Positions 1 through 45,145 of a stretch of 45,145 nt of DNA are shown here, in pieces. Source of the DNA: a virus; IMG/VR virus record IMGVR_UViG_3300034072_001272, positions 1-45,145 of that record; one strand, 5' to 3'. Numbering within the stretch: the first letter of the stretch is position 1; each line of letters begins with the position of its first letter. Below the pieces are notes generated by a model. It saw only the letters and a list, made by a program, of their open reading frames with translations, was not told the origin of the DNA and ran no database searches. The position numbers and the translations under genes are program-made.

Positions 1-31
1 GGTGAGGAGCAACAGCCCACGGGAAGGACCC

Positions 32-66
32 TGTTGCATTTTGCAACACTGTTGCAAAATGCAACA
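32..66. promoter_or_regulatory. Two tandem 17-bp palindromes
   Basis: Positions 32-48 read TGTTGCATTTTGCAACA and 50-66 read TGTTGCAAAATGCAACA. Each is a TGTTGCA-N3-TGCAACA palindrome, the two are inverted copies of each other, and their centres are 18 bp apart. They lie downstream of the last early gene and, if the genome is circular, within about 250 bp upstream of the methyltransferase/terminase operon. The half-site geometry is that of a dimeric DNA-binding protein. The LexA-like or ParB-like proteins encoded nearby are possible binders (inference). As RNA hairpins they are AT-rich and lack a U tract, so a terminator is less likely. Confidence 0.7.
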
Positions 67-179
67 CGTCGCCATGCCCTGCCTGCGAACCGTGCAACGT
101 GCCTCGAATTCATGCTTCGGCCTCCGCCGTAAGTATAAATCCGTTCACGTGCGACCCCTTGCGTTGAGGCCGCCTGTGC

Positions 180-455
180 TCACGAGACGATGGTGATCTG
201 CCTCGCCCCTCGTCCTCGTGTTGCCCATCCCTTTCGCACGATCGCTCGCATGTGCGACGCAGGTGCGTTCGGTGATGTCCACCCGAACGCGTTCATGATC
301 TCACGCGTGGTCGGAGGCCAACCGTGCTCGCTTATGAAGCGAGCGATGAACTCCAGCACCTGACGCTGGCGCGGCGTGAGTTGTTTTCTCTCGACGTTCC
401 CTGGCTGGGGATCGAGCCCATGAACTCTCTCGATTTCCTGGGCTGGTTGGCTCAC
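180..455 (-). CDS. LexA-like winged-helix DNA-binding protein, no peptidase domain
   Basis: A 91-residue protein starting at a GTG whose last bases overlap the upstream stop (GTGA). Residues about 26-85 match the LexA N-terminal domain: LTPRQRQVLEFIARF, then PPTTREI and a recognition-helix region with AFGWTSPNAPASH, ending in a GARQITI strand. The S24 peptidase half of true LexA is absent, so it cannot self-cleave. It is the last gene of the early leftward operon. It could be an early-to-late switch or a host SOS-box binder; the palindromes at 32-66 are just beyond its stop. Family certain, target unknown. Confidence 0.8.
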   Translation of the reverse strand: MSQPAQEIERVHGLDPQPGNVERKQLTPRQRQVLEFIARFISEHGWPPTTREIMNAFGWTSPNAPASHMRAIVRKGWATRGRGARQITIVS

Positions 456-1060
456 GACATGGCAAGCGAATTCTCTCGCCGCTTCCTCTCGTTGTGCTCT
501 CTCAGCTCTTGCTCTGCGAGCAGGCGGGTGCTGATCTCTACTGGCGATGAAAACCTTGTCTCATGAGCCTCAGGCTCGACCACTGCCCTCGGCTTGTTCT
601 TCTCCACGAGCTGTTCCTTCGCAGCGTTGAGCAACGCCACAGCATCGAGCGACTCGAGGTCGTCCAGGCGGTCGATGATCCGTTGGCGAATCTCGCCGTA
701 CTGGTCAGGTGACGCAGCTTCAATTGCCGCCTCGAGCTCGCGTCGCAGCCGGCGGCTGGCCTCGCGGTCGATGACCAGGCGATCCCCACTGAACGCCGGC
801 TGCATCATCGCAACCGACCTCGTCGCAACGGCCTTCGCGGATGCGATCGAGCGATAGGCCGCATGAATCCAAGCGATCTGCGGAAACGGCGTGTCGCGGG
901 TCCGCTTCACCTCACGGATCGCCTCGTAGAGCGTGTCCTGGTCGAGGCCCGACAGGTCGTCGCGCCACAGGGCCAGCTCCTCGGCAGAGTACGTTTCCGT
1001 CATGGCCATCCGCCAAAAGCCGTTGATCAGAGCTCGGTTCTCTTCCCACGTCTTGCTCAC
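452..1060 (-). CDS. Putative helicase-loader-like replication protein
   Basis: 202 residues from a GTG preceded by GGGAGG. The N-terminal 70 residues (FWRMAMTETYSAEELALWRD..., then TRDTPFPQIAWIHAAYR) have the helical pattern of phage helicase-loader/inhibitor N-domains of the G39P type: a region that recruits activity at a surveyed threshold and a PFPxIAxI motif. The rest is charged and helical. It sits directly downstream of a DUF1376 protein, a common phage replication pairing. No helicase is encoded in the window, so it probably hands the host DnaB to the phage origin (inference). The match is by pattern only. Confidence 0.5.
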   Translation of the reverse strand: MSKTWEENRALINGFWRMAMTETYSAEELALWRDDLSGLDQDTLYEAIREVKRTRDTPFPQIAWIHAAYRSIASAKAVATRSVAMMQPAFSGDRLVIDREASRRLRRELEAAIEAASPDQYGEIRQRIIDRLDDLESLDAVALLNAAKEQLVEKNKPRAVVEPEAHETRFSSPVEISTRLLAEQELREHNERKRRENSLAMS

Positions 1061-1920
1061 AGGCCACCTCCCACCGCGACAGGCTTTCGCCCTCGCGAGC
1101 GATCGGGCTGCGGTGGCTTCAAGGTCCTAAACTCACCCGCCAGGATGCGGTCGAGGTCACGCACAAACTGCGTCCACGGCACCGGATCGGTGAACCGGAT
1201 GCACCCCGGGAGCATGGCGAGCCCTCGCCGCAGCTCATCGAGCCGGCCGGGCGATGCCGCGATCTCCGAGAAGTTGTTTGGCGGGGTCAGGTGCGTCCAC
1301 GGGACAGCCCGGTCGATCGCGTTCCAGACCGGGGCGATGGTTGCCCACTCGTCGTGCACCCAGCCAGGCCGGCGGAAATCGTCTTCCGGGTCTCGGGATT
1401 TCGGCGGCGGTGCCGCGGCGCGCGCGTCTGTTTCTTTCTTCTTTGAAGATATAGGTGAAGGTGAAGGTGATGGCGTATCCGAATGCGATACCGTCTGCGT
1501 ATCCGTCTGCGTGGTGCATTCGGTGTCCGCCTGCACTTCCGTCTGCGTGGCCAGCAGCCTTGCCCCAGCCTCCGCGGCTTCCCGTTTCAGCCTCTTTGCC
1601 TCGTTTGCCGCATGGGCCGCGGCCACCTTCTTCTCTCGGTTCTCGACGGCGGCGCTCCGGTGCTCCTCGAGCCGGCGGTTTCGCAGCTTTCCGTCCGTGC
1701 CGAGCGAGAACTTCTCGCCGACCGTGCCCCAGCATTCGGTTACCCCAGGCGTGATTCGCTCAAGGGCCTTCATGTCGCTTGGAAGCCCTCCCATGGCCCA
1801 CTGAGCCATCAGCAGCGTCAGGTAGTGCCCTCGCTCCTCTGCGGACCACCCAAGCGTTGCCGTGAGGAAATCACTCACGTACAGCGGCATCCAAACATCG
1901 ACCTTCGTTTCATCAGCCAT
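1057..1920 (-). CDS. DUF1376 (YdaU-type) phage replication protein
   Basis: 287 residues; the ATG at 1920 has GGAGG six bases upstream and is preferred to the GTG just before it. The N-terminus (VWMPLYVSDFLTATLGWSAE, then RGHYLTLLMAQWAMGGLP) is the recognisable DUF1376 domain, a winged-helix-like module found in phage replication genes. A charged helix and a long low-complexity S/P-rich linker follow, then a C-terminal domain with W and P pairs (about residues 190-285). The stop overlaps the start of the loader-like gene. Likely binds DNA at replication initiation; the exact role is unknown for the family. Confidence 0.75.
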   Translation of the reverse strand: MADETKVDVWMPLYVSDFLTATLGWSAEERGHYLTLLMAQWAMGGLPSDMKALERITPGVTECWGTVGEKFSLGTDGKLRNRRLEEHRSAAVENREKKVAAAHAANEAKRLKREAAEAGARLLATQTEVQADTECTTQTDTQTVSHSDTPSPSPSPISSKKKETDARAAAPPPKSRDPEDDFRRPGWVHDEWATIAPVWNAIDRAVPWTHLTPPNNFSEIAASPGRLDELRRGLAMLPGCIRFTDPVPWTQFVRDLDRILAGEFRTLKPPQPDRSRGRKPVAVGGGL

Positions 1921-1941
1921 CACAGCCCTCCGTGGCTATTG

Positions 1942-2754
1942 TCAGTCATGGGTTTCGCGGGTGATCTCTTCGAGCAGCTCCATCAGCACGGCGACGAGCT
2001 CGTCTTTTCGTTCCGGCCACTTGCCTTGCACCCGCCCAGCAGACTGGCGGATCGCATCAAAACAGCCCTCACAATCGAGGACGTAGATCATGTCAAGGAT
2101 TGGCGACGACCTTGGCTGTGGCTTCTTGGCCGGCGGCTTCTTCTCGACCTCGCGGACAGCCTTCGCGAGCTGACGCGCCGTCGGCTTGGGTGGCAGGCTC
2201 TTGGCGGCCTCGATGATCTTTGCGGCCGGCGCCTTCACATTGCCGGCCGTGATCTTCTTCTCGATGCCAAGCTTCGCAGCGGCGGCCTGGAGCTCGCCGG
2301 CACGACGAACGGTCTTCTCGTCGACGCCGTGCTCTTTGGCGATGACGGAAGCTGTGGACATCTTGCCCGCAGCTTTTCCTTTCAACGCCCCCGCCTCGGC
2401 TGGCGTCTTCTTCGTGCGGTTGTAGAGCCGGCCGAGGATCATCGCGAAATCCTGCTTCGACAGGTTGCGACGTCCGAGCTGGTTGCGGTCGATCCACTCG
2501 GCGGCCTTGGTCCTGTTTGGGAACTTGAGCGAGTCGACGTCGAACCGCAGATCGTGGGCCCGGCAGATCTCGAATCGGTTGTGGCCGTCCAGGAGGATGG
2601 CCGGCTTGTCGCCTCGGTCCCAAACGATCAGCGGCTCCCTGGCTCCGCCGGCCTCGAGCAGGTTCGCCTCGAGCTGCTGGTATTCCTCGCGAGAGAGCGG
2701 AGGAATCTGCTCGGCGAATTCCTTGTCGATGGTGATGCCGTCAACGGTCTTCAT
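1942..2754 (-). CDS. ParB-like nuclease-fold protein with HTH
   Basis: 270 residues. Residues about 20-95 form a ParB N-terminal domain: PLSREEYQQLEANLLEAGG, the core ILLDGHNRFEICR, then a segment carrying WIDRNQLGRRNLS. A helix-turn-helix follows near residues 130-160 (STASVIAKEHGVDEKTVRRA), then a Lys/Ala/Pro-rich linker and a C-terminal segment with a Cys pair. This is the architecture of phage and plasmid ParB-type DNA-binding proteins. No ParA partner is present, so partition is unlikely; regulation or replication is more plausible (inference). The ribosome-binding site is weak. Confidence 0.75.
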   Translation of the reverse strand: MKTVDGITIDKEFAEQIPPLSREEYQQLEANLLEAGGAREPLIVWDRGDKPAILLDGHNRFEICRAHDLRFDVDSLKFPNRTKAAEWIDRNQLGRRNLSKQDFAMILGRLYNRTKKTPAEAGALKGKAAGKMSTASVIAKEHGVDEKTVRRAGELQAAAAKLGIEKKITAGNVKAPAAKIIEAAKSLPPKPTARQLAKAVREVEKKPPAKKPQPRSSPILDMIYVLDCEGCFDAIRQSAGRVQGKWPERKDELVAVLMELLEEITRETHD

Positions 2755-2802
2755 GGTTCACATACATCCCTACGTGGCAGGCAATAGCAAGTCCGTCCTG
2801 GC

Positions 2803-3624
2803 TTACAGGGCCTCGTAGTTGAGTCCGTCAATTTGCGGAAACAATTCGCTTGAATTCCATATGAGAATTCGAGGGCGGCGGCCCTTCCTCTCTGCGTTGA
2901 ACGCTTTTATTGCCCTTGCGGACGCTGATTTTGTGTCCGGCCTGGCCGAAGAGATGCGAAGACGAATTATCCCTTCACGGAATCGATTAAAAGGACGATC
3001 CCTGTCATCTGATCCATTACATATGGTGTCTATGAAGTCTTCGGCCAGCGATGGAGAAACCAAAGAGAACAGGTAGTACAGGGAACTACAGGCCGAAACG
3101 CCCCAGATTTTGTTTCTTGCCGATTGACAAACACGGATTGCCTCCCGAATGCCGGGGTGCCTTTCCAGAAGCTGGAACGCGACTGCTGAACTAAAGTTGT
3201 GTCGCGAGTTGTCGCCGTCAATTGTTTTCGTAGAGCGCATCGCCCCAAGACACGCCAGCACTGATGCCAAGTCGCGCGACGAAGACTCGCCAGCCATGCC
3301 TAGGACATCAGAAACTCGCCTGCGCTTGCTACCAACGTCGATTGTGTCGAAAACGTCTTCCGCGAGGCCGCGCACCACGAGCGCCCAAAAGCCAACGCCA
3401 GTTACCACACAAGCTGTAAGCCTGTGCTGTCCATCTAGTAATCGTCCAGAAGTTGCGAAACGAATGGGCGTTCCATTGTCCTTCATTTCCCCTCGCCTAA
3501 AAGCGCCACAGAGAACCGCCACATGATTCCTCGACAAAGGCCGGTTTCCCTGATTGCTTTTGAGATACTCAGCAGCCATTTGCGGTGTGACGAAAACGTG
3601 TTCTGTAGTTAATCCTGCTGTCAT
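2803..3624 (-). CDS. ParB/DGQHR-like protein on a lower-GC insert
   Basis: 273 residues. The ATG at 3624 is chosen over an in-frame ATG 36 bases upstream because AAAGGAG lies at the right distance before it. Residues about 20-110 carry a ParB-fold core with the motif LLDGQHRLTACV and the segment IDVGSKRRRVSDVL. The remainder is helical and not recognised. Base composition differs sharply from its neighbours: 2881-3000 is near 52% G+C while 2161-2220 is 67%. There are flanking gaps of 48 and 83 bases instead of the overlapping starts used elsewhere in the operon. Probably a recently acquired gene. Confidence 0.65.
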   Translation of the reverse strand: MTAGLTTEHVFVTPQMAAEYLKSNQGNRPLSRNHVAVLCGAFRRGEMKDNGTPIRFATSGRLLDGQHRLTACVVTGVGFWALVVRGLAEDVFDTIDVGSKRRRVSDVLGMAGESSSRDLASVLACLGAMRSTKTIDGDNSRHNFSSAVAFQLLERHPGIREAIRVCQSARNKIWGVSACSSLYYLFSLVSPSLAEDFIDTICNGSDDRDRPFNRFREGIIRLRISSARPDTKSASARAIKAFNAERKGRRPRILIWNSSELFPQIDGLNYEAL

Positions 3625-3707
3625 GACTGATTCTCCTTTGATTGTTTTCCTGTTACTCACGAATTTGATTTCAGCTTAGATACCATCCCTAAGAGGCCCG
3701 CTTGTGC

Positions 3708-4421
3708 TCATGACTCGACCCTCCGAAACTCGACCACCCACACCCAAGGGTTCTCCGCCCACGAGCCGGGGCCGTTGATGGACTCCCACAGATCGCTGAA
3801 CCAATCACGGGCCGTGAAGGCCGGGTCGCAGTCACACCCATCCGGGTAGTGGGGGCATCGCGGTAGATAGCCCATGTCGGGCGTCCATTGCTTCGGGTCG
3901 CACGCGTTAAGCTCTGCGCCTTCAGCGATCGCGTCCTCTTCGCTGATCTCGTTCAGCCGCTCGACTCGCACGCCGGTGATCTCGAGCGTGATCCGCGAGG
4001 CCCAGCGTGGCATGTGGATGGATGGCCGCCAGTGCTTGTTCGATGGATTGGTGACGAAACCGTGTCGCCATTCCGAAGATTCGTCGGCGTGGTAGTGGAT
4101 CTCAGTTCCGAGCCCTTTGCCGTGCGCCGTTGGCTGCCACGTCTCCCGCACCCAAAGGCGATCGCCTGGGCGTCCGTACGGGCATGGATAACCACGCTTG
4201 AAGTATTCCGGGTCGCGATGTCGAAGCCCGTGCGGAGGCGACGAAAACCAGATCGGCATTCCGTCGTCCGCATACTCGACGTGCGGCAGCGGTTGCTTCC
4301 ATACTTCCCTAGAGAACTTCACGATCCTCCGCGTCTGAGTCTTGCGGCCAGCGAGGATCGCCCGGACCATCGGGCCTGAGAACAAGATCGGGCGTTCGCG
4401 GGTGGCGGTTGCGGTGCTCAT
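3708..4421 (-). CDS. ASCH/PUA-like phage protein
   Basis: 237 residues, starting in an ATGA overlap with the gene before it. The N-terminus RPILFSGPMVRAILAGRKTQ-TRR, a central PYGRPGDRLWVRETW and a C-terminal WVWVVEFRRV are hallmarks of a widespread phage family with an ASCH (PUA-related beta-barrel) fold. ASCH domains are thought to bind RNA or modified nucleotides. A Cys/His-rich segment (RCPHYPDGCDCDP) near residue 190 may bind a metal. Many databases call such proteins 'morphogenetic', with no evidence for that here. Family confident, function open. Confidence 0.7.
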   Translation of the reverse strand: MSTATATRERPILFSGPMVRAILAGRKTQTRRIVKFSREVWKQPLPHVEYADDGMPIWFSSPPHGLRHRDPEYFKRGYPCPYGRPGDRLWVRETWQPTAHGKGLGTEIHYHADESSEWRHGFVTNPSNKHWRPSIHMPRWASRITLEITGVRVERLNEISEEDAIAEGAELNACDPKQWTPDMGYLPRCPHYPDGCDCDPAFTARDWFSDLWESINGPGSWAENPWVWVVEFRRVES

Positions 4422-4708
4422 GCCTCACCCAGTTCCTTCCTCGCCGCTGACGCGACCAACTCAATCGCGCCGGCGACGGAGCTGAGGGCATCACGTCCCG
4501 AATCCACCTGCTTCTGCAGCTTTTCGGTAAGAGCCTTCAATTCGAGGTAGTGGCTCAGCAGCACTTCGTAGCCGGCCGCAGCTCGTTCGTTGACCTGCTG
4601 TACCTGGATAAGGTCCCGGCGGTTGGGCATGGCCTGAAAGAAGCAGCTCCCATGGAGAGGCAGCCGTTCGATCAGCTCGACGTTGTAGACAGGGCCCAGC
4701 TCAGCCAT
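4418..4708 (-). CDS. Hypothetical coiled-coil protein
   Basis: 96 residues from the ATG at 4708, which has GGGAGG about ten bases upstream; an earlier in-frame ATG lacks a ribosome-binding site. Residues about 30-80 form a long heptad-like helix (RDLIQVQQVNERAAAGYEVL, then LELKALTEKLQKQVD). No catalytic motif. It overlaps the upstream gene by 8 bases. Not recognised. Confidence 0.6.
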   Translation of the reverse strand: MAELGPVYNVELIERLPLHGSCFFQAMPNRRDLIQVQQVNERAAAGYEVLLSHYLELKALTEKLQKQVDSGRDALSSVAGAIELVASAARKELGEA

Positions 4709-4979
4709 CTGAACCGCCTCCCTGCGACGCAAAGCCGATCCGCTGAAACACGTAGTCACGCTTAAATGGACCTAAGTCACGTTCGGGAATCCATGCCGTC
4801 TCGCGTCGCCGGCCATCCCACCAACTGACTTCGTAGGTGACCTCAACACCTCGAATGCAGACGGCCTGAATCGTCCCGTGGATGGGCTCATTGATGCTGC
4901 TGCCGATGAGTACGGTCTCGCCGGCCGCAATGACCGGTATCGATGAGATCGGGCAGCGGGCCTTCGCGAGTGTTGCCAT
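4701..4979 (-). CDS. Hypothetical small beta-rich protein
   Basis: 92 residues from the ATG at 4979 (a GTG lies immediately before it and overlaps the upstream TGA). The sequence is strand-rich: IAAGETVLIGSS, GTIQAVCIRGVEVTYEVSWW, ETAWIPERDL, then YVFQRIGF. This is the pattern of a small SH3- or Tudor-like barrel, often used to bind nucleic acid or protein tails. No closer assignment can be made. Confidence 0.6.
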   Translation of the reverse strand: MATLAKARCPISSIPVIAAGETVLIGSSINEPIHGTIQAVCIRGVEVTYEVSWWDGRRRETAWIPERDLGPFKRDYVFQRIGFASQGGGSDG

Positions 4980-5182
4980 CACCCACCCCCTTCCGTGCGA
5001 TGACGCAGCACGGTGATCTCATGACCAGAGGCCGCGGACTTGGCGCCGTGGGCCAGGTGCTCGAGTGCCTTTCGCTGGCGATCGATAACGGCACGCAGCG
5101 TGTCGTTCTCTGCCTCGAGATTCTTGGCGAGCGATGCCAGCTCGCGGCGGTTCTTCCATCGTGCGATCAGTTGGCGAATCAT
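4979..5182 (-). CDS. Small coiled-coil protein
   Basis: 67 residues, ATG in an ATGA overlap with the terminase-like gene. Residues about 10-45 are a basic, leucine-heptad helix (RRELASLAKNLEAENDTLRA), ending in a charged tail. It directly follows the Lys-less terminase-like ATPase, with which it is translationally coupled. It could be a partner of that protein (inference). Not recognised. Confidence 0.6.
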   Translation of the reverse strand: MIRQLIARWKNRRELASLAKNLEAENDTLRAVIDRQRKALEHLAHGAKSAASGHEITVLRHRTEGGG

Positions 5183-5979
5183 TGGCCCACCTTCCCTTCC
5201 TGGTCTTGTTGGATGAGGTCAAAAGCTTCCTTGCTGAAAATCGACATACCGGCAGTTTTGGGGCCGCGGGCGCCGAGTCTTGAAACCTCGCCGGCGAGCG
5301 TCGCCTTGCGGTGCATGCACATCGTGGCCGACCGGAGCGTCTCGGCATCGAAAGGGTCATCGACGAACACGAACGTCGGCCTGGTCCTGGTCATTTCAGG
5401 CCCCGCCCTGGTCGACACGCCTACAAATGCACCCATGATGCTGAACGACTGAATCACGCACCCCGAGGCCGGCGAGCCCTTGATGCTCGGGAACCGGATC
5501 ACGTCGCCGCGCCATTCAATGCTGGTCAGAGATCCGTCGCAGGTTTGAAATGCCGCTCGCTGGGTGATCCCATCAAGCTTGCGGATCGGATAGATGGCCT
5601 CCGGAAAATCCTCAAGGAGTAGGTCGTTCCAGAGGCATTCCGACTTGATGTTCTCAGCAAGGGCTTCGGACGCACGTCGCGAATGGTGGATGGTGGCCGT
5701 GAACCAGCTCCGGCCGTACAGGGCGAGCCACAACGCCCCAGCCTCGACGATGGTCGTGCTGCCGATTCCATGATCGACCACCACAAGCGTCCAAAGGCTG
5801 TCCTCGACGGCGAGCTCGAAGTGATTGGTGATCCGCGTGCGGTCCGGCCCCCATTCGGCAGTGAACGACTTGGGCATGTACGTCTTGCAGAACAGCTTGA
5901 AGTCGTCTCGGCAGCTCATCTTGCGTGCCGGATCGACCACAGGGGGAATGGGCCCGATGTCTCGTTCTGACTTTGTCAC
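5179..5979 (-). CDS. Terminase-like ATPase domain without Walker A lysine
   Basis: 266 residues from a GTG (5979) in a GTGA overlap. It aligns along its length with residues about 70-305 of the phage's own large terminase (41156-43327). Shared features are the DDFKLFCKTYM / DSFRAFCETYL entry, ALWLALYG / ALWALLFG, FPSIKGSPASG / FPSIPGSPASG, and Walker B FVFVDDP / LVLIDDP. The terminase Walker A PRGSGKTS is replaced by DHGIGSTT, so the ATP-binding lysine is lost. The coupling motif is also altered, and there is no C-terminal nuclease domain. It sits in the early operon about 1.4 kb downstream of recT, not with head genes. Probably a non-hydrolysing decoy, regulator or scaffold; degradation is unlikely because the frame is intact and coupled. 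Confidence 0.75.
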   Translation of the reverse strand: MTKSERDIGPIPPVVDPARKMSCRDDFKLFCKTYMPKSFTAEWGPDRTRITNHFELAVEDSLWTLVVVDHGIGSTTIVEAGALWLALYGRSWFTATIHHSRRASEALAENIKSECLWNDLLLEDFPEAIYPIRKLDGITQRAAFQTCDGSLTSIEWRGDVIRFPSIKGSPASGCVIQSFSIMGAFVGVSTRAGPEMTRTRPTFVFVDDPFDAETLRSATMCMHRKATLAGEVSRLGARGPKTAGMSIFSKEAFDLIQQDQEGKVGQ

Positions 5980-6338
5980 GCTGCCACCTCGAGCCTTCCT
6001 TGAGCTGCGGCCAGGTCGGCCGCTTTGATGAACCACCCCGTGAACGGCGAGCCATCGAGCCGCTGCACGAGCAGCTTCGACGCGGCCCAGGCTTCACCGG
6101 CCCTCGTGCCGCGCGTCGGCCTGAAATCCTTCGCCTGCTTCAAGAGCTGGCGAAGGGCACGAACCTCGGCGAGGCCGAGCGTGAACAGGTCGCCCTTGAA
6201 TGGTCGAGCCGTCCGCACCACTGCCAACGCGGCCCGCCTGATCCGCGAGACGAACTCGTAGGCCAGGTCGTCGCCGGCCGCGGCTGCCTCCGCTCGCTTC
6301 TCTCGCCGTTTCCGTAGCTTCCGTGCATCGCTCATCAT
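5976..6338 (-). CDS. Hypothetical basic helical protein
   Basis: 120 residues from the ATG at 6338 with GGAGGG upstream. Begins with a strongly basic helix (RKLRKRREKRAEAAAA). A predicted helical core with LFTLGLAEVRALRQLLKQAK follows, then a C-terminal GSPFTGWFIKAADLAAAQGR. The basic head suggests nucleic-acid contact. It is immediately upstream of, and coupled to, the terminase-like ATPase, so its partner-like position resembles that of a small terminase subunit (speculative). Confidence 0.55.
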   Translation of the reverse strand: MMSDARKLRKRREKRAEAAAAGDDLAYEFVSRIRRAALAVVRTARPFKGDLFTLGLAEVRALRQLLKQAKDFRPTRGTRAGEAWAASKLLVQRLDGSPFTGWFIKAADLAAAQGRLEVAA

Positions 6339-6370
6339 CGAGAAACCCTCCTAGCTGTGCGTCCGTTCCC

Positions 6371-6577
6371 TCACGTTTGAATGTCAGGCCTGACTGGGCC
6401 ACCGACCTTGACAATGGGCTCGCCCTCTCCGTCCAAGGCTCGCTGCATTTCTCGAAGACCAATCGCAGGATCGAGCCCGTCATGCTCCACGGCCTCGGCG
6501 ATCCGCTTGACGCGTGCCACCATTCGGTAGCTATCGCCTCTCGTTTCCTGCCGAAGCTTCTCGTTGTCGATGCTCAA
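6371..6577 (-). CDS. Hypothetical protein with TTG start
   Basis: 68 residues. The start is a TTG overlapping the recT stop (TTGA), supported by GGAGG seven bases upstream. Mostly helical and charged, no motif recognised. Lies between recT and a basic protein in the early operon. Confidence 0.55.
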   Translation of the reverse strand: MSIDNEKLRQETRGDSYRMVARVKRIAEAVEHDGLDPAIGLREMQRALDGEGEPIVKVGGPVRPDIQT

Positions 6578-7557
6578 GACTGAGCCTCCTGTCGGGCCAC
6601 GGAATCCAAGAACGCATCCTTCTGGTCTGCGAGGGCTCGCAGCTCGGCGGCCTCCTCGGCGGTGAGCTCGCCGTCCGATGCGAGCTGCTCGGTGCTCTCG
6701 CGGATCTTGGCCACAGCCCGCTTGTCCTTGGCCTCCTCGAGGTAGGCGGCCAGGCGGTCGGCGTGGGGCGGCTCGACATCCTGCTGCTCGTCGAGATCAG
6801 CCGGCTGGGCCTCGACGTCGAGCGTCGTCATGGCGTCGTCGGCCATGCCGCCGGCGGAGCTGCTGAGGGCAGGATCCTCGTAGGCGTCGATCGAGACAGC
6901 CCGGGTCAGCTCAGGCGACACAGGCAGGATCTTGCAGATCCGACGGAACACCGTCTTCTTGGCCATCGATTCGTAGTCGGTCACCCACGGGCCGTCGCCG
7001 CTGGACTTCGACCGCTTGCGGATCTCGTCGACCTCCCGCTTGGTCATGACCTCGAACTGAACGCCACCGTCGCGGAGCTTCGCCACTGCGTAGACCGCGA
7101 CCATGGGGCCGGCGTCGCCCGAGGCCGGCTTGTGGTTCAGCTTGGGATCCAGCCCAAACTCGTAGGAAAACTCGTCCTTCGCGTGGACGACGTGGGCGTA
7201 GATCGTGCTGATCTGCCCGCTGCGACGCGCCAGCTCGATCAGGCCGCGGTAGCCGGGGATGAACTGGCATTCCTTCCGGTTCGTCTTCCGGTTGTTGAAC
7301 GGGACCAGGTACGCGTGGCCGAGCACGCCGTCCGGCTCGAGGCCGAGCTGGCTGGCCTGGATCAGAGCCCCGATCAGGCTTCGCGGCTCGCAGTCCAGCA
7401 GGGCCGGCGTCTTCTGGATGGCCGTGTTGAACACGCGGATCATCCGCTCAGCCGACAGGTGCCGCGGCAGAGCCACCGCGATCTGCTCGCGTGACTTTTC
7501 GATCAGGCTGCGAACGTTGCGGGTTTTCTCTTGGATCTTGGTCAGTGCCTGGGTCAT
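6574..7557 (-). CDS. recT: RecT family single-strand annealing protein
   Basis: 327 residues; the ATG at 7557 has GGAGG six bases upstream (a GTG immediately before it is poorer). Clear RecT family: RNVRSLIEKSREQIAVALP at the N-terminus, LIGALIQASQLGLEPDGVLG, then LVPF, FIPGYRGLIELARRSG and AVYAVAKLRDGGVQFEVM near residue 160. The C-terminal 80 residues are acidic and variable. RecT coats single strands and anneals them during phage recombination. Its usual exonuclease partner (RecE, lambda Exo or YqaJ type) is not seen next to it. The nearby early genes are instead a terminase-like ATPase and small proteins. Confidence 0.92.
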   Translation of the reverse strand: MTQALTKIQEKTRNVRSLIEKSREQIAVALPRHLSAERMIRVFNTAIQKTPALLDCEPRSLIGALIQASQLGLEPDGVLGHAYLVPFNNRKTNRKECQFIPGYRGLIELARRSGQISTIYAHVVHAKDEFSYEFGLDPKLNHKPASGDAGPMVAVYAVAKLRDGGVQFEVMTKREVDEIRKRSKSSGDGPWVTDYESMAKKTVFRRICKILPVSPELTRAVSIDAYEDPALSSSAGGMADDAMTTLDVEAQPADLDEQQDVEPPHADRLAAYLEEAKDKRAVAKIRESTEQLASDGELTAEEAAELRALADQKDAFLDSVARQEAQS

Positions 7558-7802
7558 CACGTGCCTCCTTTGAGTTTTGGGAACATCGATTTCACAGCGT
7601 CGACAGACGCCTTGAGTGCGAGCTTTGCCTCGGGCGAAACCTTGTTGGCGTCACCGCCGGCGGCTTCCAGTTCCTCGAGGTAGCGAACGGCCGCGTTGTG
7701 TTCAGCGATGTACCGCGACTCGGTGTATGCGGCTGCTGCCGCCCGATCGCGGGTGCGTTGGTTGCTCAGGTCCTTCTTGGACTCACAGACGCGAGACGAC
7801 AT
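7557..7802 (-). CDS. Hypothetical helical protein upstream of RecT
   Basis: 81 residues from the ATG at 7802 with AAGGAGGG at ideal spacing. A basic N-terminus is followed by a long helix (AAAAYTESRYIAEHNAAVRY, then LEELEA) and a Lys-rich end. Its stop overlaps the start region of recT. Not recognised; perhaps a RecT accessory by position. Confidence 0.6.
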   Translation of the reverse strand: MSSRVCESKKDLSNQRTRDRAAAAAYTESRYIAEHNAAVRYLEELEAAGGDANKVSPEAKLALKASVDAVKSMFPKLKGGT

Positions 7803-7828
7803 TGGTTCCCTCCTTGGAATGGCCACAG

Positions 7829-8293
7829 TCAGACGAGACGCAGCCGGTACTCGTATTCCGAATTGCCCTTCGAGTTGATGACCTTCCGGCCCGTGTGCTC
7901 GACGGTGCAGAGATCCACCCGCATTTCCTTGAGCCGGCGGCACACGACGACGTTGTCTTTGAGGCCGGTCCTGGCGGCGATCTCCGTGGCACCAGCCGGC
8001 CCCAGCCGGAGGGCGTCCTCGATCAGCTCGTAGTGCCTCGCGTTTTTCGCGTGCTTCGCTCCGGCCTCGTGCGAGGTGATCGGGTCGTCGAGTCGGGCTC
8101 GGTGGTCGTCTGCAACAGTCGAAACTCTGGGCTTCCGCATCGGCGGCAGGGATGAGTGTCCGGCTTCGGTGCGTTGCACCTGTTGCACGCCATCGCAGGC
8201 GGCAGGAACGGAAGGTTTGTCTGCATGTCGCTCCTTCGTAGCGAGCTGCCCGAGCGGCGAGTCTGCCCATGGGTCGGAGTAGTAGTCGCTCAT
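7829..8293 (-). CDS. Winged-helix DNA-binding protein
   Basis: 154 residues, ATG in an ATGA overlap with csrA. The first 75 residues are low complexity with CNRCNA-like pairs absent in this frame. The C-terminal domain (about 75-154) is a winged helix: HYELIEDALRLGPAGATEIA, then ARTGLKDNVVVCRRLKEM as the recognition unit, and a wing EHTGRKVINSKGNSEYEYRL. This domain is common in phage replication or regulation genes. The target is unknown. Confidence 0.65.
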   Translation of the reverse strand: MSDYYSDPWADSPLGQLATKERHADKPSVPAACDGVQQVQRTEAGHSSLPPMRKPRVSTVADDHRARLDDPITSHEAGAKHAKNARHYELIEDALRLGPAGATEIAARTGLKDNVVVCRRLKEMRVDLCTVEHTGRKVINSKGNSEYEYRLRLV

Positions 8294-8481
8294 GACGCCC
8301 TCTCCGCTGCGAGTGCCAGCTCGGCGACGACCTCGGCACGGTTGACGGCGACGTTGGCCGGGGCCTCGAACCCGATGCGGACCTTGTCGCCGCGGATCTC
8401 GACCACGAACACGTGAATGACGAGGCCTCCACCGATGGAGATCTGCACCGCCTCATCCTTCTTGCGGCTGAGAACTAGCAC
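8290..8481 (-). CDS. csrA: CsrA/RsmA-type RNA-binding regulator
   Basis: 63 residues from a GTG at 8481 that overlaps the end of the preceding gene. It begins MLVLSRKKDEAVQI, continues VIHVFVVEIRGDKVRIGFEA and ends with a helix after NRAEVV. The key CsrA RNA-contact residues are in place: Leu4, Arg6, and the Arg that corresponds to Arg44 of E. coli CsrA (in VNRAE; the usual His before it is Asn). CsrA dimers bind GGA motifs near ribosome-binding sites. A phage copy could bias host or phage translation early in infection; which mRNAs it binds is unknown. Confidence 0.88.
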   Translation of the reverse strand: MLVLSRKKDEAVQISIGGGLVIHVFVVEIRGDKVRIGFEAPANVAVNRAEVVAELALAAERAS

Positions 8482-8801
8482 TTGTGAGTCCCTCGGGTGG
8501 CCCGGCTGTAGTCGGGAGGAATGCCTTCGATCATTCGCCGGCGGCGAACGTCGGCCATGAAGCCGGGAAGGCCGATGCCATCGGACAGGCGACGCTCTTC
8601 TTCGGAGTGCAGTTGGTCGAGGGCCTCGATGAAGCCGGCGACCAGGTCGCATCCCACCGTCTGGTCACCGAGCTCGATCCGCTTGTTCACTGAAAGCGTC
8701 ACGCTCTCGTTGAGAGGCAGGGACGACTTGCAATGGATCGCCCGGCCGAGCTTGACGTAGAACGCAGCCGTGATCTTCAAGATCCGCCGAAGCGGATCCA
8801 C
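8475..8801 (-). CDS. Hypothetical early protein
   Basis: 108 residues from a GTG at 8801, with GAAGG upstream, overlapping the previous gene by 25 bases. Contains VDPLRRILKITAAFYVKLG, a beta-like stretch, then an acidic/basic helical half (CDLVAGFIEALDQLHSEEER, then FMADVRRRRMIEGIPPDYSR). No motif recognised. The same frame stays open further upstream to 9284, but the composition there is not protein-like. Confidence 0.5.
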   Translation of the reverse strand: MDPLRRILKITAAFYVKLGRAIHCKSSLPLNESVTLSVNKRIELGDQTVGCDLVAGFIEALDQLHSEEERRLSDGIGLPGFMADVRRRRMIEGIPPDYSRATRGTHKC

Positions 8802-8986
8802 GGTGGTGCCTTCGCCGCGATCGGTGCCGGTGCTTGCGGCGCGGCGGCCGTCGCCTTTCGCCTGAGCCTTCTTGCGGGCATGCCGGCCCGCAGCAGTGCC
8901 AGCCGCTGCTCGATTTCTTGGGGGGTCGGCTCGCCTGGCAACCTCCCTGCATCGGGTGGAGTTTTGAACCGCACACCGTCCGGCAT
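8777..8986 (-). CDS. Small hypothetical protein
   Basis: 69 residues from the ATG at 8986 with GGGAGG nine bases upstream. A convincing helix (PTPQEIEQRLALLRAGMPAR) is followed by a basic, Ala/Pro-rich tail. Not recognised. One of the first genes read from the leftward early promoter. Confidence 0.55.
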   Translation of the reverse strand: MPDGVRFKTPPDAGRLPGEPTPQEIEQRLALLRAGMPARRLRRKATAAAPQAPAPIAAKAPPWIRFGGS

Positions 8987-9043
8987 TTGGGCATCCTCCC
9001 GTTGATGTTTGTGGGAAATGTGGGGCATTTTTCCCACACCCGT

Positions 9044-9241
9044 TCAGGTTCTCTGCGAAGCCAGCCGCCTCGCCAGAATCTTGGCCATCGCCCTGCGGTT
9101 GCGTTGCCCGAGCGGCGACCACTGCGCCCTGGCCTCGGCCGCTGCCGCTGCCTTCCGTTCGCTCTCCGGCAGTTCTCTTGGCCGACCGACGTACACACGC
9201 CCCACGAATCGAGCTACTCGGTTTCGCACGCTTGCCTCCAT
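9044..9241 (-). CDS. Small basic early protein
   Basis: 65 residues: RVARFVGRVYVGRPRELPES, an alanine-rich helix and a basic end (QRNRRAMAKILARRLA). The assigned ATG at 9241 lacks a good ribosome-binding site. The frame stays open upstream and would add an RRGRPPF segment resembling an AT-hook, but there is no standard start there. A strong GGAGG with an ATG at 9284 lies in another frame. The true start is therefore uncertain. It is the promoter-proximal gene of the early operon. Confidence 0.4.
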   Translation of the reverse strand: MEASVRNRVARFVGRVYVGRPRELPESERKAAAAAEARAQWSPLGQRNRRAMAKILARRLASQRT

Positions 9242-9358
9242 GTGAAAGGGAGGCCGGCCGCGTCGTCCTTGATCGCGTTGCCATTGCCGGCCTCCTTGCC
9301 TGGTTCCTTGACGCCGCAGAGCAGCGGTGACGAACGGCGGTGGACGTCACGGGGGAGG

Positions 9359-9380
9359 GTTATGCAGTCGGATGAAAAAC
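9359..9380. promoter_or_regulatory. Operator-like site A
   Basis: Reading the minus strand, this 22-bp site starts GTTTTTCATCC and ends GACTGCATAAC. It matches 18 of 22 positions of the site beside the repressor gene (11363-11384, read on the strand of the repressor). It covers the -10 and most of the spacer of the leftward promoter. Probable repressor operator (inference from three related sites). Confidence 0.6.
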
Positions 9381-9387
9381 CTGTCAA
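9359..9387 (-). promoter_or_regulatory. Leftward early promoter (pL-like)
   Basis: Read on the minus strand, TTGACA (9387-9382) is a perfect -35, followed by exactly 17 bases and CATAAC (9364-9359) as the -10. It faces the early operon that begins near 9241. The spacer and -10 coincide with an operator-like site (9359-9380), so repressor binding there would block it. Confidence 0.75.
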
Positions 9388-9392
9388 GAACA

Positions 9393-9414
9393 GTTTTTCA
9401 GCCCGCCGCAAAAC
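9393..9414. promoter_or_regulatory. Operator-like site B
   Basis: A 22-bp site GTTTTTCAG...CAAAAC that agrees with site C (11363-11384) at 18 of 22 positions, with half-sites GTTTTYC and GRAAAAC-like. It overlaps the -35 and spacer of the rightward promoter. Probable operator controlling the 538-residue gene. Confidence 0.6.
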
Positions 9415-9423
9415 TGATACAGT
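9395..9423 (+). promoter_or_regulatory. Rightward promoter (pR-like)
   Basis: TTTTCA (9395-9400) and TACAGT (9418-9423), each matching four of six sigma-70 consensus bases, lie 17 bases apart and point at the gene starting at 9471. It is divergent from the leftward early promoter and overlaps operator-like site B. Confidence 0.5.
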
Positions 9424-9470
9424 GCGGCCCTTCGTTCGAGGAAACCACACGCACCAGGGAGGGAATGACG

Positions 9471-11087
9471 ATGGACGTTTCGAGAATCAGAAAGCTGGAA
9501 GTCGTACGCGGAATGGCCCCGGCTGGAACGGTCAAGTTGACTGCGGCCATCGAGATCACGGCGAAGGAGACACGGATACTCGTTTACGCCCAGCGAATGA
9601 ACGGGAACGGCCACGTCATGGAATGCGGCGCCGTGTTGAATTCTGCGAACGGGTTTCCTGTTGACCGTGTCACCGGCGCGATTGACGTTTCAGTGCCCCT
9701 CGACTTGGCCCTTCGGGCATGCAGTAGATTCAGGCTGTCGACGGAAGACGGACGTTCGGTGTCTGTAGAGCGTGTCTTCGTGGATTACGGGTGGTCGGCG
9801 TCCCGTGAGTCAGTCCTTCGGGTTGTGAATGCCGAGAAGTACCGCACGTGGGTTGTCCTTTGCAGATCGCGATTTCAAGCGAATCGCGAGTTCGAGGTGA
9901 CGAGCCAGTCAGTGCCGGCGATAGCCGCCATCGACCTGGATCACTGGCGTACACGTGCCGCAAGGATGCTTCAGGAGTCCAGGCTTTCAGCGCCAGCGGA
10001 GGCCGCTCGTCTTCTGCTTGAGGAGCTGTCTCGCTGGCATGCGATCGAAGTGTTCTCCGGCCGTGCATCGCGAATGCAGTGGGTCATGTCGATGGGGGCG
10101 TCAGCAGGCATGTTTGACCTTTTGGCGATGGCTGTTGCAGCCGCCGAGGTTCGGATCCGTTTGCCGATTTCAGCGGCCGTTTGGAACCAGGCGGCCAGGG
10201 CCACGGCGACGCAGGCAGACAAGGAGTTTCGCGCAACCAAGCCGGCAGTGAAGCTCGCTCACGAGATCACGGACGCCGAGCTGCAGACCATTTGCAGCAT
10301 CGTCGGCTGCAAGATCCCCGGGCCGTACGCGAGGCGAATGGCGATCGACATCGACTGGGCGAACGGGCCCGTTTCGGTTTCCGTCGACACGCTCGCCACA
10401 AAGCCAGCAGCGAAGGCCGCTGGCAGCGAATCGAATCATGACGCCGAGCCGGCGGCGAAAGCAGTGCCCGAGCCTGATGCGGTGCAACCGAATGGCAAGG
10501 GACTTGGCACCGGCGATATTGGTGATGGCCTGTACCCGGCCAGGGTCAAGCTGCCGTGGGATCAGCACGACCACGCCGACGGGCTGAATGGCCGGAAGTG
10601 GTGGGTTCATCGGGCGCCAGGTGGCTTTGAGGCCTGGCTGAACAACGAGAAGCTCAACTCATACTTCGGGCACGACACCGCGATCGAATTCTGCGAGCGC
10701 GAAGAGGCCCGCCGGCAGCGGTTCGATATCGAGCTTGCTCAGCATGCGAAGGAACAAGCCTTCATGCGCGAAGCCCAAGAGCGGATGAAGGCAGACCGTG
10801 AGAAGGCAGTGGAGGACGAACGCAAGCACGAGGAGCTTTGGAAACGCTACTCAGAGACGCTCCGGAAACACGAGGAGTTTATCGCCGCGGCGACCAAGAC
10901 TGGCTGCGATGCCGTTCTGGTCCAGGCAGACGATGCGATGGAAATTTTTCGTGCATCGATTGAGCTGTACCAGTCCATTCTCGCAGCCGGCATGAAGTCG
11001 ACTGACACGGTTCCACAGCTCTGCGAATTATTCTCCAACGAGCTGATCAAGCTTCGTCGAAAGCTTTCGGCTAGTTCAAAGACCTAA
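9471..11087 (+). CDS. Unknown 538-residue protein of the immunity region
   Basis: Start at the ATG at 9471, eight bases after GGGAGG; the ATG six bases earlier is too close to it. Residues 1-130 are beta-rich and resemble no family I recognise (KLEVVRGMAPAGTVKLTAAI; VFVDYGWSASRESVLRVV). A helical middle follows (about 140-290), then an Ala/Lys/Pro linker (about 300-350). Next is a conserved-looking KWWVHRAPGGFEAWLNNEKL segment, then a long coiled coil (about 410-490, EEARRQRFDIEL; AQERMKADREKAVEDERKHE). It is read from a repressor-controlled promoter and converges with the repressor gene, overlapping it by four bases. Cargo with an exclusion or anti-host role is possible, but nothing in the sequence proves it. 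Confidence 0.7.
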   Translation: MDVSRIRKLEVVRGMAPAGTVKLTAAIEITAKETRILVYAQRMNGNGHVMECGAVLNSANGFPVDRVTGAIDVSVPLDLALRACSRFRLSTEDGRSVSVERVFVDYGWSASRESVLRVVNAEKYRTWVVLCRSRFQANREFEVTSQSVPAIAAIDLDHWRTRAARMLQESRLSAPAEAARLLLEELSRWHAIEVFSGRASRMQWVMSMGASAGMFDLLAMAVAAAEVRIRLPISAAVWNQAARATATQADKEFRATKPAVKLAHEITDAELQTICSIVGCKIPGPYARRMAIDIDWANGPVSVSVDTLATKPAAKAAGSESNHDAEPAAKAVPEPDAVQPNGKGLGTGDIGDGLYPARVKLPWDQHDHADGLNGRKWWVHRAPGGFEAWLNNEKLNSYFGHDTAIEFCEREEARRQRFDIELAQHAKEQAFMREAQERMKADREKAVEDERKHEELWKRYSETLRKHEEFIAAATKTGCDAVLVQADDAMEIFRASIELYQSILAAGMKSTDTVPQLCELFSNELIKLRRKLSASSKT

Positions 11088-11341
11088 AACAAGCCGGCCG
11101 TCAATTTCTCTCTGGTCGTCCCGAGAGCCGTGGCGAGCTTCGCGAGCGTCGAGGCCTTCGGCTCTTCGGTGTCGCCGGTTCGGATCGCATAGATCGTTTC
11201 TTTCGGGACGCCAGACAGCTCGGAGAGCGACTTCACCTCAAGCCCCCTCCGGGCCATCAAAGCGTTGATGCGTTCTCCTAGCGGGCAGAAGTCCTTTTCG
11301 AGGGGCCGGCCGCCTGGGTGTCTTTCTGTGACGGTTGCCAT
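11084..11341 (-). CDS. XRE-family phage repressor (Cro/CI-type HTH)
   Basis: 85 residues from the ATG at 11341 with GGAGGG upstream. Residues about 20-80 are a classic XRE helix-turn-helix domain: LGERINALMARRGLEVKSLS, ELSGVPKETIYAIRTGDTEE (recognition helix), PKASTLAKLATALGTTREKL. No oligomerisation or peptidase domain follows, so it is a short repressor or Cro-like protein. An operator-like site lies about 22 bases upstream of its start and two more overlap the early promoters, so autoregulation is likely. Confidence 0.8.
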   Translation of the reverse strand: MATVTERHPGGRPLEKDFCPLGERINALMARRGLEVKSLSELSGVPKETIYAIRTGDTEEPKASTLAKLATALGTTREKLTAGLF

Positions 11342-11362
11342 ATCGAATCCCTCCTGTGGCCA

Positions 11363-11384
11363 GTTTTTCAGTCCGATGGAAAAC
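11363..11384. promoter_or_regulatory. Operator-like site C at the repressor gene
   Basis: 22-bp quasi-palindrome, half-sites GTTTTTC and GGAAAAC around a CAGTCCGAT-type core. It shares 18 of 22 bases with each of sites A and B. Placed just upstream of the repressor ribosome-binding site, it probably mediates autoregulation. Confidence 0.6.
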
Positions 11385-11392
11385 CCGGCCTC

Positions 11393-11411
11393 CCCGGCAT
11401 AGGATGCCGGG
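11393..11411. repeat. Perfect 8-bp hairpin beside attP
   Basis: CCCGGCAT and ATGCCGGG separated by AGG. It lies between the repressor promoter region and the tRNA-like segment, 14 bases beyond the tRNA 3' end. Could be an integrase arm-type or regulatory site; no T tract follows. Confidence 0.5.
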
Positions 11412-11424
11412 TGCAGGCCGGGAA

Positions 11425-11489
11425 TACACCCCGCTGGGCTCGAACCAGCAACCTTCGGTTCCGTAGACCGATGCCCCAGTAGTTCGAGC
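11425..11489 (-). other. Probable attP: tRNA-Arg(ACG) 3' portion
   Basis: Read on the minus strand, positions 11471-11455 fold as an anticodon arm: stem TCGGT/ACCGA, loop CTACGGA with U33 and anticodon ACG. Positions 11449-11433 form a T arm (GCTGG, TTCGAGC, CCAGC), followed by an acceptor strand GGGGTGT and discriminator A at 11425. A D-arm-like GCTC...GGGC precedes it (11489-11473). The expected 5' acceptor strand is missing: the bases there do not pair with GGGGTGT. A 3'-half tRNA just upstream of an integrase gene is the standard signature of a phage attachment site in a tRNA gene. Confidence 0.75.
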
Positions 11490-11605
11490 CAGCAGGGCCA
11501 CTCGTGACGGTCGCACGGATTGTGCGGCCACGATGGCAGGTCTGGACGCCAGGCAGCGCCCCGCATACCGCAAAGGATTGCCCTACGCTTTCGGGGGGTG
11601 CTCCG

Positions 11606-12496
11606 ATGTATTGCCGCGCGGGTCCACACACGCTTTCGGAATACCTTTCCGAGTATGCGACGACGCGATCGATCGAGCCGACAACGGTCTACCAGTACCA
11701 GATCGTGATCCGACTCTTTGAGCGATGGGCCGGCCGCACCATCAGGCTCGACGAACTGGACGAGCTGAGCGTTTCGGCATGGCTGCGGGAGTACTCAGCC
11801 ACGGTCAGCCGCACGACCGTCCGGAACAAGCGGACCATGCTCGTAGCCCTGTGGCGGAACGCGGCCGACGACGGGTATGTGGATCCACCCCGCCGGCGAA
11901 TCCGATCCGCTCGGGCCGACATCGCCGCGCCCGTCGCCTGGACGCTCGAGGAGGTCGCCACCCTGAGATCCGCGTGTCGGAAGCTGCCACGGCGGCACCG
12001 TTGCGGCCTCACTCGCGCCGACTGGTGGGAGCTGGCCGTCTGTGTCGCGTGGGACTCGGGGCTGCGATGGGGTGACCTTGTTCGTCTTCGCGTGGATGCC
12101 ATCCAGCCGAACGGTATGGCGGTGGTTCAGCAGCACAAGACGCGGCGCCTCACGGTGTTCTGCTTGTCGGACGACACGATGCGGCTCCTGAAACGATCAC
12201 TCGCGCTCGCGCCCCGCGAGCTGGTCTGTCCGTGGCCGGCGACAGGGGAGACGTTCCGAGCCCAGGCCCGCCGCCTGGTCGCGAAGGCCGGGCTACGGGG
12301 CGGGACGTGGCGTTGGCTCAGAAGGGGAGGGGCTACCGACGTGGAGATCCAATCCATGGGGGCCGCAGCCACCCACCTCGGTCACCGGCCGGGTAGCCGG
12401 ATCGCCGAGCTGCATTACATCGACCCAGTGCTCCTGGCGGGGGCGAGGGGGATCGTGTCGCCGAGGCCGCTGGCAGGGCCTCTCGCGAGGGGGTAG
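11606..12496 (+). CDS. int: Tyrosine integrase 1
   Basis: 296 residues; the ATG at 11606 is chosen because the N-terminus then aligns with that of the second integrase (M-Y-C-R-A-G-P versus M-F-R-A-A-G-P) and GGGGGG precedes it. The SAM-like core-binding domain (about 10-95) includes TTVYQYQIVIRLFERWAG. The catalytic domain has the first Arg in WDSGLRWGDLVRLR, the second Arg in TWRWLRRGGATD (Trp replaces the usual His), HLGHRPG, and a candidate nucleophile Tyr in ELHYID. It directly follows the tRNA-like attP, which supports site-specific integration into a host tRNA-Arg gene. Confidence 0.9.
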   Translation: MYCRAGPHTLSEYLSEYATTRSIEPTTVYQYQIVIRLFERWAGRTIRLDELDELSVSAWLREYSATVSRTTVRNKRTMLVALWRNAADDGYVDPPRRRIRSARADIAAPVAWTLEEVATLRSACRKLPRRHRCGLTRADWWELAVCVAWDSGLRWGDLVRLRVDAIQPNGMAVVQQHKTRRLTVFCLSDDTMRLLKRSLALAPRELVCPWPATGETFRAQARRLVAKAGLRGGTWRWLRRGGATDVEIQSMGAAATHLGHRPGSRIAELHYIDPVLLAGARGIVSPRPLAGPLARG

Positions 12497-12529
12497 TTTG
12501 GTCCGCCATCACAAAGGAGAGATTGAATC

Positions 12530-12961
12530 ATGGGCGATTTTGATTTCCTTGGCGACCAGTCGCCATCGCGAAGCTATCCCAGGCCTGCTCGTCGCAAGGT
12601 GGTCTACCGAAAAAGCCGGTCGAGCGGCTTGGGCACGGCCATGAGTGTCTGTTTCGGAATCCTCCTTGCGGTGGCTGTCCTCTTCGGAGGCTGTGTTTTC
12701 ATCGTTGGTGCTGGGGCCAGGCGGCTTGCCGAAGAAGGTGGCGGCGGAGGTTTCATGCAGCAGGTTCACAATCAGGTCCTCAGCGACGCCGTCCGACAGT
12801 ACAGCGCAGTCATCAAAGGAGGCGGAAGCGACGTCGATGCTTACGTGCGGGCCGGTCTCGTTGCGGAAGCGTGCCTCCAAGCCGGCGAAGACGAGGAGTA
12901 CGCGGACTGGATCAAAATAAGGGACGCCCACGCAAGGAGAGCTGGCCTGCCGGTTCCGTAG
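12530..12961 (+). CDS. Single-pass membrane protein
   Basis: 143 residues; AAAGGAG lies ten bases before the ATG. A basic N-terminal tail (about 1-33) precedes one transmembrane segment (about 34-62, AMSVCFGILLAVAVLFGGCV). A glycine run and a helical soluble domain with VSDAVRQYSAVIKGG-like segments and AGLVAEACLQAGEDEEYADW follow. Located directly after the integrase in the lysogeny block, where superinfection-exclusion or lysogenic-conversion proteins are common (inference). Confidence 0.6.
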   Translation: MGDFDFLGDQSPSRSYPRPARRKVVYRKSRSSGLGTAMSVCFGILLAVAVLFGGCVFIVGAGARRLAEEGGGGGFMQQVHNQVLSDAVRQYSAVIKGGGSDVDAYVRAGLVAEACLQAGEDEEYADWIKIRDAHARRAGLPVP

Positions 12962-12964
12962 AAC

Positions 12965-13126
12965 ATGCTCGACCACGACTTCATGCCAGGCGACGAGCTC
13001 GAGCGAGAAGGGGTCTGGTACGTAGTGCTCAGCGTGGCCGATCTCGACGGGAGAATTCTCGTCGATGGCCCACGCGGACAGGAATGGGTGGATCCAGAGG
13101 GCTTCTCGCCGCGGGAGCCGGCCTAG
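12965..13126 (+). CDS. Short hypothetical protein (53 residues)
   Basis: ATG three bases after the previous stop, ending in TAG. The translation contains GVWYVVLSVADLDGRILVDG and EWVDPEGFSPREP, a strand-rich pattern like a small barrel. Codon use matches its neighbours. Too short for easy detection, but its position in a tight series supports it. Confidence 0.5.
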   Translation: MLDHDFMPGDELEREGVWYVVLSVADLDGRILVDGPRGQEWVDPEGFSPREPA

Positions 13127-13132
13127 ACCGTG

Positions 13133-13146
13133 TTCCGATAACGGCA
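13133..13146. promoter_or_regulatory. Operator-like motif TTCCGATAACGGCA
   Basis: Twelve of 14 bases match the palindromic TTCCGATATCGGTA at 13436-13449. It sits 14 bases before the excisionase-like gene start. Both copies precede short plus-strand genes in the same block, suggesting shared control. Confidence 0.45.
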
Positions 13147-13159
13147 TAGCATCACCGCC

Positions 13160-13396
13160 ATGAAACTGCCTCGCGACCCAATACCGCTCCCGAAGGCCGC
13201 CGAGATCGCCGACGTGACCGACAGGTACATGCGGACGCTCATCCAAGACGGCCGCGTCGAGGGCGTGAAAATCGGCAGGAACTACATCGCCTCCGAATCG
13301 TCCGCCCGTGCCTTCCGCCGGAGCGAGAGCGAGGGCCGGCCACGGAAGGCGAAGGCCGCGAAGAGCCGGAAGCACCGCAAGACTCCCCGGAAATAA
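13160..13396 (+). CDS. Excisionase/MerR-like small HTH protein
   Basis: 78 residues. IPLPKAAEIADVTDRYMRTL, IQDGRVEGVKIGRNYIASES form the excisionase-type winged HTH: a helix-turn-helix followed by a short wing with the G-x-K-I-G-R-x-Y/W motif. The tail is very basic (RRSESEGRPRKAKAAKSRKH). Near an integrase this points to a recombination directionality factor, although host-like helix-turn-helix regulators look alike. Confidence 0.65.
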   Translation: MKLPRDPIPLPKAAEIADVTDRYMRTLIQDGRVEGVKIGRNYIASESSARAFRRSESEGRPRKAKAAKSRKHRKTPRK

Positions 13397-13424
13397 GCCA
13401 CTCCGCGAAACCGGCTCAATCGCC

Positions 13425-13453
13425 TTGCCCTAGTATTCCGATATCGGTACACT
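13425..13453 (+). promoter_or_regulatory. Promoter with palindromic operator in the spacer
   Basis: TTGCCC (13425-13430) and TACACT (13448-13453) are separated by exactly 17 bases. The spacer contains the palindrome CCGATATCGG (13438-13447). A repressor at that palindrome would occlude the promoter. It points to the 62-residue gene at 13490. Confidence 0.6.
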
Positions 13454-13489
13454 ATCAGGCAGACGAAACGAACCACCAGGAGCGAGACG

Positions 13490-13678
13490 ATGGCAACCAA
13501 GCACGCAGCCCCGACGACGAAAGCCGAAGCCCAGGTCGAGGCGATCGCCGAGAAGCACCTCGGGCTCGAAACCCTGGAGGCCCGGAACATGGACAGCCTC
13601 GACTTCCACGAGCTTTCGGTGTGGCAGATCCGCGAAGCCCTCCTGGCTGCCTACGAAGCCGGCCGCAAGAGCCGTTGA
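13490..13678 (+). CDS. Small conserved-type hypothetical (DUF6900-like)
   Basis: 62 residues with GGAGCGAG upstream. The C-terminal half GLETLEARNMDSLDFHELSV, then WQIREALLAAYEAG, resembles from memory a widespread small family (DUF6900) found on phages and plasmids. Function is unknown. Driven by its own operator-containing promoter. Confidence 0.6.
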   Translation: MATKHAAPTTKAEAQVEAIAEKHLGLETLEARNMDSLDFHELSVWQIREALLAAYEAGRKSR

Positions 13679-13690
13679 GCTGAGGCACCA

Positions 13691-14173
13691 ATGCTCACGA
13701 TCACCACGAGTCATCCGCAGTACTCGGCGGCCTTCATCCACTGGGCCGCGCGATGGGTTGCCCGCCGGATCGGATTTCCTGCGGTGGCCTTCCGTTCGCT
13801 GTCGATCGAGGTCGGCTACCGGAAGAACGTTCGCGGGCGAGGGAGCTGGGGCGGCTGCTACCGGAATCGCACGGTTCGAGTGGGCCTGCCGCGCGGGCCA
13901 ATCACCTACCCACAATCGATGGCCCACAACAAGCGGGAGCGCGAAGCCGGCTGGGCGGCCTCCGACGAGCTCGAGCTGCTCGTGGTGCTCCTGGCTCACG
14001 AAATGGAGCATGCCCGCGTGGCCGCCGTTGCGATGGACGTCGAGGAGGTTCGCGAGCTGAACCATGAGCCGCGAGTGCGGGACGTAGCCTGGGGTGTCTT
14101 GGAGGCTTTCCGGCCGGCCCGCGCGAAGCTCGTGGCGGACTGGAGCCGACAGCCCGAGGGGGTGACGGCATGA
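13691..14173 (+). CDS. Putative zinc metallopeptidase-like protein (HEMEH)
   Basis: 160 residues. LLVVLLAHEMEHARVAAVAM near residue 103 gives a zincin HExxH motif on a hydrophobic helix. Upstream is a strand region (FRSLSIEVGYRKNVRGRGSW, TVRVGLPRG). The stop overlaps the PrimPol start (ATGA). No signal peptide, so it acts in the cytoplasm if active. Similar phage zincins are often annotated as SprT-like; the third zinc ligand is not obvious. Confidence 0.6.
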   Translation: MLTITTSHPQYSAAFIHWAARWVARRIGFPAVAFRSLSIEVGYRKNVRGRGSWGGCYRNRTVRVGLPRGPITYPQSMAHNKREREAGWAASDELELLVVLLAHEMEHARVAAVAMDVEEVRELNHEPRVRDVAWGVLEAFRPARAKLVADWSRQPEGVTA

Positions 14174-14901
14174 ACAAGAACCTCGCCCTGGCCCGCAAGC
14201 TCGCCCGCGAAGGGCTCGTGATCATCCCGCTCCTGGCCGGCGACAAGAAACCAGCGGTCCGGTGGAAGCGGTTCCAGACCGAGCGGCCCACCGATGCCGA
14301 GCTGGTCGAATGGTTCAGCGAGCGAAACTACGTGCCGGCGATCGTCACCGGCGAGCTGTCCGGGATCACGGTGATCGACTGCGACAACCGAGAGGCTGCG
14401 GAGACGTGGGCGGCCGGCTGCAGCTCGAGCACGATCCGGCAGACGACCAAGCGGGGGATGCACTTCGTCTACCGCTGGGCTGGCGAGCGAAACACGGTCC
14501 GCGTGGACGGCATGCCGGGCGTCGACCGGCGCGGCGAGGGTGGCTACGTGGCTGCCTACCCGGAGTCGGTCCACTGGACGCGGGAGCGGCTTGACGCGGC
14601 GCCCGAGCTGGGGGCCGTTGAATGCGTTTGTGAAGATGTGAAACCCTATTTCACAAACGCGGATTCGCGGACCGCGGAAAAAGGGTTTATCCGCGGATCG
14701 GATGACGACGGCGAGCTCGACCACTCGCCTGATTTCTTCCCCCTGGACGAGGTCGAGCTGGACAGCCTCTCGATCTCCATGCCCGGCGAGGATGCGGTGT
14801 GGGACGACGACCGCGATTGCTGGCGGATCGATTACCTGGATGCCGGCCAGCCGTGCTCCATGTGGCTCGACTCGCGGACGCACGAGCTTGTCGAGGCGTG
14901 A
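14170..14901 (+). CDS. PrimPol-type (bifunctional primase-polymerase) replication protein
   Basis: 243 residues. Residues about 1-140 match the phage/plasmid Prim-Pol N-terminal domain: LARKLAREGLVIIPLLAGDK, WKRFQTERPTDAEL, VTGELSGITVIDCDN (acidic catalytic pair), TKRGMHFVYRW and GEGGYVAAYPE. The C-terminal 100 residues are not a helicase domain but an acidic tail ending DDDRDCWRIDYLDAGQP. It would synthesise primers or extend them at the phage origin, relying on the host helicase. The segment coding for residues about 152-176 is built from inverted repeats and may contain the origin. Confidence 0.78.
   Translation: MNKNLALARKLAREGLVIIPLLAGDKKPAVRWKRFQTERPTDAELVEWFSERNYVPAIVTGELSGITVIDCDNREAAETWAAGCSSSTIRQTTKRGMHFVYRWAGERNTVRVDGMPGVDRRGEGGYVAAYPESVHWTRERLDAAPELGAVECVCEDVKPYFTNADSRTAEKGFIRGSDDDGELDHSPDFFPLDEVELDSLSISMPGEDAVWDDDRDCWRIDYLDAGQPCSMWLDSRTHELVEA
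14624..14696. repeat. Cluster of nested inverted repeats inside PrimPol; candidate origin
   Basis: Perfect pairs: GCGTTTGTGAA (14624-14634) with TTCACAAACGC (14650-14660); TGTGAAA (14637-14643) with TTTCACA (14649-14655); AAACCCT (14641-14647) with AGGGTTT (14682-14688); CCGCGGA (14672-14678) with TCCGCGG (14690-14696). The stretch is more AT-rich than its surroundings and falls between the PrimPol domain and the tail. An origin located in an initiator/primase gene has precedent in lambda. No direct proof. Confidence 0.5.
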
Positions 14902-14906
14902 AGCGT

Positions 14907-14926
14907 TGTGACGCCTCCTCGTCACA
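14907..14926 (+). terminator. Possible intrinsic terminator after PrimPol
   Basis: TGTGACG (14907-14913), loop CCTCCT, CGTCACA (14920-14926), followed by CTTTC. It starts six bases after the PrimPol stop. Only a weak U tract, so termination would be partial. Confidence 0.4.
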
Positions 14927-14985
14927 CTTTCAATCCACTGAACCAAAGCCCCATGGCGTTGCAAAATTCGGCCCGAAATTCCACT

Positions 14986-15094
14986 CGCCAGAACTGGCGT
15001 TGACGCCGGCGCAGGCCGGGTTAGAACGCCCCCCGACCAAGCCCATCCAGGAGCCCGGTTTCGGTTTCATAAACTAGTACTCTATGAAACCGAA
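14986..15094. promoter_or_regulatory. Palindrome-rich control region of integrase 2
   Basis: Three inverted repeats: CGCCAG-AA-CTGGCG (14986-14999), GGCGT-TG-ACGCC (14996-15007), and a perfect 12-bp pair TTCGGTTTCATA (15060-15071) / TATGAAACCGAA (15083-15094) around an 11-base AT-rich centre. A sigma-70-like promoter, TTGACG (15000-15005) and TAGAAC (15022-15027), 16 bases apart, lies between them and points at integrase 2. The 35-bp palindrome could be an operator or a recombination site. Confidence 0.55.
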
Positions 15095-15142
15095 CGGCAG
15101 CCTGGGGGGAATGGGTGGCGAATCTCATCCCGGAACCAGACC

Positions 15143-16027
15143 GTGTTTCGAGCTGCCGGACCGCTGACGATCGGTGACCTCGCGCGCGACTACGACGCGT
15201 TCCGAGACTGCCGGCCGGCCACGGTGGATCAGTACAAGATCGCCGCCGGCCTGTTCGAGGAATGGGCCGGCAAGCCGGTCCTTCTCGTCGAGCTCAACGA
15301 GGGGAGCGTGTCGGCCTGGCTCCGCGACTACGCCTCGAAAGCCGCGCCCGCAACCGTGAAGGGGAAGCGAGCGATGATGATGGCCCTGTGGCGGACGGCC
15401 GCCGATGAAGGGCTGTGCGAGCCTCCCACGCGGCGTGTTCGCGTCCAGCGAAAATCCACACCCAGGCCGCCGGTCGAGGCATGGACGAGGGACGAGGTCG
15501 CGCGGCTGCTGACGGCCTGCCGTGGTCTCCGCCGGCGGCACCGTTGCGGCCTCACTCGCGCGGCGTGGTTCGATCTCGCGGTTCGGATGGCCTGGGACTC
15601 CGGGCTCCGCTGGCGGGATCTCGTCAGTCTGGAAGCCTCCAGGGTCGCCCCAGACGGCACGTGTACGGTCGTCCAGGCGAAGACAGGCCGGCCGGCTCGG
15701 TTTCGCCTCTCGCCGCAAACCATGGCCGCTCTCGCGGAAACCATGCGGCGCTGCCCAAGGGAAATCGTCTGCCCATGGCCGGCGTCGCCACAGGCCTTCG
15801 GTGCCCAAGTCCGTCGGCTTGTGGCGGCGGCCGGGATCCGTCGCGGGACCTGGAGGTGGATCCGCCGGGCGTCAGGGACCGACGTCGAGATCCAGCGGCC
15901 AGGGGCCGGGAGCGTCCACCTCGGCCACGCGCCGGGCTCACGGGTGTTCCACGAACACTATGCCGCCGCGGAGATCCTCGATCGATGCCGGCCGGCGCCG
16001 CGGCCAATCGGAGTTGCATCACTATGA
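15143..16027 (+). CDS. Tyrosine integrase 2, paralogue of integrase 1
   Basis: 294 residues from a GTG. Same architecture as integrase 1: core-binding domain with ATVDQYKIAAGLFEEWAG, first catalytic Arg in WDSGLRWRDLV, second in TWRWIRRASGTD, HLGHAPG, and a candidate Tyr in EHYAAAE. About half of residues match integrase 1 by eye, and 29 consecutive bases are identical (11990-12018 and 15533-15561, coding for RRHRCGLTR). No tRNA fragment precedes it; a large palindrome does. It may use another site, serve as the resolvase of the pair, or derive from a second element. Confidence 0.88.
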   Translation: MFRAAGPLTIGDLARDYDAFRDCRPATVDQYKIAAGLFEEWAGKPVLLVELNEGSVSAWLRDYASKAAPATVKGKRAMMMALWRTAADEGLCEPPTRRVRVQRKSTPRPPVEAWTRDEVARLLTACRGLRRRHRCGLTRAAWFDLAVRMAWDSGLRWRDLVSLEASRVAPDGTCTVVQAKTGRPARFRLSPQTMAALAETMRRCPREIVCPWPASPQAFGAQVRRLVAAAGIRRGTWRWIRRASGTDVEIQRPGAGSVHLGHAPGSRVFHEHYAAAEILDRCRPAPRPIGVASL

Positions 16028-16527
16028 GCCAGGGACAGGCAGGAGAGAAGGCGTTCATGGGCTTGCCGATCCACATCGTTCCTTCAACACACACGGAGCC
16101 GTGGTTCATGAAACAGATCAACCCGGTAGCGGACTTGCTCGCGGTGGTGTACGGCGGCGGCGATCCCGCCATCGAAGCCGCGAAGGCTCTGGCCGGGCTG
16201 CCAGACGATGCAGAGAATTCTGCTTCTCTCTCGCCCTTCCTGGTTGACATCCTGCGAGACTGGATGGTGTCCACCATGTGCGACATCAGCGAGGAACACT
16301 ACGCCGCTGGCTGGATGTGCGGCCTTGAACACGAGATATGGGAGTCGATCCAACGGCTACCGACACGCGTGGATTACGGTCGCGTCGCGTTTCGGGAGAT
16401 CGACTTGAAGCGGCTGCGGGGCGTTGCCGAAATCCTTGGGCAGTGGCGAACCTACACGGAGTTTGTTCCGATGCAGGACTGGCTACCAATGCACGAAGTA
16501 TGGAAGAAAGAGAGAGCCGCCCGGTGA
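16024..16527 (+). CDS. Hypothetical phage protein
   Basis: 167 residues from an ATG overlapping the integrase stop; an ATG at 16057 with AGGAGA upstream is an alternative. Contains LADLLAVVYGGGDPAIEAAK-like and AGWMCGLEHEIWESIQRLPT helices, and a C-terminal RLRGVAEILGQWRTYTEFVP. All helical, soluble, not recognised. Coupled to integrase 2 and to the next gene (GTGA). Confidence 0.6.
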   Translation: MSQGQAGEKAFMGLPIHIVPSTHTEPWFMKQINPVADLLAVVYGGGDPAIEAAKALAGLPDDAENSASLSPFLVDILRDWMVSTMCDISEEHYAAGWMCGLEHEIWESIQRLPTRVDYGRVAFREIDLKRLRGVAEILGQWRTYTEFVPMQDWLPMHEVWKKERAAR

Positions 16528-16751
16528 TAACCGAAGACAAAACCGACGCGACCCTTTGTGGAATCACCCACATGGAGCTTCACCGCGACGCCGCGGATTC
16601 GTGCCTGGTCCTCCGTGCTTTCGCCGGCCTGTCGATCGTGCATGAACGCAAGATGGACCGCCAAGAGAGCGACCGTTTTATGGCGGAGATCAGTAAGCCC
16701 CGCCGCTTTGACTTCGTCGTTCACGAACCGGGGAAGGAATTGGGTACGTGA
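16524..16751 (+). CDS. Small hypothetical protein
   Basis: 75 residues from a GTG in a GTGA overlap, GAGAGAG upstream. Pattern of strands: LCGITHMELHRDAADSCLVL, LSIVHERKMDRQESDRFMAE, RRFDFVVHEPG. Not recognised. Confidence 0.5.
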   Translation: MITEDKTDATLCGITHMELHRDAADSCLVLRAFAGLSIVHERKMDRQESDRFMAEISKPRRFDFVVHEPGKELGT

Positions 16752-16857
16752 GCGTCTCTTTGTTCTGTGGCATGAAATTTCCAGTGGCGAGCTGTTTTCC
16801 GGCCCCGGAAAACTGGCATCACAGGAAAAAGTGGTAGCGAGAGAAGGGATGACGACA

Positions 16858-17121
16858 ATGGCGACCTGTCACGTTTGCGGGCTGGTTAAAAAGACGTCGT
16901 GGTGCATGTCGTGCGCGAAAGACACCTGCCGCGATTGCCGGGCGTCGCACCTCCCGGGATGCTTCAACGAGGCGAAGAACAAATGCCACCAGTGCGGGAA
17001 GCGAATCAGGACGGTCGAAAACCTGGACGACATAAACGGGATCGTCATTCAGTCGTTCACGGGGCGGACGTTTTGCGACGACGGTTGCTTCGCCGATTAC
17101 CGATTCAATGAGGGGTTCTGA
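16858..17121 (+). CDS. Zinc-ribbon protein
   Basis: 87 residues from the ATG at 16858, nine bases after GAGAAGGG. Four Cys pairs: CHVCG, CMSCAKDTCRDC, CHQCG, and a later Cys doublet in FCDDGCFADY. It looks like one or two structural zinc-binding units of the B-box/treble-clef kind. No enzymatic motif. Likely a protein- or nucleic-acid-binding adaptor. Confidence 0.6.
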   Translation: MATCHVCGLVKKTSWCMSCAKDTCRDCRASHLPGCFNEAKNKCHQCGKRIRTVENLDDINGIVIQSFTGRTFCDDGCFADYRFNEGF

Positions 17122-17145
17122 ACTGGGGAGAGCGGACGCTCGCAA

Positions 17146-17424
17146 TCAGTCCTTCACCGCTCGGCAGTACTCGTTGACGTCCATATATTCGAAGCTTGTC
17201 CAATGAGCCGGCGCCGCAACTTCCTTGCCGTGGACACAAACGTTGTGCTGAACTCCACCGCCATCCGCCTGGGCAGATTCAACAACGACGTCAACAACCT
17301 CCAGGGTCGAGTCGCCCAGCGAAATCTTGTCGCCCACTCTCGGAACGAAATACGACTGGTACGGAACGACGATCCCGCGATTCAGGTTCGCGACCAGGAA
17401 CGGGAAGAACGTGACTGTTGGCAT
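17146..17424 (-). CDS. Hypothetical beta-rich protein
   Basis: 92 residues on the strand opposite its flanking genes, GGGAG seven bases before the ATG. TVTFFPFLVANLNRGIVVPY, GDKISLGDSTLEVVDVVVES show a small beta-barrel pattern. The reading frame on the opposite strand over the same bases looks less protein-like. Not recognised. Confidence 0.5.
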   Translation of the reverse strand: MPTVTFFPFLVANLNRGIVVPYQSYFVPRVGDKISLGDSTLEVVDVVVESAQADGGGVQHNVCVHGKEVAAPAHWTSFEYMDVNEYCRAVKD

Positions 17425-17455
17425 GAGTGGCTCCCATAGTCTGTGAGGAAGAATC

Positions 17456-17785
17456 GTGGCGGATCATATGCCTCCCCAGAGGGGATCGCAACAACCTTGG
17501 GAAATGCCTCTCCCTGCATCGCTGGCGAACGGCCTCGGCTACGAGATCCACGTTTCGCCAGTTCTGGTGGGGGAAGAAATGGCGTTCCTCATCGGCCAGC
17601 GTTCGATCGTCGTGAGCCGGGAACTCCGGGACAGCATGGCGGCGGCCTCACCGGAACAGCTCAAGGCGATATGCGAACGGGTTCATTGCGTGCGGCTTCC
17701 AGATTTCGAGCTGCCGTACAAGTTTCGTGTCGAGGCCCCAGACTTTGAAGTACCACCGCGCTATCCTTATGGGTTCTGGGTATGA
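17456..17785 (+). CDS. Hypothetical protein
   Basis: 109 residues from a GTG with GAGGAAG upstream. Contains GLGYEIHVSPVLVGEEMAFL, IGQRSIVVSRELRDSMAAAS and a proline-rich C-terminus with tyrosines. Its stop overlaps the next ATG (ATGA). Not recognised. Confidence 0.5.
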   Translation: MADHMPPQRGSQQPWEMPLPASLANGLGYEIHVSPVLVGEEMAFLIGQRSIVVSRELRDSMAAASPEQLKAICERVHCVRLPDFELPYKFRVEAPDFEVPPRYPYGFWV

Positions 17786-18150
17786 CTTCCAACGCCGAAG
17801 GCCCGATCTGCCCCGTGTGCTCCTGCCAGTCGATGGAACAACCGGCCGGCGTTCGCATCACCGATTTCAGGAAGTGGATCTGCTCGCCGGAACCATGCCC
17901 GCACTGCATGGCCGAGTCCATGGAACGCATGCGGCGTTTCGGCGAGGCGTGTGCCCAGAAGCGAAACGACGCCCTCATCGCCGCGTTGGGTGAGGCCCTC
18001 TCAGCACCGCCACCAGCTCGTGGAGCCTCTCGACCTCTGCTGCAAGCCGCCATGCGTCGGCCGCCGCGGTCCCGCTCGTTCCCGTCCAACAATTCCGCGG
18101 CCCGACGAGCAGGCACCGCGTGCGGATCTCGGCGAGCTCGTCACGGGTGA
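17782..18150 (+). CDS. Cys-rich (zinc-binding) hypothetical protein
   Basis: 122 residues. The first 65 carry CPVCSCQ and a later CPHCMAESMERM, a plausible zinc ribbon followed by a helix (AESMERMRRFGEACAQKRND). The Arg/Ala/Pro-rich last 50 residues overlap a minus-strand gene and read as low-quality protein. One of the two overlapping tails is probably untranslated or unconstrained. Confidence 0.45.
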   Translation: MTSNAEGPICPVCSCQSMEQPAGVRITDFRKWICSPEPCPHCMAESMERMRRFGEACAQKRNDALIAALGEALSAPPPARGASRPLLQAAMRRPPRSRSFPSNNSAARRAGTACGSRRARHG

Positions 18151-18193
18151 CCGGCGGATAGACGGTGGACCGCTGCCGGTGGAGATCCATCAC
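17975..18193 (-). CDS. Small hypothetical protein at the late-operon end
   Basis: 72 residues (GTG at 18193, immediately followed by ATG). Overlaps the stop of the phosphoesterase gene, with GAGGG upstream. Helices with TRDELAEIRTRC and AADAWRLAAEVERLHELVAV. It is the last gene of the leftward late operon. Convergent overlap with the plus-strand Cys-rich gene. Confidence 0.5.
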   Translation of the reverse strand: MMDLHRQRSTVYPPVTRDELAEIRTRCLLVGPRNCWTGTSGTAAADAWRLAAEVERLHELVAVLRGPHPTRR

Positions 18194-19398
18194 GAGGCCC
18201 TCGCCGGCTTTTCGCGAGCCGGGCCGGCCACGTGCATCGAGGAAAGCCCGCCGTCCTCCTCGTAGACGAACAGCTCCATCGCCCGCCGCTGTCCGATGTA
18301 GCCCTCCGCCGCGTGGTAGTCATCGGTCGCGCACAACGTCGGGGCCGTTCGGACGATCACCCCGTCGATGGTATTGATCGGCCTCGAGGCTTCCGCGGCC
18401 TGGTTGTGGAGGTGCCCGGTGTGCCACTCGCGATACCAGCACGTCGCCCACTCCTGGGGGCGTTCGATCGCCATGAGCTGAGGAAGCTTCTTCTTTGCCT
18501 TGTCGCCGTGCGTGAATCCGAGAAGGTTCCTGCCGTGCGAAAGGTACTTCCGGGGCGTCCACGTGGCGTCAGTGCGGATCCGCCGGTCGTTCCGGAACCG
18601 CATCGCGATCACCTTCTGGAAACAAACGGTCAGCGTCTCGTCGTGGTTGCCACCCACAATCAGCGTGTCGACTGGGCCGACCTTCGCAGCCCCGTCGATC
18701 ACGGAGATCATGCAGTCGGAACCCTCTTCGAACATCTTGGGAAGGCGGCCGTCTCGCTCGAGCGGGGTGCCCTTTGTGGTCGTGCCGCCAGGGGTGTCGT
18801 AGTGGAACACGTCCCCGAGTGTCACCACGGTGATCCGTGAAGGCCGGCAGGCGGCGGCCACAGACAGCAGCTCGTCGGAGGCCTCGCGTACCAGCTTGGC
18901 GGCGATGCCCAGGTCGTAGTCTTCGCCGGCCGTCTGCCGCCAGGCATATTTGCCGAAATGCGGATCCGCGACGATCAGCGTGGCCCAGCGGCCCGTGCCT
19001 CGTGGGTACTTCGGCCGCGGCTTGATCGGGCGACGGATTTCCTTCTTCGCAGCCGCGAGCATGGAATCGACCACCTCGGCAACGCCCGGGCCGGCCTTCG
19101 GCTTGAGCCTCACGAAAACCCGGTGCAGCTCCGTGGTGATCGGCTTGCCGGTTGCCTTGTCTGCGGTGATGCCGTCCCACTTCGTGGCCTCACTGGCCGC
19201 GATCTCGAAACGGGTCATGTCCGCTTCGATGTGGGCGAGCAGGTCCTCGACCGTGCGGATGGTGCGTGAGACGCTACGGGCTTCGAGGGTGTCGCCCTCG
19301 GTCCGCGTGGTGAGCTGCTCGTCGTTCTTCCCAGGGGAAGGCGGCGGCAGCCTGGCAGCGATCTCGCTCACAACTGATCGGGGCGTTTTCGCAGCCAT
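18190..19398 (-). CDS. Calcineurin-like metallophosphoesterase
   Basis: 402 residues; GGAG seven bases before the ATG. The metal-site motifs are all present: D145-x-H147 in VADPHFGK, GD at 195-196 (VTLGDVFHY), GGNHD at 249-253, H297 in FTHGDK and GHLH at 328-331. An N-terminal 130-residue helical extension (TIRTVEDLLAHIEADMTRFE) and a C-terminal beta tail flank it. Enzymes of this fold cleave phosphodiesters or phosphomonoesters. Whether the substrate is nucleic acid, a nucleotide signal or protein cannot be told. Overlaps the next gene by 31 bases. Confidence 0.85.
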   Translation of the reverse strand: MAAKTPRSVVSEIAARLPPPSPGKNDEQLTTRTEGDTLEARSVSRTIRTVEDLLAHIEADMTRFEIAASEATKWDGITADKATGKPITTELHRVFVRLKPKAGPGVAEVVDSMLAAAKKEIRRPIKPRPKYPRGTGRWATLIVADPHFGKYAWRQTAGEDYDLGIAAKLVREASDELLSVAAACRPSRITVVTLGDVFHYDTPGGTTTKGTPLERDGRLPKMFEEGSDCMISVIDGAAKVGPVDTLIVGGNHDETLTVCFQKVIAMRFRNDRRIRTDATWTPRKYLSHGRNLLGFTHGDKAKKKLPQLMAIERPQEWATCWYREWHTGHLHNQAAEASRPINTIDGVIVRTAPTLCATDDYHAAEGYIGQRRAMELFVYEEDGGLSSMHVAGPAREKPARAS

Positions 19399-19646
19399 GC
19401 TTCAACTCCGGAGCGGCCGATTTCAATTCCGAGCGTGGCAAGGATCTCCGAGATCGCCTTGGCTGCCGTGGAGCGACGGCTCCCAAACTCACCGGCGTGC
19501 CACGCCAGGTGGATCTCCTGAACCGTTTTCCGGTGTCGAGCCGGCAGGCGGCTGTACCAAGGGGTGTAGCCGGCGAGTCGGGCCGCGCTGACGGCAGCCT
19601 GAATCTTGGCGATCACGGAAGGCTTCTCGGGCGTTTTCTTCTTCAT
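19368..19646 (-). CDS. Hypothetical HTH-like protein
   Basis: 92 residues, GAGGAG six bases before the ATG. IAKIQAAVSAARLAGYTPWY and an HTH-like C-terminal segment (STAAKAISEILATLGIEIGR). Perhaps DNA-binding. Not recognised. Confidence 0.5.
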   Translation of the reverse strand: MKKKTPEKPSVIAKIQAAVSAARLAGYTPWYSRLPARHRKTVQEIHLAWHAGEFGSRRSTAAKAISEILATLGIEIGRSGVEAWLRKRPDQL

Positions 19647-19655
19647 GGCAGCTCC

Positions 19656-19958
19656 TCATTGCTCCGTGCGGCGATACCCCAGGTCCCACAGAATCCGCGT
19701 CAGATCAGACGCGGCCTCGTGGACGTGTTCCTCTGCCGCGTCAGGAAACGACGCGTGCGTGATCTCGTGGATGAGCGTGTCGAGCTCCAGGCGAGCGTTG
19801 GAGCCTGGGCCGCGGTGCACGAGGATCTCGTACTGGCGGTGCGGTGTGGCCTTGTGAGGCTCTGGCAGGAAGCAATACCCGCGAGTCCGCCCGCGAAGGC
19901 GAGTGAACCGGAGGAGCCACGGCATCTTGCGGATGGTCACGTTGTGGTCGCTTTTCAT
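19656..19958 (-). CDS. Small zincin-like protein (HEITH)
   Basis: 100 residues. LDTLIHEITHASFPDAAEEH gives HExxH plus downstream acidic residues and histidines that could complete a zinc site. Preceding strands (GYCFLPEP; QYEILVHRGPG) are consistent with a minimal metallopeptidase, as in the phage SprT-like/putative-metallopeptidase group. No signal peptide. Second HExxH protein of the genome (the other is at 13691). Confidence 0.65.
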   Translation of the reverse strand: MKSDHNVTIRKMPWLLRFTRLRGRTRGYCFLPEPHKATPHRQYEILVHRGPGSNARLELDTLIHEITHASFPDAAEEHVHEAASDLTRILWDLGYRRTEQ

Positions 19959-19989
19959 GCCACGAGCCCCAAGCAGACATCCGTGCCAA

Positions 19990-20376
19990 TCAGAACCCCT
20001 CGACCGCCCTCGCCACTTCGCCCTGCCGCCTGGTCATCGCCCTCAGCCGGATCCGCCAGCCCTCGCGCGACCACCACAGCTCGAGCACGATCTCCGCGAT
20101 CACGTCTGCCGCGTCGCCGATCATGGTGCCCCAGGCCGGCGTCAGCCCGTGCCGCGCCTCCCACTGCTCACGCACCTGGGCGCGAACGAGCCGCATGATG
20201 TGCGGGATGGCAGCGTGGTTGCGTCCGTCGGGCAGCAACTCCTCGAGGTGGGCGTGGGGCCAGTGCCGGACGACCAGGGCCGTCAGCTCGTCAACGCGGG
20301 CGTCGCAGCGAAGGCCCATCGGCGAGAGCCGATAACGCATGTGGGCCGCGAGCTGGGCGAGGTCGGCGTCGTGCAT
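19990..20376 (-). CDS. Hypothetical helical protein
   Basis: 128 residues, helical throughout: ADLAQLAAHMRYRLSP, VDELTALVVRHWPHAHLEEL, DAADVIAEIVLELWWSREGW. A weak ribosome-binding site. Follows the coiled-coil lipoprotein by a two-base gap. Not recognised. Confidence 0.5.
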   Translation of the reverse strand: MHDADLAQLAAHMRYRLSPMGLRCDARVDELTALVVRHWPHAHLEELLPDGRNHAAIPHIMRLVRAQVREQWEARHGLTPAWGTMIGDAADVIAEIVLELWWSREGWRIRLRAMTRRQGEVARAVEGF

Positions 20377-20378
20377 GG

Positions 20379-20597
20379 TCAGTAGAAAGCCTCGCGGAGA
20401 CGCTTCACTTCGGCCTGCAGCTCGACGACGGTCGCGCTCAGCTCCATGTGCCGGTCTTCGAGGTTCTGGATGCGGCCACTGCTCGCGGATCGCCCTTCCA
20501 TACCCTTGAGACGCTCATGCTGTGCACACGCCACCAAGGCCAGCCCAAGGACGGCGATCGCCAGCGGCAGGTCGAATCCACAGAGCCTGGATGGCAT
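20379..20597 (-). CDS. Coiled-coil lipoprotein, spanin-like candidate
   Basis: 72 residues; the ATG overlaps the desaturase stop. LPLAIAVLGLALVAC is a type II signal peptide with lipobox LVAC (Cys24). The mature part is a short coiled coil (RIQNLEDRHMELSATVVELQ, AEVKRLREAFY). Size and design resemble an outer-membrane spanin subunit (Rz1-like) or an i-spanin. No second spanin partner is obvious. Membrane lysis role is an inference. Confidence 0.6.
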   Translation of the reverse strand: MPSRLCGFDLPLAIAVLGLALVACAQHERLKGMEGRSASSGRIQNLEDRHMELSATVVELQAEVKRLREAFY

Positions 20598-21124
20598 CAC
20601 GCCTGCCACCTTTCCACTCGCGGGTAGATCCGGAACCAGTCGATCCCCAGCTCCTCGAGCTCGTCCCAGAAGCCGACGAACGACAGCACGGGATTGAGCC
20701 AGTCCGTGAGCGTGCAGTAATTCCGATCGAACGGCCGCTTGTGGTGGTCCGCATGCTGCTCGGGAGACTGGAGCACGCCCAGGAGCTGCAGGCCGCGGAT
20801 CGGCCGTCTGCACTTCTGGTGAGCCCACGCGTGGATCTCGTTTGCCTGGCCGAGCATGAGAAACGTCACGGCCAGAAACGGCGAGCCGAGGAGACCGGCG
20901 ACGCAGGCCGCCATGCCGGCCGGCAGGAGCGTCGTCCAGTTCCGTTCGAAGTATCCCTTCCGTACGAACGCGAGCTGGTCCGTGTGGTGTTGGATGTTCG
21001 GCTGGATCACATGCTCGCCGATGATCGGCCAAGCCGGGTTGCCGTAGCGGTCCTCCCACCAGTGAAAGACACCGGAGAGGAAGTCTGCCAACAGCCACGC
21101 GGCGAGGATTTCGATGAACGTCAC
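20597..21124 (-). CDS. TMEM189/CarF/Kua-type lipid desaturase homologue
   Basis: 175 residues from a GTG at 21124, with AGGAAG upstream. Two to three hydrophobic segments (about 3-20, 64-92) alternate with histidine boxes. Eight histidines stand where the CarF/PEDS1 family has its iron ligands: H21 (VFHWW), H38 (GEHVIQP), H46-H47, H98 and H102 (EIHAWAH), H124, H127-H128 (EQHADHH). The end has the family's DWLNPVLSFVGFWDELE. These enzymes use O2 and a di-iron centre to make the vinyl-ether bond of plasmalogens, or related lipid changes. A phage copy would act in the host membrane. Family assignment is by motif; the substrate is unproven. Confidence 0.72.
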   Translation of the reverse strand: MTFIEILAAWLLADFLSGVFHWWEDRYGNPAWPIIGEHVIQPNIQHHTDQLAFVRKGYFERNWTTLLPAGMAACVAGLLGSPFLAVTFLMLGQANEIHAWAHQKCRRPIRGLQLLGVLQSPEQHADHHKRPFDRNYCTLTDWLNPVLSFVGFWDELEELGIDWFRIYPRVERWQA

Positions 21125-21131
21125 GGTCGGT

Positions 21132-21266
21132 CTACTTCCTGAATGCCTGCATGACGTTGCGAAAGACCGCCGAGGCCATCCACGCAACGGTCAGGCAACA
21201 GACGATGAACAGCACGATTGGCCCCACGTAGAACAGAAGCCCGATCCACCACACCCAGGAAATCAC
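21132..21266 (-). CDS. 44-residue single-helix membrane peptide
   Basis: GTG in a GTGA overlap with the thioredoxin gene. VWWIGLLFYVGPIVLFIVCC is a single strong transmembrane segment, followed by a short basic tail (FRNVMQAFRK). Size and topology would suit a pinholin/holin-type peptide or a small subunit. The function is not shown by the sequence. Confidence 0.55.
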   Translation of the reverse strand: MISWVWWIGLLFYVGPIVLFIVCCLTVAWMASAVFRNVMQAFRK

Positions 21267-22192
21267 GCCGCGGACGCCTTCGGCGAAGGCTTTGGCTCGG
21301 GAGCCGTCGAAGACGCGTTCGCGGTCGGGGCGATCTGGTCGAGCGCCGATAGACGGGAGAGCATCGCTTCCATCAGCACGGCTTTCCGGTGCCGCTCCTC
21401 CCGCCACTGTGAGATTCTCGGCACCAACACCAACGCGAAAAATACTGCGATGAGAGTCAGTGCCACCGTCCCCAGGACGATCACCACCGTCGATAGGCCT
21501 GCGACTCCCGCCAGCGGTGACGGGGGTGGAATCAGCGGCAGGCCGTTCGGAAAAACCACCGGCCCAGTCGGGGGCGCGTTGTCATCTTTCGGAGTCGGCG
21601 ACCACGGAGGGTCGTACCCATGGAACGCGGTTGAGTCATGGCTCGAGGCGGATTGCACTCGCGAGACGTATCGACGCACGGCATCCGTGATCTGCCTGGC
21701 CAGCTTCTCGGGATCGCCTCCATACCCACCCTGGTAGACCACGGTCTTCGGGTCGCCGAACCGCCCATTCCTCGGTGGCTGAACGATCACGGTCGGATAG
21801 CTTTTGACGCTGATCCCCTCGAACCGAAACGCCTGGCTCTTGTCCTCCCGAGGATAGACCTGGTAGTGGGCCCAAGATCGCTTCGGATTGGTTGGGTCGG
21901 CAAGCGCAAGCAGATGCTGGCTCGACTTCCAGTCAGCCTTGAGCTGCTCGCATGGGGCACAGCCCTGCATCGTGAGAACGGAGACGAACCACTTCCCGGA
22001 GTCATCCTCGGGGGTCGCCATCGCCTCGACGAACAGATCGTTCGGGCTCTGCTGGTGACCAGAAACGTGCTGCACGGTGTCGCCGAGGCGAAGCACCTCC
22101 GCAACGTCGACATCGGCGGGCTCATCGCCTCGCAGTAAACCGGTCGCCGCGAACATCGCGACGACGATTGCCACAATCACAGGCCATCGCAT
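21263..22192 (-). CDS. Membrane-anchored thioredoxin-like protein
   Basis: 309 residues. An N-terminal signal segment (PVIVAIVVAMFAATGLL), then a thioredoxin fold with the redox pair C78-A-P-C81 (MQGCAPC) and the cis-proline loop SYPTVIV near 133. A proline-rich linker precedes a second membrane segment (about 231-258, STVVIVLGTVALTLIAVFFA) and a charged cytoplasmic tail. It should hold a thiol/disulfide exchanger outside the cytoplasm. It lies between a cysteine peptidase gene and a membrane desaturase gene. A role in disulfide chemistry of exported phage proteins is an inference. Confidence 0.75.
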   Translation of the reverse strand: MRWPVIVAIVVAMFAATGLLRGDEPADVDVAEVLRLGDTVQHVSGHQQSPNDLFVEAMATPEDDSGKWFVSVLTMQGCAPCEQLKADWKSSQHLLALADPTNPKRSWAHYQVYPREDKSQAFRFEGISVKSYPTVIVQPPRNGRFGDPKTVVYQGGYGGDPEKLARQITDAVRRYVSRVQSASSHDSTAFHGYDPPWSPTPKDDNAPPTGPVVFPNGLPLIPPPSPLAGVAGLSTVVIVLGTVALTLIAVFFALVLVPRISQWREERHRKAVLMEAMLSRLSALDQIAPTANASSTAPEPKPSPKASAA

Positions 22193-22211
22193 CGTTGCAC
22201 TCCTTCTGCTG

Positions 22212-22784
22212 TCACCACCACTGCCGATACGCCGGCCGCTCTGGGTGAGGGGGGTAATCGAGAATCACGCACCACTGGCCGCTCGCGAGGTGGAGCCGCC
22301 GAAATGCCGCTTCGTCGTACTCGTCGATGCGGCTGGTCGAGTTGTTGTTGCAGACGTACCAGCGGCCGGCGGCTGGGTCGTAGCCGGCGAGCGTCTGGAA
22401 ATGAGCGGTCCCGGCGCCGATGGCACACGGCCGGCCCGTGGCGGCGGCCCACTTCATCCAGTCCCACGTGGGCGTGCCCGTCACGTTGTAGATGCGGATG
22501 CCGCGCCGGCGGGAGTATTCGGCGACACGCGAAGGCCACGACCCACCGCGTTCCGCTGGGCCGTACTCGGTGTCCCAGAGGAGCGTCGCGGCTTCGGGGA
22601 CGTTCTGATCGACGCCGCACATGCCGATTGAGCACTGCACGCACGAGCCGTCCGGGTTTCGGAACCACGCCCGCAGCTCCTTCGGCAGGTCCATCGCCAG
22701 CCGCTGATCACGCGGCTCGGTCTCGGCGTAGCCGGCACCGATGCAGATCAAGGCCACCAAGGCGAGGATGCAGGCGCGGATCAT
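22212..22784 (-). CDS. Exported papain-like cysteine peptidase
   Basis: 190 residues. Signal peptide (CILALVALICIGAGYA). A putative catalytic Cys in GSCVQCS (C48), His in TAHFQTLAGYD (H128) and Asn in VCNNNSTS (about 147) follow the order of C39-like/papain-fold enzymes. Six further cysteines could form disulfides. The ATG overlaps the preceding stop. It could be a peptidoglycan or protein hydrolase (an endolysin candidate); no standard endolysin domain is otherwise present in the window. Confidence 0.6.
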   Translation of the reverse strand: MIRACILALVALICIGAGYAETEPRDQRLAMDLPKELRAWFRNPDGSCVQCSIGMCGVDQNVPEAATLLWDTEYGPAERGGSWPSRVAEYSRRRGIRIYNVTGTPTWDWMKWAAATGRPCAIGAGTAHFQTLAGYDPAAGRWYVCNNNSTSRIDEYDEAAFRRLHLASGQWCVILDYPPHPERPAYRQWW

Positions 22785-23179
22785 GCGGCGGGCTCCTTTC
22801 GGACGAGCTCGAGGATCTGTTCCATGGTTCCGCCCGCGAAGGCGATCACGAGTGCACGGAGGATGGGCTTAGCGAACGGCCAAATGGGGTAGAGGTAGAC
22901 CGGAACGGCGTAGCCGGCGATGGCGTCAAACAGCCGGCCGACCAGGTCCATGACGGCGGCCTTCTTCTCCTCGTTCGTCATCCGCTGGACGGTGTCGAGG
23001 AACTTCGTCGCGAGCTTCATGAGCGCAGACGACAGCTCGGAAAACTCCGACCAGGAGAGACCGTCGGAGGCGGCCTGGCGGGCGTTCGCGATGAAGGCCG
23101 CGCCCTTGTCGTAGACGTCGCCCGGCGTGAGAAACCCGGCCTCGGGAAGCGTGACAATCGTCGTGGATGCGTCGGTCAT
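22781..23179 (-). CDS. Holin-like membrane-associated protein
   Basis: 132 residues. A soluble helical half with NEEKKAAVMDLVGRLFDA is followed by hydrophobic, aromatic segments (AGYAVPVYLYPIWPFAKPIL, RALVIAFAGGTMEQILELV) and a charged end. Just upstream of the peptidase gene, this resembles holin placement. Could instead be a tail-associated protein. Confidence 0.45.
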   Translation of the reverse strand: MTDASTTIVTLPEAGFLTPGDVYDKGAAFIANARQAASDGLSWSEFSELSSALMKLATKFLDTVQRMTNEEKKAAVMDLVGRLFDAIAGYAVPVYLYPIWPFAKPILRALVIAFAGGTMEQILELVRKEPAA

Positions 23180-23391
23180 TTTTCGAGGCCTTTCCTGCGG
23201 AGGCGGGATTGCATGATCAGCTCGGTGGCAGACTGCCCCGGTGTTCGCGACGTGATGCAGCCAATGCCCTCGGATCGCCGCGGTTCGTTGAAGAAAACGT
23301 GGTTGTGGCGGTCCGAAGCGGAGGCGATCGGCACCCGGCCATTCGCCGTGGTCCGGAACACTGTTTCCTCGGCCCGAGAAATGGCAGCCAC
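23176..23391 (-). CDS. Small hypothetical protein
   Basis: 71 residues from a GTG with AAGGAG seven bases upstream. Basic, with the fragment SASDRHNHVFFNEPRRSEG. No HNH nuclease pattern. A TACACT-type motif lies about 21 bases upstream of its start. Not recognised. Confidence 0.5.
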   Translation of the reverse strand: MAAISRAEETVFRTTANGRVPIASASDRHNHVFFNEPRRSEGIGCITSRTPGQSATELIMQSRLRRKGLEK

Positions 23392-23408
23392 TCGTCGCTC
23401 CTTAGACC

Positions 23409-23450
23409 TTCAGTGTACTGCCGTTCAGGCGCGTCCCTCGGCGTCGAACG
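23409..23450. repeat. 42-bp repeat, copy 1
   Basis: 38 of 42 bases match 41113-41154 in the same orientation. This copy includes the last codons of the dNMP kinase gene and the TACACT element ahead of the next gene. The other copy is in the gap below the terminase gene. Confidence 0.75.
23412..23417 (-). promoter_or_regulatory. TACACTG late -10-like element 1
   Basis: Minus-strand TACACT followed by G, 21 bases before the GTG of the 71-residue gene. No convincing -35. One of four TAYACTG motifs placed before late genes. Confidence 0.45.
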
Positions 23451-24303
23451 CGGTCTCGACCTGAGCCTTGAGGTCGTCCAGCGTGCCGTTGTTGTCGATC
23501 ACGTGGTCGCCATCGCGGATGGCAATTCCCGCCTCACTGACATGGGCGTTTGGCTGATCTGTGCCAGGACGCAAGATGTGCCAGATCTCGCCGCCGACCG
23601 ACCTGAGAAACTCGGCTTCGTTCTCGAAACGAACGTCGGCCACGGCGATCACACTCGCGCCGCTTCGCTGCAGCGCCATGATCCTGAACCCGAGGATCTT
23701 GATCCAGAAGTCGTCGCAGACCATGCGGCGGCCCCATTCGGTGCCGAGCGTCTGCAGGAGCTGTCGCGGGCTCTTGCCGATCCACGGGATTTCACGGGCC
23801 TTCATGGCCGGCCGGCGGAGCCACTTCTCGTGCACGCCGAGGCAGCATTCGAGCATCGCGTAAATGGGGTCTGCGAGCTGGATCACCGTGGCGCCCGGGA
23901 TCATTTCGGCGACCGTGGTCTTGCCGCTGCCGGCCCGGCCGTGGATCCCGATCAGCCGCGTCGGTGCACGGTTTTGCTGCGGCTCATATCCGGGAGGCAG
24001 CGTGACGATGTCTCCGCGGTCAACGGACGCAGACCAGACCAGCTCACCATCCGGGGCGTCATCGCCTTCGGCGAGAGCTACCACCGTGCCGGGGTCGTGC
24101 TCGGCGACGCTTTGTCGGAGCTTGTTGACCTTGTCCTGGGTCGAACCCCAGCGGGCCTCGAGCTGCGACGCTTTCAGGCCGCCCACCTGGAAGGGCTTGT
24201 CGAACACGGCCTCCTTGAGAGGCTCCGCAGGAATGAACGTGAATTGCTCGTTCTCTTCGACAAACTTCTTGGGCAGGTCGTCAGGCAGTCCGTCGCCGTG
24301 CAT
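23425..24303 (-). CDS. Deoxynucleoside monophosphate kinase with N-terminal extension
   Basis: 292 residues; the ATG at 24303 has GGAG eight bases upstream, better than the ATG at 24309. Residues about 118-290 are a phage dNMP kinase: Walker A GIHGRAGSGKTT, LADPIYAMLECC, RQLLQTLGTEWGRRM, CDDFWIK, VIAVADVRFENEAEFL, GGEIWHILRPG. It phosphorylates dNMPs to feed replication. The first 110 residues are an added soluble domain (ASQLEARWGSTQDKVNKLRQ; SASVDRGDIVTLPPGYEP) that is not part of the kinase fold. It is placed among tail-tip genes, not with replication genes. Confidence 0.85.
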   Translation of the reverse strand: MHGDGLPDDLPKKFVEENEQFTFIPAEPLKEAVFDKPFQVGGLKASQLEARWGSTQDKVNKLRQSVAEHDPGTVVALAEGDDAPDGELVWSASVDRGDIVTLPPGYEPQQNRAPTRLIGIHGRAGSGKTTVAEMIPGATVIQLADPIYAMLECCLGVHEKWLRRPAMKAREIPWIGKSPRQLLQTLGTEWGRRMVCDDFWIKILGFRIMALQRSGASVIAVADVRFENEAEFLRSVGGEIWHILRPGTDQPNAHVSEAGIAIRDGDHVIDNNGTLDDLKAQVETAFDAEGRA

Positions 24304-24367
24304 CGTCATGGCTCCAGGGGAATGAGCGGCGGCATCCTCACCTGGTCTGCACCGGCGTCAATACCAA

Positions 24368-24739
24368 TTAGGCGGGTTCTGGAGGAGCGACGATGACGGC
24401 AACCTTCCCCATGAAAGCGGTCCGCACAACTCCGCCGGCGGACTCGTACCGAAGGAACCAGTACCAGGGTTTCCTGGAATCGAGGGCGGCCGTGATCGTC
24501 TTTGGAATCGTGACCTCGATCATGGTGTGGACCGTCTCCGGAGGTGTCGGAGAGGGCTCTGGGTCGACCACCAAGGTGGGCTCAAACTCAACCTCGGGAG
24601 CCACGAGCTGGCTGTTGTAGATGCCGGACGTGACCGTGTAGCCGGTGAGGTCGAGCTCGACACGCACGTCGAACACCAGGTCGTCGCCCTGAACGAGCGT
24701 GATCGCCTTGTCTTCAGGTCGCTGGGTGACCGCTGCCAT
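24368..24739 (-). CDS. Baseplate/tail-tip beta-sandwich protein
   Basis: 123 residues. ITLVQGDDLVFDVRVELDLT, GYTVTSGIYN, EVTIPKTITAALDSRKPWYW are the pattern of the BppU/receptor-binding-baseplate N-terminal sandwich used in siphovirus tips. Starts 26 bases inside the previous gene. Its own -10-like element is at 24762. Confidence 0.6.
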   Translation of the reverse strand: MAAVTQRPEDKAITLVQGDDLVFDVRVELDLTGYTVTSGIYNSQLVAPEVEFEPTLVVDPEPSPTPPETVHTMIEVTIPKTITAALDSRKPWYWFLRYESAGGVVRTAFMGKVAVIVAPPEPA

Positions 24740-25181
24740 GCGTTTGCTCCTCGTGAACGTCAGTATACCTGGGCAGGCGTGCAGCCCCGGCGGCCCGACG
24801 CGCGAGCGAGCATGCCGTTTTGACGACACCGATCGCCGCGGCATCGCTCCACGGAATCAGGAGCCGCCGCTTGCGATGCTCCCGCCGCATGACCTTGAGG
24901 ATCTTCTCCAGAGCCTCGGGCGACTCACACCAATCCGGCCCGCGGGCATCCATCTCGGCCGCCATCGGGCCACACTCGCAGTCCTCGGTGGCGTCGATAC
25001 CGATCCACGACAGCATCCGCTTGGTGAAGTGGCCTGGTCCTGGCGGGCCGGCGGGTTTCTTAGCCTTCGGGTCGTATGGTTTCGGCGGCGGCTTGCAGTT
25101 GCGAAACGTCGGCAGCCTGCGGGCGACATGGCCGCACGTCGTGCAGGTGAGCGTCACAGGATCGTAGCTGCATTGCGTCAT
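24714..25181 (-). CDS. Cys-rich tail-region protein
   Basis: 155 residues from an ATG in an ATGA overlap. N-terminal CSYDPVTLTCTTCGH suggests a zinc ribbon. A proline/lysine linker and CECGPMAAEMDARGPDWCES follow, then a basic helical region. Tail-tip neighbourhood. Not recognised. Confidence 0.55.
   Translation of the reverse strand: MTQCSYDPVTLTCTTCGHVARRLPTFRNCKPPPKPYDPKAKKPAGPPGPGHFTKRMLSWIGIDATEDCECGPMAAEMDARGPDWCESPEALEKILKVMRREHRKRRLLIPWSDAAAIGVVKTACSLARRAAGAARLPRYTDVHEEQTHGSGHPAT
24762..24767 (-). promoter_or_regulatory. TATACTG late -10-like element 2
   Basis: Minus-strand TATACT followed by G, five of six bases of the sigma-70 -10. It stands 23 bases before the 123-residue gene, inside the coding sequence of the gene before. 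No clear -35. Confidence 0.45.
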
Positions 25182-27232
25182 GCGATCACCATCGATCCGA
25201 AGCCCGTGAAGGCATAGGCGCTGATCCGGTGCGGATACGTGCCGGCGGCTGGGCCACACATAGGGGAATCCTGGCACCGAGATGCGCAGCCGTTTTCACC
25301 GTAGAACAAGCCGTAGCTACCACCACCACCGAAAACCGTCATGCACTTCTTGTTGCAATGGTTGCACTCGTGAGTGTCTTCGATGGATCCGTTCCCCGCG
25401 GAATCGAACTCCAATACCTCCCGGAACCCCCACGTCGCTCGAGGTGGCCCTGGGTTTTGTGTGGCACACGGCACAACCTCCACGAAAAGGTAGTCGCCAT
25501 TCCATGAAGTGCCGCCCTCTTGCAGGGTGAGTACGTGATCGCCTTCCGGTGGCGCTTGGTAGTGTGTCCAAGCCATCTCGATCGCAGTCGGTTCATCCAC
25601 GCTCCAATACGACTGAATGTGAGCGATCAGACCAGTTGGATACGTGTAGGAAACGGTCACCTCTTCGGGTGGAGCCGCGTCACCTTGGCAGCATGGCAGG
25701 CATGAGTACGGGCCGGCCCATTGGTTGTTTTCGTCGTAGGTGCCACCTTCCGACACGGATGCTGTGGTGCCGCTCGGGTGTGAGGCCTCGAACTCGATTG
25801 GATCGTCGACACCCACGAGCGTCTCGGCCGTCATGAGAACGTCGCAGGTCATCGAATGAAGCGGGGTGGGGCTTCCGACTGGCGACTCAGTGATGAGCAC
25901 CACGTAGGCGGGCTTTTCTGGACCTCGCCAGACAACTTGCAGCGCTCCGCGGGTGGCGTGGGCGGCATTGCCCGTGCAAAAACGGTGCTCGTAGACGCAA
26001 GCCGGCCGGCTCGCCTGGCAGTCGTCCATAGGAACCGACGCTGTCTCTCGGCAGAAATGAGCCAGGTACGGGTAAAGCGGCCAGCCTTCCGAAACAGGGT
26101 AGTAGTCGGTGGCGTTGTCATTGCTGTCGACCTGGCCCTCGCGAGCACAGGGCCGCGCCCCCTTTCGGAGAACAAACGTCCTGCCGTCCAGGGCTGTGTC
26201 GCAGCAGCTCCGCACGTAGTCGGAACCGTTGTAATCGTCGCCGCCGTCGTCGAGAGCAATCCCCGTCAGGCTCCCAAACGTTGGACTCTCGGGATCATCG
26301 TCGATCGAGATCGTGAAGGTCGCGCCCGTGCCTCCGCCACCGTCCACGGTTGCGGTCACGTCCGCCAGTAGGGCGGGCTCGGTTGGGTCCTCCTCGTAGT
26401 AAACGCCGCCATCGTCGACAACGATGATGTCGGCCACGCCGGTGTCTTTGAAATACTCGCCCGGGGAGTCGATCACGTATCCCGTGATTTCTCCGCTGCC
26501 GCCAACGGATGTGACGCGGCCGAATGCCGAATAGGACTCCTGCCCATCGGTGACCACGAAGGCGATCGGGTCATCGACAACGTAGCCGGTGCCGGCCGTG
26601 TCGATGCTCAGAGTGTCTACGCCCCAGATGTCACGGCCATCGAGGTCCGTGCCGGCGGACAGGTTCACCGACAGGGCGCCGCCAGTGCCGATCGCTCCCG
26701 ACAAGTCGGCCACGATCGTCGGCGCGGCCCGGACCGTGCGAACCCGCAGATACGCGGGCGACACCTCCATCACCTCTGGGCCGTAGTAGAGGTAGAACTG
26801 CTGATTGTCCGTGTAAGACCCCTCGTCGCCGCCGTCGACGACGGCCGCCGATGCGATCCGCCAGTAGGGCCAGTCGCAATCGCCAGCCTCCTCGGCAAGC
26901 GTGAAAGTAACGGTCGAGTTGCTGTCTCCGGTGATCGTCGGTTCCACCCTGCCGATCGCCGCATACCCTCCGCCACCCGCCGTAAGGATCGGTGTGTCGA
27001 CCGGGCCCGGGGTGGAGCCAGGTTCCGGGGCGTTCACGTAGCCGGCGGCGCCTTCGCCCTGGCACGAGCTGAACGCGAGCGGGATTCTGCTGACAGCCGG
27101 GAAGGCCGTCGCGAAGCCGCCGAGCGTGACCGTGAGGGTATCGGGCAGACAACGCGACCGGGTGACAACCTGCGTCCCGGAGAACGGGTTTGTCACCAGA
27201 ACCTTGCCGGCGCTGGTCACTGGCCTTCTCAC
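25178..27232 (-). CDS. Large tail-tip/tail-associated structural protein
   Basis: 684 residues from a GTG in a GTGA overlap. The N-terminal half is beta-rich with repeated Gly/Asp strands and GTGY-type turns (SIDTAGTGYVVDDPIAFVVT; YVIDSPGEYFKDTGVADIIV). The C-terminal half is Cys-rich (CVYEHRFC; CNHCNKKCM; CASRCQDSPMC), implying disulfides or metal clusters. Lies directly after the two tail proteins below the tape measure, where central tail-tip or fibre proteins are coded. No enzymatic motif recognised. Confidence 0.65.
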   Translation of the reverse strand: MRRPVTSAGKVLVTNPFSGTQVVTRSRCLPDTLTVTLGGFATAFPAVSRIPLAFSSCQGEGAAGYVNAPEPGSTPGPVDTPILTAGGGGYAAIGRVEPTITGDSNSTVTFTLAEEAGDCDWPYWRIASAAVVDGGDEGSYTDNQQFYLYYGPEVMEVSPAYLRVRTVRAAPTIVADLSGAIGTGGALSVNLSAGTDLDGRDIWGVDTLSIDTAGTGYVVDDPIAFVVTDGQESYSAFGRVTSVGGSGEITGYVIDSPGEYFKDTGVADIIVVDDGGVYYEEDPTEPALLADVTATVDGGGGTGATFTISIDDDPESPTFGSLTGIALDDGGDDYNGSDYVRSCCDTALDGRTFVLRKGARPCAREGQVDSNDNATDYYPVSEGWPLYPYLAHFCRETASVPMDDCQASRPACVYEHRFCTGNAAHATRGALQVVWRGPEKPAYVVLITESPVGSPTPLHSMTCDVLMTAETLVGVDDPIEFEASHPSGTTASVSEGGTYDENNQWAGPYSCLPCCQGDAAPPEEVTVSYTYPTGLIAHIQSYWSVDEPTAIEMAWTHYQAPPEGDHVLTLQEGGTSWNGDYLFVEVVPCATQNPGPPRATWGFREVLEFDSAGNGSIEDTHECNHCNKKCMTVFGGGGSYGLFYGENGCASRCQDSPMCGPAAGTYPHRISAYAFTGFGSMVIA

Positions 27233-27855
27233 AAGCCCTCCAACTCCTCGCAGCTCAGCTCGTCGAGCCACTTCAAGCATCCTTCCTCGTGAACGAGGAA
27301 TTGCCGAACGGCCTCTTCGTCGAAGTCTGTCACGAGCCGAAGGTCGCGGAACCCAAGCTGAATGAATGCGAGCTTGCCGGCACCGGTGCCGGATTCCTTG
27401 GCGATGATCTTGGCCGAGCCCATGCAGTCAGAAACCAGCTCGTTCACAGTCGTGCCGGGATGACACCACGCATGACCAGCGTCACTGACGTTGATCTTTG
27501 TCTGCGTCACGCCCGCAACGGCCACCGGGCCCGTCTTGCCGGCTTTGATCGGCTCCAATGCCACACACCACGACGCCGACGATGCTGTCGGGGTGCCACC
27601 TGTGAGGACGGGCTCCGACTTAAACTGCGGCGACGTGAACGCGACCGCGAGGCCGGTGATCGCCAGCACACCGAACTGCGGGACCACGCTTCCGCTGTTG
27701 TTCTTGCATCGCAGCATCGTGTAGGGCGGGGCCGCCATCGCAATGGCCCCACCCCCATTCGCCTTCGGCTCCTTCATGAGGCCGTTGACAAAGTTGATAT
27801 GGTCGGCGGCGACCGCGATCCGCTGCCCGGGGCGAACTCCCAGCCTTGGGTCCAT
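27229..27855 (-). CDS. Tail-associated structural protein
   Basis: 208 residues. N-terminal GVRPGQRIAVAADHINFVNG, then beta-rich segments (NNSGSVVPQFGVLAITGLAV; AGKTGPVAVAGVTQTKINVS) and a helical acidic C-terminus. The set resembles distal-tail or tip proteins. Position: second gene after the tape measure. Confidence 0.55.
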   Translation of the reverse strand: MDPRLGVRPGQRIAVAADHINFVNGLMKEPKANGGGAIAMAAPPYTMLRCKNNSGSVVPQFGVLAITGLAVAFTSPQFKSEPVLTGGTPTASSASWCVALEPIKAGKTGPVAVAGVTQTKINVSDAGHAWCHPGTTVNELVSDCMGSAKIIAKESGTGAGKLAFIQLGFRDLRLVTDFDEEAVRQFLVHEEGCLKWLDELSCEELEGL

Positions 27856-27857
27856 GG

Positions 27858-28847
27858 TCAGATCCCCAGGTTTGCGATGAACTGGTCGCCTGCCGGGAGC
27901 TGCGGGATCAGCGGTGACACTGGCCGGCCAGGGCCGTTCTCCGAAACGATCTTGAGCGAAGCCCAGTTGTCGAATTCGTAGACGCGGTTCTTGTAGGCCG
28001 CGATGGGCCGGCGGATCAGCGTGTCGCTCTGCACGTCGTCCTGGTAGCGAATCCAGACGTATTCCCAGCCGAGCTTCTCAAACGCCGGGATCTCGTCGTC
28101 GTACTCATCGCTGTTCACTTTGAACGCGGCGATGTTCGGCCGGCACTCAAAATCGAACGTGAGCGTGGCGAAAGGCTGGTCACCCTGCCAGTTGCAGCGT
28201 GCCCCCATGAACAGGCACTCGCCCACTGCGAAGGCGCGGAACTTGACCAGGCAAAGCGTGCCCGTGAGCGTTTCGACGGCTCGGATGTACTCCTCGCTCA
28301 TCGCGACGCCGGCCGGGAAGATCCACGTCTCGGAATACCGCATCCCGGGCTTGACGACGTCGACGCCCTGCACGCCCTGGGCGTTGACGTTGATTGCCCG
28401 GTCAAACTTCGGCTGGGTGTTTGGGTAGACCGTCTCGTCGAGGGCCTGGTAGATCCTCTCAGTGCGGCCGGTCGTGTCCCAGGCGATGGAGCCCGGGTAG
28501 ATCTTGGTGTCGTCTTCCTCTTCCTCGGGGTTCTCTCCGTCGCCCCCGCCGCCTCCCTGGCCCTTCGTCACCAGCGTCTGGTAATCGGCGACGACGTCCC
28601 AGTAGTAGTTTCCGATGCCCGTGAGCGAGAGCCGCTTTCGCGACCAATACTTGCCGGAACCATCGGTGCTCACATACGGCGGCGCGTACGTGTTCATGAT
28701 CGCGACAGCCCGATTGAAGCTGTCGACGCGGCCCATGATGTAGCTGCGACGAACCTTCTCGATCTGGCCAGACTCGCTCTCGTTCGTGACCTCGCCGGAC
28801 ATGCTGTCCGACTTTTCCCAAACGCGGACGTCTGCAAGGAGCGTCAT
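27858..28847 (-). CDS. Tail protein below the tape measure (distal-tail candidate)
   Basis: 329 residues. Strand-rich, with an acidic glycine loop near 105-120, SETWIFPAGVAMSEEYIRAV and FATLTFDFECRPNIAAFKV. Immediately follows the tape measure, which in siphoviruses is the usual place of the distal-tail protein. Family-level recognition is lacking. Confidence 0.55.
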   Translation of the reverse strand: MTLLADVRVWEKSDSMSGEVTNESESGQIEKVRRSYIMGRVDSFNRAVAIMNTYAPPYVSTDGSGKYWSRKRLSLTGIGNYYWDVVADYQTLVTKGQGGGGGDGENPEEEEDDTKIYPGSIAWDTTGRTERIYQALDETVYPNTQPKFDRAINVNAQGVQGVDVVKPGMRYSETWIFPAGVAMSEEYIRAVETLTGTLCLVKFRAFAVGECLFMGARCNWQGDQPFATLTFDFECRPNIAAFKVNSDEYDDEIPAFEKLGWEYVWIRYQDDVQSDTLIRRPIAAYKNRVYEFDNWASLKIVSENGPGRPVSPLIPQLPAGDQFIANLGI

Positions 28848-30940
28848 ACGAAGGCACCTCCGAAGTCCAGGATCCCGTGCCGGATCTTCTCGAGCGTCTC
28901 ATTGCCCTTCGAGGTGAGCTTCGCGTGAGCCTCAACAGCCTTGACCACGTCTGCCAGGCCGGCCTTCATCGTGGCGATGACCTCTGTCATGCCGGCGGCC
29001 TGTTGCACCACCTGCTGGGCACCGTTGGCAGCCGCAGCAGCTCGAGGTGAGTCCGCCCCCGGCAGGACGTTTCCGCCGGCAGCCTGCGATTGCTCCATCA
29101 GGTCGGCCATGCGGCCGGTGTTGAAGGCCGTCTCGCTCACCGGCGTTTCGAGGTTTGCGAGCTCGGGCGCGATGCCAAGGCCGACGGCGTCACCAAACGT
29201 GCCGAGCGTGGCTCGCGGCATGTCGAACCGTGAGGGCCCGCCTGACGGGCGATCGTAGAGGCCGGCAGGGTCGTCCGAGTTTGGGTTGCGAGCGAACGAG
29301 GCTACATCGAGGCTGCCGCCGGGCCCGAAGTCAGTCGGGGCACCAGGGCCGGGCGACATTCCGGATCCAACTCCGGTCGCTGCCGACTTGTCACCCTCGA
29401 CGCGGGCCAGCCACGCGGCTGCGTCTTGCTTGACCTTTTCCAGCTCGGCCTTCGTCGGGCCGGCCGCCAGGTCCGCACCGCCAGCCCCACCTTCCTTAGA
29501 TTTCTTGAGCTCCGCTTGGACCCCAAGAAACTCCGCCGAGAACTTCTTGATCGACGCCATCATGTCGTCGGTGGACTTCCGGAACGATGGCGAGAGCTGA
29601 CGCGCTGCGTAGACCACAAGCCCGATCGCACCTGCAACGAGGACGATAATCGCCACCACGGGATTGAGCAGCATTGGCAGGCCTGTCAGCACCGACTGCA
29701 CAAGCCCGATCCCTGCCGACATCACCTTCATCGCGTAGCCGATGCCGATCGCCCCGAGGCCGAATGTCAGGACGCTGCCGGTTGCCGTTCCAACGATCGT
29801 CGAAAGGATCGGGAATCCGTCGAGGAGCCAGCCGATGCCGCCGGCAACCTTCGTGAGGAAGCCGGCCACGTTCATCAGGGAAGGAGCGAGACCGTTTCCG
29901 AACGCGATCGAAACATCATCAACGGCACTAGTCAGAAAACGGATCGCCCCGCCGAGGCCGGCGTCCATCTTCTTTGCCGTATCGGCTGCGACGTCGCCGG
30001 CGGCCACGATGTTGGCATGAAGCTTCCTGGTTTCGGTGACGGTGCCTGCGATCGCCTGGGCTCCGGTGATGCCAAGCAGACCGAATGCCGCGTTGAATTT
30101 TTGCAGCCGCTCTCCGCTCGAAAGGTTCGCAGTGACGGCCGCCACCTCGCCAAGGGTGTCAACCAGCGGCCGTACGTTGCCGGCAGCATCGAGAAACGCC
30201 ACGCCGAAAATGTCTTTGAGCGACGCGGCTTCGGCTCCGGTGATCGTCAGCAGACGTCGCAAGGCCGTTCCGGCGTTACTCCCCTGGATGCCGACGTTGC
30301 CGAGCGTGCCAAGGATGGCGGCCGTTTCTTCGATCGTCATCCCTGTCTGGGCCGCGACCGGGCCGGCGTAACTCAACGCCTCGCCCAGGCTCTCAACCGA
30401 GTTGAACGACATGTTCGCCGCGGCCGTGAGGGTATTGGCCACCCGAGCCGCGTCGCCCGCGCCAAGATTGAACTGCCGCAGACTGGCCGCCATGATCCCC
30501 GACGAAAGCGTGGCATCCGTGCCCGTGGCCCGGGCCAGGTCCATGACGGCCGATGTCATGACCATGATCTCGTCGGGCTTGAAGCCCGCGCGGCCCAGCT
30601 CGCCCATGAGGCTCGCGACCTGGGTGGCCGTGAAACTTGTCGTGGCGCCGAGCTGCCGGGCCCTGGCCGTCAGGGCCTCGAGCTCCGGACCTGTCGCCTG
30701 CGAGACGGCGCCGGCCGACCGCATGGCATCGTCGAATGTGGCAAAGCTTTTGACCGCCAGCCCCATAGGGACGGCGATCATTCCAGCGCCCATGGCAGCG
30801 TTCATGCCCCACCGCTGCATGGCGGCACCGGTCTGGTTCATCTTCGCCTGGACGCGATCCAGGGCCTGCTGGAACGGACCATCCTTGGCGAAGATCTCGA
30901 CGTAGGCACCGCCGGCACGGACGGCTCCGGAAATGCTCAT
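28844..30940 (-). CDS. Tail tape-measure protein
   Basis: 698 residues, ATGA overlap with the chaperone. The N-terminal TP901-type core is clear: MRSAGAVSQATGPELEALTA, ARQLGATTSFTATQVASLMG, AGDAARVANTLTAAANMS, GMTIEETAAILGTLGNVGIQ, GSNAGTALRRLL. A central hydrophobic region (about 385-470) has several membrane-like stretches (LNPVVAIIVLVAGAIGLVVY). The C-terminus is helical. By the usual rule of about 1.5 angstrom per residue the tail would be about 100 nm. Confidence 0.93.
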   Translation of the reverse strand: MSISGAVRAGGAYVEIFAKDGPFQQALDRVQAKMNQTGAAMQRWGMNAAMGAGMIAVPMGLAVKSFATFDDAMRSAGAVSQATGPELEALTARARQLGATTSFTATQVASLMGELGRAGFKPDEIMVMTSAVMDLARATGTDATLSSGIMAASLRQFNLGAGDAARVANTLTAAANMSFNSVESLGEALSYAGPVAAQTGMTIEETAAILGTLGNVGIQGSNAGTALRRLLTITGAEAASLKDIFGVAFLDAAGNVRPLVDTLGEVAAVTANLSSGERLQKFNAAFGLLGITGAQAIAGTVTETRKLHANIVAAGDVAADTAKKMDAGLGGAIRFLTSAVDDVSIAFGNGLAPSLMNVAGFLTKVAGGIGWLLDGFPILSTIVGTATGSVLTFGLGAIGIGYAMKVMSAGIGLVQSVLTGLPMLLNPVVAIIVLVAGAIGLVVYAARQLSPSFRKSTDDMMASIKKFSAEFLGVQAELKKSKEGGAGGADLAAGPTKAELEKVKQDAAAWLARVEGDKSAATGVGSGMSPGPGAPTDFGPGGSLDVASFARNPNSDDPAGLYDRPSGGPSRFDMPRATLGTFGDAVGLGIAPELANLETPVSETAFNTGRMADLMEQSQAAGGNVLPGADSPRAAAAANGAQQVVQQAAGMTEVIATMKAGLADVVKAVEAHAKLTSKGNETLEKIRHGILDFGGAFV

Positions 30941-31688
30941 GGGTCACCCGCCTTTCGCGTGACCTCGCGGAACCCGATCGACTTCAAGAACGCGGCCGTA
31001 GCCGGCTGGGAGTCGACGAACTCGGCGGGCTCATCCAGGTATGGATGGAACGTGTATGCGGTCGGGGCCTTGCCGCTGCTGGTGTCCGCGTTGATTTGAG
31101 CGAGCAGGCCCATGAGCGATGCCGTGTGGTTCCATTGTTCGTTCGACTTGCCCCACGCCATCACGAACAGCTCGTGGAACGTGTAGCTCCAAGGCTTTAC
31201 GCCGCATTGACCGGCGAACTCGATGGCGAGCTCGTAGGGGTCAACGAATTCACCAGGCTCTCCAGAGTCATCTTGTCGAGCTTTTGGCTCTCTTCGTCCG
31301 CGGCGGCGCTGAGTTGATCCTTCAGCTCGTCCGTCAGCTCCCGAGCCTTCTTGAGGTTTTTCAGAATCAGCCCCCGAAGGGGCTCCTCGAAAAAATAGGC
31401 GAGGCCCTCCAGGACCAGGTCGTAGGCGATGCGGAACGTGTCAGGCGGAAGCTCCTCCTCGAAATCCTCCCGAGTGATGCCGGCCTTTTCGATCTGCCTG
31501 CTGAGGATCGCACAGAGCACGTCCATGAACATCAGATCGTTGTGGAGGTACTTCTCTCGCAGCTCAGGCTTCACGAAGATCACCGTGAGCCGTTCGCCCA
31601 GGATCTTCTCCGTGCGACGCACGACGCCCATCGTGATCCGGATGTGGTACTCGCGGCCGTCCAGCGTCTTGAACGAATTGGCCATCAT
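30937..31688 (-). CDS. Tail assembly chaperone GT (-1 frameshift product)
   Basis: The first product ends at 31197, but the -1 frame stays open from before 31287 down to 30937 and reads as protein: PGEFVDPYELAIEFAGQCGV, KPWSYTFHELFVMAWGKSNE, QWNHTASLMGLL. The natural shift point is C-CAA-AAG at 31287-31281, where Lys-tRNA can move from AAG to AAA. The fusion has about 250 residues. This is the lambda G/GT design, needed for tape-measure folding and tail length. The stop overlaps the tape-measure start. Confidence 0.82.
31197..31688 (-). CDS. Tail assembly chaperone G
   Basis: 163 residues from the ATG at 31688 (an ATG three bases later fits the GGAG better). SFKTLDGREYHIRITMGVVR, RTEKILGERLTVIF, LMFMDVLCAILSRQIEKAGI, acidic helices, then a Ser/Pro-rich end that is translated only if no frameshift occurs. 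Partner of the frameshift product that begins with the same residues. Confidence 0.8.
   Translation of the reverse strand: MMANSFKTLDGREYHIRITMGVVRRTEKILGERLTVIFVKPELREKYLHNDLMFMDVLCAILSRQIEKAGITREDFEEELPPDTFRIAYDLVLEGLAYFFEEPLRGLILKNLKKARELTDELKDQLSAAADEESQKLDKMTLESLVNSLTPTSSPSSSPVNAA
31281..31287 (-). other. Putative -1 ribosomal slip site CCAAAAG
   Basis: Zero-frame codons CAA AAG, preceded by C. Slipping one base back gives CCA AAA; the A-site lysine codon re-pairs well, the P-site glutamine poorly. No better slippery heptamer is visible in the overlap of the two open frames between here and 31197. Confidence 0.6.
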
Positions 31689-32059
31689 CACTCTCCAAGG
31701 AACCAGGGTTTGAGTCGCACCTGCCACGACATAAGGCCGCGGAGCGAGACCGTGATCGGCGAGCCGACAATGACGACCGGCAGCTCCACAGCCACGTTGC
31801 TGATCGAGAGCGTCATGGGCTTGGGCGGGTGTTGATTGAACTTCGCCTTGAACCGGTCGTAGTTGTTCTTCCAGAGAATCTGGATCGTGATGGTGGCGTC
31901 GGCGCTGATAACGAGGGTCGAGGCCCAGTCGTGGCCGGGAGGCGTGACCTCCACCGTGCGGCCCTCGACATCGATGTTGAAATCACGAGTGCCTTCGAGG
32001 ATCTCCCCGTCCAGGTAGGCGTTCTGGTCGCGGCCAAGGAGGATCGTTTGGGTCGGCAT
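31688..32059 (-). CDS. Tail-tube-like protein 1
   Basis: 123 residues. TILLGRDQNAYLDGEILEGT, VEVTPPGHDWASTLVISADA, TITIQILWKNNYDRFKAKFN; a compact beta fold with one helix. One of three neighbouring proteins that share an I-LG-(R/K)-D N-terminal motif and similar length. Could be a tube protein or initiator complex component. ATGA overlap with the chaperone. Confidence 0.55.
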   Translation of the reverse strand: MPTQTILLGRDQNAYLDGEILEGTRDFNIDVEGRTVEVTPPGHDWASTLVISADATITIQILWKNNYDRFKAKFNQHPPKPMTLSISNVAVELPVVIVGSPITVSLRGLMSWQVRLKPWFLGE

Positions 32060-32084
32060 CGGTCACTCATGAGGATGCCCGGGA

Positions 32085-32441
32085 TCACGGAGGCGGCAGC
32101 GGAGTGAGCGCGTAGGAGATCTTGTATCCCTCGCGACCCTTGGGCGTGACCGTCTTCTCGATGTCGATGACGACCAGCTCCGACTCGAGCGACGTGTCAT
32201 CAACCTTGCCGACCTCGAACGTGCCCTGGTCACCGACGGTCGCGGTGTGGTGGGTGCAGTTGCACACGACAGGGATGTCAACGAGGCCGACTTGGGTTTC
32301 GACCTGCGTCAAGGCGGTTCCCAGAAACACCGTCGCGTCGAGCTCGTCGCCATCGGCACCGATTTCGACGGACTCGATGTCGTCGTTCGCCACGCCAGGA
32401 ATGCTCGAAACCTGGTCTCGGCCGAGGATCTTCACACCCAT
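32085..32441 (-). CDS. Tail-tube-like protein 2
   Basis: 118 residues: VKILGRDQVSSIPGVANDDI, a beta core with CNCTHH (possible metal site), ESELVVIDIEKTVTPKGREG. Shares the length and N-terminal motif of its two neighbours. Separate small gap before tube-like protein 1. Confidence 0.55.
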   Translation of the reverse strand: MGVKILGRDQVSSIPGVANDDIESVEIGADGDELDATVFLGTALTQVETQVGLVDIPVVCNCTHHTATVGDQGTFEVGKVDDTSLESELVVIDIEKTVTPKGREGYKISYALTPLPPP

Positions 32442-32459
32442 GATTCTTTCAGGCTCCTA

Positions 32460-32813
32460 TCAGACGGCGATTGGATTGGCGGAGGCGGTGCCGGTCGTCA
32501 GCGTGAGCTTGTAGGTCACGAAACCCTCCTTGGGCTCGCTGCGGGGGGCCTTCACGACGATGAGGTTGCCCGTGTGGTCAGAGCACGTGATGGCGACGGA
32601 GGCGCCCACGCTGAACGTGGTGGCGGCCTCGGCAAGAATCGTGCACTCAAACGTCTTCTTCGGGAGGCCGGCGACGTAACGCTTGAGCGGCAGAGTGCCG
32701 GCCCTGGTCGTGGCCTCGATCTTCTCGGCCTCAATCTTCACTGTGAGGTCGGAAACGTTCTCGACCGCGCCGGAGATCGTGTAATCCTTGCCGAGATTGA
32801 TCGTCTGGGCCAT
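32460..32813 (-). CDS. Tail-tube-like protein 3 (major tail protein candidate)
   Basis: 117 residues: TINLGKDYTISGAVENVSDL, TVKIEAEKIEATTRAGTLPL, KKTFECTILAEAATTFSVGA, EGFVTYKLTLTTG. A regular beta design that fits a tube subunit. It has the first position of the tube cluster and its own -10-like element (32868), both favouring high expression. Confidence 0.6.
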   Translation of the reverse strand: MAQTINLGKDYTISGAVENVSDLTVKIEAEKIEATTRAGTLPLKRYVAGLPKKTFECTILAEAATTFSVGASVAITCSDHTGNLIVVKAPRSEPKEGFVTYKLTLTTGTASANPIAV

Positions 32814-32867
32814 CGGGAATTCCTCGAAAAACGGCGTTCAAAGCGGTGCCTGTGGCACCTGAACGCC

Positions 32868-32873
32868 AGTATA
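32868..32873 (-). promoter_or_regulatory. TATACTG late -10-like element 3
   Basis: Minus-strand TATACT followed by G, 55 bases before the first tube-like gene, in a 78-base gap. No convincing -35. Confidence 0.45.
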
Positions 32874-32891
32874 TGACGCCCCGTGCGCGTC

Positions 32892-33674
32892 TCAGCCGCG
32901 GAAGGTGTTGCGGAACAACTCGGCGAGCTGAGGCCGGCACTTCGCGAGAGCCGGTCGCATGAATGGGCGCGGTGGATAGACGACAGTCTTCTCCTTGCCG
33001 ACCCTCTTCCAGCGACTGCCCATGGGAGTGTGTTGCGACACCCAACGGATAATCGGCTTCCGATTTGGCTCCCACCTCGGGATCACCACCCACGCGACGA
33101 GCTTGATGGTTCCGCCGAACTCATGGAGCCGCGGGACGGGGTGCCCTTTGTGAGATGGGCCGGCGACTGCGGAATGCGTCGAGCTGTCGTAGGCGTTGTA
33201 GAGGTTCCGGCGGAACCCAAGCATGTGACCAACGGGGGCATGCGTGTGCGGTGGCGTGCCCGGGGCGGATGGCGGCTTGGTTTTGATCTCGCGGATCCGC
33301 TGGAGGACCTTTCGGCGGTCGGCCTCGGTGATGAGCCCCTCGCGAGACCGAAGGCCGCCAGAGCCTCTGAGGAAACGCCCGCGGCCGTCCCGCATGATCC
33401 CCGCGCGTTCCGTCGTCATTCCCGGCAGCCTGGCGATGTCCGCAAGCGAAAGCCCGGAATTCATGCCGACCACCTTGGGGATCGGCTTCGCCATGCCCAC
33501 CTTCTTGATCGACTTCTGGGCGGTGCGGCGGACCAGGAGCGAGCCACGGGAAAGCCCGATGAACTCCGAGCGCGAGAGGGCCGAGATCACGCGGGCCCGG
33601 TCGAAGAACATCGACTTGTGGATCCGCATGCTCAGCAGGTTGCCGAGGGCACCCGGATTGATCCCAAACGCCAT
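32892..33674 (-). CDS. HK97 gp10-like neck/tail-completion protein
   Basis: 260 residues. The C-terminal VVYPPRPFMRPALAKCRP is the signature of the HK97-gp10 family of head-tail connectors. Before it lie a basic strand region (HEFGGTIKLVAWVVIPRWEP) and a long basic insertion (about 60-170), longer than the usual family size of about 130-150 residues. Encoded between the tail terminator and tube genes as expected. Confidence 0.8.
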   Translation of the reverse strand: MAFGINPGALGNLLSMRIHKSMFFDRARVISALSRSEFIGLSRGSLLVRRTAQKSIKKVGMAKPIPKVVGMNSGLSLADIARLPGMTTERAGIMRDGRGRFLRGSGGLRSREGLITEADRRKVLQRIREIKTKPPSAPGTPPHTHAPVGHMLGFRRNLYNAYDSSTHSAVAGPSHKGHPVPRLHEFGGTIKLVAWVVIPRWEPNRKPIIRWVSQHTPMGSRWKRVGKEKTVVYPPRPFMRPALAKCRPQLAELFRNTFRG

Positions 33675-33682
33675 GACTCACC

Positions 33683-34165
33683 TCACGGAGCCGGGGCAGG
33701 GATCATCGGCAGATAAATGCCGAACATAACACCGATGTTGGTCGTGAACTGGTCACGCTGGTCGACCTCGCTCGGCACCGAAACCTCCGCGACATCGAGG
33801 ATGTCGACGCCGGCCGGCAGGTCGTTCTTGAAGTGGTCGCTGCGGATGGCGTCCTGGATCGCCATGCCGAGGTCCTCGAGGGCCTCGATCTCCTCATCGG
33901 TGCTGACCACCTGCGTGATCCCGATATTGAGCGTGACCGCCGCGGCATTCGAGCGACGCGGGGCCGTCTGCATCCCGGTGGCCTCGTCCCAGGTCGTGGT
34001 CCCCGGAGAAACCGTCACGCGGAGCTGCTCGGTCTCCTCCCGGTCGAAGTCCGCCATGCGTCGATATACGGCGCCGATGGTCGTGATCGGAGCCGGCCAG
34101 GTGTAGGCCGAGAGAGCCGTCGCGAGGGCCTTGCCGATCGTGCGTTGGATGTGGGGGGAGCTCAT
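33683..34165 (-). CDS. Tail terminator-like protein
   Basis: 160 residues from an ATG in an overlap with the preceding stop. QRTIGKALATALSAYTWPAP, LRVTVSPGTTTWDEATG, VTLNIGITQVVSTDEEIEAL, EDLGMAIQDAI fit the alpha-beta pattern of siphovirus tail terminator/minor tail U proteins, and the gene order supports it. Confidence 0.65.
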   Translation of the reverse strand: MSSPHIQRTIGKALATALSAYTWPAPITTIGAVYRRMADFDREETEQLRVTVSPGTTTWDEATGMQTAPRRSNAAAVTLNIGITQVVSTDEEIEALEDLGMAIQDAIRSDHFKNDLPAGVDILDVAEVSVPSEVDQRDQFTTNIGVMFGIYLPMIPAPAP

Positions 34166-34557
34166 AGCGTCGCCGCCTCCCGAAACGCCTGGTCGATCTG
34201 CTCGCTCGTGAACCCGAGAGCGGCTGCCATCGGCACGAGCCAAGCGTGGGAACGATCGACGTATGGGGCGTATTCCCACTCGACGCGAACAGCCTCGCGT
34301 GTTGCCGCGTCTTGAATCGAGTCGATGGCAGCTTCGACGGTCGCCATGCTCACGCCATGAGCGACTAGCCAGAGCCGAATCTGCCTCGCCGACACTTGAG
34401 GAGGCACCGGTGATTCGTCTTCCGCTCGCTCCCAACCTTCGGGGAGTTGGTCCGCGGGGACCGCCGTGCATCCTTCCGGTGGAGCCCAGCCTGCAGGCAC
34501 GTCAGGCCGCACGAATGTCACGACCTTGCCTTCAGCGTTCAGGATTGCGAGAGCCAT
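34162..34557 (-). CDS. Tail fibre accessory protein
   Basis: 131 residues. The C-terminal half VSARQIRLWLVAHGVSMATV, EAAIDSIQDAATREAVRVEW, EYAPYVDRSHAWLVPMAAAL is a helical motif commonly found after phage tail-fibre genes. The N-terminal half is a small beta module. It follows the fibre gene by eight bases, consistent with a fibre chaperone or accessory subunit. Confidence 0.6.
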   Translation of the reverse strand: MALAILNAEGKVVTFVRPDVPAGWAPPEGCTAVPADQLPEGWERAEDESPVPPQVSARQIRLWLVAHGVSMATVEAAIDSIQDAATREAVRVEWEYAPYVDRSHAWLVPMAAALGFTSEQIDQAFREAATL

Positions 34558-34565
34558 TTTGAGCC

Positions 34566-36386
34566 TCAGTAGTAAACCGTTATGCGGACTAAAGCGCTGC
34601 CACCATTACCCCCCGCACCGCTGGTGAATCCGTTCAGGCAGCCTCCGCCACCTCCACCACCTCCGCCCGGCGCCCCACCGTTTCCACCGTTGCCTCCAGC
34701 ACCGGCGTTGTTCCCACCACCGCCGCTGCCACCCATGCCCAGGAAACCGCGAGTGCCACCACTGCTTCCGTTACCGCCACCAGCAGTTCCGCCGCTCGCG
34801 GCAGTTCCGCTAGCAAGGCCGATCGGAATCGAAGTTGCGCCGCCTGCGTACTGGTTATTTGATGAGTCGACGCCGCCGCCGCCGCCACCCCCGACGGACG
34901 TGAAGGTTGTTGTTGAGCCGGCGCCGGCGCCGGCCGCATCAGATCGACCATTGCCCCCCCCAGCAGGCGACCACTGACTGGCCCAAATGTTATTGCCGGC
35001 TGTAGAAGATGTCGCTGCCGCACCAGCTGATCCGCCCGTTGCGCCGAATGACATTGCAACGATCTTCGAGTTGATAGTCACTGACGCGCTCGCGCCGTTT
35101 GATCCAGCGTTCCCGTTTGTGTCGTCGGTTGAGACTCCAGCACCACCAGCTCCTCCAGATGGAGCAGCGATGGAACACGAAAGCGATTCAAGCTGTGACA
35201 CTAGTAGCGAAGTTTCGCTCCACCCGCCCGCGCCACCGCCCGCGCCGCCGCATCGCGCCGACGAGGCAGCACCCCTGCGACCACTACCACCGCCTCCACC
35301 TGCCCCGACGCATAAGATTTTTACGGCTTTCGCCGTCGCTGGAATTGACCATGTGTAACTACCACCCGAGCCGGTCGCGCTATCAGGCTTGCTGGTTGCC
35401 GTGAAGTCGAACGCTTCCGACTTCGTGACCGTGACCGCGCCAGTCGAACCGTCGACGCTCGTGACTGGCGGAGCCGCGTAGGTCTGGTCGCCCCGAAGAA
35501 AAGTCGAGGAGTTCGCCGTGCCGCTTCCGAGTCTCGCGGTCGCCATCGTGCCGGAGGTGATGTCACTCGCCGAATGAGCGTGGCCCGTGGCTGACTTGCC
35601 ATCGAGCGCCGACTGCAATCCCGTGACGGTCGAGATCGCTTGCTCGCCGGTGTGCGTCGTGCGGTCTCGGAGCTGCGAGTCTGATGCGTTCGCCGTCGCG
35701 CCAGTCGCGATGCCGTCCAGCTTCGTTTTCGCCGAGCTTGCGGCCCACCAGGCCGCGATGGCCTGGAATGCCCGGACGGCCGTCCACGCCCGGCGGGTGG
35801 TCGAAACTCCGGCCTCAGCTTCCTCCTGGCTGATCGTTTCGGCAGTCCACTCCCTCGCGTTTGTCACGCTGGCGTCGTTCGATGCGAGCTTGCCGTCGAG
35901 GGCCGTTTGCAGGCCGCTCACGTCCGCGATTGCATGGCCGTGCCCGGTGGCGCTCTTCCCGTCCAGGGCCGCCTGGAGCCCCGTCACGGTGCTGATAGCC
36001 TGCTCGCCGGTGTGGTTGCCACGCTGGATCGCGTGGGCCTGGGCGGCGTTTGCCTTCGTGGTAGCGTCCGTAGCTGCTGCTGCGATAGCGGCAGACTGAG
36101 CCGCGTTTGCTTTCGTCGTCGCGTCGGTGGCCGCGGCGGTCGCGACGGCCGTGTCTGCCGTGGCCTGAGCGGTCGAGACGGGCTTGTTCACGTCCGACGT
36201 GTTGTCGACGTTCCCGAGTCCAACCATCGACTTCGTGACGCCCGCGACCGTGCCGGTGAATGTCGGATTGGCGATCGGGGCTTTGAGATCGACGGCGCCC
36301 TCGATCAGCGTGAGGTTCGTGTCGTGCTCGGCGGCCGTGAGGGGCCGGCCGACCACCAATCGCTTGACGAGGCCTGCGATGCTCAT
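34566..36386 (-). CDS. Tail fibre with polyglycine-rich tip
   Basis: 606 residues. The N-terminal anchor is followed by fibre repeats (GNHTGEQAISTVTGLQAALD twice, each with a GKSATGHGH-type turn) and an alanine-rich helix. The last 210 residues are extremely glycine rich (GAGGGGGSGRRGAASSARCG; GGGNNAGAGGNGGNGGAPGG) and end in SALVRITVYY. Such a tip recalls the polyglycine sandwich of T-even gp38-type adhesins. It probably binds the host receptor. Encoded between head-closure and tail-terminator genes, an unusual place for a fibre. Confidence 0.85.
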   Translation of the reverse strand: MSIAGLVKRLVVGRPLTAAEHDTNLTLIEGAVDLKAPIANPTFTGTVAGVTKSMVGLGNVDNTSDVNKPVSTAQATADTAVATAAATDATTKANAAQSAAIAAAATDATTKANAAQAHAIQRGNHTGEQAISTVTGLQAALDGKSATGHGHAIADVSGLQTALDGKLASNDASVTNAREWTAETISQEEAEAGVSTTRRAWTAVRAFQAIAAWWAASSAKTKLDGIATGATANASDSQLRDRTTHTGEQAISTVTGLQSALDGKSATGHAHSASDITSGTMATARLGSGTANSSTFLRGDQTYAAPPVTSVDGSTGAVTVTKSEAFDFTATSKPDSATGSGGSYTWSIPATAKAVKILCVGAGGGGGSGRRGAASSARCGGAGGGAGGWSETSLLVSQLESLSCSIAAPSGGAGGAGVSTDDTNGNAGSNGASASVTINSKIVAMSFGATGGSAGAAATSSTAGNNIWASQWSPAGGGNGRSDAAGAGAGSTTTFTSVGGGGGGGVDSSNNQYAGGATSIPIGLASGTAASGGTAGGGNGSSGGTRGFLGMGGSGGGGNNAGAGGNGGNGGAPGGGGGGGGGCLNGFTSGAGGNGGSALVRITVYY

Positions 36387-36805
36387 GCCGCGAAAACTCC
36401 TGGTTCAAACACACCGTCAACGAACACCGCAGTCGGCAGGGCCCGACGGATCGTGTGGACTCGTCGCAGGTTTTCGCTGCGGCTCGCCCAGGCCCACTCC
36501 TTGTCTCGCCCCTTCGGGAGCGTCACCTCGAACACCCGCTCCTCCTCACCCGCCATGTAAGTGATCCGGTCGCGTCGCTTTGGCTCGTTTGGATAGTCCG
36601 CGGTTGAAACGAAGAAATCCTTTGTCTCGATCCGGATGATTTGCTGTGCCGCATCGATCATGTCCCACTTGCCGACCACGAGCGTGGCCTTGATCTCGTA
36701 GGAAACCTCCGGCTCGTCGACCGGCCAGTACAGGGCGTCGATCGACATGTGGAGCCGGCGAGTCTCCTCGAACATCGCCTCGCCTTCCGCGATCATGTCG
36801 CCCAC
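36383..36805 (-). CDS. Head-closure-like protein
   Basis: 140 residues from a GTG at 36805 with GGAGG at good spacing. A helix (AEGEAMFEETRRLHMSIDAL) is followed by beta strands (YEIKATLVVGKWDMIDAAQQ; RRDRITYMAGEEERVFEVTL) like phage head-tail joining proteins. Stop overlaps the fibre start. Confidence 0.55.
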   Translation of the reverse strand: MGDMIAEGEAMFEETRRLHMSIDALYWPVDEPEVSYEIKATLVVGKWDMIDAAQQIIRIETKDFFVSTADYPNEPKRRDRITYMAGEEERVFEVTLPKGRDKEWAWASRSENLRRVHTIRRALPTAVFVDGVFEPGVFAA

Positions 36806-36880
36806 GAAAAACCTCCAGTCAGCCCAGCGGCCGGGGCCCAGACGTGGCACGTCCGAGCCCCGGCCCACTCACGCTGGTGA

Positions 36881-37252
36881 TTAGGCAGGCTCACCCTGCG
36901 GGCCTTGCGGGCCGACAGCGTTGAGCTTGATGAGCACGTCGGTCGCGGCGGTCGTCGTCGCCTCGACGGTGATGCCTGCGAACGAGTCGCCATCACCCTC
37001 GACGTGCGTCACGTGGGCCTCCGACTGATCGAGATAGACCATCGTGCCAAGGGCCCAGTCGGTGCTGGCGCCGGTCTTCTTGGCGGCCCTGAAAAGCCCC
37101 TCGACGTCGAGAGAACCCTTCGTGTTGGCCGGGATCGGACGAGTCGCGACGCCGGTCATTTGGGTCCCGATCGGCACCATCGTCTTGACGGCAACGTCGG
37201 TGCCCGGCGTGTAGGGAATCGAGTTGCCAGGAGAAACGTACGCAGCAGACAT
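36881..37252 (-). CDS. Capsid decoration-type protein (DUF2190-like)
   Basis: 123 residues. AAYVSPGNSIPYTPGTDVAV, VPIGTQMTGVATRPIPANTK, GSLDVEGLFRAAKK are typical of DUF2190, a family encoded next to major capsid genes and probably capsid-stabilising. The end GPQGPQGEPA is a short collagen-like triplet repeat, an unusual addition that may be exposed on the virion. Confidence 0.78.
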   Translation of the reverse strand: MSAAYVSPGNSIPYTPGTDVAVKTMVPIGTQMTGVATRPIPANTKGSLDVEGLFRAAKKTGASTDWALGTMVYLDQSEAHVTHVEGDGDSFAGITVEATTTAATDVLIKLNAVGPQGPQGEPA

Positions 37253-37298
37253 TTGAGATCACCAACCTTTCCGAGAATGTGAATTGAGAGAACCGATT

Positions 37299-37331
37299 GC
37301 CTGGGGGCCGGCACGTCGCCAGCCCCCAGGC
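37299..37331. terminator. Strong hairpin below the capsid gene
   Basis: A perfect 10-bp stem GCCTGGGGGC (37299-37308) / GCCCCCAGGC (37322-37331) with a 13-base loop, 23 bases after the capsid stop. The T run (CCCTTTTT) is on the plus-strand side, so on the minus strand it should attenuate or protect the capsid mRNA, while it would end antisense transcription. Confidence 0.6.
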
Positions 37332-37353
37332 CCTTTTTCATCACGCCGATCGA

Positions 37354-39300
37354 TCAGGCAGTCGCCATGCGGTAGACGCCCTTCGACTCGCCCTTGGCGA
37401 CGCCGAAGTCGAAGAACCCTCGCATCTGGATGGCCAGCTTCGAGAAGTCCGCGTCCGCACTCTCCACCGTCGGCTGCTTGATGCCGTCGAGGAAAGCCAC
37501 GACCATCGCCGGGAGGTCGCGGGGGTCGGCCCCGAGCCACCAGGTCGTCGCGCTCGTCAGGTAAGACGAGACCACGAGCTGATACCGGCCCGCGAACGGG
37601 TTGCGGTTGCCCTCGGTCACGTCCTTGCCCGTGATGAGCAGGTCGCTGCCCATGATCTTGGCGGCCTTGATCTCGAGCTCCGGAGGCAGGACGAGCAGCT
37701 TCGGCATGATGCCGAGCGGCTGGTTGTCCGGCCCCTTGAGCTTCCGCCAGTCCGTGACGGCCAGCTCGAGCGACGTCAACGAGAAAGCGTTGTCGGCGTG
37801 GGCCGTACGCTTCGCGTAGTAGGTCGCGTTGTTCGCCTGGTACTCCGTCCAGAACTCGGTGTTGAGCTTGAGCCCAGCACCGCGGCCGAGGTGGCGAGGA
37901 ATGTCGGACAACGCGTCCAGGTCATCGTTGATGATGTCCTGGCGAGTGATGCTCGACAGCCGACCGTAGGTCTTCGCCTTCACGGTCCGCTTCTCGTCGC
38001 CAACGTCAGCCGACGCCAGCTCCCCGTCGTTCCCGACTTCCTCGTACTCGAAGCCGCCGACCACGCGAACGCCGGTGACTTCCTTGAAGTCGCTGACGTT
38101 TCGCTCGCGGGCGATGGCGTTCCAGCCCGGCTCGACCGAGAAGAACCCGTCGAGGAGGTGCTTGCCGTACACACCACTCAGCACGTCGCTGATGTCGTGC
38201 GTCGCGGAGCCCTGGATGTAGGCAAACCGCAGCACCTCTCGGAGGTTTTCCTTCCGAACGCGGCTGCTGCCGGTGTACCCGTTGGCCCGGGCCGCCTGGA
38301 CGAGGCACTCCTGAAGGCCGAAGCCTTCGCGGTTCATCTTGGCAGCCGCCTCGAGCGTGCGCTCGCTGAACTGCTTCTCGATGTTCCGCAGCCCGCCCCG
38401 GAGGCACAAAGCCGCCTGGACAGTGTCGCCGTCGGACTGGTCGTCGCCGCGGACGATGCCGGCAGGAGCCTGACCAGGAGCGTCAGGGCGACCGCCCCGA
38501 ATCTTCCCGAGCACCTCCTTCCGCACCTCGGCGATGACCTCGGCCTTCACCTCATCGCGGAGGCTGGCACGGAGCTGGGCGATGGCCTCAGCCGACACCG
38601 AGCCTTCCTCGACGAGCGAGGCGCCGTCACCACCGGTCTTGGCGTTGACGCCAGGAAGGATGGAATCTTTCCCCGCGGCGACCTTCGCCGGGGCTTCCGC
38701 CGAGACATCAGTCTCGTCGGGCGTCTGGTTGGCGTTCTTCGCCATCGGGTCATCTCCATTCGCTTCCGCAGCGATCGCGGCCGACGTCTTGCTGTCGGCA
38801 CCAAACAAAACAATCGAGACCTCGCGGAGCGTGGACGCACGCACCACGTCGACCGGGCCTTCGAAGGTCCGGCCGTTGACTTTGACCTTGGCTCCCTGCT
38901 CGACACGCTCGATGCGATTCACATCCGCACCGATCGACGCCTGGAACTTCCACCCGCGGCGAGCGAGGCGGAGAGCCTTCTCGACTTCCTCGCCTTCACC
39001 GATCACATCGCCGGCGACCACGAGTACCTTGCCGTCGTTCTTGACCTCGCTCGCCTGGCCGACGGCGTGATCCATGTCGTATTGGTGGCCGAGCATCACG
39101 GCGATGAGGTCGCTCGTGTCCATGCCGGCGAGATCCACGACGAGCGGCACACGGCTCCACCACTGGCGGATCGAGGCCCCCGTGTAGCCGACGAGCGAGA
39201 AACGAGCGTTGCCGTCCGGCTGACCGTCGGCACGGATCTCTGGCGAGGAAATCGTGGCCTCGCCGATGATCCGAAGATTGCGTTCGCGATGTGCAGGCAT
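37354..39300 (-). CDS. Prohead protease-major capsid protein fusion
   Basis: 648 residues. Residues about 1-180 are an HK97/U35-type prohead protease: GHQYD (His) about 72, RRGWKFQASIGADV (Ser) about 118, VDVVRASTLREVSIVLFGAD about 155. A scaffold-like acidic linker (about 190-300) follows. Then comes the capsid domain: FEYEEVGNDGELASADVGDE, GRLSSITRQDIINDDLDALS, LLITGKDVTEGNRNPFAGRY, WWLGADP. Such fusions are known in Mu-like and some lambda-like phages. Self-cleavage would release the two parts. Confidence 0.88.
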   Translation of the reverse strand: MPAHRERNLRIIGEATISSPEIRADGQPDGNARFSLVGYTGASIRQWWSRVPLVVDLAGMDTSDLIAVMLGHQYDMDHAVGQASEVKNDGKVLVVAGDVIGEGEEVEKALRLARRGWKFQASIGADVNRIERVEQGAKVKVNGRTFEGPVDVVRASTLREVSIVLFGADSKTSAAIAAEANGDDPMAKNANQTPDETDVSAEAPAKVAAGKDSILPGVNAKTGGDGASLVEEGSVSAEAIAQLRASLRDEVKAEVIAEVRKEVLGKIRGGRPDAPGQAPAGIVRGDDQSDGDTVQAALCLRGGLRNIEKQFSERTLEAAAKMNREGFGLQECLVQAARANGYTGSSRVRKENLREVLRFAYIQGSATHDISDVLSGVYGKHLLDGFFSVEPGWNAIARERNVSDFKEVTGVRVVGGFEYEEVGNDGELASADVGDEKRTVKAKTYGRLSSITRQDIINDDLDALSDIPRHLGRGAGLKLNTEFWTEYQANNATYYAKRTAHADNAFSLTSLELAVTDWRKLKGPDNQPLGIMPKLLVLPPELEIKAAKIMGSDLLITGKDVTEGNRNPFAGRYQLVVSSYLTSATTWWLGADPRDLPAMVVAFLDGIKQPTVESADADFSKLAIQMRGFFDFGVAKGESKGVYRMATA

Positions 39301-39305
39301 TCGGT

Positions 39306-40862
39306 TCAGGCCGCAGCCTCCTCCAGTTCCTCGGCGTCCTCGTCTTCCTCCTGGTCCTCGTCGTCCTCAGACGACGCAGCCGGCTGGAGGTCGGCCATCG
39401 TGAGGCCGCGCTTCTTCATGAACTCGATCTCGACGGCCCGCTGCTCGAGCTCCTCGCGCCAGTCCATGCCGCGAGCTGCGTAGAGCCGGGCGAGCGTGGT
39501 CGCATGGCTGGAAAGCCGGATGTGCTCCGCCTCGGCTTCCTTCTTGGGATCGATGTGGCCGAATTCATCCCAGGCCCACGACCAGTTCCACTGATCGAAC
39601 GGCGGCAGGCCGTCCGGAATGAACCCGTCGATGAACATCGCCTCTTCGAGCCACCGCGAGAGGGCGGGGTCGAGAACGATCCGCTCGGCCACACTCCGCT
39701 CGGTGTCGAGGTGCTTGCGATAGACGAGGTAGTCGCCTCGCATCGTGGAGTAGTTCGCCCCAGTCGCGTCCATCGCGGCGACGATGTAGGGCATGTTGCA
39801 TGCCCGGGCCGCTTGCGTGAGGAGCCGGCGTTCGAACTCCGCGTAGGTTTTCGTGGGGTGCTCGGCCTTGAGCTGCGTCGCGTCCCAGCCATCGGGGAGG
39901 GCGGTGATCATGCCGCGAACGAGCGGCATCGTCTCGAATGGAGGAATGCCGTCGCCCTCTTCCGCAGACCTCTGGGACGGCGGGAGGTTCGACTTCATGA
40001 TCGCGGCGAACAGCGCGGCCACTTCCGCGGCCGTGACCGTTGCCAGAGTGAACCGACGAAGCAGGGCGAACAGCTCGAGGGCCGGGATGATCTGCCCGAC
40101 GCCGCGGTGCTGGCCGGGCCTGGTCAGGTGCGGCCAATGCACGACGTCCTCAGCCGGCACCCACCGGCCGCCGGTGACCGCCGCTCGCCACGTGCCAGCC
40201 CCCGGATGGTCGTGGAGGATGTGGTACTCGACGACGTTCCCGTAGACGTCGAACTTCAAGCCGTCGACGGAGCCGGTGTCGAGCCGCATGCTCGGATCGG
40301 CGACCTGGTCGCTTTCGATCGGCCGAAGGTCGAGCTGCACACCGCGGAGGCGAGGGTTCGTGAACCAGATGGCGAACGGGTCGCCGTCTGTGACACGAGC
40401 CGACCGCATGATCCGCAGCTTTTCTGCGAGATCGACGGCGACCGTCCAGTCGTAGAACCGACGCTCGACGGCCTGAACCGCTTCGAGGCGGGCACCAGGA
40501 ATATCGAGACGGAGGCGAGCACCCTTACCGACCAGGTCGGTCGCAAGCGTCTCCGCAATTCCGGCCACAAACGGGTTGTTTTGGGCCTCGTAGCGAGCCC
40601 TTGCACGGAGCTTTCGGCGGACAGCCGGCGAGAGTGCGGCGTCTGCCGAAAGGTAATCGGCCATCGACCAATGGCGAGTATTGAGATCGGTGTCCTGGGC
40701 CGCGTCGTACCGAGCGCGGACCATCGTCCGGATGGTCTCCTTCTGGCTGGCGATCGTCTGCCTCGCCTTCACGAGCGGGCTGTTCCGCTTCGCCGGTGCG
40801 GCCTGCTTTCGGCCGCTCGATCGCGCCCTGGTGACCGTTCCCTTGAGTGCTCGCTTCGCCAT
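39306..40862 (-). CDS. Lambda gpB-type portal protein
   Basis: 518 residues from the ATG at 40862 in an overlap with the connector stop. NTRHWSMADYLSADAALSPA, RRKLRARARYEAQNNPFVAG, VTDGDPFAIWFTNP, HWPHLTRPGQHRGVGQIIPA, MDATGANYSTMRGDYL and the WSWAWDEFGHIDPKKEA segment all fit lambda portals. The C-terminal tail is almost purely acidic (DDEDQEEDEDAEELEEAA). Confidence 0.92.
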   Translation of the reverse strand: MAKRALKGTVTRARSSGRKQAAPAKRNSPLVKARQTIASQKETIRTMVRARYDAAQDTDLNTRHWSMADYLSADAALSPAVRRKLRARARYEAQNNPFVAGIAETLATDLVGKGARLRLDIPGARLEAVQAVERRFYDWTVAVDLAEKLRIMRSARVTDGDPFAIWFTNPRLRGVQLDLRPIESDQVADPSMRLDTGSVDGLKFDVYGNVVEYHILHDHPGAGTWRAAVTGGRWVPAEDVVHWPHLTRPGQHRGVGQIIPALELFALLRRFTLATVTAAEVAALFAAIMKSNLPPSQRSAEEGDGIPPFETMPLVRGMITALPDGWDATQLKAEHPTKTYAEFERRLLTQAARACNMPYIVAAMDATGANYSTMRGDYLVYRKHLDTERSVAERIVLDPALSRWLEEAMFIDGFIPDGLPPFDQWNWSWAWDEFGHIDPKKEAEAEHIRLSSHATTLARLYAARGMDWREELEQRAVEIEFMKKRGLTMADLQPAASSEDDEDQEEDEDAEELEEAAA

Positions 40863-41074
40863 CAGCCGCAGCCTCCAGGAGGCTGGGCCTGTGCATGTCG
40901 CAGGCAACCAAAGGGAGATCCGGAGGTCGCGTTCTGCCGCTGCAGGAACTTGGCGGCCTCAACGGTTTCCTCGAGGTCGTGGTGTTCGACCTCGCCAGCT
41001 TCCGTCCGAGCGCGTTTCGGCTTGGTCAGGCCAGCAGCCACGGCGTCGATGATTTCGTCGTTGTCGGCCGACAC
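40862..41074 (-). CDS. Small head-tail connector-like protein (gpW position)
   Basis: 70 residues. DEIIDAVAAGLTKPKRARTE, AGEVEHHDLEETVEAAKFLQ, RQNATSG; helical with a beta hint. In lambda-type gene order, a protein of this size between terminase and portal is gpW. A TACACTG element lies 42 bases upstream. Confidence 0.6.
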   Translation of the reverse strand: MSADNDEIIDAVAAGLTKPKRARTEAGEVEHHDLEETVEAAKFLQRQNATSGSPFGCLRHAQAQPPGGCG

Positions 41075-41112
41075 TGAAGCGCTCCAAATGGACGTTCGTC
41101 CACGTGTGTAGA

Positions 41113-41154
41113 TTCAGTGTACTGCCGTCCAGGCGCGTCTCTTCGCGTCGAACG
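41113..41154. repeat. 42-bp repeat, copy 2
   Basis: 38 of 42 bases match 23409-23450 in the same orientation. It lies in the 81-base gap between the terminase stop and the connector gene. The half nearer the terminase matches what is the 3' end of the dNMP kinase coding sequence in the other copy, so this copy probably derives from a kinase-gene end. Confidence 0.75.
41116..41121 (-). promoter_or_regulatory. TACACTG late -10-like element 4
   Basis: Minus-strand TACACT followed by G inside repeat copy 2, about 42 bases before the connector gene. No convincing -35. Confidence 0.45.
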
Positions 41155-41155
41155 A

Positions 41156-43327
41156 TCACATGCCTTGCCGCGCCATGAGCTCCGCGCGCCGCGCCGCGAG
41201 GGCCTCTCTCGTGTACACGCGCCGCTTGCGCATCGGAGCACCCTCCGTTCCGACGTCAGAGATACCGACGAACGAAGCCGCCACTGCCGCGCCGGTGAGA
41301 CAGTCGAGCCAGTCGTCTTCGCGACCAGGAAGCAGTGCCCAATACGTCATCACCTTGTCCTTGCCCTTGCGTTCCTCGGGCATGCTGCTGGTGAGGTGAT
41401 CCGTCAGCAGGTCATGCGTGCCCTTCGGGAGCGTCAGGACGCGAGGATCTCCCTTCGGGAGTTTCAGCCGGCTGATGACGAAAGACTTCCAGAGGTTGGA
41501 GTCGTAGACGACGTGCTGCTGCTTCTTGATCGTCTCGGTCATCCAGTCCGAACCGACTCGCTCGCTCCCCTTCGCGTCGCGCTCGCCAATGAGCTTCATG
41601 CCGGGGCCGATGTAGCGACCGTGCGTCGGCAGGATTCGTGGGCCGAACTTGTTCCGCCGGCAGAAATCACGCACCGTTCCTCGCTGCTGGGCCCAGTTGG
41701 CGTCGATGAAGAGCTGCCGGACCTGCAGGACTCCGTCCTCGTCTTCCCGGCCGAACTCGCGATTGAGGAGCTGATCGGTCAGTGCCTCGAGGCCGGCCAG
41801 GATCGCGGCCGAGTCCTGTGCCTGCTTGGATGCCTTTTGCAGCGTTTCTTTCAGGTCACGCTTCGTGAAATACGACCGGGCCTGGTCGGGATAGACCCCG
41901 TAGTCAACGAAGTGCCCGCGGAACTTGTCGCCCCAGGCGAGGACCGCCCAATACAGCACGTTCTGCTGGACGTCGACGAACGACGTGAGGGTGTGCATGC
42001 CGGCCGGCACGATCGACTGATCGACCGTCTTGAGCACCTTGTCCGTCACGTGCTCTGGCTTCAATGCGTCGGTCGCGGCCTTATCCTCGATCGGCTCGTT
42101 CTGGTACTCGGCGAAGAACGCAGCCTCGCCTCGATCGATCCGGAGGTTCCATGCGTGCTGGATCGCGCTCAGCTCGTCGTCGGCCTTTCGTGCGGGCCAG
42201 GCCACCCGTGATCCGGCGTCCATCGCCACCTGGTTCTCGGCGTAGAACTGGTTCGCCCTGGCAACGCCCTGGCCGGCTCGCTGTCCGCCACGCCTCAGCT
42301 CCGCGTACTGTTCCCACAGTGCGGTCGCGGTGGGCCACTCGTAGACGAGCTTCATGCGGCGCCCCTGCCATCCAGGGTGCCGGTTGCGGTCGAGGAGACG
42401 ATCGGCGAGGTCGTCCTTCGCGATGCACGTCACGGTGGCGAGCGCGGCGACCTTTCGGCCCGGGCCACCAAGGCCGAGGATCGCTCCTTGGATCACGGCT
42501 TCGCGGTCCGTGACCTGCTTCGGGCTCCTCGCGCTCTCGTCGGTCTGCGGGTCGTCGATCAGCACCAGGCCGGGGCGAACCTTGCGGCCGTCGGATGCTC
42601 GCTTCGCCGTCATGCCGCGGATGCGGCCGGTGATCCCCGCGACGCGAATGATGCCGCCCGAGGCCGGCGAGCCTGGGATGCTCGGGAACTGAACCTCGTT
42701 TTCCTTCCACTTGATGTGGGTGCTCTTGCCCTTGTAGGTCTGCCCCTTGGACCGTTGGTGGATCCGGTCGAGAGCGACGATCGGGAAAACCGCTCCCGGG
42801 AAATCCGCCAGGATCAGCTCGTTCGTCTCGGCCTCAACCTTGATGCTTTCGAGCATCGTGAGGGCGTGCCCCTCGTCGCTTCCGACGATCGCCACGAACT
42901 CCTGGTGGCCGAAGAGCAGTGCCCACAACGCGGCCGCCTCGACGAGCGACGTCTTGCCGGATCCGCGAGGCATCGCGAAGGCGAGCCGCTCGCCGTTGAT
43001 GACTGCGGCCTCCACTGCCGCGATGATCTCGAGGTGGTCCTCTGACCACGTGAGCGTGAACGTGTTCGACAGGTACGTTTCACAGAACGCACGGAAGGAG
43101 TCGAGGCAGGCCTCCATCCTCGCGAGGTCCTGGATCGGCGGCAGCTCGCCGATGTCACGCGTCGCCTCCGATTGCTCTCGCGACCGTGCGGCCTGCCTGT
43201 CACGATGCGATTCGTAGGCCGAGCGAGGAGCGCCGGTGCGACGTTCGAGCTCCGCGATGGCCCGCAGTTGTGCGCGGGCTTTTTTCTTGGCCTCGGCGAG
43301 CTTCTCGTGCGTGGCCGTTGGCGCCAT
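41156..43327 (-). CDS. terL: Large terminase (DNA packaging ATPase-nuclease)
   Basis: 723 residues. Walker A AMPRGSGKTS (about 118-127), Walker B LVLIDDP (D258, D259), coupling motif region AALATVTCIA, and a C-terminal RNase-H-like nuclease (TSFVDVQQNVLYWAVLAWGD; VRQLFIDANWAQQRGTVRDF; DCLTGAAVAASF). It pumps DNA through the portal and cuts it. No adjacent small subunit was recognised. Its ATPase half has a Lys-less paralogue at 5179-5979. Confidence 0.92.
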   Translation of the reverse strand: MAPTATHEKLAEAKKKARAQLRAIAELERRTGAPRSAYESHRDRQAARSREQSEATRDIGELPPIQDLARMEACLDSFRAFCETYLSNTFTLTWSEDHLEIIAAVEAAVINGERLAFAMPRGSGKTSLVEAAALWALLFGHQEFVAIVGSDEGHALTMLESIKVEAETNELILADFPGAVFPIVALDRIHQRSKGQTYKGKSTHIKWKENEVQFPSIPGSPASGGIIRVAGITGRIRGMTAKRASDGRKVRPGLVLIDDPQTDESARSPKQVTDREAVIQGAILGLGGPGRKVAALATVTCIAKDDLADRLLDRNRHPGWQGRRMKLVYEWPTATALWEQYAELRRGGQRAGQGVARANQFYAENQVAMDAGSRVAWPARKADDELSAIQHAWNLRIDRGEAAFFAEYQNEPIEDKAATDALKPEHVTDKVLKTVDQSIVPAGMHTLTSFVDVQQNVLYWAVLAWGDKFRGHFVDYGVYPDQARSYFTKRDLKETLQKASKQAQDSAAILAGLEALTDQLLNREFGREDEDGVLQVRQLFIDANWAQQRGTVRDFCRRNKFGPRILPTHGRYIGPGMKLIGERDAKGSERVGSDWMTETIKKQQHVVYDSNLWKSFVISRLKLPKGDPRVLTLPKGTHDLLTDHLTSSMPEERKGKDKVMTYWALLPGREDDWLDCLTGAAVAASFVGISDVGTEGAPMRKRRVYTREALAARRAELMARQGM

Positions 43328-43416
43328 TTACAACGCCACGACGGGCCCTCCGGCTCCGGAATACCGCACATTCCGCGGGCATTTCGGCCCAGAAAAAAAG
43401 CCCCCCGCGAGACTTG

Positions 43417-43433
43417 CTATCGGCACACGATAG
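43417..43433. promoter_or_regulatory. Inverted repeat CTATCG-GCACA-CGATAG
   Basis: A perfect 6-bp inverted repeat 51 bases before the 107-residue gene. The 21 bases from 43417 match the 21 from 13441 (the promoter of the 62-residue gene) at 16 positions, so the two distant promoters may share a regulator. Confidence 0.45.
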
Positions 43434-43483
43434 GGCAATGTACGGGTGTCCATGCACGACACCCAAAGCAAAGGAGAACGACG

Positions 43484-43807
43484 ATGAAACTTGCGAACGC
43501 CCGAATCGAGAAGCTTGCCGAGTCCAAGCGGGCCTACACGGTCCGCGAACTGATCGAGGAGCTCGAGGGCCACGACCCTGACGCCCTGGTGGTCTTCTCG
43601 GTGAACTACGGGGACATCTGCAACACGATGCAGGCCCTTCCGATCGAGAGCGTTGACGAGCTCGACCAGTGCGAGGTGATCGCCGAATCGGCTTACAGCC
43701 AAAGCGGCATGAGCATCGAGAACGCCTTCGAGCGAGGCGGCTTCGATGAGGACGATGAAGAGGTCGATGTGCCCCACCCCGATTGCGGCGTGGTGGTTCT
43801 CCGGTGA
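43484..43807 (+). CDS. Acidic hypothetical protein
   Basis: 107 residues; AAAGGAG at ideal spacing before the ATG. An N-terminal helix (KLANARIEKLAESKRAYTVR), ELIEELEGHDPDALVVFSVN (a motif seen in small phage proteins), then an acidic C-terminus with DEDDEEVDVPHPDCGVVVL. The only plus-strand gene in the right arm, isolated between two leftward genes and with its own control region. Not recognised; isolated plus-strand genes of this kind are often cargo or anti-host genes (inference). Confidence 0.65.
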   Translation: MKLANARIEKLAESKRAYTVRELIEELEGHDPDALVVFSVNYGDICNTMQALPIESVDELDQCEVIAESAYSQSGMSIENAFERGGFDEDDEEVDVPHPDCGVVVLR

Positions 43808-43830
43808 TCGGCAGGGTGGAACCTTCGCGA

Positions 43831-45081
43831 TCACTGATGCCCAGCTCCGGAGGCTTCAAGGATGGCCCCGGATGCTGGGCTGGCCTCTGATAGGTAGGCC
43901 GTCTTTCCTGTGAGTTGTTCCCACCTGCGGACGATCACGTCGCAGTACCGCGGGTCGAGCTCCAGCCCGCAGCACCGCCGGCCGAGCTGTTCCGCGGCGA
44001 TGAGCGTGGTGCCGCTGCCCAGGAAGCTGTCGAACACCAGCCCGCCCGGGCGACTGCTGTTGCCGATCAGGTAGGCGATTAGCGCCACCGGCTTCATCGT
44101 GGGGTGGTCGGCGTTGGATGTCGGCCGGTCGAACTCGAGCACCGTGGTCTGCGAGCGGTCCGAATACCACTCGTGGGCGGCCCCATCCTTCCACCCGTAG
44201 AGGCATGGCTCGTGCTTCCACTGGTAATCCTGCCGTCCGAGCACCAGGGCGTTCTTCTTCCAGATCAGGCACTGCCGCACCCGCTGGCCGCAGTCTTTGA
44301 CGGCGCCGCGGAAGTTGAGGCCCTCGCTGTCGGCGTGCCAGATGTAGAACGCACCTCCCGGCTTGAGGGCTGCGAACGCCTGCTCGTAGGCCGCGCGGAG
44401 GAACGCACGGAAATCGGCGTCCGGCATGCTGTCGTTCGCGATCGTGAGGGCCTCGTCGGTCCCGCCCACGTAGGCGACGTTGTACGGAGGGTCGGTCAGC
44501 CAGATGTCGGCCAGCTCGACGTCCATCACGCGCTCGACGTCTTCGGCTCGCGTCGAGTCGCCGCAAAGCAACCGATGCTCGCCGAGGATCCACAGGTCGC
44601 CCGGCTTCGTGACCGGGTCCGCCGGCGGCTCCGGCACGTCGTCCTCGACGATCCCGGTCGGCTCGCCCTGGTAGAGGCCGGCCGCTGCCGCCACATCCGC
44701 GAGCATCTGCTGGACCGCCTCGCTCCCGGTGTCGAGATCACGCAGGATGGCATCGAGCTTCACCGCGTCCGCCTCCGCCATCGCCGAGAGCGGGTCGAGC
44801 GTCGCGAGGATCTTGTCGGCCTCGGCCTGGTTCACGTCGAGCACCAGGACCGGCACCGGCTTGTCGCCGAGGGTCTCCACGCGGAGGTGACCGTCGATCA
44901 GCTCGAGCGTGCCGTCGTCGAGCTCCCGGGCCAGGACCGCGTCAGCGATGCCCACCTCGGCGAACACGCCGCGGAGCGCGTCGGCCTGGGCCTGCGGATG
45001 GGTCCGCCAATTCCTCGGGTTTGGGCGAAGATCGGAGGCCGGAACGCGGCGAAGCTCTCGGATTCGGTCCCTGATAAGCAT
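43831..45081 (-). CDS. ParB-DNA methyltransferase fusion (beta-class N-methyltransferase)
   Basis: 416 residues. Residues about 1-95 are a ParB N-domain (LRPNPRNWRTHPQAQADALR; LIDGHLRVETLGDKPVPVLV). The methyltransferase domain follows: catalytic motif TDPPYNV (about 196-202), then WKHEPCLYGWKDGAAHEW, HPTMKPVALIAYLIGNSS and the S-adenosylmethionine motif DSFLGSGTTLIAAEQLG near 345. The order catalytic-then-AdoMet marks the beta class. It adds a methyl group to adenine-N6 or cytosine-N4. No partner nuclease, so it probably protects phage DNA or marks a packaging/partition site. No clear ribosome-binding site precedes the ATG. Confidence 0.88.
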   Translation of the reverse strand: MLIRDRIRELRRVPASDLRPNPRNWRTHPQAQADALRGVFAEVGIADAVLARELDDGTLELIDGHLRVETLGDKPVPVLVLDVNQAEADKILATLDPLSAMAEADAVKLDAILRDLDTGSEAVQQMLADVAAAAGLYQGEPTGIVEDDVPEPPADPVTKPGDLWILGEHRLLCGDSTRAEDVERVMDVELADIWLTDPPYNVAYVGGTDEALTIANDSMPDADFRAFLRAAYEQAFAALKPGGAFYIWHADSEGLNFRGAVKDCGQRVRQCLIWKKNALVLGRQDYQWKHEPCLYGWKDGAAHEWYSDRSQTTVLEFDRPTSNADHPTMKPVALIAYLIGNSSRPGGLVFDSFLGSGTTLIAAEQLGRRCCGLELDPRYCDVIVRRWEQLTGKTAYLSEASPASGAILEASGAGHQ

Positions 45082-45145
45082 GGGGCTTTGGGGGGCTTCT
45101 GGGGGTAGAGGGCCGCGCGAAAGAAAGTCAGTCGATACCTGCAGA

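Follow-up and report, generated by a model that had tools for sequence, protein, structure and literature searches.

A selected terminase ATPase core without hydrolysis residues or a nuclease domain, a possible dominant-negative or decoy terminase of a probable planctomycete phage

Why would a phage that encodes an intact large terminase (TerL) also keep, away from its late genes, a second terminase core that appears unable to hydrolyze ATP? The window (the whole stretch of DNA that was analysed, the 45,145 bases of one virus record, from a temperate phage) contains such a gene, here called pseudo-TerL (Table 1). The right part of the record holds head genes, with a portal, a capsid-protease fusion and the intact TerL, whose nuclease domain (residues 421-690) is the lambda-type GpA_nuclease. 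An ORF at 43328-43834, which matches no family, is a candidate small terminase by its position. TerLs of the window type are found in phages and prophages of Planctomycetota and other PVC bacteria, and the host of the window phage is therefore probably a planctomycete.

Table 1. Positions of pseudo-TerL, its motifs and the genes that give its context in the window
Feature	Positions	Strand	Description
Primosomal-type protein	1057-1923	-	
ORF downstream of pseudo-TerL	4979-5182	-	67 aa; coupled to pseudo-TerL
Pseudo-TerL	5179-5979	-	266 aa, GTG start; ATPase-core-only terminase paralogue, Walker A lysine to serine, no nuclease domain
Walker B codons, Asp207-Asp208	5356-5361	-	kept; counted from the GTG at 5979
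Degenerate Walker A codons, GIGSTT	5752-5769	-	residues 71-76; counted from the GTG at 5979
ORF upstream of pseudo-TerL	5976-6338	-	120 aa, no family match; coupled to pseudo-TerL
RecT-family single-strand annealing protein	6574-7560	-	PF03837 (E = 5e-50), phrog_148 (E = 4e-89); same gene run as pseudo-TerL
HTH regulator	11084-11629	-	
Integrase	11504-12496	+	
Intact large terminase (TerL)	41156-43327	-	723 aa, GSGKTS, GpA-type nuclease PF20454

Several other features of the record were seen. A CsrA domain (PF02599, E = 2e-14) is encoded by a phage gene near recT (8290-8652, minus strand), and a fusion of a ParB-like domain with an N6/N4 DNA methyltransferase lies near the terminase gene (43831-45081, minus strand). 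A 42-nt direct repeat, 90% identical between its copies at 23409-23450 and 41113-41154 (spacing 17.7 kb), has the second copy directly 3' of the TerL stop codon. Record L003, compared in part, is 100% identical to the window from about 31.2 kb to the end, and it ends at most 9 bases from the right end of the window (45145), perhaps a physical genome end. ARAGORN called a tRNA-Val on the minus strand (26778-26871), within an open frame of 700 aa that has the same orientation; this may be a false call.

Pseudo-TerL matches the ATPase core of the window TerL and nothing else in the record. BLASTP aligns it with TerL residues 52-300, the core ATPase domain (177 bits, E = 3e-55), with 92/249 identical residues (37%) and no gaps, and it also matches the large terminase family phrog_38 (E = 2e-5). 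The part of TerL after residue 300, a linker/lid of about 120 aa and then the GpA nuclease domain, is absent. Pseudo-TerL ends 17 aa past the core and has no Pfam match, and thus lacks an RNase H-like nuclease domain. The AlphaFold2 model, for which the input alignment was made of TerL relatives, is a complete and confident core fold (mean pLDDT 89.6, pTM 0.90). Its nearest PDB folds in Foldseek are the PhiV-1 TerL bound to Avs3 (8dgc) and the ATPase domain of T4 gp17, followed at lower ranks by the HK97 and P74-26 TerLs, and terminases were also matched among viral predicted structures.

A recent duplication of the window TerL does not explain the gene. The closest relatives of pseudo-TerL are intact, full-length TerLs with 36-42% identity, and it is no closer to the window TerL (37%) than to those of other phages (up to 42%). 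In a tree built from 78 ATPase cores it falls, weakly, within the clade of the window TerL and L012, and its branch is 1.9 substitutions per column long (median 0.14). The GSPASG block is 80% identical to that of TerL over 54 nt, and there is no clear sign of local gene conversion: across all identical residues of the two proteins, 53 codons are identical where 45 are expected from codon usage.

The residues that pseudo-TerL has lost centre on catalysis. The Walker A region reads DHGIGSTT where the window TerL has PRGSGKTS, and the codon for Ser74 (AGC) is two substitutions away from the lysine codon of TerL (AAG). Across 359 loci, 222 distinct frames match the ATPase model. Lysine stands in this column in 218 of them, 3 are cut off there, and the one with serine is pseudo-TerL. 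The Walker A lysine of P-loop ATPases is needed for ATP hydrolysis, and from this established chemistry we infer that pseudo-TerL has lost that activity. Further positions with little or no variation over 71 TerLs are changed as well (R70, S72, H47, G98, G180, T182, R186, Q210 and L233); the changes affect the PR before the P-loop, R186 of GITGRIRG and Q210-T211-D212 after Walker B. The coupling motif is SIFS instead of the ATVT of TerLs. Walker B (FVFVDDP) keeps both aspartates.

The gene is nevertheless not decaying. It shares four bases with each neighbour: its GTG overlaps the TGA of the upstream ORF (GTGA, 5976-5979), and its own TGA overlaps the start of the downstream ORF (ATGA, 5179-5182). 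Nucleotide identity to TerL is 51%, a divergence at which an open frame was kept in 0.35% of neutral simulations, and the alignment contains no indels and no stops. The amino-acid identity (0.369) is above the maximum of 4000 neutral simulations (0.345). Third codon positions are the most different (identities of 0.51, 0.58 and 0.45 at positions 1-3), and codon-position GC is like that of other genes in the record. Pseudo-TerL retains 56% of residues at TerL columns that are at least 80% conserved and about a quarter elsewhere. We conclude that pseudo-TerL is a terminase ATPase core that has lost its hydrolysis residues and nuclease and whose fold is under selection.

Much of this had been proposed in an initial annotation, which described an intact, start/stop-coupled frame for a catalytically dead terminase paralogue, with a Walker A lysine changed to serine, an altered coupling motif, Walker B and FPSI-x-GSPASG kept, and no nuclease domain. 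The alignment, the gene overlaps, the neutral simulations and the predicted terminase P-loop ATPase fold all bear this out. Its statement that the product corresponds to the ATPase half of TerL holds for the ATPase core but not for the whole pre-nuclease half. Two findings had been named that would speak against a dead paralogue. A sequencing error is ruled out, because the lysine-to-serine change takes two base changes and because the protein also lacks the nuclease domain and other residues that TerLs keep invariant. The closest database homologues are indeed all intact TerLs, a finding that can be read either way, as they represent parents of pseudo-TerL and not its orthologues.

A second dead copy is present in a planctomycete prophage (record IMGVR_UViG_2839682702_000002; L373:8050-9273(-), the same gene as L402:10001-11224(+) and G279). 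It was the one further dead copy among the matches listed for about 794 Planctomycetota genomes (G051-G844); the later searches scored the first 4-6 candidates per genome, and copies may be missed. Its 407-aa product has GRGVTT at Walker A (lysine to valine) and VDHP at Walker B. Like pseudo-TerL, it has no nuclease domain, and both proteins read SI..xFVG at the site of GITGRIRG in TerLs, so that the same invariant arginine is valine in both. It differs in having a mostly helical N-terminal extension of about 135 aa, in the DH of its Walker B (DD in pseudo-TerL) and in its location in the late packaging region, two genes away from a normal TerL. Its predicted structure is confident for the core region and of low confidence for the extension. 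In L373 the order is second pseudo-TerL, a 534-aa protein with a trypsin-like peptidase domain (PF13365; L373:6434-8038(-), 3' of the second pseudo-TerL), a 292-aa protein and the true TerL. The existence of this copy indicates that the dead state of the window protein is neither a sequencing error nor a unique accident.

The two dead copies could have had either one origin or two. They are about 33% identical, and both sit on very long branches. A tree in which they form a common clade has an lnL 23.5 higher than the unconstrained quick tree and is not rejected (p = 0.86), and the two share 5 derived residues where 3.8 are expected.

Other searches gave no further copies. Single-sequence scans of viral_contigs and genome_contigs found no orthologue of the window pseudo-TerL, and there was no dead copy among 100 viral records with window-type TerLs (many of these records are fragments) or at the loci of relatives of an ASCH-domain neighbour. 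Ten short frames (G423, G130, G175, G436, G363, G659, G835, G842, G574 and G823) were rejected since they keep GxGK or lack that part; they resemble true TerLs whose frames are broken by contig ends, insertions or frameshifts. Matches of G093/G266 (339 aa) and G179 were due to chance. The motif RTRPxFVxVD was rejected as a diagnostic, since a scan with it gave only the second pseudo-TerL again and true TerLs. Separately, in some planctomycete TerLs of this family, with frames of about 1100 aa, Walker A itself is interrupted by an intein-like insertion, GSGK being followed by ALALDTP... (L399:2456-5788(-), L423:2435-5755(-) and L424:2916-6221(+)); in L399 the insertion ends with ...VPTHN before T.

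What might a dead terminase core do? The features that survive in pseudo-TerL are mostly structural, and binding is therefore its likely activity: instead of packaging DNA, the protein probably binds and blocks a target, which could be a motor for packaging or a sensor of the host. Our main reading, to which we give a probability of about 0.38, is that pseudo-TerL is a terminase core of dominant-negative or decoy type, able to bind a terminase partner but not to drive a power stroke. The dead core would take a surface normally held by TerL, at the portal vertex, on the small terminase or at a place in the TerL ring. Once bound, it would give no power stroke, and the motor would be throttled or poisoned. 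The gene sits with recT and the primosomal-type gene and lies apart from the late genes, and for this reason we suspect that its product is made before or apart from them; gene content alone suggests such early expression. The outcome could be a delay in the phage's own packaging, or damage to the motors of related phages or satellites that infect the same cell. We slightly prefer foreign motors as the target, because pseudo-TerL is as distant from its own TerL as from those of other phages.

Work on known motors is consistent with such an effect. A single Walker A mutant subunit was concluded to inactivate the lambda motor, and inactive T4 gp17 enters motors and slows them (PMC8589836). Since dead subunits stop or slow these motors, a dead core could throttle packaging by the phage itself or by its relatives. 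There are counterpoints to the dominant-negative reading. In some phages, such as T4, parts outside the TerL core bind the portal; without the lid/linker and nuclease domain, pseudo-TerL may not be able to enter a ring at all. Invariant residues besides the lysine are gone, and contacts may have been lost with them. If pseudo-TerL is made together with TerL in the lytic cycle, the phage itself could be harmed.

Pseudo-TerL might instead be a non-catalytic accessory of the phage's own motor, for example an assembly chaperone, a clamp or a TerS-like adaptor. The place of the second dead copy, so near a TerL in a prophage packaging region, fits this idea. We consider it unlikely, as the 100 viral records (with the same caution about fragments) and most prophages have one TerL and no such protein.

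A role as a decoy for an Avs-type STAND sensor of the large terminase, in which the dead, nuclease-free core, produced early, would sit on the sensor but not activate it, also seems unlikely, and about equally so. Avs1-4 are stated to recognize the large terminase and portal (PMC12931631). A decoy of this kind would need the fold kept and catalysis lost, as in pseudo-TerL, and the position of the gene apart from the late packaging genes would fit as well. The best PDB match is a TerL in complex with Avs3, but the match is to the terminase and not to Avs, and the second dead copy lies in a late region.

Besides a role in blocking or poisoning packaging, the initial annotation had considered a DNA-binding scaffold with RecT. 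A new function outside packaging and immunity, as a scaffold that binds DNA or protein in recombination with RecT, would be in keeping with the shared gene run and the translational coupling to small neighbours. A link of this kind is not supported, and we regard such a function as improbable. None of 11 loci around relatives of the window RecT contains a dead copy, nothing in the sequence hints at DNA pairing, and no recognized recombination gene is near the second copy in the 13 kb inspected. That copy is in a late packaging region and not beside recT, and thus the link to recombination does not generalize.

The least probable view, now largely refuted, is that pseudo-TerL is a relic, a piece of a terminase that was captured, does little and is still open by chance: the lack of a detected orthologue and the single comparable protein elsewhere would suit it, but neutral decay to such divergence is almost never stop-free, the amino-acid identity is above that of all simulations without any indel, and both neighbour overlaps are intact.

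Few viral machines have been studied as well as packaging motors, which are also a target of phage satellites and bacterial immunity. As far as we could find, natural dead paralogues of a motor subunit are undescribed; searches that covered open-access full text gave no description of such a terminase paralogue. We speculate, tentatively, that Planctomycetota phages have made natural dominant-negative or decoy terminases, perhaps repeatedly, that block packaging by rivals or shield the phage from terminase-sensing immunity. Should pseudo-TerL prove to block motors, a specific packaging inhibitor would be at hand; should it shield against Avs-like sensors, it would be a new type of anti-defence.

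Compared with the TerLs of the planctomycete/PVC phage clade (phrog_38, PF20454), pseudo-TerL is alike in its core ATPase fold, RDIG N terminus, Walker B and FPSIxGSPASG loop. It lacks the Walker A lysine, the Walker A arginine, the GRIRG arginine, the lid/linker and the nuclease domain, and its gene sits with recT and not with the portal gene. If our model is right, pseudo-TerL would block assembly or packaging, as do the prophage and satellite interference systems Tab (PMC10884400) and SaPI (PMC5052747), although these, within the searches made, are not dead copies of a motor ATPase. The doping of T4 and lambda motors with inactive subunits (PMC8589836) likewise involves an ATPase-dead TerL subunit, but those engineered subunits are full-length laboratory mutants, whereas pseudo-TerL is a natural, truncated paralogue.
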